From assembly GCA_030265585.1 (NCBI GenBank), contig JAJDGJ010000013.1, forward strand, positions 1-32,840: DNA of 32,840 nt, written 5' to 3'. Positions 1-32,840 of the stretch are shown here, piece after piece. The notes under the pieces are model-generated. The model saw only the letters and a list, made by a program, of their open reading frames with translations, was not told the origin of the DNA and did not search any database. The DNA is from Erysipelotrichaceae bacterium OttesenSCG-928-M19 (GTDB taxonomy: Bacteria > Bacillota_I > Bacilli_A > JAJDGJ01). The translations under genes were made by a program, and so were the position numbers. How positions within the stretch are numbered: the first letter of the stretch is position 1; every line of letters begins with the position of its first letter.

Positions 1-1
1 T

Positions 2-1978
2 CATAACCACCATGGTATTGGACAATATTTAGGTTTAATTCAATTAAAAGTAGATAATATTGAAAAAGATTTTCTTCATATTATTTATAGAAATAATGAG
101 AAACTATATATTCCTATCGATCAATTTCACTTAATAAAAAAATATTCATCAATTGAAACTTCACAACCAAAACTAAGCTTACTAGGTGGTAGTGATTGGC
201 AAAGAACGAAAAGAAAAGTACAAAGTCGTATCGAAGATATGATGGACGAACTTTTAGAATTATATGCCATTAGACAAGAGCCTATTGGCTTTAGTTTTCT
301 ACCTGATAATGAAATTCAAAAAGAATTTGAAGCAGACTTTGATTATGAGTTAACAATCGATCAAGCACAAGCAATTGAAGATGTAAAAAGAGATATGGAA
401 TCAGAGCAAGTAATGGATCGCTTAATATGTGGTGATGTGGGATATGGAAAAACTGAAGTAGCAATTAGAGCTATTATGAAAGCTATTTTAAGTGATAAAC
501 AGGCTGCCTTTCTTTGTCCAACCACAATTCTTTCACGACAACATTATCATACATTATTAGAGCGCTTTGAAGACTACTCAATTAATGTCGTTCAACTAAC
601 AAGAAATACTTCTACAAAAATGATTAAACAAATCAAAGAAGATCTAAAAAATAAAAGAATAGATATTGTCGTTGGAACACATAAGTTATTAGGTAAGGAT
701 ATTGAGTTTGCGGATTTAGGTTTATTAGTTATTGATGAAGAACAACGCTTTGGTGTTAAAGATAAAGAAAAGATTAAACAAATCAAAGAGAGTATTGATG
801 TTTTAACTTTATCAGCAACCCCTATTCCACGAACTTTACAAATGTCATTATCAGGACTAAGAAAAATGTCCTTATTACAAACGCCACCAATTAATCGAGT
901 TCCGATTCAGACTTATGTTGTGGAAAAAAATAAATACTTAATTAAAGAAGCTATTGAAAGAGAATTAATTAGAAATGGTCAAGTATTCTATTTATATAAT
1001 CGTACTAGTAATATTGAAGAAGTTGCAATGAGTATTGAAAAGATGTTTGTAGATGTTAAGGTTGCGATTATCCATGGTAAGATGTCAAAGGATCAAGTTG
1101 AAAATGTCATGGAGCGCTTTGATAATAATGAATATAATATTTTAGTTTGTACAACAATTATTGAAACGGGAATTGATATTCCTAATGCCAATACAATTAT
1201 TATTGAAGATGCTAACAAGTTTGGGTTAGCACAACTATATCAAATTAAGGGTCGTGTAGGACGAAGTGATCGTGTTGGTTATGCTTACTTAATGTATCAA
1301 AAGAATAAGATGATTACTGAAGATGCTCAAAAAAGACTGCAGGCGATTAAAGAATTAACTAAATTAGGTAGTGGTTACAAGATTGCACTACGTGATCTAG
1401 CAATTCGTGGAGCTGGTGATATTTTAGGAAAGAGTCAAGCAGGTAATATTGAAACAGTTGGTTATGAAATGTATTTAGAATTATTACAAGAGGCAATTGA
1501 TAAAAGAAACAATGTTGTTCAAGTTGATGAGAGTGTTGATACTATCAATTTGAAGAATACAGGGTATATTCCTAAAGATTTTGTTTTAGATGATGATAAT
1601 AAGATCAAACTATATCAAAGAATCTATCAAGCAAACAAACTAGCAGAGTTTAATGATATTGTAGCAGAAATAAATGATATATATGGTAAATTACCAGGCA
1701 GTATCATTGATATTATTGAAAAGCGAAAATTTGAAATTATCGTTAGTGAAAACAACAAACTTAAAGTTTTTGATGAAGTCAATAAATTAACTATTCAACT
1801 CCAAATTAGTGTAGATAATAAAAAACTACTAAAAGAAGTCTTTGCATGTGTTGATGTCTATAGTGGTTTAGTTAATGTAGAAATTAAATATCATAAAGTA
1901 CATTTAATTATTAATAAGTTCCCTTCTTATTTAAAAACTGTTAATGAATTAATAATGGACTTAAATAAAATAATATAG
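2..1978 (+). CDS. mfd: Transcription-repair coupling factor Mfd, 3' part (5' end outside window)
   Basis: Mfd is an ATP-dependent DNA translocase that displaces stalled RNA polymerase and recruits UvrA for nucleotide excision repair. The frame is open from base 2, so about 659 C-terminal residues are present of a family usually near 1150. Visible in order: the RNAP-interaction domain beginning HGIGQYLGL, then the RecG-like helicase core with Walker A GDVGYGKTE, the DEEQ box followed by RFGVKDKEK, motif III LSATPIPRTL, the TTIIETGIDIPNA and QIKGRVGRSDR motifs of the second RecA lobe, and the TRG-type RGAGDILGKSQAGNI motif. A C-terminal D7-like domain follows. The N-terminal UvrB-homology modules lie upstream of the window. 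An internal ATG at 239 exists, but homology continues upstream of it, so it is not the start. Identification is secure. Confidence 0.97.
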   Translation, partial: HNHHGIGQYLGLIQLKVDNIEKDFLHIIYRNNEKLYIPIDQFHLIKKYSSIETSQPKLSLLGGSDWQRTKRKVQSRIEDMMDELLELYAIRQEPIGFSFLPDNEIQKEFEADFDYELTIDQAQAIEDVKRDMESEQVMDRLICGDVGYGKTEVAIRAIMKAILSDKQAAFLCPTTILSRQHYHTLLERFEDYSINVVQLTRNTSTKMIKQIKEDLKNKRIDIVVGTHKLLGKDIEFADLGLLVIDEEQRFGVKDKEKIKQIKESIDVLTLSATPIPRTLQMSLSGLRKMSLLQTPPINRVPIQTYVVEKNKYLIKEAIERELIRNGQVFYLYNRTSNIEEVAMSIEKMFVDVKVAIIHGKMSKDQVENVMERFDNNEYNILVCTTIIETGIDIPNANTIIIEDANKFGLAQLYQIKGRVGRSDRVGYAYLMYQKNKMITEDAQKRLQAIKELTKLGSGYKIALRDLAIRGAGDILGKSQAGNIETVGYEMYLELLQEAIDKRNNVVQVDESVDTINLKNTGYIPKDFVLDDDNKIKLYQRIYQANKLAEFNDIVAEINDIYGKLPGSIIDIIEKRKFEIIVSENNKLKVFDEVNKLTIQLQISVDNKKLLKEVFACVDVYSGLVNVEIKYHKVHLIINKFPSYLKTVNELIMDLNKII

Positions 1979-1994
1979 AGTTAGTAATAATGTG

Positions 1995-2282
1995 ATGTTT
2001 ATGACAAGAAATAAAACAGCATGTTACTGCATTAATATGCGATGTGCTACGACAGCGCTTACTATGAAATATGATGATACTTTGGCAGAATATGATTTAA
2101 CGATAAATCAATTTTCTATTATAAAAAACATTGATCATTTAACAAATGCTACAGCTGATAAGCTAACACAAGTTATAGGAATTGAAAGAACGACTCTTCT
2201 AAGAAATATTAAGCCATTATTAAATAAGGGGTTTATTGAAGTTAAAAAACAACAAAAAAAGAAACTATATAGCAAGGTATAA
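1995..2282 (+). pseudogene. MarR-family regulator, truncated 5' remnant
   Basis: The encoded peptide, about 95 residues, begins MTRNKTACYCINMRCATTAL and continues with DLTINQFSIIKNI, then ATADKLTQVIGIERTTLLRN, which is the helix-turn-helix of MarR regulators, and NKGFIEV, which starts the wing. The reading frame then stops at KKKLYSKV, exactly where the wing and the long C-terminal dimerisation helix should follow; normal family members are about 140-150 residues. No convincing Shine-Dalgarno precedes the possible starts at 1992 (GTG), 1995 or 2001. I read it as the 5' part of a marR gene joined out of frame to another gene remnant just downstream. A functional short HTH protein is possible but less likely. 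Confidence 0.55.
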
Positions 2283-2460
2283 ATTAGGGGATCATGATGT
2301 TAGTCTGATGAAATCAGATGCTGGAATATATCAAGCAAGCATTGTTTTAAATCAGAAAAGTGGATGGCTTATTATGGCAATAAGTTCAGATAATATAAAT
2401 GATTATGATGAGTTTAAACGTGTAGTTGATTTAATAGCTTCTAATTCATATAAAAGTTAA
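2270..2460 (+). pseudogene. 3' remnant of an unidentified gene fused behind the marR fragment
   Basis: A second frame overlaps the end of the marR remnant and runs to a TAA at 2460. It encodes about 60 residues (YKLGDHDVSLMKSDAGIYQ and on, ending NSYKS). It does not look like a MarR wing or dimerisation helix. The alternation of K-G, a DAGIYQASIVL strand and a following hydrophobic strand faintly recalls the C-terminal end of class A beta-lactamase-like serine hydrolases, but no catalytic motif is present and I do not name it. There is no ribosome-binding site or plausible start of its own. The simplest reading is a deletion that joined two genes near base 2270. Confidence 0.35.
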
Positions 2461-2503
2461 TAATAATATTTATGATTATCTAATGATTATTCAATATTTT
2501 TTA

Positions 2504-2532
2504 TTGAAAAAAGCATTACAATGTGCTATTAT
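2504..2532 (+). promoter_or_regulatory. Sigma-A promoter of the pur operon (extended -10)
   Basis: TTGAAA (2504-2509), a 17-nt spacer and TATTAT (2527-2532), preceded by TGC to give an extended -10. Transcription would begin about 2539, just before the riboswitch. Confidence 0.75.
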
Positions 2533-2538
2533 TTTAAT

Positions 2539-2643
2539 GTATTACAATTATATGTTTTATCATATATGCATAGCAATATGGGCTATGTGTTTCTACCAAT
2601 CAACCGTAAATTGATGTACTATGATAAAAGTAATGCTTTTTTT
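2539..2643 (+). promoter_or_regulatory. Guanine-class purine riboswitch with terminator expression platform
   Basis: The aptamer core matches the purine riboswitch consensus: GTTTCTACC, CCGTAAAT and ACTATG are all present. P1 is ten perfect pairs (2555-2564 with 2620-2629), P2 pairs CATAGC with GCTATG, and P3 pairs ATCAA with TTGAT. The specificity base just before the 3' strand of P1 is C (2619), which predicts guanine/hypoxanthine recognition rather than adenine. Directly 3' of P1, GTAATGC (2630-2636) can pair with GTATTAC at the predicted 5' end of the RNA (2539-2545) and is followed by seven U's (2637-2643). P1 therefore continues into the terminator stem. Guanine binding is expected to stabilise P1 and stop transcription before purL. 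Confidence 0.92.
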
Positions 2644-2686
2644 GTTTAGGAAGTATGTACTTTTGTCATTTATGAGGAGGACAAAA

Positions 2687-2740
2687 ATGAAAAAAGTAGC
2701 TCAAATTGTAAGAAAAGAAGAGATTAGTAAAGGGATATAG
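2687..2740 (+). CDS. 17-codon leader ORF in the pur operon leader
   Basis: ATG at 2687 is preceded by a near-perfect GAGGAGG ribosome-binding site seven bases upstream, and the frame encodes MKKVAQIVRKEEISKGI before TAG at 2738-2740. It is too short to be a conserved enzyme, lies between the riboswitch and purL, and its stop codon is inside the 5' arm of a terminator hairpin (2737-2765). That arrangement is typical of translation-coupled attenuation: a ribosome finishing the peptide would cover the hairpin. The peptide is basic and contains no obvious run of one regulatory amino acid. It could alternatively be a real small protein or a decayed gene. The strong ribosome-binding site argues that it is translated. 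Confidence 0.5.
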   Translation: MKKVAQIVRKEEISKGI

Positions 2741-2765
2741 TGTACTTTGTGTGCGCTATTTTTTT
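2737..2765 (+). terminator. Terminator/attenuator between leader ORF and purL
   Basis: ATAGTGTAC (2737-2745) pairs with GTGCGCTAT (2751-2759), nine pairs including two G-U, with a five-base loop and a run of seven T's (2759-2765). It ends 29 bases before purL, so readthrough is needed to express the operon. Confidence 0.65.
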
Positions 2766-2794
2766 ATTTTAATTTAAAGAAAGAGGGTTAACTA

Positions 2795-5700
2795 ATGAAT
2801 GAAAGAATTTATGTAGAAAAGAAAGAGATGTTTCAAACAACAGCACAGGCATTATTGGAGGATTTACAAAAGACTTTGCAGATTCCTTCATTAAAAACAC
2901 TGCGCATTATTCAAATTTATGATGTGCTAAATGCTAGTGAAGCAAGTCTAAAAAAAGCAAAAGAATCATTATTTAAAGAAATCGTTACTGATAATATTTA
3001 TGATGATTTTGCATATGAGAACTATAATTATTTTTGTTTAGAGCCATTGGCAGGACAATTTGATCAACGTGCTGATTCAGCAATTAGAGGGATGATTTTA
3101 TTGGGTGCTAGTTTTGATGTGGATGTTAAAACATCACTGATTTATGTTTTAAATGATGAAGTAAATCAGATGGATAAACAAAAAATAATTAACTACTTAA
3201 TTAACCCATTAGAAACACAATTAAAAGATTTATCTTTACCTTTAGATAAGAAAATAGATATCAGTATTAAACCAGTTATTACCATTGCAGGTTTTTGCGA
3301 GTTTGATGACAAAGAATTATTGGCTTTTGCCAAAGAACAAAATTTAGCGATGAAAAAAGCTGATTTAGTATATATTCAAAAATATTTTTTAAGTGTGCAA
3401 AGAGATCCAACGATTACAGAGATTCTAGCATTAGATACTTATTGGTCAGATCATTGTCGTCATACAACGTTTGAAACGCATTTAGAAAATATTGATTATT
3501 CACAAAGTAAGATTGCTGATGAAATTGATAAAGCTTATCAAATTTATCAAAAATTAAGAAGAGAAACAAAACGTGAAAATAAACCAATGACTTTAATGGA
3601 TATGGCAAGCATTCAAGCTAAGTATCAAAAGCAAGTAGGTACATTAGAGGATATGGAAATAAGTGAAGAAGTAAATGCTTGTTCAATTGAAGTGGATGTT
3701 GATGTTGATGGAATTGATGAGAAATGGTTATTAATGTATAAGAATGAAACGCATAATCATCCTACAGAAATCGAACCTTTTGGTGGTGCTTCAACTTGTT
3801 TAGGTGGTGCTATTAGAGATCCTCTATCGGGAAGAGCCTATGTTTTTCAAGCGATGAGAATTACGGGTTCAGGTGATGTATTGATGCCTATTGAAGAAAC
3901 AAGAACTGGGAAATTACCACAGAAAGTAATTGGTCAAAAAGCAGCTGCTGGATATAGTTCATATGGTAATCAAATTGGTGTACCTGCTACTTATATTAAT
4001 GAATTATATCATCCAGGTTATGTTGCTAAAAGAATGGAATTAGGCGCTGTGGTTGGGGCTGTAAAAAAGAGTGATGTTTTAAGAGAGAGCCCACAACCAG
4101 GTGATTATATTATAATGTTAGGGGCACCAACAGGGCGTGATGGTGTCGGTGGAGCTACTGGCTCTTCTAAAGTTCAAGATGTTAATGCCTTAGAAGAAGC
4201 TAAAGCTGAAGTACAAAAAGGAAATGCTCCGGAAGAAAGAAAATTACAACGTTTATTTAGAAATCCTCAAGTAACTAAATTAATTAAAAAGGCTAATGAT
4301 TTAGGTGCTGGTGGAGTTAGTGTTGCGATTGGTGAATTAGCTGATGGTGTCAAGATTGATCTTAATGCCCTACCAACTAAATATGCTGGTTTAAATGGAA
4401 CTGATTTAGCATTATCAGAATCACAAGAAAGAATGGTTGTTGTGATTGCTGCACAAGATTTCGCTAAATTTACTGAACTAGCAAGCACAGAGAATGTTGT
4501 TGCAACTAAAGTTGCTGAAGTTACTAGTGCTAATAAATTAGAAATGATTTGGAATGACCAAAAAATCATTGATATCGATCGCGAATTTTTAGATACTAAT
4601 GGTGTAGCTCAAAAAATTAGACCTACGATATTAAGTAATGCTGAAAAAACACCATTTGATGGAACAAGATATTTAAAAGAGAACAGTTTTAAAACAAGTT
4701 TAGAAGCATTAGTTCAACAGTTAAATTTTGCAAGTAAACAATCACTAGCTAGTATCTTTGATGGTAGTGTGGGACGTACAACAGTGCTTGCTAAATACGG
4801 TGGAAAATACCGTGCAACACCTGCTGAAATATCAGCGCAAAAAATTCCTGTTTTAAATGGATTTACTCAGACTGTTAGTATGTTAAGTTATGGTTGTAAT
4901 CCAGAAATTGGAATGTATGAACCTTTTTATGCAGGATCATATTCAATTATTGAAGCAGTTGCTCGTTTAGTAGCTACTGGTGCTAATTGGCAACACATTC
5001 GTTTATCTTTACAAGAGTTTTTTGAAAGTGTTACTGATGATAGTCAGAAATTCGGAAAGCCAGTGGCTGCTTTACTCGGAGCACTTCATACGCAAAATGA
5101 ATTAAATTTACCAGCTTTAGGTGGTAAGGATAGTATGAGTGGTACTTTTGAGGAATTAAGTGTACCACCAACAATGGTTGCTTTTGCGATAACAACTGAA
5201 GCAAGTAGTAAAATTATTACTCCGGAATTTAAAGAGGAAAATGAATATGTTTATGCTTTATTACCAACTAAAAGTGAAAAAGTTGATTATGAGACTTTAA
5301 GAAATAACTTTGATTTAATGAATCAATTACATAATAGTAAGCAAGTAAAAACTAGTATGTCTATTAAAGATGGTGGTATAGCTTATACACTTGCTAATAT
5401 GGCTTATGGTAATAATATTGGACTTAAAATAGATACAACATTAAGCTTAGAAGATTTGTTCTATCCTTACTATGGAGGTTTTATCTTAACTAGTAAAGAA
5501 AAATTAGACAGTGACAAGCTAATTTATATAGGACAAACTCAAGCAGACATTATTGAATATCAAAATGAGAAAATAGCAATTAAAGATTTATTGACTAGTT
5601 CACAAAGTGTTTTAGCAAGTATTTATCCAACAACATATACTCATCAAGAAAATCAATTGTCACCAAGCTTTAAATTTGCGGATTTAAAACTTTCAGCAAC

Positions 5701-6547
5701 TAAAAAAGAGATTAAGCCAACTACTTATTCTTTGCCAGCAGTAGAAAAACCAGTCGTTTATATTCCTGCATTTATGGGAACAAATTGCGAATATGATGTT
5801 CAAAAAGGTTTTGAAAAAGCTGGTGCAATTACTAATTTAATTCCGTTTGTGGATTTAAATGAACAAGAAATTGAAAAGAGTATTGATAAGATGGTTACAG
5901 CTTTAGATAATGCTCACATCTTTGCTTTAAGTGGAGGGTTTTCAGCTGGAGATGAGCCAGATGGTAGTGGGAAATATATTGTTAATGTCTTACTAAATGA
6001 TAAAGTTAAAGCAGCAATTAATCGTTTTATTGAACGTGAAGGATTAATCATTGGAATTTGTAATGGTTTCCAAGTTTTAATTAAATGTGGTTTATTACCT
6101 TATGGTAAGATTGGTCAAATCGATGAAGATATGCCTACTTTATTTTTAAATGAAAGAGGTAAACATGTTGATAGTTTTGTTGAAACAAAAGTATTAGAAA
6201 ATAATTCACCTTGGTTAAGTAAAGTAGCTTTAGATGAAACTTATCAAATTGCTATTTCACATGGTGAAGGAAGATTTATTGCTTCTAATGATAAATTAAA
6301 AGAACTATTTGAAAATAATCAAGTAATTACGCAATATGTTGATGATAAGAAACAACCGACGATGGATTATCGTTATAATCCAAATGGTTCTTTTGCAGCT
6401 ATTGAAGGTATTGTTAGTCCTGATGGAAGAATCTTAGGGAAAATGGGTCATAGTGAACGTTATGAGTCAGGTAATTACCAAAATATTGTAGGAAATAAAG
6501 AACAAGCTTTATTTGAAAGTGCTATTGCCTACTTTAGAAAGCAATAA
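2795..6547 (+). CDS. purL: Phosphoribosylformylglycinamidine synthase, single-chain PurL
   Basis: Converts FGAR, glutamine and ATP to FGAM, step four of de novo purine synthesis. At 1250 residues it is the large single-chain form that carries its own glutaminase, like the Streptococcus/Clostridium-type enzyme, not the PurS-PurL-PurQ complex of Bacillus. The synthetase core shows ETHNHPTEIEPFGGASTCLGG (about residues 317-337), GVGGATGSSK and LGAGGVSVAIGELADGV. The C-terminal class I amidotransferase domain has PAFMGTNCEYD, SGGFSAGDEPDGSGK, the nucleophile Cys1089 in GICNGFQ, and the HGEGRF and GHSER segments. The start ATG has an AGAGGG site. It is the first gene of the pur operon and lies behind a guanine riboswitch and a second attenuator; no purS or purQ is needed or seen. 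Confidence 0.97.
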   Translation: MNERIYVEKKEMFQTTAQALLEDLQKTLQIPSLKTLRIIQIYDVLNASEASLKKAKESLFKEIVTDNIYDDFAYENYNYFCLEPLAGQFDQRADSAIRGMILLGASFDVDVKTSLIYVLNDEVNQMDKQKIINYLINPLETQLKDLSLPLDKKIDISIKPVITIAGFCEFDDKELLAFAKEQNLAMKKADLVYIQKYFLSVQRDPTITEILALDTYWSDHCRHTTFETHLENIDYSQSKIADEIDKAYQIYQKLRRETKRENKPMTLMDMASIQAKYQKQVGTLEDMEISEEVNACSIEVDVDVDGIDEKWLLMYKNETHNHPTEIEPFGGASTCLGGAIRDPLSGRAYVFQAMRITGSGDVLMPIEETRTGKLPQKVIGQKAAAGYSSYGNQIGVPATYINELYHPGYVAKRMELGAVVGAVKKSDVLRESPQPGDYIIMLGAPTGRDGVGGATGSSKVQDVNALEEAKAEVQKGNAPEERKLQRLFRNPQVTKLIKKANDLGAGGVSVAIGELADGVKIDLNALPTKYAGLNGTDLALSESQERMVVVIAAQDFAKFTELASTENVVATKVAEVTSANKLEMIWNDQKIIDIDREFLDTNGVAQKIRPTILSNAEKTPFDGTRYLKENSFKTSLEALVQQLNFASKQSLASIFDGSVGRTTVLAKYGGKYRATPAEISAQKIPVLNGFTQTVSMLSYGCNPEIGMYEPFYAGSYSIIEAVARLVATGANWQHIRLSLQEFFESVTDDSQKFGKPVAALLGALHTQNELNLPALGGKDSMSGTFEELSVPPTMVAFAITTEASSKIITPEFKEENEYVYALLPTKSEKVDYETLRNNFDLMNQLHNSKQVKTSMSIKDGGIAYTLANMAYGNNIGLKIDTTLSLEDLFYPYYGGFILTSKEKLDSDKLIYIGQTQADIIEYQNEKIAIKDLLTSSQSVLASIYPTTYTHQENQLSPSFKFADLKLSATKKEIKPTTYSLPAVEKPVVYIPAFMGTNCEYDVQKGFEKAGAITNLIPFVDLNEQEIEKSIDKMVTALDNAHIFALSGGFSAGDEPDGSGKYIVNVLLNDKVKAAINRFIEREGLIIGICNGFQVLIKCGLLPYGKIGQIDEDMPTLFLNERGKHVDSFVETKVLENNSPWLSKVALDETYQIAISHGEGRFIASNDKLKELFENNQVITQYVDDKKQPTMDYRYNPNGSFAAIEGIVSPDGRILGKMGHSERYESGNYQNIVGNKEQALFESAIAYFRKQ

Positions 6548-6560
6548 AGGAGGAAGGATA

Positions 6561-7991
6561 ATGTTTGATATAAAAGGATTAAATGAAGAATGTGGTGTCT
6601 TTGCGATAACGAATAATAAAGATGCCCTAACCTTAACATACTATGGTCTCCATTGTTTACAACATCGTGGTCAAGAAGCAGCAGGAATAGCTTTTCGTAA
6701 TGAAGATTATATTGAAGTTTTTAAAGGTAAAGGTCTGGTTGCTGAAGTGCTTACAGATTCCTTAATGGCTAGTACAAGTTCAAGAGAAGCTATTGGACAT
6801 GTTCGTTATGCAACAGCTGGTGGTTTGGGTTTAGCAAATGTGCAACCCTTTAGTTTTCGTTTCTATGATGAAAGTATTGCATTAGCACATAATGGTCATA
6901 TTGGAAATGCTAAGTTATTAAAAAGAAAGTTAGAAGCAAAAGGTAGTGTTTTTTCAGCTACTTCAGATAGTGAAATCTTAATTCATTTATTACGTCATGA
7001 ACATGGTGCATTTCAAGATCGTTTAATAAATTCACTAAATCAATTAGATGGTGCTTTTGCATATGTAATGTTACATGATAGTGGTCTATATGGAATTAGA
7101 GATCGTTATGGTCTACGTCCTTTATCAATTGGACAACTAAGCGATGATAGTTATGTTTTAACTTCGGAAACTTGCGTTTTTAGCGTTATTGGTGCTAAAT
7201 ATCTTAGAGATGTTGAACCTGGTGAAATAGTTAGAATTCACGATGGAAAAATTGAATCATCTTTTTATGCACGTGAAACTTCACAAAATCTTTGTTTAAT
7301 GGAATATGTCTACTTTTCACGTCCTGATAGTTCTTTAGATGGGACAAATGTTCATTTTGCCAGAAAGTTATCAGGAAGAATTTTAGCACAAGAATCAAGT
7401 GTTGATGCTGATATTGTTGTGGGTGTTCCTGATTCAAGTATTTCAGCTGCGATTGGTTATGCCGAGGCAACAGGGGTTCCTTATGAAATGGGTTTAATAA
7501 AAAATAAGTATGTGGGACGTACATTCATTCAACCAACACAGGAATTACGTGAGAAAGGTGTTAGAATGAAGTTATCGGCAGTTAATGAAATTGTTGGTGG
7601 AAAAAGAATTGTATTGATTGATGATTCAATTGTTCGTGGAACGACATGTAAGAGAATTGTTCAATTATTAAAAGAAGCAGGTGCTAGTGAGGTTCATGTT
7701 CGTATTGCTTCACCAGCAATTAAATATCCTTGTTATTATGGTGTGGATATTTCCACTTATGAGGAATTAATTAGTAATCGTCTGGATGTTGCTGAATTAG
7801 GTGAATATATTAATGCTGATTCATTACAATTTCTTAGTTTAGATGGCTTACAAAATGCATTATTAGCTACTAAATATGGTGCGGATTATCCAAAAGAAAA
7901 AAGATATTGTACAGCTTGTTTTAATGGTGAGTATGTCACTAGTTTATATGATTCAGTAGAGAAATTTAACGTTGACAAAAAAGATTTATAG
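6561..7991 (+). CDS. purF: Amidophosphoribosyltransferase (glutamine PRPP amidotransferase)
   Basis: Catalyses the committed step, PRPP plus glutamine to 5-phosphoribosylamine. The 476-residue start at 6561 follows AAAGGAGG; a longer in-frame extension back to 6513 overlaps purL and lacks a site. The N-terminal Ntn-hydrolase domain has a ten-residue propeptide followed by Cys11 (EECGVFAI), which becomes the N-terminal nucleophile after processing. The PRPP-binding loop IVLIDDSIVRGTT is near residue 350. Cys245, Cys391, Cys450 and Cys453 match the spacing of the four cysteines that hold the 4Fe-4S cluster in the Bacillus-type enzyme, which makes the protein oxygen-labile and feedback-regulated by nucleotides. 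It is 13 bases downstream of purL. Confidence 0.97.
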   Translation: MFDIKGLNEECGVFAITNNKDALTLTYYGLHCLQHRGQEAAGIAFRNEDYIEVFKGKGLVAEVLTDSLMASTSSREAIGHVRYATAGGLGLANVQPFSFRFYDESIALAHNGHIGNAKLLKRKLEAKGSVFSATSDSEILIHLLRHEHGAFQDRLINSLNQLDGAFAYVMLHDSGLYGIRDRYGLRPLSIGQLSDDSYVLTSETCVFSVIGAKYLRDVEPGEIVRIHDGKIESSFYARETSQNLCLMEYVYFSRPDSSLDGTNVHFARKLSGRILAQESSVDADIVVGVPDSSISAAIGYAEATGVPYEMGLIKNKYVGRTFIQPTQELREKGVRMKLSAVNEIVGGKRIVLIDDSIVRGTTCKRIVQLLKEAGASEVHVRIASPAIKYPCYYGVDISTYEELISNRLDVAELGEYINADSLQFLSLDGLQNALLATKYGADYPKEKRYCTACFNGEYVTSLYDSVEKFNVDKKDL

Positions 7992-8003
7992 GAGGATATA
8001 AGG

Positions 8004-8474
8004 ATGAAAGTAGCTATCATTATGGGATCAAATAGTGATTATGAAATAATGAAAAAGGCTGAAGAAGTCTTAAATGAATTTGGTATTACTTATGAGACAA
8101 AAGTGGTCTCTGCTCATCGAACACCAAAAATGATGTATGATTTTGCTTTAAATGCTTATCAAGATGGCTTTAAGGTAATTATTGCTGGTGCTGGAGGCGC
8201 TGCTCATCTTCCTGGAATGGTAGCTTCTTTAACATGTCTACCTGTTATTGGCGTTCCAATTAAATTAAAAGCATTAGAGGGATTAGACTCTCTACTATCA
8301 ATCGTACAAATGCCTAATGGTGTTCCCGTGGCAACCATGGGGATTAACCAAGCTGGTAATGCTGCATTACATGCCATAAGTATTTTGGCTTGTAATGATG
8401 AAAAGCTTTATAATAAATTATTAGTGTTTAAAGAATCTTTAGTAAAAAAAGTTAATGAAATGGAGCTTAAATAA
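8004..8474 (+). CDS. purE: N5-carboxyaminoimidazole ribonucleotide mutase, PurE class I
   Basis: Moves the carboxyl group of N5-CAIR to give CAIR. At 156 residues it has the usual class I length. It shows the substrate loop [10 protein letters not shown], the conserved VSAHRTP with the catalytic His, and [14 protein letters not shown], followed by the [13 protein letters not shown] segment. An AGGAGG site precedes the ATG. Its stop codon overlaps the purK start by one base (TAATG), so the two are translationally coupled, in line with PurK supplying unstable N5-CAIR to PurE. Confidence 0.97.
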
Positions 8475-9544
8475 TGAGAATTGGGATAATTGGTGGTGGC
8501 CAATTGGGAATGTTTTTAGCACTTCAAGCTTATGAAATGGGGCATGAAAGCATTGTTTATGATTGCAAGGCTGATTGCTGTGCAAAAACAATTGCTTCTA
8601 AATTTTATTTAGGTAGTTTTGATGATGAAGAGAAACTTGAGGAGTTTGCTAAAGAATGTGATGTTATTACTTATGAGTTTGAAAATATAAATAGTGCTAT
8701 TGTAAAAAAACTAGCAACTAAATATCCAATCTTGCAAAAAGAACACCCGTTAGTTATTGCTAGTTCACGCTATAATGAAAGAATGATGGCTAATAAATTA
8801 CAAATAAGGCAACCACGATGGCAATTAATAAAAAACAAAGTAGATTTAAAGAAAATTGAACTTAATTATCCTTATTTGTTAAAATCAATTTCATTAGGTT
8901 ATGATGGTAAAGGACAGTATTTAATAAAAGAAGCTAATGATTTAGAACAAGTATCTTTCAATAATAAGGTTGAATACTTAGCTGAAGAGATGATTACTTT
9001 TGATTATGAAATGAGTTTAATTGCTATTAGATCATTAACTAATGAATATGCAATTTATGAGCCATTTTATAATATTCATCATCAGGGAATTTTAAATATT
9101 ACTTTAATAGATGAAGATATTCCTACAAAGGTTGTTACTCAAGCCAAAGAAGCCATTCAAAAAATTATGGATCAAGAAGCTATTTATGGTATTCTATGCT
9201 GTGAGTTTTTTGTTAAAGATGATGTAGTATACTTTAATGAAATGGCTTGTCGACCACATAATAGTGGTCATATTACAATGGATACTCATTATGTTAGTCA
9301 ATATGAAAATCATTTGCGTGCTTTACTAGGATTACCTTTAGGTACAACAGCAATAAAAACCAATGGTTTTATGGTTAATGTTCTCGGACAAGATACCAAA
9401 CAACTTACTACATATTTAAGTGACAACTATGCTTATAGTAAATACTACGACTACCATAAAGAACCAAGAGACAACCGAAAAATCGGACATTTAGTTGTCT
9501 TTGATAAAAATAAATTAAACTATTTTAAAAAGGAATGGAGATAA
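8474..9544 (+). CDS. purK: N5-carboxyaminoimidazole ribonucleotide synthase
   Basis: ATP-grasp ligase that makes N5-CAIR from AIR, bicarbonate and ATP. The 356-residue protein begins with the GIIGGGQLGMFLA nucleotide-fold loop, has the ATP-grasp strand YPYLLKS and glycine-rich SLGYDGKGQYL, and ends its metal-binding lobe with YFNEMACRPHNSGHIT. It starts one base inside the purE stop. The two sequential enzymes together show that this organism uses the bacterial two-step AIR carboxylation, not a class II PurE. Confidence 0.96.
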   Translation: MRIGIIGGGQLGMFLALQAYEMGHESIVYDCKADCCAKTIASKFYLGSFDDEEKLEEFAKECDVITYEFENINSAIVKKLATKYPILQKEHPLVIASSRYNERMMANKLQIRQPRWQLIKNKVDLKKIELNYPYLLKSISLGYDGKGQYLIKEANDLEQVSFNNKVEYLAEEMITFDYEMSLIAIRSLTNEYAIYEPFYNIHHQGILNITLIDEDIPTKVVTQAKEAIQKIMDQEAIYGILCCEFFVKDDVVYFNEMACRPHNSGHITMDTHYVSQYENHLRALLGLPLGTTAIKTNGFMVNVLGQDTKQLTTYLSDNYAYSKYYDYHKEPRDNRKIGHLVVFDKNKLNYFKKEWR

Positions 9545-9548
9545 AGCG

Positions 9549-10271
9549 ATGATTGAAAAGAGAAAGATGCTTTATGATGGCAAGGCTAAGAGTTTATATG
9601 AGGCAGATAATGATGATGAAGTAATTGTCTACTATAAGGATGAAGCTACAGCTTTCAATGGTGTAAAAAAAGCAAGCATTAAAAATAAAGGATTATTAAA
9701 TAATAAGATTAGTAGTATCGTTTTTGATTATTTGATTGAACAAGGTGTGAAGACTCATTTTATTAAACGATTAGATGAAAAGAGTCAACTATGTAAAAAG
9801 GTAACAATCATTCCCTTAGAGTTCATTTGCCGTAATCAAGTTGCTGGTGCCATGGCAAAGCGCTTAGGAATGGCTGAAGGAATTAAATTAGATAAACCTA
9901 TTTTAGAAATATCTTATAAAAATGATGAATTAAATGATCCTTTTATTAATGATGACTATGCGACAACTGCTTTGAAAGTAGTTACAAATGAACAATTGGC
10001 TTATTGTTATCAACAAGTTTTAGAAATTAATAAATTATTAGAAGCTCTATTCTTAAAAACAGGAATTTCTTTGATTGACTTTAAAGTTGAATTTGGTATC
10101 GATAAACAAGGAGCAATTCTTTTAGCAGATGAGTTTAGTCCTGATAATTGTCGTTTATGGGAAATCGCAACCAATCGTCGTTTAGACAAAGATGTTTTTA
10201 GAAGAGACCTTGATGATATTAAGGATACTTATCAATTAGTATTAAGTAAATTGGAACAATTAAATCTATAG
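9549..10271 (+). CDS. purC: SAICAR synthetase (phosphoribosylaminoimidazole-succinocarboxamide synthase)
   Basis: Joins CAIR and aspartate using ATP. The length of 240 residues is typical for the bacterial enzyme. Seen are the N-terminal DGKAKSLYE loop, YKDEATAFNG, the signature IIPLEFICRNQVAGA and the C-terminal ADEFSPDNCRLWE, which holds metal and nucleotide ligands. It lies four bases after purK. PurB, the next enzyme in this branch, is not encoded in the window and must lie elsewhere. Confidence 0.97.
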   Translation: MIEKRKMLYDGKAKSLYEADNDDEVIVYYKDEATAFNGVKKASIKNKGLLNNKISSIVFDYLIEQGVKTHFIKRLDEKSQLCKKVTIIPLEFICRNQVAGAMAKRLGMAEGIKLDKPILEISYKNDELNDPFINDDYATTALKVVTNEQLAYCYQQVLEINKLLEALFLKTGISLIDFKVEFGIDKQGAILLADEFSPDNCRLWEIATNRRLDKDVFRRDLDDIKDTYQLVLSKLEQLNL

Positions 10272-10285
10272 AAAATGGTGAAATA

Positions 10286-11302
10286 ATGAAGCAAAATAAA
10301 TATAGTGAAGCTGGCGTTAATGTTGAAGCTGGTTATGAAAGTGTTGAACTAATAAAAAAACATGTGAAATCAACTAATAATTTAGGTACTGTTTCTGGCT
10401 TAGGTGGTTTTGGTGCTTTATATGATTTTCAGAAATATAATTATAAAAACCCTCTTTTAGTGGCAGGAACTGATGGTGTGGGAACAAAACTAGAGATTGC
10501 TAAAGAGTTAAATGTTTTTGATACTATAGGAATTGATTTAGTTGCTATGTGTGTTAATGATATCGTAACAATTGGAGCAAGACCATTATATTTTCTTGAT
10601 TATATTGCAGTTGATGTTAATGTTCCAACAAAAATCGAACAGTTAGTTGCTGGAATCTGTGATGGTCTTAGACAATGTGATTGTGCTTTGATTGGTGGCG
10701 AAACTGCTGAAATGCCAGGTGTCTATCATAAAGATGGTTTTGACTTAGCAGGTTTTGTTACAGGAATTGTGGAAAAAGATAAAATCATTGATGGTAGTAA
10801 AGTTAAACCAGGACAAGCTATTATTGGTTTAAAAGCTAGTGGTGTACATTCAAATGGTTATAGTTTAGTTAGAAAAATAATTTCTGATAATAATCTAGAT
10901 TATACAAAAAAATATGCTCAACTTTCTAATGATAAAACTTTAGGTGAAATATTACTAGAGCCAACTAAAATATATGTTAATGAAATTCTAAAATTAGTTG
11001 ATGAAATTGATGTTAAGGGTCTTGTTCATATAACTGGTGGTGGTTTTTATGAGAATGTCAAAAGAATTACTAATGATTATGGTGCAAAATTTAATCAAGC
11101 TAACTTACCAAAGCTGCCAATTTTTTCCTTTTTACAGGAACAAGGAAAGTTAGATTATCAAGAAATGTTTGGTTATTTTAATATGGGCATTGGTATGATG
11201 CTTATTGTTGATAATGATGATGTTAATAAAGTATTAGAATTAATGAGTGATGCTTATTTAATTGGTGAAGTATGTGAAAACGAGGCGATTGAAATATGTT
11301 AA
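10286..11302 (+). CDS. purM: Phosphoribosylformylglycinamidine cyclo-ligase (AIR synthetase)
   Basis: Closes the imidazole ring of FGAM with ATP to form AIR. The 338-residue protein has the N-terminal SEAGVNVEAGYESVELIK, the ATP-binding LVAGTDGVGTKLEIA, the metal-binding CVNDIVTIGARPLYFLDY, and GGETAEMPGVY, all standard for the PurM/ThiL superfamily. Its 3' end overlaps the purN start by seven bases, so PurN translation is probably coupled to it. Confidence 0.97.
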   Translation: MKQNKYSEAGVNVEAGYESVELIKKHVKSTNNLGTVSGLGGFGALYDFQKYNYKNPLLVAGTDGVGTKLEIAKELNVFDTIGIDLVAMCVNDIVTIGARPLYFLDYIAVDVNVPTKIEQLVAGICDGLRQCDCALIGGETAEMPGVYHKDGFDLAGFVTGIVEKDKIIDGSKVKPGQAIIGLKASGVHSNGYSLVRKIISDNNLDYTKKYAQLSNDKTLGEILLEPTKIYVNEILKLVDEIDVKGLVHITGGGFYENVKRITNDYGAKFNQANLPKLPIFSFLQEQGKLDYQEMFGYFNMGIGMMLIVDNDDVNKVLELMSDAYLIGEVCENEAIEIC

Positions 11303-11859
11303 AAAAGGCAGTTGTCTTTGCAAGTGGCAATGGTAGTAATTTTCAAGCTATTGTTGATGCAAGTAAGGCTAAAGAAATTGATGTTAGTATTGAATTATTA
11401 ATTTGTAATAACGAAGATGCTTATGTGATTGAAAGAGCTATCAATAGTGGCATTGATACTTTATTAGTCGATTATAAAAAGTATACTTATTTTGAAATTG
11501 AAAGTATGTTGATTAAGCAATTTAAGGAAATGAAAATTGACTATATTTTCTTAGCTGGTTTTTTAAGAAAACTCTCTCCTTATTTTGTTACTCATTTTAA
11601 AAACAAGATTTTAAATATTCACCCTTCCCTACTTCCCAAATACAAAGGGTTGGATGCTATTGAGCAAGCACTAGCAAATAAAGATAAAGAAATTGGTGTT
11701 ACTGTTCATTATGTTGATGAAAAGTTGGATAATGGGCCTATTATCATTCAAGAAGAAATTAATATCATGGGAATTGATAGCGAACAAGTATATCAAAATG
11801 TTCATGAATTAGAACATCGTCTTTATATTGAAGCAATCAATAAAGTAATGGAGGAATAA
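11296..11859 (+). CDS. purN: Phosphoribosylglycinamide formyltransferase
   Basis: Transfers the formyl group of 10-formyltetrahydrofolate to GAR. It has 187 residues, the usual size. It shows the phosphate loop ASGNGSNFQAI, the catalytic Asn and His in ILNIHPSLLPKYKG, and the catalytic Asp in VDEKLDNGPII. The usual alanine-histidine after KG is replaced (KGLDAIEQAL), a modest departure outside the catalytic triad. It starts inside purM, and purH begins one base after its stop. Confidence 0.95.
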   Translation: MLKKAVVFASGNGSNFQAIVDASKAKEIDVSIELLICNNEDAYVIERAINSGIDTLLVDYKKYTYFEIESMLIKQFKEMKIDYIFLAGFLRKLSPYFVTHFKNKILNIHPSLLPKYKGLDAIEQALANKDKEIGVTVHYVDEKLDNGPIIIQEEINIMGIDSEQVYQNVHELEHRLYIEAINKVMEE

Positions 11860-11860
11860 T

Positions 11861-13462
11861 ATGTTAAAAAAATACGCCTTAATTAGTCTAACAGACAAAA
11901 GTAATTTAGAATATTTAGTAAGTAATCTAATAGCTAATGACTTTAGTCTAATTGCAACTACATCAACAGCTCAGGCAATTAAAGATTTTGGTTATGAGTG
12001 CCAATTAGTTGAAGAAATAACAGAGTTTCCAGAGATTCTAAATGGTCGTGTTAAAACTTTACAACCACAAATTCATGGTGGAATTCTCGCTGATTTAAAT
12101 AATGATCATCATTTAGATGATTTAAAGAAACATGATATTAATCCCATTTCATTAGTTGTTTGTAATCTTTATCCTTTTGAACAAGTTTTAGTTAATGAAC
12201 AAAAAAGACATCAAGCAGTTGTGGCAACAAATAATACAATGGAAATTATGGAATCACAAGCAATGATGGATAACAATATTATTGAAAACATTGATATTGG
12301 TGGTGTCACTTTAATTAGAGCAGCAGCTAAAAATTATAAACATGTTACCTTACTTTGCCATCCCGAAGATTATCAAGAATACATAAAACGTTTAGAAGCT
12401 GAAACAACGGATAGTGAATATCGTAAACAGTTAGCTTTGAAAGGTTTTATCCATACCGCAAATTATGATGCGATTATCGCTAATTATTTTATGATGGCTA
12501 ATCAAGAAGATGAATCTGCACAGCTTTTAATTAGTGCTCCTTTAAAACAGAAACTACGTTATGGTGAAAATCCTCATCAAAAAGCTTTCTATTATGAAAA
12601 TACTATGGCATCATCTTATAGTATGAATACATCAACAATTATTCAAGGAAAAGAATTATCATATAATAATCTTTTAGATGTTGATGCTGGATATAATGCA
12701 ATTTATGAGTTTGATAAGCCAACAGCAATTGCTTTAAAACATAATACACCATGTGGTATTGGTTTTGCTTCTAATATTTATGATGCCTATCTTAATTGTT
12801 ATAATGTCGATAGTACTAGTATTTTTGGTGGTATTGTAATTTTTAATCGTACTGTTGATTTAAAACTAGCACAAAAATTAAATGAAATATTCTTAGAGAT
12901 CATCATCGCTCCTGATTTTTCTAAAGAGGCTTTACAAGAATTTACTAAGAAAAAGAATTTACGTGTTATAAAAGGTAACTATGATAAAGCAAAATATAAT
13001 AATGTTCAACTGCGTAGTATTAATGGTGGTTATTTAATGCAAGAGGCTAGTCAATTTGAATTAGCATTAGAAGTAGTGACAACTAAGGATGTTGTTGCAG
13101 AAGATAAAACGGCATTAGTTAATCTCTACCAAAGTGTAAAAAATGTTAAATCAAATGCGATTATTATTGGTCAAGGAAATGAAGTTTTGGGTATTAGTGG
13201 TGGTATGGTATCAAGAATTTCAGCTTGTGAGTTTGCAATACAAAAAGCTTTAGAGCACCCTTCTTATCAAAAAGATAAGCCATTGCTTCTTGCTAGTGAT
13301 GGATTCTTTCCCTTTAATGATATCATCGATTTAGCGCTTAAATATAATATTAAATATATCATTCAACCAGGCGGTAGCATTAATGATGAGAAGTTGATTA
13401 ATGCTTGTAATGAAAATGATATGGCAATGATTTTTACGAAAGTAAGATATTTTAAACATTAG
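11861..13462 (+). CDS. purH: Bifunctional AICAR formyltransferase / IMP cyclohydrolase
   Basis: Performs the last two steps to IMP. The 533-residue protein begins with the MGS-like cyclohydrolase domain (ALISLTDKSNLEYL, then NGRVKTLQPQIHGGIL and IDIGGVTLIRAAAKN). The formyltransferase domain follows with LRYGENPHQKAFYY, the catalytic Lys-His in LKHNTPCG, and the C-terminal DGFFPF and QPGGS motifs, ending RYFKH. The intervening insert FEQVLVNEQKRHQAVVATNN lies where other members also vary. The purD ribosome-binding site overlaps its stop codon. Confidence 0.97.
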   Translation: MLKKYALISLTDKSNLEYLVSNLIANDFSLIATTSTAQAIKDFGYECQLVEEITEFPEILNGRVKTLQPQIHGGILADLNNDHHLDDLKKHDINPISLVVCNLYPFEQVLVNEQKRHQAVVATNNTMEIMESQAMMDNNIIENIDIGGVTLIRAAAKNYKHVTLLCHPEDYQEYIKRLEAETTDSEYRKQLALKGFIHTANYDAIIANYFMMANQEDESAQLLISAPLKQKLRYGENPHQKAFYYENTMASSYSMNTSTIIQGKELSYNNLLDVDAGYNAIYEFDKPTAIALKHNTPCGIGFASNIYDAYLNCYNVDSTSIFGGIVIFNRTVDLKLAQKLNEIFLEIIIAPDFSKEALQEFTKKKNLRVIKGNYDKAKYNNVQLRSINGGYLMQEASQFELALEVVTTKDVVAEDKTALVNLYQSVKNVKSNAIIIGQGNEVLGISGGMVSRISACEFAIQKALEHPSYQKDKPLLLASDGFFPFNDIIDLALKYNIKYIIQPGGSINDEKLINACNENDMAMIFTKVRYFKH

Positions 13463-13473
13463 GAGGATGAATG

Positions 13474-14709
13474 ATGAAAGTATTAGTTGTCGGTAGTGGT
13501 GGTCGTGAACATGCGATTGTAGATAAAGTACAACAATCAAAGCTAGTCGATCAGGTTTATGCCCTACCAGGAAATTATGGGATTGGTTTACAAGCAGAAT
13601 TAGTGGCAATTGATAGTAATGATAATGATAAGATATTAGCATTCGTTAAGGAAAAAGCAATTGATTTAGTTATTATTGGTCCAGAAAATGTTTTGTTTAA
13701 TGGTCTTGCGGATGTCTTAATTGAAAATGATATTAAAGTATTAGGCCCAACAAAAGCTGCCTCACTAATTGAGGCTAGTAAAGAATATGCAAAAGAATTA
13801 ATGGCTAAATATCAAATTCCAACGGCTCAATATCAGGCTTTTACTGATTATAGACAAGCAATGAACTATATAAAAGCTAAAAACAGTTATCCAATAGTTA
13901 TTAAATATGATGGTTTAGCTGCTGGTAAAGGAGTTTATATTGTTAATAATGAAGCTGAAGCCACTTATGTTTTAGAAGCTTTATTAGTAGAAAAAACCTT
14001 TGGTGATGAAGGCCTTATTATTGAGGATTTCTTAACTGGTGATGAGTTTACGCTTTTAGCTTTAGTAAATAACGAAAGGGTTTATCCTTTTCAAACAGCT
14101 CGTGATTTCAAGAGAGTCTTTGATAATGATGAAGGTTTAAATACTGGTGGAATGGGTGCTATTTGTCCCTATCATAATATTGATGAAGCAACATTTAATG
14201 AGGCTTATGAAATATTGAAGAAAACAGCAGCAGCACTGGTAAAAGAGAATCGTCCTTTTAGTGGTGTTCTTTATGGTGGTTTTATGAGAACAGCTCATGG
14301 TGTTAAGGTAATTGAATACAATGCTCGTTTTGGTGATCCAGAAACACAATGTGTCTTAAATAATTTAGCTTCTGATTTGGTTGAAAATATCTTGGATTTA
14401 TTAAGTGGTAAAGAAGTTAAACTAGAATTTAAAAAACAAACTTCAGTTGGGGTTGTATTAAGTGCCCCAGGCTATCCAGAAGACTATGAAAAAGGAATTG
14501 ATTTAGCAAATTATTTAACATTACCTTTTAAGATTTTACATATGCAATCACAATTAGAAAATGGAACAGTAATTAGTGCAGGTGGTCGTGTCTTATTTGT
14601 TTTAAATGAGGGTAAAGATAGTAAAGATGGCTTTACAAATATCTATGAAGAATTAAATAAAATAACTAAGCATTCATTACATTATCGTAAAGATTTAATG
14701 AATTACTAA
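13474..14709 (+). CDS. purD: Phosphoribosylamine-glycine ligase (GAR synthetase)
   Basis: ATP-grasp ligase that joins phosphoribosylamine and glycine. The start is taken at 13474, giving 411 residues that begin with the canonical MKVLVVGSGGREHAI; the adjacent ATG at 13471 lies only four bases from AGGAGG, whereas 13474 is seven bases away. Also visible are YPIVIKYDGLAAGKGVYI, the NTGGMGAICPYHN segment and the metal-binding EYNARFGDPETQ. It is the last gene of the operon and is followed by a strong terminator. Confidence 0.97.
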   Translation: MKVLVVGSGGREHAIVDKVQQSKLVDQVYALPGNYGIGLQAELVAIDSNDNDKILAFVKEKAIDLVIIGPENVLFNGLADVLIENDIKVLGPTKAASLIEASKEYAKELMAKYQIPTAQYQAFTDYRQAMNYIKAKNSYPIVIKYDGLAAGKGVYIVNNEAEATYVLEALLVEKTFGDEGLIIEDFLTGDEFTLLALVNNERVYPFQTARDFKRVFDNDEGLNTGGMGAICPYHNIDEATFNEAYEILKKTAAALVKENRPFSGVLYGGFMRTAHGVKVIEYNARFGDPETQCVLNNLASDLVENILDLLSGKEVKLEFKKQTSVGVVLSAPGYPEDYEKGIDLANYLTLPFKILHMQSQLENGTVISAGGRVLFVLNEGKDSKDGFTNIYEELNKITKHSLHYRKDLMNY

Positions 14710-14713
14710 TAAA

Positions 14714-14741
14714 GTGATTTCAATAAGAAATCATTTTTTTT
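14714..14741 (+). terminator. Terminator of the pur operon
   Basis: TGATTTC (14715-14721) pairs with GAAATCA (14727-14733), loop AATAA, followed by eight T's (14734-14741). Confidence 0.85.
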
Positions 14742-14765
14742 ACTTCGCTTAAAGATACTATTAAA

Positions 14766-14789
14766 ATCTTGTTTAATAATAAACAAGAT
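14766..14789. repeat. Perfect 10-bp inverted repeat upstream of a secreted-protein gene
   Basis: ATCTTGTTTA (14766-14775) and TAAACAAGAT (14780-14789) with a four-base loop and no following T-run. It lies about 40 bp upstream of the likely -10 box of the next gene, so it may be an operator; it could also be a second weak hairpin behind the pur terminator. Confidence 0.4.
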
Positions 14790-14827
14790 AATTTCATAAA
14801 AAGAGTGTATTTAGATTTTAAAAAGGA

Positions 14828-14833
14828 TATAAT
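14828..14833 (+). promoter_or_regulatory. Putative -10 box for the 14865 gene
   Basis: A consensus TATAAT 31 bases upstream of the ATG. No good -35 hexamer is found at 16-18 bp, which suggests an activated or weak promoter. Confidence 0.5.
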
Positions 14834-14864
14834 GTAATTAATAAAATAAATAAAGGAGATTATT

Positions 14865-15989
14865 ATGAAAAGGATTAAGAGCACTGTATTACTTTTCTTT
14901 GTTAGCTTATTTATGTTTGGAATAAGCATTAATGCAACGTCGGCTTTTAATAGCACAGAAATTATTAGTGATATTGAAGCAAAGGTTGCTAAAAAAAGTA
15001 ATCTAAAGGCTAAAGCAAGTATTTATGATGTTGAACAAGAGTTACACTTTATAGTAGCAAGTGATACAAAAATTGGCAGTGGTAATGATGTTTATTATGA
15101 GAATAGCACTACCTCAGGAGGATCAACTTATATTTATCGAAGCTATTTTAAGTTAGTTAATGGAAAATGGTTCCACTATAAAAACTATCTTTCAATTGAC
15201 GGTGTTGTTTATTACGCTACCTTTTTCTATGATAAGAATCAATGTACTGATAGCACTAAAGCAGCCTATAATTGCGCTACAAAAGATAAGAGATATCCAG
15301 GTGAAGCTAGGGTAGCTACCTATGAAGTAATTCAGGCAGGAATTCGTATTGTGATACTTTATGGTAATAATGATTTTGATCATCCTATTGGTTTAAGAGC
15401 TTATGATAGTAGTAATACATTGCTTGTCAAAGGCACATATAAGTTATCAAGTAAAGGTGTTTACCTTTCAGGTGTTGAGGAAGAATATGATCGTTATGCA
15501 AATGGGAAGTTAAAATCAGTTTATGGTGAAAAGTATGATAGTAAATATAAACTATCTTCTAGTTATGCAAAAATTTATAATAGTAAGTCAAAATTAACAT
15601 TATATGGAATTAAAGCTAAAACAGGTAAATATACTCACTTAGAAAAAAGAACTTATTATTCAAATAGTAAGTTAAAAACAAAAAGAATTTATAAATATAA
15701 TACTAAAGGTGTTGAATTAAAAGGATATTATAAGACTTATCGTTCTAATGGAAAAGCTAAAACTTATAAAAAATTGTATTTTAAAAAAGGTAAAGAAGTA
15801 AAGATGTATTACTATAAGTACAATAAAAAAGGTCAACTGAAATCAAACAAATATGGTAATGCCTATCGCTATACATCAACAATAAAAAACAAGCGTGTTA
15901 CAAAGGCAGTTAAAGCAAAATATAGTAAAAAGGGTAAATTAGGAAAAGGATATCAAACTAAAATAACTAAAACATTAAGAAAATTTTAG
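14865..15989 (+). CDS. Secreted protein with YwqK/MORN-like tandem repeats (paralogue A)
   Basis: The 374-residue protein starts with a clear signal peptide (KRIKST, hydrophobic VLLFFVSLFMFGI, possible cleavage after SINA or ATSA) and has no lipobox or membrane anchor, so export is likely. The C-terminal half is built from tyrosine/lysine/glycine-rich units of about 20-25 residues, such as YYSNSKLKTKRIY, YYKTYRSNGKAKTYKKL and YYYKYNKKGQLKSNKYG, resembling the repeats of YwqK/MORN_2 proteins. It is strongly basic. The 18436-19596 gene on the other strand is a clear paralogue, with a nearly identical repeat region and a divergent N-terminal domain. The function is unknown; a cell-surface or wall-binding role is only a guess. 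An AAAGGAG site precedes the ATG. Confidence 0.8.
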   Translation: MKRIKSTVLLFFVSLFMFGISINATSAFNSTEIISDIEAKVAKKSNLKAKASIYDVEQELHFIVASDTKIGSGNDVYYENSTTSGGSTYIYRSYFKLVNGKWFHYKNYLSIDGVVYYATFFYDKNQCTDSTKAAYNCATKDKRYPGEARVATYEVIQAGIRIVILYGNNDFDHPIGLRAYDSSNTLLVKGTYKLSSKGVYLSGVEEEYDRYANGKLKSVYGEKYDSKYKLSSSYAKIYNSKSKLTLYGIKAKTGKYTHLEKRTYYSNSKLKTKRIYKYNTKGVELKGYYKTYRSNGKAKTYKKLYFKKGKEVKMYYYKYNKKGQLKSNKYGNAYRYTSTIKNKRVTKAVKAKYSKKGKLGKGYQTKITKTLRKF

Positions 15990-15994
15990 AAAAG

Positions 15995-16032
15995 AAAGAT
16001 AACTAGCAAGCAATTTGGCAGTTATCTTTTTT
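15995..16032. terminator. Bidirectional terminator between convergent genes
   Basis: AAAGATAACT (15995-16004) pairs with AGTTATCTTT (16020-16029), with T's to 16032. It serves the secreted-protein gene on the plus strand, and its reverse complement lies just beyond the minus-strand YaiI-like gene. Confidence 0.75.
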
Positions 16033-16034
16033 AA

Positions 16035-16478
16035 TTATTTATCTTTATTTTGAAGTATTTCAATCAGTGTTGTATAAAAAGCTTCATCTAATTCAATTGT
16101 TCTTTTTTTGGGATTAATAGTCTTAGTTTTACTTTTTCTCGCTTTTTGATTTAAGTATCGTGATGTTAATAAAGCATCAATATTATTATTAGTTATTTCA
16201 AAACCATTAAAATGAATTACTAAAGCATTTTTAGTTAAACAAAGACCTGCTAAAGCATAATCTTGAGTAATAACAATACTGTCTTGATGACAAAGTTCTA
16301 AAATTTTATAATCAGCACTATCACTACCCTGATCAACAATAATAACTTCATTGTTAACATTGTTCATTTCATGAGCAGTATCACAAACATAAGTTGCTTT
16401 TATCTGATACTCTTGACTTACTTGTTCAATGATAGAAATAACTGGACAGGCATCAGCATCAACTAAAATATTAGACAT
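16035..16478 (-). CDS. YaiI/YqxD family protein (DUF188, UPF0178)
   Basis: The protein starts MSNILVDADACPV, the signature of the DUF188 family, and continues with VIIVDQGSDSADYKIL and IVITQDYALAGLCLTKNALVIHFNG, where acidic residues line a PIN-like pocket. The start is placed at 16478 (147 residues), nine bases after a GAGG site; a TTG at 16493 could extend it but leaves the site inside the gene. No biochemical role is established for the family, though the fold suggests a metal-dependent nuclease. It overlaps the ispD stop by eight bases and is probably its operon partner. Confidence 0.88.
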   Translation of the reverse strand: MSNILVDADACPVISIIEQVSQEYQIKATYVCDTAHEMNNVNNEVIIVDQGSDSADYKILELCHQDSIVITQDYALAGLCLTKNALVIHFNGFEITNNNIDALLTSRYLNQKARKSKTKTINPKKRTIELDEAFYTTLIEILQNKDK

Positions 16479-17124
16479 GCTTAACATCCTCAATTGTTGT
16501 TACTTTGAGATTACTATAATCAGATTCAACAATTTTAATTGGCTGGTTTAACACAGTATTTACTAACATAGCATCATCTGTAATTGTGGAATATTTTTTA
16601 GGGTTATCTTTCATAATTTGATATGCTTCTTTAATAAGTTCAGTTTTAAAACCTTGAGGAGTTTGGGCAAGATAAGCATGTTGACGCTCAATGGTACTTT
16701 CTAGAAAGCCCTCTTTTTCAATGTGAATAGTATCTTTGGCTTTAACAGCTAAGATGGCAGCTTGATAGCTTATGGTACTTTGAGAGATTTTAGTTATTAA
16801 GGCATCACTAATAAAACAGCGTGCCCCATCATGAATCAAAACATAATCATTAGTAACTAAAGCTAGACCATTGATAACACTATCATAGCGTTCGTGGCCT
16901 CCATGAGTTGTTTTAATTTTATAATCAGCCAAGATGTTTTGAATTCTTTCTTCTTCCTCTTGATTACAAACTACGATAATTTCGCTTATTAAAAAATGCT
17001 GACTAAAAGGAAGAAGACATTTTTCAATAATAGTTAAATTAGGTTCAATTTCATAAAACATTTTATTATAATTTAACTTCATTCTACTTCCCTGGCCTGC
17101 TGCTAAGATAATAACACTTATCAT
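16471..17124 (-). CDS. ispD: 2-C-methyl-D-erythritol 4-phosphate cytidylyltransferase
   Basis: Transfers CMP from CTP to MEP in the non-mevalonate isoprenoid pathway. At 217 residues it is slightly short for the family (about 230). The N-terminal CTP-binding loop ILAAGQGSRMK, the metal-binding VLIHDGARCFIS, AKDTIHIE, the substrate segment AYLAQTPQGFKTELIKEAY and ITDDAMLV are all present. It lies five bases after the NERD-domain gene and overlaps the YaiI-like gene, so the three form one minus-strand operon. Confidence 0.93.
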   Translation of the reverse strand: MISVIILAAGQGSRMKLNYNKMFYEIEPNLTIIEKCLLPFSQHFLISEIIVVCNQEEEERIQNILADYKIKTTHGGHERYDSVINGLALVTNDYVLIHDGARCFISDALITKISQSTISYQAAILAVKAKDTIHIEKEGFLESTIERQHAYLAQTPQGFKTELIKEAYQIMKDNPKKYSTITDDAMLVNTVLNQPIKIVESDYSNLKVTTIEDVKHV

Positions 17125-17129
17125 TTTAC

Positions 17130-17804
17130 CTACCTCTTTGTTCGTTGATTTCTTAAATCGTTAATTACTTTTCTACGTATTTTTTTCTTTTTAATGTTAA
17201 TTTCTAAAAGATAATTTCCTTTATCTTCAATTAAATCAGGTGAGAATTTAGGAATATTTTCACGACTTTCATAATGCTTAATAATCGAATTTAATTGATT
17301 AGCTGCAATTAAATGATTTTTACCTTTACTTCCTTGAGGCTTTGTTTTTGTATTATAGACAACGATCTCAATAATGCGATTAATATTTATTTCTAAAAAA
17401 CGATTAATGATATGTTTTTTTAACTCAAGTTCATAAAAAGGATTAATGAAAGGATGTTGCTTATTACTACTTTCAACATAAACCCAATCATCTAAAGGAT
17501 CAATTAAAATATCACCATGATGATTCTTAATCTCTATAAGATAAATAAATTTATCTCCAAAAACAATAGCATCATAATAAGCATAACTCTCTTTGTTTAT
17601 TGGTAAGATAATTTCTTTAATATAAGGATAATCATATTTTTTATAAATCTTCTTTAATTTACGAAAGATATTTGCTTCGCTGAAAGTTCCAATATAAGAA
17701 TGTTTAAATTTATAAAACAAAATAATAAGTAAAACAAATACTATCAAATAGATAGCTATGATAATATAGTAGTTGCTAGTAATAAAGTTTATTATTTCTT
17801 TCAT
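17130..17804 (-). CDS. Membrane-anchored NERD (nuclease-related) domain protein
   Basis: The 224-residue protein has one N-terminal transmembrane segment (about residues 10-31, IIIAIYLIVFVLLIILF) followed by a cytoplasmic domain. That domain has the nuclease-related pattern YYDAIVFGDKFIYLIEIKNHHG, where the acidic-x-lysine of IEIKN matches the NERD/PD-(D/E)XK core, and NPFYELELKKHI, which follows as in other NERD proteins. The tail is lysine- and arginine-rich. NERD proteins are assumed to act on DNA, but substrates are mostly unknown. It is the first gene of the operon with ispD, from which no functional link can be inferred. An AGAGGGTG site precedes the ATG. Confidence 0.75.
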   Translation of the reverse strand: MKEIINFITSNYYIIIAIYLIVFVLLIILFYKFKHSYIGTFSEANIFRKLKKIYKKYDYPYIKEIILPINKESYAYYDAIVFGDKFIYLIEIKNHHGDILIDPLDDWVYVESSNKQHPFINPFYELELKKHIINRFLEININRIIEIVVYNTKTKPQGSKGKNHLIAANQLNSIIKHYESRENIPKFSPDLIEDKGNYLLEINIKKKKIRRKVINDLRNQRTKR

Positions 17805-17829
17805 TTAAACACCCTCTTTACATATCTTA

Positions 17830-17859
17830 ATTTTATCATAAAAAAGAAAAGAATTGTAA
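17830..17859 (-). promoter_or_regulatory. Promoter of the NERD-ispD-yaiI operon
   Basis: On the minus strand TTACAA (17859-17854), an 18-nt spacer, and TAAAAT (17835-17830) preceded by TGA as an extended -10. Confidence 0.5.
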
Positions 17860-17884
17860 ATGTTTAGGGTATTTAATAAAAATG

Positions 17885-17893
17885 TGCTAAAAT
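17885..17893 (+). promoter_or_regulatory. Extended -10 promoter for the 17918 gene
   Basis: TGC followed by TAAAAT (17888-17893), 24 bases before the ATG; the -35 region is weak. It is divergent from the NERD operon promoter. Confidence 0.45.
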
Positions 17894-17917
17894 TATACTA
17901 TTGAATGAGGTGATTTA

Positions 17918-18376
17918 ATGAAAATAAAATTAGTAATTGATTTTTTAAGTAAGGAAGCTGAAGAAATAATTAACTATCTCTATGAATATCAAAAGAATCA
18001 AGTAATCGATTTAGAAATTTATGGACGCTCAATTAACAATGATGAAATTAATCAAGCTTATTATGGTTTATACTATGCGAATAAATACGGTGTTGGTTTA
18101 GCATATACTCACGAGATAGTAAAAGCATATCATAGAGATCATCAAGATATTGGTGATTTAAAAGTTGTTGCTCAAACATATGAATTAATTGGTTATGACA
18201 AAAACGATATGATTGATGCGCTTATGGAGGGTGATTATGTAGAGATGCATGAGTACTTCCAACATCTTTTTGAAGAAGATAATATTACTAAAGACTGTTT
18301 TGCATATTTATATAGTGATCAAAATGATAAAAAAATAGTCATCGGTTTTGAAGAAATAAAAGCTGTTTTACAATAA
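17918..18376 (+). CDS. DsbA/FrnE-fold-like protein without a CXXC motif
   Basis: The 152-residue protein is cytoplasmic, with no signal peptide. After a first strand MKIKLVIDFLS it shows the helical pattern of the DsbA/FrnE family (PF01323): NQAYYGLYYANKYGVGLAYTH, then IVKAYHRDHQDIGDLKVVAQ and YELIGYDKNDMIDALMEGDY, followed by a final strand-turn KIVIGFEEI, where a cis-Pro loop would be expected but Pro is missing. No CXXC active site is present and the protein is about 50 residues shorter than typical members, so it is unlikely to be a thiol oxidoreductase. The assignment rests on pattern reading only. A GAGGTG site precedes the ATG. Confidence 0.55.
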   Translation: MKIKLVIDFLSKEAEEIINYLYEYQKNQVIDLEIYGRSINNDEINQAYYGLYYANKYGVGLAYTHEIVKAYHRDHQDIGDLKVVAQTYELIGYDKNDMIDALMEGDYVEMHEYFQHLFEEDNITKDCFAYLYSDQNDKKIVIGFEEIKAVLQ

Positions 18377-18397
18377 AAGCATAAATAAAGATAAAAG

Positions 18398-18424
18398 AAA
18401 AAGACATTATGGAAATGTCTTTTT
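18398..18424. terminator. Bidirectional terminator between convergent genes
   Basis: AAAAAGACATT (18398-18408) pairs with AATGTCTTTTT (18414-18424) with a five-base loop. A and T tracts on both sides allow it to work in either direction. Confidence 0.8.
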
Positions 18425-18435
18425 ATCTGTTTAGG

Positions 18436-19596
18436 CTAGAAAGTTCTTGTTGCTTTTGTCGCCTTAACTCTTTTAGCACCATAAAGTTTACCTTTTTTAT
18501 TGTATTGTGCTCTAACTACTTTTTTGATAGTATAACCATTACTTTTAATTGTTGTTGTATAACGGTATGCTTTACCATATTTATTTGATTTAAGTTGTCC
18601 TTTTTTATTGTATTTATAATAATACATTTTAGAAGGTTTACCTTTTTTATAACTTAATTTTTTATATGTTTTAGATTTACCATTAGAATAATATGTTTTG
18701 TAATATCCTTTTAGTTTAACACCTTTTGTATTGCTTTTAATATATTTTCTAGCTTTCAATTTATTATTAGAATAATAAGTTCTATATTCTTCATGTGTAT
18801 AATAATATGTTTTAGCAATCACAGCATAGCCAGTCATTCGTTGACGTGTATCATATGTTTTACGATACCCCCCATTATAAACCATTGACGATCCAGAAAG
18901 GTATCTTCTTATAAAATAAATACTCTTTAGTTTTCCATTAGAATGATACGTTCTAGAGTCACTTGATTCTGCTGTTATTACATTTGAAGCATTGACAGTT
19001 TGTTTATAAATAGATGTAGGTTTATTGGCTGCATTATAATACGTTCTTTGTGAGAAATTAGTAATATTTGCCGCATTTTTATATGTAGTAGTGTACTTTA
19101 ATTTTGTTAAGTTATTTTGAAAAGTATCAGTACTAATTCTTGGATAATCTAGTGAACCCTCTCTATCAGTAACGACACAGTTAAACATTGATGCTCCTGT
19201 TGTTTTACATTTTGTAGCGTCATAGAAATATGTTTCGATATCAGTGTAGTTGTAGCTTCCATCTTTAGCAATTTGTTGTTCAACATTTTTATAGTGAAAC
19301 ATCTTTCCATTAACATTTTTATAAAAACTTGAACGAATTAAAGTATAATAAGTAGAGCTGGAATTAGTTTGTGTAAAACTATAATCTGTTGTCGTACCAG
19401 ATTTTGTTCCGCTAGTAAGCCCAAATCTCATATAACCTGTTCTCTTAGCTTCTGTTGAATTGTCGCTCTTTTTTTCAATAGGAGCTTTATTTGTTTCCAT
19501 CGCTTTTTCGCTGAAGGTCACTTCTGCATTAACAGTAATTCCAAAACCGAACACTGCTACAAATAAAAATACTATTATCTTTTTTAGTCTTTTCAT
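18436..19596 (-). CDS. Secreted protein with YwqK/MORN-like tandem repeats (paralogue B)
   Basis: The 386-residue protein has a signal peptide (MKRLKKIIVFLFVAVFGFG, likely cleavage after VNA) and a middle domain rich in Ser, Thr and Tyr that differs from paralogue A. Its C-terminal repeat region includes YYKTYYSNGKSKTYKKL and YYYKYNKKGQLKSNKYG, which are almost identical to paralogue A. A CVVTDREGSLDYP segment corresponds to CATKDKRYPG in A, so two cysteines (CKTTGASMFNC region) are shared. It is strongly basic and probably extracellular. It has its own promoter. The function is unknown; duplication followed by divergence of the N-terminal part is evident. Confidence 0.8.
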   Translation of the reverse strand: MKRLKKIIVFLFVAVFGFGITVNAEVTFSEKAMETNKAPIEKKSDNSTEAKRTGYMRFGLTSGTKSGTTTDYSFTQTNSSSTYYTLIRSSFYKNVNGKMFHYKNVEQQIAKDGSYNYTDIETYFYDATKCKTTGASMFNCVVTDREGSLDYPRISTDTFQNNLTKLKYTTTYKNAANITNFSQRTYYNAANKPTSIYKQTVNASNVITAESSDSRTYHSNGKLKSIYFIRRYLSGSSMVYNGGYRKTYDTRQRMTGYAVIAKTYYYTHEEYRTYYSNNKLKARKYIKSNTKGVKLKGYYKTYYSNGKSKTYKKLSYKKGKPSKMYYYKYNKKGQLKSNKYGKAYRYTTTIKSNGYTIKKVVRAQYNKKGKLYGAKRVKATKATRTF

Positions 19597-19643
19597 TGTT
19601 CTTTCCCTTTATTAAATTTCCCTTTCGATATATTTATACATTC

Positions 19644-19671
19644 ATTATACCTAATTTAAAGTTAAAGTAAA
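19644..19671 (-). promoter_or_regulatory. Promoter of secreted paralogue B
   Basis: On the minus strand TTTACT (19671-19666), a 16-nt spacer and a consensus TATAAT (19649-19644), about 48 bases before the ATG. Confidence 0.6.
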
Positions 19672-19771
19672 TAAAAAAGAGCCAATATATCATAAAAAGA
19701 TAATAATATATTGTCTAAATGAAGGGATGGTGTGTTTAGAGCAAGTAGAGTGTGGTTATTGTGTTTTTATG

Positions 19772-19799
19772 AAAAATAGGCCACTATAATAGTAGTCTA
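19772..19799 (-). terminator. Terminator of the 19804 gene
   Basis: TAGGCCACTA and TAGTAGTCTA (19777-19786, 19790-19799) form a ten-position stem with one mismatch and one G-U; five U's follow on the minus strand (19776-19772), a few bases beyond the gene's stop. Confidence 0.55.
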
Positions 19800-19803
19800 T
19801 TTA

Positions 19804-20370
19804 TTAGATATGTTTAGGTTCCAGATTACCATAATATTTATTGAAGAAAACATCTTCTTGAATGATTGCTTTATTTGGATAGCTAATAATATAGTTGGTC
19901 CCACTTACTAAACAAGCATCTAAATTATAACCAATATCTTCATAGCTATCATAACAGCTATCAATACTGTAAATAGAGCCATCATAATCAACAAAGTACT
20001 CAACGTAAATAAGTTCCCAAAGCATACTATCGTCAGGGTTTTTCTCATCATAGTAAATGATTGCAGATTTATCGATACCAGAATAGAGAATTTCGCGGTA
20101 ATCGGCTTTAACATAATCGGACTCTTGAGCTAAGTCTTTATCATAAACGATATCTTCAAAATTATAGATTTTTTGATTCTCGTTGCCGGTTACTCCCTTA
20201 AGCATATCTTGTTCATATTGTTGTGTAATTGATGAATCTAAGAAAATAAAAAGTGCACGAAAGGCAATGATAACAATTAAAAATATTACAATAATAATTG
20301 CTAGAGTTCTTGCTAGTTTGTTAGATCCACTACCTAAGTTTACATCAAATTCTTCTCTTTGTTTTTTCAT
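19804..20370 (-). CDS. Single-pass membrane protein of unknown function
   Basis: A 188-residue protein with a short charged cytoplasmic tail (KKQREEFDVNLGSGSNKLAR), one transmembrane helix (about residues 23-47, TLAIIIVIFLIVIIAF) and an acidic, tyrosine-rich extracytoplasmic domain with two cysteines (DSCYD and DACLV) that could form a disulfide. The start at 20370 is six bases from an AGGTGA site; the ATG at 20373 is only three bases away. I do not recognise a family. It lies upstream of and divergent from rpsB, with no clear functional link. Confidence 0.7.
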   Translation of the reverse strand: MKKQREEFDVNLGSGSNKLARTLAIIIVIFLIVIIAFRALFIFLDSSITQQYEQDMLKGVTGNENQKIYNFEDIVYDKDLAQESDYVKADYREILYSGIDKSAIIYYDEKNPDDSMLWELIYVEYFVDYDGSIYSIDSCYDSYEDIGYNLDACLVSGTNYIISYPNKAIIQEDVFFNKYYGNLEPKHI

Positions 20371-20461
20371 CATTAATCACCTATTAATTAATTATACACT
20401 TTTCAACAATTGATTTCTATAAGATAGTTGTGTTTTTAATAAATAAACGCTAATATTCTGC

Positions 20462-20490
20462 TTGTGTGAAGCAGTCGATTATGCTATAAT
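20462..20490 (+). promoter_or_regulatory. rpsB operon promoter
   Basis: TTGTGT (20462-20467), a 17-nt spacer and a consensus TATAAT (20485-20490) with an upstream TGC extended -10. A start near 20497 leaves a leader of about 100 nt. Confidence 0.8.
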
Positions 20491-20496
20491 GGTAAA

Positions 20497-20598
20497 GGCT
20501 TTAAATAAATACACATACTATGGATTCAGACCCCGTGTGGCGTAATGCTGGGTGATGTTAGAAGTAGTAGAGGTCAACAACAAGAAAGGAAGATGAAT
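20497..20598 (+). promoter_or_regulatory. rpsB 5' leader, candidate S2 autoregulatory RNA
   Basis: The leader is markedly more GC-rich than its surroundings in 20528-20580 and has possible long-range pairs ACCC/GGGT (20530-20533 with 20548-20551 region), GACC/GGTC closing a larger domain, and ACAC/GTGT. Ribosomal protein S2 represses its own operon through the rpsB leader in other bacteria. No terminator is seen, so translational control would be expected. The structure is proposed by eye only. Confidence 0.4.
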
Positions 20599-21375
20599 AT
20601 GGCAGTAGTGTCAATGAAAAAATTATTAGAAGCTGGTGTTCATTTTGGACATCAAACAAGAAGATGGAACCCAAAAATGGCTCCATATATTTACACAGCA
20701 AGAAATGATATTTATATTATCGACTTGCAAAAGACAACAAGAAAAATTGATGAGGCTTATAAAGCAATAAAGATGATTGCTGAAAAAGGTGGAAAAGTTT
20801 TATTTGTTGGAACTAAAAAGCAAGCTCAAGAAGCAGTTAAAGTAGAAGCAGAAAGATCAGGTTCATTCTATGTTAATACAAGATGGCTTGGTGGAACTTT
20901 AACAAACTTTAAGACAATTAAGAAGAGAATTAATCGTTTAAAAGAAATCGAAGAGATGGAAGCTGATGGAACATTTGAATTATTACCTAAAAAAGAAGTA
21001 ATTCAAATTAAGAAAGAAGAAGATCGTCTAGAGAAATTCTTAGGTGGTATTAAAGAAATGAAAAAAATGCCAGATGCGATTTTTGTCGTAGATCCTAAGG
21101 TAGAAAGAAATGCAGTTTTAGAAGCTAGAAAATTAGGAATTCCAGTATTTGGAATTGTTGATACAAATTGTGATCCAGATGATGTGGATTTTGTTATTCC
21201 AGCAAATGATGATGCAATTAGAGCAGTTAGATTAATTATTGCTGCAATGTCTGATGCTGTAGTTGAAGCTAAAGGTGGTATCCTTGAAGTAGCATATACT
21301 AAAGATGAACCATCACCAGATCGAAGAGCTCCAAAAGAAGCTGAAGAAAAAGATACAACAAAAGCAGAAGCTTAA
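20599..21375 (+). CDS. rpsB: 30S ribosomal protein S2
   Basis: The 258-residue protein begins [19 protein letters not shown], the standard S2 N-terminus. The start at 20599 is eight bases from AGGA; in-frame codons at 20545 and 20593 would add residues not found in the family and lack a suitable site. The S2 signatures [46 protein letters not shown] and [14 protein letters not shown] are present. The C-terminal tail is a short charged extension. S2 is among the last proteins to join the 30S subunit and binds near the anti-Shine-Dalgarno cleft. First gene of rpsB-tsf-pyrH-frr. Confidence 0.97.
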
Positions 21376-21387
21376 AGAAAGAAAAGT

Positions 21388-21413
21388 AAGTGAAGCTTGA
21401 TGCTTCACTTTTT
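21388..21413 (+). terminator. Hairpin between rpsB and tsf (partial terminator)
   Basis: AAGTGAAGC (21388-21396) pairs with GCTTCACTT (21402-21410), loop TTGAT, followed by a short T-run to 21413. It probably reduces tsf expression relative to rpsB, since no separate tsf promoter is seen. Confidence 0.65.
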
Positions 21414-21436
21414 AATAAAGAGATGGAGGATGTAAA

Positions 21437-22330
21437 ATGAAAATTACAGCACAAATGGTTAAAGAATTAAGAGAAATTACGGGAGCTGGAATGCTTGATT
21501 GTAAAAAAGCATTGGAAGCAAATGAAGGAAATATTGAAGCAAGTATTGATTGGTTAAGAGAAAAAGGAATTGCTAAAGCGGCTAAGAAAGCAGATCGTGT
21601 TGCTGCTGAAGGTCTAACAAAAATAATTGTAGATGGTAATAGTGCTATAATTGTTGAAATTAACTCAGAAACAGACTTTGTGGCAAAGAATGAAACATTC
21701 ATTGAATTAATTGACACAGTGGCACAACATTTATTAAAAGAAAAACCAGCAAATGTTGAAGAGGCTTTAAAAACAACAATTGATGGTAAGTCATTAGAAG
21801 AGTTTCTTGCAGAAGCTACTTCAACAATTGGAGAAAAAATTGATTTAAGAAGATTTGAAATTATTGAAAAAACAGCTGATGATGTTTTTGGAGCTTATTC
21901 ACATATGGGTGGTAAGATTGGTGTCATTGTTGAATTAAAAGCAACAGCTGATGAAGCTGGAGCTAAGGATGTAGCAATGCATGCCGCTGCAATGAATCCA
22001 CAATTTGTAACACGTGATGAAGTATCAAAGGAATTCATTGAAAAAGAAAGACAAATTCAAATGGAATTAACTAAAAATGATCCTAAAACAGCCGATAAAC
22101 CAGAAAAAGTTTTAGTAGGTATTGTTGAAGGAAAATTAAACAAACAATTAAAAGAAATAGTATTAGTTGATCAAGTGTTTGTTAAGAACTCAGATCAAAC
22201 AGTAGGAGATTTTATTAAAGGAATGAAAGCAACTATTGGTAAAGTTGTTCGTTTTGGAGTTGGAGAAGGAATTGAAAAAAATGAAGTTGATTTTGCTGAT
22301 GAAGTAATGTCACAAGTAAATGCAAAATAG
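21437..22330 (+). CDS. tsf: Elongation factor Ts
   Basis: Nucleotide exchange factor for EF-Tu. The 297-residue protein shows the N-terminal UBA-like domain ITAQMVKELREITGAGMLDC and EKGIAKAAKKADRVAAEG, the NSETDFVAKNETF motif that reaches into the EF-Tu nucleotide site, and the GVIVELKA and AMHAAAMNPQFV core segments. A GGAGG site precedes the ATG. Its stop codon is part of a small terminator-like hairpin. Confidence 0.97.
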   Translation: MKITAQMVKELREITGAGMLDCKKALEANEGNIEASIDWLREKGIAKAAKKADRVAAEGLTKIIVDGNSAIIVEINSETDFVAKNETFIELIDTVAQHLLKEKPANVEEALKTTIDGKSLEEFLAEATSTIGEKIDLRRFEIIEKTADDVFGAYSHMGGKIGVIVELKATADEAGAKDVAMHAAAMNPQFVTRDEVSKEFIEKERQIQMELTKNDPKTADKPEKVLVGIVEGKLNKQLKEIVLVDQVFVKNSDQTVGDFIKGMKATIGKVVRFGVGEGIEKNEVDFADEVMSQVNAK

Positions 22331-22350
22331 ACACTATTAGTGTCTTTTTT
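22330..22350 (+). terminator. Short terminator-like hairpin after tsf
   Basis: GACAC (22330-22334) pairs with GTGTC (22340-22344), followed by six T's. It begins in the tsf stop codon and lies 24 bases before pyrH, so it is probably a partial terminator inside the cluster. Confidence 0.55.
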
Positions 22351-22373
22351 AGTGATAAGAAAGGGTGTCAATC

Positions 22374-23084
22374 ATGTATGAAAGGGTATTACTAAAATTA
22401 AGTGGTGAAGCATTAGGAGGTAATGAGACAGGTATCTCAAGTGAACAAGTAATGAAGATTGCTAAAGAAATCAAGGCTGCAACAGAAACAGGTATTGAAA
22501 TTGCTATTGTTGTTGGCGGGGGTAATCTCTGGCGTGGTAAAACTGGTGAACAAATCGGAATGGAAAGAAGTAGTGGCGATTATATGGGGATGTTAGCTAC
22601 GATAATGAATGCCTTAGCTATTCAAAACTCACTTGATTTGTTGGGTGTTGATAGTCGTGTTCAAACTTCACTGCAAATTAATCAAGTAGCTGAACCTTAC
22701 ATTAGAAGAAAGGCGATTCGTCATTTGGAAAAAGGACGTGTTGTTATTTTCGGTGGTGGTACAGGATTACCTTATTTTTCAACTGACACAACAGCAGCAC
22801 TTCGCGCAGCAGAAATAAATGCCGATGCTATTTTAATGGCTAAAAATGGTACTGATGGTGTTTATGATAGTGACCCAAATAAAAATGGTGATGCTAAAAA
22901 ATATGAGCATTTAACTTTTAGAGAAATGTTTGATCAGAATTTAGCTGTTATTGATGCAACTGCTTCTGCAATGTGTATGGATAATGGTATTGATTTAATT
23001 GTCTTTGATATGAATGTAAAAGGTAATATTAAAAAAGCAGTTCTTGGCGAAGTTAGTGGAACAATAATTACAAAGGAGAGATAA
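22374..23084 (+). CDS. pyrH: Uridylate kinase (UMP kinase)
   Basis: Phosphorylates UMP to UDP; hexameric bacterial enzyme of the amino-acid-kinase fold. The start is ATG 22374 (236 residues, [16 protein letters not shown]) nine bases after AAGG; a GTG at 22365 is in frame but overlaps the site. Seen are [10 protein letters not shown], the [14 protein letters not shown] segment, the [20 protein letters not shown] motif, [13 protein letters not shown] and the acceptor region [14 protein letters not shown]. Second to last in the classical translation cluster, four bases before frr. Confidence 0.97.
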
Positions 23085-23087
23085 AGA

Positions 23088-23636
23088 ATGAGTCAAGCTA
23101 TAATTGATAATGCAAAAGAGAAAATGTTAAAAGGTATTGAAAATTACGAGCACAATTTAGTGCAAATACGAACTGGACGTGCTAATCCAGCGATGTTAGA
23201 TGGAATTACTGTTGATTATTATGGAACTGCAACACCATTAAATCAAGTTTCAGCAATCACAGTTCCAGAAGGAAGACAATTACTTGTTAAGCCGTATGAT
23301 AAAACATTAGTTGATCCAATTGAAAAAGCAATTAATGAAGCTAATCTAGGAATTAACCCACAAAGTGATGGTGAAAATATTCGTCTTAATATTCCAATGT
23401 TAACAGAGGAAAGCAGAAAGCTTCTTGCTAAGGATGTTTATAAATTTGCTGAAGAAGCAAAAGTAGTTATTAGAAATATTAGAAGAGATGCTAATGATAG
23501 TATTAAAAAAGATAAAGAATTAACTAAAGATGACATTCAAGCTTATCAAGATGATGTCCAAAAGCTAACAGATGATATGATAAAAAATATTGACGAGATT
23601 GCTAAGAATAAAGAAAAAGAATTAATGACAGTATAA
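23088..23636 (+). CDS. frr: Ribosome recycling factor
   Basis: Splits post-termination ribosomes with EF-G. The length of 182 residues is close to the usual 185. It has the N-terminal helix MLKGIENYEHNLVQIRTGRA, then NPAMLDGITVDYYGTATPLN, the QLLVKPYDKT strand of domain II, and the C-terminal helices with EEAKVVIRNIRRDAND. It ends the rpsB cluster and is followed by a strong terminator. Confidence 0.97.
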   Translation: MSQAIIDNAKEKMLKGIENYEHNLVQIRTGRANPAMLDGITVDYYGTATPLNQVSAITVPEGRQLLVKPYDKTLVDPIEKAINEANLGINPQSDGENIRLNIPMLTEESRKLLAKDVYKFAEEAKVVIRNIRRDANDSIKKDKELTKDDIQAYQDDVQKLTDDMIKNIDEIAKNKEKELMTV

Positions 23637-23643
23637 AGATATG

Positions 23644-23676
23644 ACTGATAGACATTGTGTGTTTATCAGTTTTTTA
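23644..23676 (+). terminator. Terminator of rpsB-tsf-pyrH-frr
   Basis: ACTGATAGAC (23644-23653) pairs with GTTTATCAGT (23661-23670), loop of seven, with T's from 23670 to 23676. Confidence 0.85.
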
Positions 23677-23738
23677 ATCGACTAAAAATACTATAATAAG
23701 ATTATAGATGTTAGTTAATTAATAAAGGAGATGATTTA

Positions 23739-24596
23739 ATGAAAACAGTAAGTGATGGTTTTAAACTAGAGAATGGTGTTATGATTCCTTGTGTTGCCTT
23801 AGGGACATGGGAATCAGCTGATGGTGAGCAATGTTATAATTCAGTATTAGAGGCCTTTAAACAAGGTTATACACATATTGATACTGCAAAAATCTACGGT
23901 AATGAAGTGAGTGTCGGGAAAGCTATTAAAGATAGCGGATTGAGAAGAGAGAGTCTATTTATTACAACAAAATTATGGAATACTGATCGTGGAAGTTATG
24001 ATGAAGCAATACAAGCCTTTGAAACATCAATGAATAAATTGGATTTAGAATATCTTGATTTATATTTAATTCACTGGCCTAATCCTGAAAAATACCGTGA
24101 TAACTGGCAGCATATTAATGCTGAGTCATGGCGAGCTATGGAAGATTTATATTTAGCGGGTAAAATTAAAGCAATTGGTGTTAGTAATTTTATGATTAAT
24201 CATTTAGAAGAGCTTGAGAAAACAGCTCGAGTTAAACCTATGGTTAATCAAATAAGATTATGTCCTGGTGATACAAAAGATGAATTAGTTAAATACTGTC
24301 AAGATAAAAATATTATCCTAGAAGCCTATAGTCCTTTTGCACGTGGCGAAGTTTTTAAAATTGACGAATTAAAAGAATTAGCAGCATCGAAAAATAAAAC
24401 TATTTCACAAGTAGTTTTAAGATGGTGCCTTCAAAAAGGATTTGTATCTCTACCTAAATCAGTAACACCTTCAAGAATTAAAGAAAATACTGAAATTTTT
24501 GATTTTGAATTAAACGATGCAGAAATTAGTAAAATAGATAAGGTACAAACTACTTATGATTCAGAGTCAAATGAACCTGATACAATAGATTTTTAA
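23739..24596 (+). CDS. Aldo/keto reductase
   Basis: A 285-residue NADPH-dependent reductase of the AKR superfamily, closest in style to the AKR5 / 2,5-diketo-gluconate reductase group. The tetrad is visible: Asp and Tyr in GYTHIDTAKIYGNE, Lys in FITTKLWN and His in DLYLIHWP. Further typical parts are KAIGVSNF, the PMVNQIRL strand, AYSPFARGE and the NADPH-binding LPKSVTPSRIKEN. The substrate cannot be told from sequence. It stands alone, with AAGGAG before the ATG, a TATAAT at 23692-23697 as likely -10, and its own terminator. Confidence 0.93.
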   Translation: MKTVSDGFKLENGVMIPCVALGTWESADGEQCYNSVLEAFKQGYTHIDTAKIYGNEVSVGKAIKDSGLRRESLFITTKLWNTDRGSYDEAIQAFETSMNKLDLEYLDLYLIHWPNPEKYRDNWQHINAESWRAMEDLYLAGKIKAIGVSNFMINHLEELEKTARVKPMVNQIRLCPGDTKDELVKYCQDKNIILEAYSPFARGEVFKIDELKELAASKNKTISQVVLRWCLQKGFVSLPKSVTPSRIKENTEIFDFELNDAEISKIDKVQTTYDSESNEPDTIDF

Positions 24597-24624
24597 AAGA
24601 AGCATATGCTGCTTCTTTATTTTT
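24596..24624 (+). terminator. Terminator of the aldo/keto reductase gene
   Basis: AAAGAAGCA (24596-24604) pairs with TGCTTCTTT (24610-24618), loop TATGC, followed by A and a T-run. It overlaps the stop codon. Confidence 0.8.
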
Positions 24625-24695
24625 TATATTTGTTAATATTTATCTCTAGATAACTTTTCAAATCATTGAAAGTTATTTGTTAATATCATAGTAAT

Positions 24696-24875
24696 TTACT
24701 CTTTATCAGTTTCTTCAGTTGTTGGTTTTTCACGACTAGGATAGCCTAAAAAACTAACTTTTTCAGCAACAACTTCAACATTTTTGCAAGTTGTTCCTTC
24801 TTGGTTTTTGTAAAGTGAAGTCATTAAACGACCTTTTACCCCAATCACGCTACCTTTAGTGCAATAGTTATATAA
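24696..24875 (-). pseudogene. 3' half of an ssb-like gene, cut by the integrated element
   Basis: On the minus strand this stretch encodes about 60 residues: LYNYCTKGSVIGVKGRLMT, then SLYKNQEGTTCKNVEVVAEK and VSFLGYPSREKP, ending EETDKE. This matches the second half of the single-stranded DNA-binding protein OB fold (the YxxKGSxxxVxGRL ... VxxVQFLG pattern). Homology stops abruptly at about 24870-24875, and upstream the frame meets a stop near 24887, inside what appears to be element DNA. There is no start codon or ribosome-binding site. The C-terminal tip lacks the acidic DDDIPF tail of the housekeeping SSB, so this may be a second paralogue. The 5' half is expected at the far end of the element, beyond the window. 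Confidence 0.75.
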
Positions 24876-24878
24876 TAC

Positions 24879-24915
24879 AAAACACGCTTATTCTTACTGA
24901 ATTATAGCGTGTTTT
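24879..24915. terminator. Hairpin at the element's left edge, downstream of the integrase
   Basis: AAAACACGCT (24879-24888) pairs with AGCGTGTTTT (24906-24915), ten perfect pairs and a 17-base loop. It probably ends leftward integrase transcription or shields the host gene; with T-rich flanks on the right it could also stop rightward transcripts. Confidence 0.5.
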
Positions 24916-24967
24916 CTTTATTTTTAACTAACATTTATTAACTATTTTTAATTTGACTTAATTCTCT

Positions 24968-25018
24968 ACTGGCGACGAACTGGCGATGGAAATAAAATTA
25001 GTCGTTTTTGTCGCCACT
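24968..25018. repeat. ACTGGCGA repeats, candidate integrase arm-binding sites
   Basis: ACTGGCGA occurs at 24968-24975 and 24979-24986 (11-bp period, one helical turn), and a near-copy in inverse orientation, TCGCCACT, at 25011-25018 inside the 3' end of the integrase gene. They lie about 100-140 bp from the presumed core site, where arm-type sites are usual. Confidence 0.35.
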
Positions 25019-26137
25019 AGTGATTTTAACACCCAAATTGTCCATCACGTTAACTATTGGATCCTCTGACTTTGGAATTGCATGAGCATATGTTCTAAGT
25101 GTAACTGTAGGATTAGCATGACCTAAGTTATCAGCTACTCTTTTAATATATATATCGTTCTCTAAAAGAATAGTAGAGTATGAGTGCCTAAAGCCATGTG
25201 GTGTTATTACCTTATCTAAGTCAGCTCTTTTAATAGCTGTGTTTAGTGGTCCTCTAAAATTATCAGCTGTAGGTTTATGGAATAGAAAACTATTGTTGTG
25301 AACTGGTCTAGTTCTTTTCACATCTTCTAAATAAAACTCAATCAATTCAATTATCAAACGAGATACTTCTACAGTTCTCTTTTCTCCATTCTTAGTTGTT
25401 TCTTTAATTATTCTTTTACCATTCTCATTTTTACCAACAGTTCTTCTAACAACTAAAGTATTATTATCAAAATCGATAGCATCGATTTTTAATGCTGATA
25501 CTTCACCAGGTCGCATACCGCTATAAAACATAATAGCGGCTTTTAGATAACTTTCAGGAGAAGTAAACTGAGCCATCACTTTTTCAAATTGTTCATAACT
25601 AACAAAATTGTTTTTAGCTTTCTCACTTTTTTGATAAGGCAAAGGTTTGATATGTCTAAATGCATCTTTTAGATCTAAGTTAAATGTTAGATCAGCAAAC
25701 CAATATACTCTTTTTAGAACACTCATTGCCTCGTTAATAGTATTGTTACTTGCTCCATCTTTTGAGTACTTTACTCTAAAACTATTAATCATTGCATAAT
25801 CGATATCCTCAACAAGAGTATCACCGAAGTAATTATGTAGAACACCATTCATATATGTTCTATCGTTTAAACGAGTAGAATCAGCGACTTCAAGTTTTCT
25901 AGCAGCGTCATATAATTCAGCAGCAGAAGCAAAAGTGATGTTAGTTGGCTCAGTATGATTAATGTAGAATTCTATTCCAGCTAGATATGCTTCCTTTTCA
26001 CTTTTAAAACCATATCTTCTTTTACGTTTTGGAACGTAAGCATTAAAATACCATTCACCTTCATGTCCTTCCCTAGTATCTCTACTAGTCTTGACTTTAA
26101 CATCTCTATCTATTTTTTGCTTTTTCTTTTTTGCCAT
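24998..26137 (-). CDS. int: Tyrosine recombinase (phage integrase)
   Basis: Catalyses integration and excision of the element. The start is ATG 26137 (379 residues, MAKKKKQKIDRD), eight bases after AAAGGAT; the frame is open for 16 more codons without a site. The N-terminal part (GEWYFNAYVPKRKRRYGFKS) resembles an AP2-like arm-binding domain, followed by a SAM-like core-binding domain and the catalytic domain. Catalytic residues visible: Arg209 (SGMRPGEVSAL), His314 and Arg317 (HGFRHSYST), His in LGHANPTVT, and nucleophile Tyr350 (RTYAH). It is the outermost gene at the left end, next to the interrupted ssb gene, as expected for an integrase beside its att site. Confidence 0.95.
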   Translation of the reverse strand: MAKKKKQKIDRDVKVKTSRDTREGHEGEWYFNAYVPKRKRRYGFKSEKEAYLAGIEFYINHTEPTNITFASAAELYDAARKLEVADSTRLNDRTYMNGVLHNYFGDTLVEDIDYAMINSFRVKYSKDGASNNTINEAMSVLKRVYWFADLTFNLDLKDAFRHIKPLPYQKSEKAKNNFVSYEQFEKVMAQFTSPESYLKAAIMFYSGMRPGEVSALKIDAIDFDNNTLVVRRTVGKNENGKRIIKETTKNGEKRTVEVSRLIIELIEFYLEDVKRTRPVHNNSFLFHKPTADNFRGPLNTAIKRADLDKVITPHGFRHSYSTILLENDIYIKRVADNLGHANPTVTLRTYAHAIPKSEDPIVNVMDNLGVKITSGDKND

Positions 26138-26189
26138 GTTATCATCCTTTTTAAATATGTACAAAATATAAAAATCAATAAACAATATG

Positions 26190-26217
26190 TTGTTTTTTTA
26201 AAAATCTATGTTACAAT
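26190..26217 (+). promoter_or_regulatory. Promoter of the small RNA
   Basis: TTGTTT (26190-26195), a 16-nt spacer and TACAAT (26212-26217) with TG one base upstream (extended -10). It fires away from the integrase start, toward a short non-coding unit. Confidence 0.6.
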
Positions 26218-26223
26218 AAGTAT

Positions 26224-26340
26224 ACCGAAGAGGAATACCTCTTGTCAGGTCTACATTGAGATTGTCAAACTTGTTTTTAAGCGTATAGTAAGTACGCGGC
26301 ACTCGATGGAACACTCGCACTTTGTGTGGGTGTTTTTTTT
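26224..26340 (+). ncRNA. Small structured RNA next to the DUF3800 gene (candidate DUF3800-type RNA)
   Basis: About 115 nt between a promoter and a strong terminator, with no credible ORF or ribosome-binding site. Three hairpins are visible: AAGAGG/CCTCTT (26228-26233, 26238-26243), GCGTA/TACGC (26281-26285, 26293-26297) and the terminator. Short direct repeats TTGTCA (about 26242 and 26263) and ACTCG (26301, 26313) could take part in alternative pairing. The unit is convergent with the DUF3800 gene, whose stop codon overlaps the last base of the T-run. Several classes of conserved RNA next to DUF3800 genes have been described (DUF3800-I and so on); I cannot tell whether this belongs to one of them or is new. 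Confidence 0.6.
26311..26340 (+). terminator. Terminator of the small RNA
   Basis: ACACTCGCAC (26311-26320) pairs with GTGTGGGTGT (26324-26333), ten pairs with two G-U and a TTT loop, followed by eight T's. Confidence 0.85.
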
Positions 26341-27049
26341 ACGGCAAATATAGTTTAACGAGTGTATTTGAATTTAATTTTTTTCTTTGATCAGTTAAAT
26401 AATAGTGTCTCATATTGCCAACAAAAATGTCAGCTGCTTGAATTAAATAATTATCTTTAGAGTCACAGTAATGAACATCGCATGTCATACTGTCCAAAAT
26501 TGGTGTAAAGGTAATGGCATAATTGAAGTTACTAACACCATTTACTAGTTCTTCATAAATTGACTCTTTCAAATTATAATATCCATTAGATTTTGTGGAA
26601 CTTTGATCAATAGAAAGAACTAAATTGATAGTGTTACTAATATTACCACTATTTAATTCATATCTAACAACCTCTTTAACAATTCTTTTTATTGAATAAT
26701 CTTTAAATCTTCCTCTTGCTCCTTTATTTTGAATAATACTTTTATTAAGTTTATTATTTGAAATAATTACAGCATATGTTAACGAATGTTGTTTGATTAA
26801 ATTAGTCAATCTACGAAGGTGCTTTGGTTCAATCATATTATGCTTAATTTCTGGGCATTTTTTATTGCAATTTTCAGGTTTGTCGCTACAATATTTACAC
26901 TTTAACTCAGAGATTATACTGAAGTATTTTCTTTTAAAATCATTTTTTTGCTTCTTTGCTTGAAACCAAATACCACCATAGATTGCTACGCTCTCATTTT
27001 GATTTATTAAACCAGACTCGTCCATATATAGATATAAATCATCACTCAT
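26339..27049 (-). CDS. DUF3800 protein (RNase H-like fold)
   Basis: The 236-residue protein begins MSDDLYLYMDESGL, the DUF3800 signature with Asp10 and Glu11, and continues with acidic residues in LVLSIDQSS and in the C-terminal IQAADIFVGNMRHYY; together these form the acidic site of an RNase H-like fold. A Cys cluster C51-x2-C54-x6-C61-x3-C65, with His70 nearby, looks like an inserted zinc-binding knuckle. DUF3800 proteins are common in prophages and defence-rich loci and often lie beside small structured RNAs; their activity is not settled. An AAAGGAGG site precedes the ATG. It is the last gene of the repressor-side operon and is convergent with the small RNA. Confidence 0.88.
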   Translation of the reverse strand: MSDDLYLYMDESGLINQNESVAIYGGIWFQAKKQKNDFKRKYFSIISELKCKYCSDKPENCNKKCPEIKHNMIEPKHLRRLTNLIKQHSLTYAVIISNNKLNKSIIQNKGARGRFKDYSIKRIVKEVVRYELNSGNISNTINLVLSIDQSSTKSNGYYNLKESIYEELVNGVSNFNYAITFTPILDSMTCDVHYCDSKDNYLIQAADIFVGNMRHYYLTDQRKKLNSNTLVKLYLP

Positions 27050-27075
27050 TCACATTCCTCCTTTAAAAAAAACAT

Positions 27076-27519
27076 CTATTCTTCATATAAATCAATAGAA
27101 AACCAAAACTCATTGGCTTCCATGTTATAGTCTCCACTTAGGAATGTGCTTGTCGACTTAGATTCAAGCATACTTATATACTCATCGATACTTTCAAATC
27201 CTAAATCATAATTTTTTGTTTTCTCGTAAAAAGATATTGCACATGTAAAGCCATCACTAATTGAAACAGGCGTGTTTGCTACTATATTTTCACTTGCCAT
27301 TGACATAAAAACTCTTGTCAGTCTTTCATTTTCAAAATGAGTAAAGATGACACAATAGTTATCATCATAAGATATTGTTTTAACAGCATTATCGTTAGTA
27401 TTAATTGTTCCAGATAATGCAGTTGATAATTCATCAATGTTTGTTATATTTTCTTTCTCACTGCTCCCACATCCTACAATCAACATAATCATTAATAATA
27501 AACTTGTTACTTTCTTCAT
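27076..27519 (-). CDS. Phage-encoded lipoprotein, candidate superinfection exclusion factor
   Basis: A 147-residue protein with a type II signal peptide: MKKVTSLLLMIMLIVGC, with the lipobox LIVGC and Ser-Ser following, so it should be tethered to the outer face of the membrane. The mature part is small, acidic and without a known domain; it contains two cysteines (DNYCVIF and GFTCAIS). Lipoproteins between integrase and repressor in temperate phages of Gram-positive hosts can block DNA entry of related phages (Ltp of Streptococcus phage TP-J34 is the known case), which makes this a reasonable but unproven idea here. It lies downstream of a terminator-like hairpin and 26 bases before the DUF3800 gene. 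Confidence 0.75.
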   Translation of the reverse strand: MKKVTSLLLMIMLIVGCGSSEKENITNIDELSTALSGTINTNDNAVKTISYDDNYCVIFTHFENERLTRVFMSMASENIVANTPVSISDGFTCAISFYEKTKNYDLGFESIDEYISMLESKSTSTFLSGDYNMEANEFWFSIDLYEE

Positions 27520-27542
27520 TTAATTCCTCCTATCTTTCAATT

Positions 27543-27567
27543 AAAGAGCCTAAGGGCTCTTTTTTTA
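27543..27567. terminator. Hairpin between two lysogeny-module genes
   Basis: AAAGAGCC (27543-27550) pairs with GGCTCTTT (27555-27562), loop TAAG. The T-run is long on the plus strand (27560-27567) and short on the minus strand, so leftward transcription may only be attenuated here and rightward antisense transcription stopped. Confidence 0.6.
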
Positions 27568-28125
27568 TTTTAATACAACATTATTTGTATACTTAATTAT
27601 TTTGCCAATATCACCATTTTCTATAGTGATGTCTTTTTGCGTAGTTTTTAATTTTTCTCCTTTACTACCATACATTTTTTTGTATTCTTCAGGTTGTGTA
27701 CCAGTTGAAGAAATAGTTATCTCTAATTTATATGTGCCTTTTTGTAAAGTTGCGCCATTTTGTGTGAAAGTATCGCTATCAAAAAAGCCATCTTTAACTT
27801 CAAATTTATATTGTCCATTATAGTCTATTTTTTTGTTTGAAAAACTAATAATTCCTTTTGTCCCATCAGGAAGATTAGTATAACAATTGATATAAAACAG
27901 TCTATCCTTAGAAAACTCTTCAACTTTTAACTCAATATTAATAGTATCACTTTTTTCTTTACTATTATTTGTTTTTTTATCTTCATCTTTTTTCTCAGGT
28001 TTTGATACTTGTTTTTCAGGATCGTTTATTCCTGTATCTGTGTCTGGAAAAATTAAACCTATTACAATTAATATTGCAAAAAAGGCAACTACGCCAACAA
28101 TTATTTTTTTACCAATTTTCTTCAA
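27565..28125 (-). CDS. Membrane-anchored phage protein with beta-rich outer domain
   Basis: The 186-residue protein has one N-terminal transmembrane segment (about residues 8-26, IIVGVVAFFAILIVIGLIF), a charged, low-complexity linker (KPEKKDEDKKTNNSKEK) and a C-terminal domain with alternating strands (INIELKVEEFSKD, LFYINCYTNLPDGT, GTYKLEITISS). The shape, an anchored and exposed Ig-like or DUF4352-like domain, recurs in phage lysogeny modules, but I do not recognise the family. Its start lies two bases after the repressor stop, so it is expressed from the prophage and may change the surface of the lysogen. Confidence 0.7.
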   Translation of the reverse strand: MKKIGKKIIVGVVAFFAILIVIGLIFPDTDTGINDPEKQVSKPEKKDEDKKTNNSKEKSDTINIELKVEEFSKDRLFYINCYTNLPDGTKGIISFSNKKIDYNGQYKFEVKDGFFDSDTFTQNGATLQKGTYKLEITISSTGTQPEEYKKMYGSKGEKLKTTQKDITIENGDIGKIIKYTNNVVLK

Positions 28126-28127
28126 TC

Positions 28128-28769
28128 TTATTCTCCTTTACTTATAACAATTTTCTTTAGTATTCCTACAACTCTAAAATCATCTTTATCATCTACTTCA
28201 ATATCATCATATTTGCTATTAGCAGACTGTAGCGAAATCAAGCCACTGTTAAACTTTTTAAACTTTTTGATGTAATCCTCACCATTTAAACTAAATGCAC
28301 CTATTTGACCGTTTTCGAGCGTTTCTTGGCGTTTGAATAATAATAGTGAATTATTAGTTATATGCTCATCAATCATTGAATCACCTTTAGCAACTACAAG
28401 AAAGTAATCATTGAAGTTTCCAATTATCCAAGAGTTAGGAATGTCAAAAGTTTCTGTTGTCAAATAGTCTTCATTATTCTTACCTAGACCACATGAGCCT
28501 TCGCCAATTATCCGCACAGGGAAGTGATAGACATCATCAGTTGTTTGAACTGGTTGTATATTAATGTCATTGCCTAATAGATAATCAACCGATACATTAA
28601 AGTATTCTGATAAAGTGAATAGAGACTGTTGAGATGGTTCATGTGTTCCTCGTTCATAATTTGATATTGTTGCTCTATCTACACCTAGAAGTTCAGCTAA
28701 ATCTTGTTGTGTTATTTTTCTATTAGATATACTTGATTTAGCTTCTCTTAATTCTTTTATCTTATTCAT
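28128..28769 (-). CDS. CI/LexA-like phage repressor (HTH + S24 peptidase)
   Basis: The 213-residue protein has an N-terminal HTH (about residues 18-42, ITQQDLAELLGVDRATISNY) and a C-terminal S24 self-cleavage domain. A cleavage site is visible as Cys93-Gly94 (EGSCGLG), the UmuD-type alternative to Ala-Gly. The catalytic dyad is Ser131 (AKGDSM) and Lys168 (EDYIKKF). RecA-stimulated self-cleavage and SOS induction of the prophage follow from family knowledge. It is the first gene of the leftward lysogeny operon and divergent from the Cro-like gene. Confidence 0.93.
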   Translation of the reverse strand: MNKIKELREAKSSISNRKITQQDLAELLGVDRATISNYERGTHEPSQQSLFTLSEYFNVSVDYLLGNDINIQPVQTTDDVYHFPVRIIGEGSCGLGKNNEDYLTTETFDIPNSWIIGNFNDYFLVVAKGDSMIDEHITNNSLLLFKRQETLENGQIGAFSLNGEDYIKKFKKFNSGLISLQSANSKYDDIEVDDKDDFRVVGILKKIVISKGE

Positions 28770-28795
28770 AAGTTATATCACCTTCCTTGTGAGAT

Positions 28796-28823
28796 ATTTT
28801 AACATAGTAAGTTTTAATTACAA
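28796..28823 (-). promoter_or_regulatory. Repressor (lysogeny) promoter
   Basis: On the minus strand TTGTAA (28823-28818), a 16-nt spacer and TAAAAT (28801-28796). An operator half-site lies in the spacer. Confidence 0.65.
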
Positions 28824-28875
28824 TATAAATTAAGAAAAACTTACATAATCTATTGACAGTTAGATTTTCTTACTA
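28805..28875. promoter_or_regulatory. Operator half-sites of the genetic switch
   Basis: TAGTAAG at 28805-28811 and its reverse complement CTTACTA at 28869-28875 lie in the spacers of the two divergent promoters; a third copy, CTTAC, is at 28840-28844, giving the inverted pair GTAAGTTTT (28807-28815) and AAAACTTAC (28836-28844). These are likely repressor and Cro sites. Confidence 0.55.
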
Positions 28876-28881
28876 TATAAT
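28853..28881 (+). promoter_or_regulatory. Early lytic promoter (perfect consensus)
   Basis: TTGACA (28853-28858), a 17-nt spacer and TATAAT (28876-28881), both hexamers perfect. Such a strong promoter must be tightly repressed in a lysogen; the inverted sequence GAGAT/ATCTC lies just downstream. Confidence 0.92.
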
Positions 28882-28930
28882 ATGAGATAACGTAAGATAA
28901 TCTCACGTTAAATATTTAGGAGGTGAATGT

Positions 28931-29155
28931 ATGGAGAGTCCTATTAAACAAGATAGAGAAAAGAAAAAGCTTACTCAAGAAGAACTAGCAAAAAAAGTTG
29001 AAGTTACAAGAGAAGCAATATCACAAATAGAAAGAGGAGTATTTACCCCATCATTAAAAAGAATAAAAATAATTGGGGATGTATTAGGTGCTAGTAATAA
29101 ACGTAGACAAGAGTATTCAGATTTCTTTTGTGAGTTTAGCAAAGGGAAGGAGTGA
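28931..29155 (+). CDS. Cro-like HTH regulator
   Basis: A 74-residue XRE-family protein, little more than the helix-turn-helix: KKKLTQEELAKKVEVTREAI, then SQIERGVFTPSLKRI. It is preceded by AGGAGGTG and transcribed from the consensus promoter divergent from the repressor. The position is that of Cro, expected to shut off repressor synthesis, although the sequence also resembles small YozG/XRE activators. The next gene follows after four bases. Confidence 0.85.
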   Translation: MESPIKQDREKKKLTQEELAKKVEVTREAISQIERGVFTPSLKRIKIIGDVLGASNKRRQEYSDFFCEFSKGKE

Positions 29156-29159
29156 TGAT

Positions 29160-29357
29160 ATGAAAGCATATATAGGAACATTAGAAGAAATTAAAGAGAA
29201 TGTATTAGCGAACCCAAGTCTAATTGATGTGGGAGAGATTAAACAGCTAAGTGAACTTGTGGATTTTGTAATATACTACTCTGCATCTGAAAATGTAAAT
29301 TTTCAAAATAAAAAACTAAGAGAAGAATTAAATAAAGAAATTGTTGAGAGTTTATAA
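29160..29357 (+). CDS. Small early phage protein, unknown
   Basis: A 65-residue acidic and helical protein (MKAYIGTLEEIKENVLANPS to EIVESL). The start at 29160 is preceded by AAGGAG; an in-frame codon at 29088 lies inside the previous gene and is not used. No domain recognised. It is co-transcribed with the Cro-like gene. Confidence 0.65.
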   Translation: MKAYIGTLEEIKENVLANPSLIDVGEIKQLSELVDFVIYYSASENVNFQNKKLREELNKEIVESL

Positions 29358-29395
29358 TCAAAATAAAACACCACTATTAGCGGTAGTGATGTTTT
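29358..29395 (-). terminator. Terminator for the leftward 29407 gene
   Basis: Stem 29365-29376 with 29384-29395, one mismatch in twelve, seven-base loop. On the minus strand it is followed by ATTTTG and T's. On the plus strand no T-run follows, so it acts mainly on the leftward gene. Confidence 0.55.
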
Positions 29396-29406
29396 ACAAA
29401 AAAAGA

Positions 29407-29670
29407 TTAATCATTTGGATCGCTCTCAACACCTACAATGTTGTCGCTGATATGACAATTAATGCTTGTAATATTATGAGTGTTTATAATTTTATGTTTT
29501 GGATTACCTTTAGGGTTGTAAGTTTCAATAAAATCTTTATTTTTTAAATAATTCACTAATGATGAGGTTGTATGATCGTTTAAAGATAGACCATCAACTA
29601 GACTGTTTTCATTTAAAGTAACTGTATTACTATTATCTAAATATATTACAATTGATTTTAATAAATGCAC
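29407..29670 (-). CDS. Leftward early-region protein with winged-helix look
   Basis: 87 residues from a GTG start at 29670, placed there because a perfect AAAGGAGGTG lies five bases upstream; the ATG at 29688 would put that site inside the coding region. The segment NENSLVDGLSLNDHTTSSLV followed by NYLKNKDFIETYNPKG reads like a helix-turn-helix plus wing. It is the only leftward gene in the early region, lies between two rightward regulators and has its own terminator, so it is probably a separate regulator. Not recognised as a named family. Confidence 0.6.
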   Translation of the reverse strand: MHLLKSIVIYLDNSNTVTLNENSLVDGLSLNDHTTSSLVNYLKNKDFIETYNPKGNPKHKIINTHNITSINCHISDNIVGVESDPND

Positions 29671-29695
29671 AATAGCACCTCCTTTCATTAATATT

Positions 29696-29719
29696 AGACA
29701 AGTAGTATATTACTTATCT
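29696..29719. promoter_or_regulatory. Palindromic operator between divergent regulators
   Basis: AGACAAGTA (29696-29704) and TTACTTATCT (29710-29719) form an imperfect 24-bp palindrome. It overlaps the likely start region of the leftward 29407 gene and lies just upstream of a TATAAC (29728-29733) for the rightward HTH gene. Confidence 0.45.
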
Positions 29720-29764
29720 AATTAAAGTATAACACAGGAGGTAAATTAAGAAAGAGGTGATAAG

Positions 29765-30019
29765 GTGATTAACCTAAGACATAAATTAAATGAACTTGAA
29801 TTAACAGTAGAAGAAATAGCAAAAGAGTTAAATGCTGAGCATTATATGGTAGAGGATTGGATTAACTCTAAAACAGTTCCACCCCCGCAATGCATAGCTA
29901 ATTTTTGTGAGTTATTAGACATTGGACTAACTGAGTTATTCAAAGCAGTAGAATATCAAAGAAGATCGGAGGCGAGTAGAAATGCAGTTAGGGATAAATG
30001 TAAAAGAAATAACGATTAA
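29765..30019 (+). CDS. HTH (XRE-like) small regulator
   Basis: 84 residues from a GTG start, preceded by GAGGTG. The HTH reads LTVEEIAKELNAEHYMVEDW, then INSKTVPPPQCIANFCELLD, close to Cro/CI-type domains, followed by a basic tail (RRSEASRNAVRDKCKRNND). It is divergent from the 29407 gene and overlaps the next gene by 38 bases. A role as early activator, or as partner in a second switch, is possible. Confidence 0.7.
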   Translation: MINLRHKLNELELTVEEIAKELNAEHYMVEDWINSKTVPPPQCIANFCELLDIGLTELFKAVEYQRRSEASRNAVRDKCKRNND

Positions 30020-30245
30020 TGATCGCCAAGTATCTATTAATGAAGTAAAAGATGGTTATGGTGTTTGTTATGAAAGTGCAAGAAAAATGGTTAAGAATGC
30101 ACAAATCTATGCAAAAGAAAAAGGACATTACATTTATGAAACAAGCGGGATAGCAATTCTATCAATTATATTAGAGTTGTATGGACCATTTGTTAAAAAT
30201 ATTGATGAAGTTCTAGACATAGAAAAAGGCACTAGCACGAACTAG
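29982..30245 (+). CDS. Small early phage protein, unknown
   Basis: 87 residues (MQLGINVKEITINDRQVSIN onward). The middle, CYESARKMVKNAQIYAKEKGHY, is a helical DNA-binding-like stretch, but no family is recognised. A CGGAGG site lies upstream inside the preceding gene, and the 38-base overlap indicates translational coupling. Its position after a regulator would suit an excisionase or regulator; this is not shown by sequence. Confidence 0.55.
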   Translation: MQLGINVKEITINDRQVSINEVKDGYGVCYESARKMVKNAQIYAKEKGHYIYETSGIAILSIILELYGPFVKNIDEVLDIEKGTSTN

Positions 30246-30316
30246 TACCCATTAATAAAATATCAAGTAAATTATAGCATTAATAATAAAAAATATCAAT
30301 TCTAGGAGGAAAAGAT

Positions 30317-30642
30317 ATGAAAGATAATATTAATTATTTATTAAGAATATATGACACTATTAAAAATAATTCTGGTATATCAAGTAAAGAGTTAGCTATA
30401 TTATTTAGAACAGATGATGCTGGTATAAGAAAAAGTATATCCGAATTAAGAGATTTATTTATGAAGATAGAGTTGAGATGTTTATATGCACTACTGATAA
30501 AGGATATTTCTTGAGTAAAGAATTATCAGATGCTGAGTTGGTTTATAATCGTTATCTTAAGCAAGGAAAGACAATGCTTTATAAAGCAAGTCAAATGCGT
30601 AAGAAGATGATGAATGAGAATAATATTCAATTAGATATCTAG
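30317..30642 (+). pseudogene. Winged-helix early phage protein, frameshifted
   Basis: The first frame gives MKDNINYLLRIYDTIKNNSG and a wHTH (ISSKELAILFRTDDAGIRKS), then goes astray after SELRDLF near 30460 and stops at 30514. The -1 frame continues the same protein: YEDRVEMFICTTDKGYFLSK, then a coiled tail ending with RKKMMNENNIQLDI at TAG 30640-30642. The joined product, about 108 residues, matches a common phage wHTH protein type with a GYF turn and a C-terminal helix. A single missing base explains it; a programmed shift is not supported by a slippery heptamer at this site. An AGGAGG site precedes the ATG, and the 3' end overlaps the next gene's ribosome-binding site. Confidence 0.75.
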
Positions 30643-30654
30643 GAGGATATAAAA

Positions 30655-30864
30655 ATGTTAGATAGAAATAGTTATGAATTAGAACAATACGAAAGAGACC
30701 AAGAAAGAGAGCAAGAGAAATTAGATAATTTCTGGTCAGATGCTTTGACTAGGTTCTCTGAGGATATACAAAACATTTTATTAGATATTGGTGATTTAGC
30801 TAAAGATGATTATGGATTAGATGAATTTGATCCAAGAGATGTTATTGAAGAATTAATTTATTAA
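30655..30864 (+). CDS. Small acidic phage protein
   Basis: 69 residues, very acidic, with a Glu/Gln/Arg-rich helix (YELEQYERDQEREQEKLDNF) and an acidic C-terminus. AGGAGG precedes the ATG and the next gene follows after 14 bases. No family recognised; it sits directly before the recombination genes. Acidic small proteins in this position may be DNA mimics or inhibitors of host enzymes, but there is no direct evidence here. Confidence 0.6.
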   Translation: MLDRNSYELEQYERDQEREQEKLDNFWSDALTRFSEDIQNILLDIGDLAKDDYGLDEFDPRDVIEELIY

Positions 30865-30878
30865 AAGGAGAATAACAA

Positions 30879-31517
30879 ATGGAAACGAATGATAAAGATT
30901 TAGATGTTACAAAAATGAACATATTTGAGAAAATGCAAGCGATCAGTAATGATATTGGCTTTATACAAAAAGAGTTAAATGTAGCTACTGGGAAAACATC
31001 ATCCTATAAAGCTGTATCTGAAAGGGATGTTATAGCTGAGACAAAAAAATATGAAAAACAATATAGATTGTATTCTTTAGTATCAGAAGTAAAACTTTTG
31101 AACAGTGAAAGATTTACAAACAGCAAAGGCAATATTCAGTTTGATGATCGAGTTGAAGTCACAATGGATATTATTAATCTTGATAATACAAGTGAGATAT
31201 ATAAAGTTAAAACGCTTGCTAGAGGCTTAGATGGTGGCGACAAAGGTTTTGGGAAAGCTACCACTTATGGAAGAAAGTATGCGTTGTTAAATGCTTATAA
31301 ATTAGGAACAGGTGAAGATCCAGACAACGAAAAAACTCCAGAACAACAAGAACAAGAAATAAATGATTTTAAAGCAAATGTTATTAATATTTTAAACAAC
31401 AATGAAGAATATAAAAACAAATTAATCGTAAGTTTTGGAATAAGTGAATTAGAAGATATGACTGATGATCAATACAAATCAGCATATTTAGCTATACAGA
31501 AAAAAGGACTAGAGTAA
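30879..31517 (+). CDS. erf: ERF-family single-strand annealing protein
   Basis: A 212-residue recombinase of the ERF superfamily (PF04404), which anneals complementary single strands during phage recombination and genome circularisation. The signature KGFGKATTYGRKYALLNAYK with GTGEDPD follows the conserved N-terminal helix (IFEKMQAISNDIGFIQKE) and YKAVSERDV. The C-terminal third is variable and helical, as usual. It overlaps the YqaJ-like exonuclease gene by one base (TAATG), the Red-alpha/Red-beta-like pairing of a 5' resection nuclease with an annealing protein. Confidence 0.92.
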   Translation: METNDKDLDVTKMNIFEKMQAISNDIGFIQKELNVATGKTSSYKAVSERDVIAETKKYEKQYRLYSLVSEVKLLNSERFTNSKGNIQFDDRVEVTMDIINLDNTSEIYKVKTLARGLDGGDKGFGKATTYGRKYALLNAYKLGTGEDPDNEKTPEQQEQEINDFKANVINILNNNEEYKNKLIVSFGISELEDMTDDQYKSAYLAIQKKGLE

Positions 31518-32104
31518 TGTATACAATTGGTAGTGGTCAAACAAAATATTTACTTTCTAAAAATAAAGAAAGCAAAACTTACAAAAAGTTTTTAAGTCAA
31601 TTTTTTGGTATTGAGAAAGTTGTCTATAACGCTTATGCATCTCCAATAGATGCTGCTAGAATAGGTCAAATAACAGAAGATAGATATTATGAACAAATGG
31701 ATGATGGTTGGTTTACACAAACAAAAGTTGTTAATAAGGATATGAATGTCTTGATAGCAAGTTTAGATGTTTCTAAATTAGTGAATGGTAAAGTTATAGA
31801 TTTTGAAGAAGTTAAATCACTGTTTTTTATAGAGTTTATTGAATTAGATGAAGATACAGATATAAAAGTTAAATTTAAAAACTACTATAACCAGATACAA
31901 CATCAGTTGTTATGTAGCGGTTTAAATGAAGCTACACTTACATTTATATGTGTTTATGACTATAACGATGAAGAAGCATATAAGCGAGTAATAGAAGATA
32001 AAGATATTAAAAAATATAAAATTAGTAGAGATGAAGATGTATTTAATCAAATAATTGAAAATGCAAAACCATTTCAGTTAATGAAAAATTATCTAGAAAA
32101 GTAA
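31517..32104 (+). CDS. YqaJ-like (lambda exonuclease fold) recombinase nuclease
   Basis: A 195-residue PD-(D/E)XK enzyme. The motifs visible are Glu54 in ITEDRYYEQ, Asp84 in LIASLDV, the E-x-K Glu98 and Lys100 in DFEEVKS, and the following QIQHQLLCSG helix typical of YqaJ/lambda exonuclease proteins. It should resect double-strand ends 5' to 3' to supply single strands to the ERF protein, with which it is translationally coupled. The family is well supported; the processive trimer mechanism is inferred from relatives. Confidence 0.8.
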   Translation: MYTIGSGQTKYLLSKNKESKTYKKFLSQFFGIEKVVYNAYASPIDAARIGQITEDRYYEQMDDGWFTQTKVVNKDMNVLIASLDVSKLVNGKVIDFEEVKSLFFIEFIELDEDTDIKVKFKNYYNQIQHQLLCSGLNEATLTFICVYDYNDEEAYKRVIEDKDIKKYKISRDEDVFNQIIENAKPFQLMKNYLEK

Positions 32105-32118
32105 AAGGAGGCACATAT

Positions 32119-32769
32119 ATGAATGATTTAATTTATAAATGGGAAGAAGCAAACTTATCTAAAATATCATCATATTTAGATACTCATAATGTGTTTATAG
32201 TGATGCAAGATAAGCGAGATAAAACCTATTCTCAAATTAAGTTTATGTATGTGCTTTTAAATGAGCTTGCTAAAGAGTTTTATGGTGATGCAAGTAAAGA
32301 AACAGTTGAAGAATTAAAAAATGCTTTGTATTCAGATTTTTGTAAAGCTAATAGTTTAGATTTTTATAGAACTAAAACAGCTAGTGTTACTGAAATGAAG
32401 TTATTTATTGATTGGTTAATTAAGTTAATGGCTCAACAGTATGGAATAACATTAGCGTTAGACTTAGTTGAAGAAGACTTTAAAAGCAGTTGGATCTACG
32501 CAATGACTTGCTCAAGAAAATGTGTTATTTGTGGTAAGCCACACGCAGATATACATCATACAAAAAGAATTGGTGCTGGTCGCGATAGAACAACTGTTGA
32601 TCACACTAAATATAAAGTAATTAGCTTATGTAGAGAGCATCATACAATAGAGCATTTAACAGGAATATTACTTAAAAATAATGGATTATATGGTGTTAAT
32701 TTAAGTAAATATGATTTTGATGAGTTAGGTATAAAAGGAACTTATGAAGAAGATATAAAGGAGATGTGA
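32119..32769 (+). CDS. HNH nuclease (HNHc_6-like) of the recombination module
   Basis: 216 residues. The C-terminal HNH domain shows Cys135 and Cys138 (KCVICGKP), His146-His147 (ADIHHTKRIGAGRD) and Cys171 with His174/His175 (SLCREHHTIEH), so four zinc ligands and the catalytic His are present. The N-terminal helical region (YSQIKFMYVLLNELAKEFYG) is characteristic of phage proteins of the PF16784 type that follow ERF or RecT genes, sometimes called Orf-like recombination helpers. An AAAGGAGG site precedes the ATG. Confidence 0.88.
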   Translation: MNDLIYKWEEANLSKISSYLDTHNVFIVMQDKRDKTYSQIKFMYVLLNELAKEFYGDASKETVEELKNALYSDFCKANSLDFYRTKTASVTEMKLFIDWLIKLMAQQYGITLALDLVEEDFKSSWIYAMTCSRKCVICGKPHADIHHTKRIGAGRDRTTVDHTKYKVISLCREHHTIEHLTGILLKNNGLYGVNLSKYDFDELGIKGTYEEDIKEM

Positions 32770-32771
32770 GT

Positions 32772-32840
32772 ATGAAAAAGATACTTGAATATATCAATGA
32801 TAATACAGAATTTACAAAAAGTGACAAGGTATTCTATTAC
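32772..32840 (+). CDS. Start of the next phage early gene (truncated by window end)
   Basis: An ATG at 32772, two bases after the HNH stop, opens a frame that runs to the window end (MKKILEYINDNTEFTKSDKV, then FYY). GGAG lies in front of it inside the HNH gene. Only 23 codons are present, so no identification is possible. Confidence 0.6.
   Translation, partial: MKKILEYINDNTEFTKSDKVFYY

What the first reader, a model, noticed from the sequence alone, without database searches (positions are those of the whole stretch)
26190..27049. Small RNA transcription unit paired convergently with a DUF3800 gene in the lysogeny module
Between the integrase and the DUF3800 gene lies an independent unit on the opposite strand: promoter at 26190-26217, about 115 nt with several hairpins and no ORF, and a ten-pair terminator with eight T's whose last bases overlap the DUF3800 stop codon. 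Established knowledge: DUF3800 has an RNase H-like fold and several classes of structured RNA have been found near DUF3800 genes, but their joint function is unknown. Inference: protein and RNA form one system, possibly an RNA-guided or RNA-inhibited nuclease used against competing phages or as an addiction module.
Basis: partly seen in the sequence, partly recalled or inferred. Interest (0 to 1): 0.78.

Follow-up and report, generated by a model that had tools for sequence, protein, structure and literature searches.

The report
Prophage nuclease paired with DUF3800-I RNA
A prophage carries a catalogued but unexplained two-part module, a small folded RNA next to a gene for a predicted nuclease, and comparison across genomes suggests that the RNA works as the protein's dedicated partner, most likely its antidote, rather than as a guide.

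Summary
The RNA at 26217-26343(+) is a full-length match to Rfam RF02969 (DUF3800-I; 57.4 bits, gathering score 44.2). It faces a PF12686 DUF3800 gene convergently and overlaps its stop codon, between the integrase and the cI-like repressor. It is therefore a new member of a catalogued RNA class whose function is not known.

New here:
(1) All 26 modelled base pairs show double (compensatory) changes over 57 distinct sequences, and the -10 box sits at a fixed place before helix P1.
(2) The window protein's 10 relatives in phage and plasmid records: 9 have the RNA within about 130 nt, unannotated. The tenth has an RNA elsewhere in its genome.
(3) In 135 genomes of one mycoplasma family, all 17 with a close DUF3800 gene also hold the RNA. 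Seven genomes keep the RNA without an intact gene.
(4) All four relative orientations occur, and some RNAs are unlinked, so the RNA probably acts in trans.
(5) The RNA has no consistent guide-like segment.
(6) The protein model has an RNase HII-like fold with conserved acidic residues.

Best reading (0.45): an RNA-neutralised nuclease, working like a type III toxin-antitoxin or AbiF system. No toxicity, binding or phage protection has been shown.

The parts
26190..26217 (+). promoter of the RNA: -35 TTGTTT 26190-26195 (weak), -10 TACAAT 26212-26217
   Evidence: sequence; -10 at the same place in 40 of 55 family members
26217..26343 (+). DUF3800-I RNA, Rfam match region (model 1-115)
   Evidence: RF02969, 57.4 bits, gathering score 44.2
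26224..26340 (+). predicted transcript
   Evidence: start inferred from the -10 position; fold z -3.7
26224..26250 (+). helix P1
   Evidence: minimum-energy fold of the window RNA; family helix 1, 91.8% of cells paired
26254..26308 (+). P2/P2b domain enclosing hairpin P2c (26267-26276) and hairpin P3 (26281-26297); conserved UUUAAGCG before P3
   Evidence: fold, Rfam alignment, covariation; P2c is inferred from the family structure and is unpaired in the single-sequence fold
26309..26340 (+). intrinsic terminator, 12-pair stem and T8, overlapping the DUF3800 stop codon
26339..27049 (-). DUF3800 gene (236 aa), RNase HII-like fold; conserved D10, E11(E/D), E67, K69, D148, S197, D207
   Evidence: PF12686 52.6 bits; alignment; model pLDDT 90.3; best PDB match 1eke
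24998..26185 (-). prophage integrase
   Evidence: PF00589, E 8.5e-24
28128..28769 (-). cI-like repressor (HTH plus S24 peptidase)
   Evidence: PF00717 and PF01381

Best explanation
This is a two-component RNA-protein module carried as an accessory gene pair in the lysogeny region of a prophage. The RNA is made from its own promoter and ends at its own terminator. It folds into P1 plus a P2/P2c/P3 domain and binds the DUF3800 protein, a predicted metal-dependent nuclease with an RNase HII-like fold. Binding keeps the nuclease harmless, so the RNA acts as an antitoxin in trans. Loss or disturbance of the RNA during infection by another phage, or loss of the prophage, frees the nuclease, giving abortive defence and/or prophage maintenance. 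Shown by computation: RNA identity and covariation, protein fold, close linkage, co-occurrence, parallel divergence, absence of a consistent guide segment. Inferred: direct binding, inhibition rather than activation, nuclease activity and its substrate, defence or addiction.
For: RF02969 match with pair-preserving changes in all 26 modelled pairs. Protein-first test: 9 of 10 tblastn relatives in phages and plasmids have the RNA within about 130 nt, the tenth has one elsewhere. In 135 genomes of one family all 17 with a close DUF3800 gene have the RNA (Fisher p 7e-13 with Rfam hits alone). All four orientations occur and DUF3800 genes without a neighbouring RNA lie in genomes with an RNA elsewhere, which points to action in trans. 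RNA copies outnumber or outlive the protein: arrays and orphans, RNAs beside dead or truncated genes. RNA and protein diverge in parallel (Mantel r 0.55, 0.38 dereplicated, 0/5000). RNase HII-like fold with conserved acidic residues. Phage positions by the lysis genes or between a CI-type regulator and the integrase. Precedent: AbiF is neutralised by its catalogued structured RNA in cis and in trans (PMC12373285).
Against: No experiment shows binding, toxicity or protection. The asymmetry (RNA beside dead genes, never the reverse) is largely explained by the larger mutation target of the gene (p 0.25). A protein that needs its RNA as an activating cofactor would also never be found without it. 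There is no tandem-repeat RNA as in classical type III systems. The subfamily alignment A2 was built mostly from RNA-linked genes, so the genome-wide tally is partly circular; the tblastn test is not.
Confidence: 0.45

Rival explanations
1. Activating cofactor: the RNA is a structural scaffold that the DUF3800 nuclease needs in order to fold or act, for example to recognise a phage product, without base-pair guiding.
For: The protein is not found in a genome without the RNA; parallel divergence; a conserved single-stranded core UUUAAGCG and UGUAA.
Against: RNAs persist without an intact gene in 7 of 24 RNA-bearing genomes of one family, and arrays of up to five RNAs sit far from the gene. Neither is decisive.
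Confidence: 0.3
2. RNA-guided nuclease: part of the RNA pairs with a target DNA or RNA that DUF3800 then cuts.
For: RNase HII-fold enzymes cut RNA-DNA hybrids (general knowledge); DUF3800 proteins occur as accessory proteins in some CRISPR type V-A2 and VI-F loci (PMC10910872, PMC12669027).
Against: Covarying helices with mostly 5-9 nt unpaired runs, no consistent variable stretch, and array copies that differ by compensatory hairpin changes. The transcript is predicted to start at the first base of P1 and to end in the terminator, so no free end serves as a guide. Some members do have unpaired runs of 11-21 nt in the fitted alignment.
Confidence: 0.07
3. Cis-regulator: the RNA mainly controls DUF3800 expression as a leader, attenuator or antisense transcript.
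For: In 12 loci the RNA and its terminator lie just upstream of the gene; in the window the two transcripts converge.
Against: The RNA also occurs downstream, convergent, divergent and unlinked, with the same structure.
Confidence: 0.06
4. Chance neighbour: the RNA and the gene are unrelated passengers of the lysogeny region.
For: Lysogeny regions collect unrelated accessory genes (general knowledge).
Against: Close linkage recurs in phages, a satellite phage, plasmids and chromosomes with strong co-occurrence.
Confidence: 0.02

Closest known systems
Rfam RF02969 DUF3800-I RNA with PF12686 DUF3800 genes (catalogued structured-RNA candidates)
   Same: Full-length RNA match above the gathering score and an adjacent DUF3800 gene
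   Different: The window RNA is an average member with a longer P1; convergent orientation, seen in 4 of 26 linked pairs
AbiF with RNA RCd22 (abiF motif RF03085) of a Clostridioides difficile prophage, PMC12373285
   Same: Prophage-borne protein beside a catalogued structured RNA; association with phage lysis modules; RNA shown there to act in cis and in trans
   Different: The AbiF protein is of the Abi_2/Cas13-related family, not an RNase HII fold; RCd22 holds two motif copies; neutralisation is proven there, inferred here
Type III toxin-antitoxin systems (ToxIN, CptIN, TenpIN)
   Same: RNA, then terminator, then nuclease gene in the RNA-upstream loci; RNA proposed as antitoxin
   Different: No tandem repeats in the RNA, independent promoter, different toxin fold, RNA often downstream, convergent or unlinked
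RNase HII
   Same: Best solved fold match (1eke, E 4.6e-7); acidic residues after the first strand (DES-G here, DEAG in RNase HII)
   Different: Profile comparison finds no sequence similarity (hhalign probability 0.30); the GRG motif of RNase HII is absent
DUF3800 accessory proteins of CRISPR types V-A2 and VI-F (PMC10910872, PMC12669027)
   Same: DUF3800 domain with RNase H fold in defence loci
   Different: No CRISPR array or Cas gene was recognised among the genes scanned around this pair; the published V-A2-associated protein carries TPR repeats, this one is a single domain

Membership tests
Rfam RF02969 DUF3800-I RNA | Covariance-model score above the gathering threshold, full length | tested here: met
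   57.4 against 44.2 bits, positions 1-115
Rfam RF02969 DUF3800-I RNA | Located next to a DUF3800 gene | tested here: met
   Gene at 26339-27049, overlapping the terminator
PF12686 DUF3800 | Profile score above the curated cut-off | tested here: met
   52.6 against 21 bits
Type III toxin-antitoxin | Antitoxin RNA made of tandem repeats processed by the toxin | tested here: not met
   One structured unit of about 117 nt, no tandem repeat of a motif; processing not testable
Type III toxin-antitoxin | ToxN/CptN/TenpN endoribonuclease fold | tested here: not met
   RNase HII-like fold
Type III toxin-antitoxin | Protein toxic alone, neutralised by the RNA | not testable with these tools
   needs an expression experiment
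AbiF/RCd22-like system | Abi_2 family protein and RF03085 abiF motif | tested here: not met
   Pfam gives DUF3800, Rfam gives RF02969 only
RNA-guided nuclease | Variable guide segment in an otherwise conserved RNA | tested here: not met
   no consistent variable unpaired segment
RNase HII | Fold and sequence motifs of RNase HII | tested here: inconclusive
   Fold matched; sequence profile not matched

The most novel reading that the evidence does not exclude
DUF3800-I pairs are a distinct class of RNA-neutralised toxin with an RNase HII-fold effector, spread by temperate phages, a satellite phage, plasmids and chromosomes, with unlinked RNA copies acting as additional antidotes.
Probability: 0.4. 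Interest if true: 0.78.

Novelty: new member of a known kind. Interest (0 to 1): 0.5.

Why it matters
The library used here holds no paper that gives a function for the DUF3800 RNA families. The data narrow the options: a trans-acting structured partner RNA, probably not a guide, with a close DUF3800 subfamily that was not found without it in the genomes tested. They also point to tractable pairs in Streptococcus, Enterococcus and Lactobacillus prophages and plasmids. A short toxicity and neutralisation test would settle whether this is a new RNA-antitoxin class built on an RNase H fold.

Tried and rejected
A viral-contig search with the DUF3800 alignment could not start (no stretch conserved enough), and with the single window protein it confirmed nothing. 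The core-motif pattern in viral and genome contigs gave four loci, of which Rfam confirmed only L007 as DUF3800-I. Own model R1 was useless (only 6 pairs) and was replaced by R2 with the Rfam-like structure. Sequence-level homology to RNase HII was tested and not found. A guide segment was looked for and not found. G205 and G231 were compared for selection on an orphan RNA, but they are too close to tell. Distant DUF3800 genes (20-84 bits against alignment A2) are in general not tied to this RNA: G001, G142, G078, G019 and G197 have no RF02969 hit, and four such loci matched no DUF3800 RNA family in Rfam. Literature searches found no functional study of DUF3800 RNAs in the open library.

Full report
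OBSERVATION. It is there. Rfam's RF02969 (DUF3800-I) matches 26217-26343(+) at full length with 57.4 bits against a gathering score of 44.2. The predicted transcript 26224-26340 folds 3.7 standard deviations below shuffles. Its terminator (12 pairs, T8) runs into the DUF3800 stop codon at 26339-26341. The -35 hexamer is weak (3/6), but the -10 (TACAAT) is where the family has it. In 40 of 55 distinct family members a -10 hexamer ends exactly at model position 1, against 0-13 at every other offset listed. The predicted start is then the first base of helix P1.

CONTEXT. The window is contig C5 of an incomplete low-GC Bacilli-like genome (one search gives contig and completeness; the group is inferred). 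On the minus strand run a cI-like repressor (28128-28769), two unassigned genes, DUF3800 (26339-27049) and the integrase (24998-26185); an HTH gene at 28931 runs the other way. This is the lysogeny region of a prophage, with ERF recombinase and HNH genes beyond. The module sits where temperate phages carry accessory genes expressed in the lysogen (general knowledge).

RNA FAMILY. In 392 genomes of the phylum 36 have RF02969 (53 hits). A structure-aware model built here (R2) gave an alignment of 58 matches, 57 distinct. All 26 base pairs show changes on both sides; 86.5% of cells pair, against 58.6% in shuffles and 31-43% with slid partners. The alignment was fitted to the structure, which favours it, and three of the 58 rows are weak extra hits, but the margin is large. 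The most conserved letters are UUUAAGCG before P3 and UGUAA in the P3 loop, likely contact sites (inference).

IS THERE A GUIDE? In rows that fit the model the longest unpaired run is 5-9 nt (median 7 overall). A minority reach 11-23 nt, including the window RNA (23 nt), whose longer P1 the model misaligned although it pairs in its own fold, and members whose P1 is absent or misaligned. Recently duplicated copies in G133 differ largely in hairpin P2c, with pair-preserving changes, and close relatives differ at scattered sites. This argues against a programmable guide, though a short loop contact is not excluded.

LINKAGE. From the RNA side, 26 of 53 RNAs lie within 1 kb of a DUF3800 gene: 12 tandem with the RNA upstream, 9 tandem with it downstream, 4 convergent as here, 1 divergent. 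From the protein side, tblastn of the window protein found three phage and seven plasmid-collection records (two of the latter are mycoplasma chromosomes by size, and Javan110 and Javan73 are near-duplicates). Nine of ten carry the RNA next to the gene, eight with strong scores and one weaker (L144: 22.3 bits with R2, 41.2 with Rfam, just under its threshold). None of the record tables read here marks it, though the plasmid tables omit RNA genes by design. The tenth, Mesomycoplasma hyorhinis, has an RNA elsewhere. Four of these loci follow lysis genes and two lie between a CI-type regulator and the integrase.

DEPENDENCE. In 135 genomes of one mycoplasma family, all 17 with a close DUF3800 gene (E below 1e-40, including a few broken copies) also hold the RNA, two of them found only with model R2; Fisher p is 7e-13 with Rfam hits alone. 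Seven genomes keep the RNA without an intact close DUF3800 gene. About nine RNAs sit beside dead or truncated copies. This looks like an antidote that may outlive its toxin, but the larger size of the gene as a mutation target explains it almost as well (probability 0.25). DUF3800 genes lacking a neighbouring RNA (G215, G117, one of two in G133, one of two in G406, M. hyorhinis) are all in genomes with an RNA elsewhere, so the RNA probably acts in trans. RNA and protein distances correlate (Mantel r 0.55; 0.38 after removing close relatives; 0 of 5000 permutations).

PROTEIN. Conserved across 25 relatives are D10, E67, K69, S197 and D207 (invariant) and D148, S12 and G13 (at least 90%); E11 is E or D. 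The AlphaFold2 model (pLDDT 90.3) matches RNase HII best (1eke, E 4.6e-7, probability 1.00), in line with the published statement that DUF3800 has an RNase H fold with a catalytic rearrangement (PMC10910872). A profile comparison with RNase HII finds no sequence similarity, so the link is at fold level. Catalysis is inferred.

MECHANISM. The data show a dedicated RNA-protein pair and make purely cis regulation, guiding and chance association unlikely. They do not separate an inhibitory RNA from an activating one. I favour inhibition (0.45) because RNAs exist in excess of and beyond the protein, and because AbiF, another prophage protein with a catalogued structured RNA, was shown to be neutralised by that RNA in cis and in trans (PMC12373285). 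It works like a type III toxin-antitoxin, but it is not a member of that family: fold and repeat structure differ.

NOVELTY. The RNA class and its association with DUF3800 are catalogued; this is a new member. New here are the protein-first test, the trans arrangement, the absence of a guide segment and the RNase HII-level fold assignment for this subfamily.

Noticed in passing
L037 4427-5347 (G133:C1:718426-719346): Five DUF3800-I RNAs in a row, each with its own promoter-like -10 and terminator, far from the two DUF3800 genes of that genome; several lack helix P1.
   Followed up: partly
G215:C1 at 25372, 328796, 502739, 831018 (L044, L029, L045, L043): Four dispersed RNA copies, the one examined (L097) lying between large surface-protein or lipoprotein-like genes; the only DUF3800 gene is at 946557.
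   Followed up: partly
L139 (MK448589.1): A Streptococcus satellite phage carries the RNA plus DUF3800 pair (98.4 bits), annotated only as a hypothetical protein.
   Followed up: yes
L088 (G103) and L087 (G120): Strong RNAs (86 and 94 bits) beside only the first 20-40 residues of DUF3800; in G103 a Fic-family gene follows. Neighbours include a YqaJ-like gene.
   Followed up: partly
L098 and L099 (G205, G231): GC-rich DUF3800-I RNAs with no DUF3800 gene or remnant nearby, between apparent housekeeping genes; the two species are too close to test for selection.
   Followed up: partly
window 2540-2641: Purine riboswitch (RF00167, 79.7 bits).
   Followed up: no
window 27076-27519 and 27565-28125: Two genes of the same direction between DUF3800 and the repressor with no Pfam match; the first begins like a lipoprotein, the second with a membrane or signal segment. 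Possibly surface-exclusion proteins.
   Followed up: no
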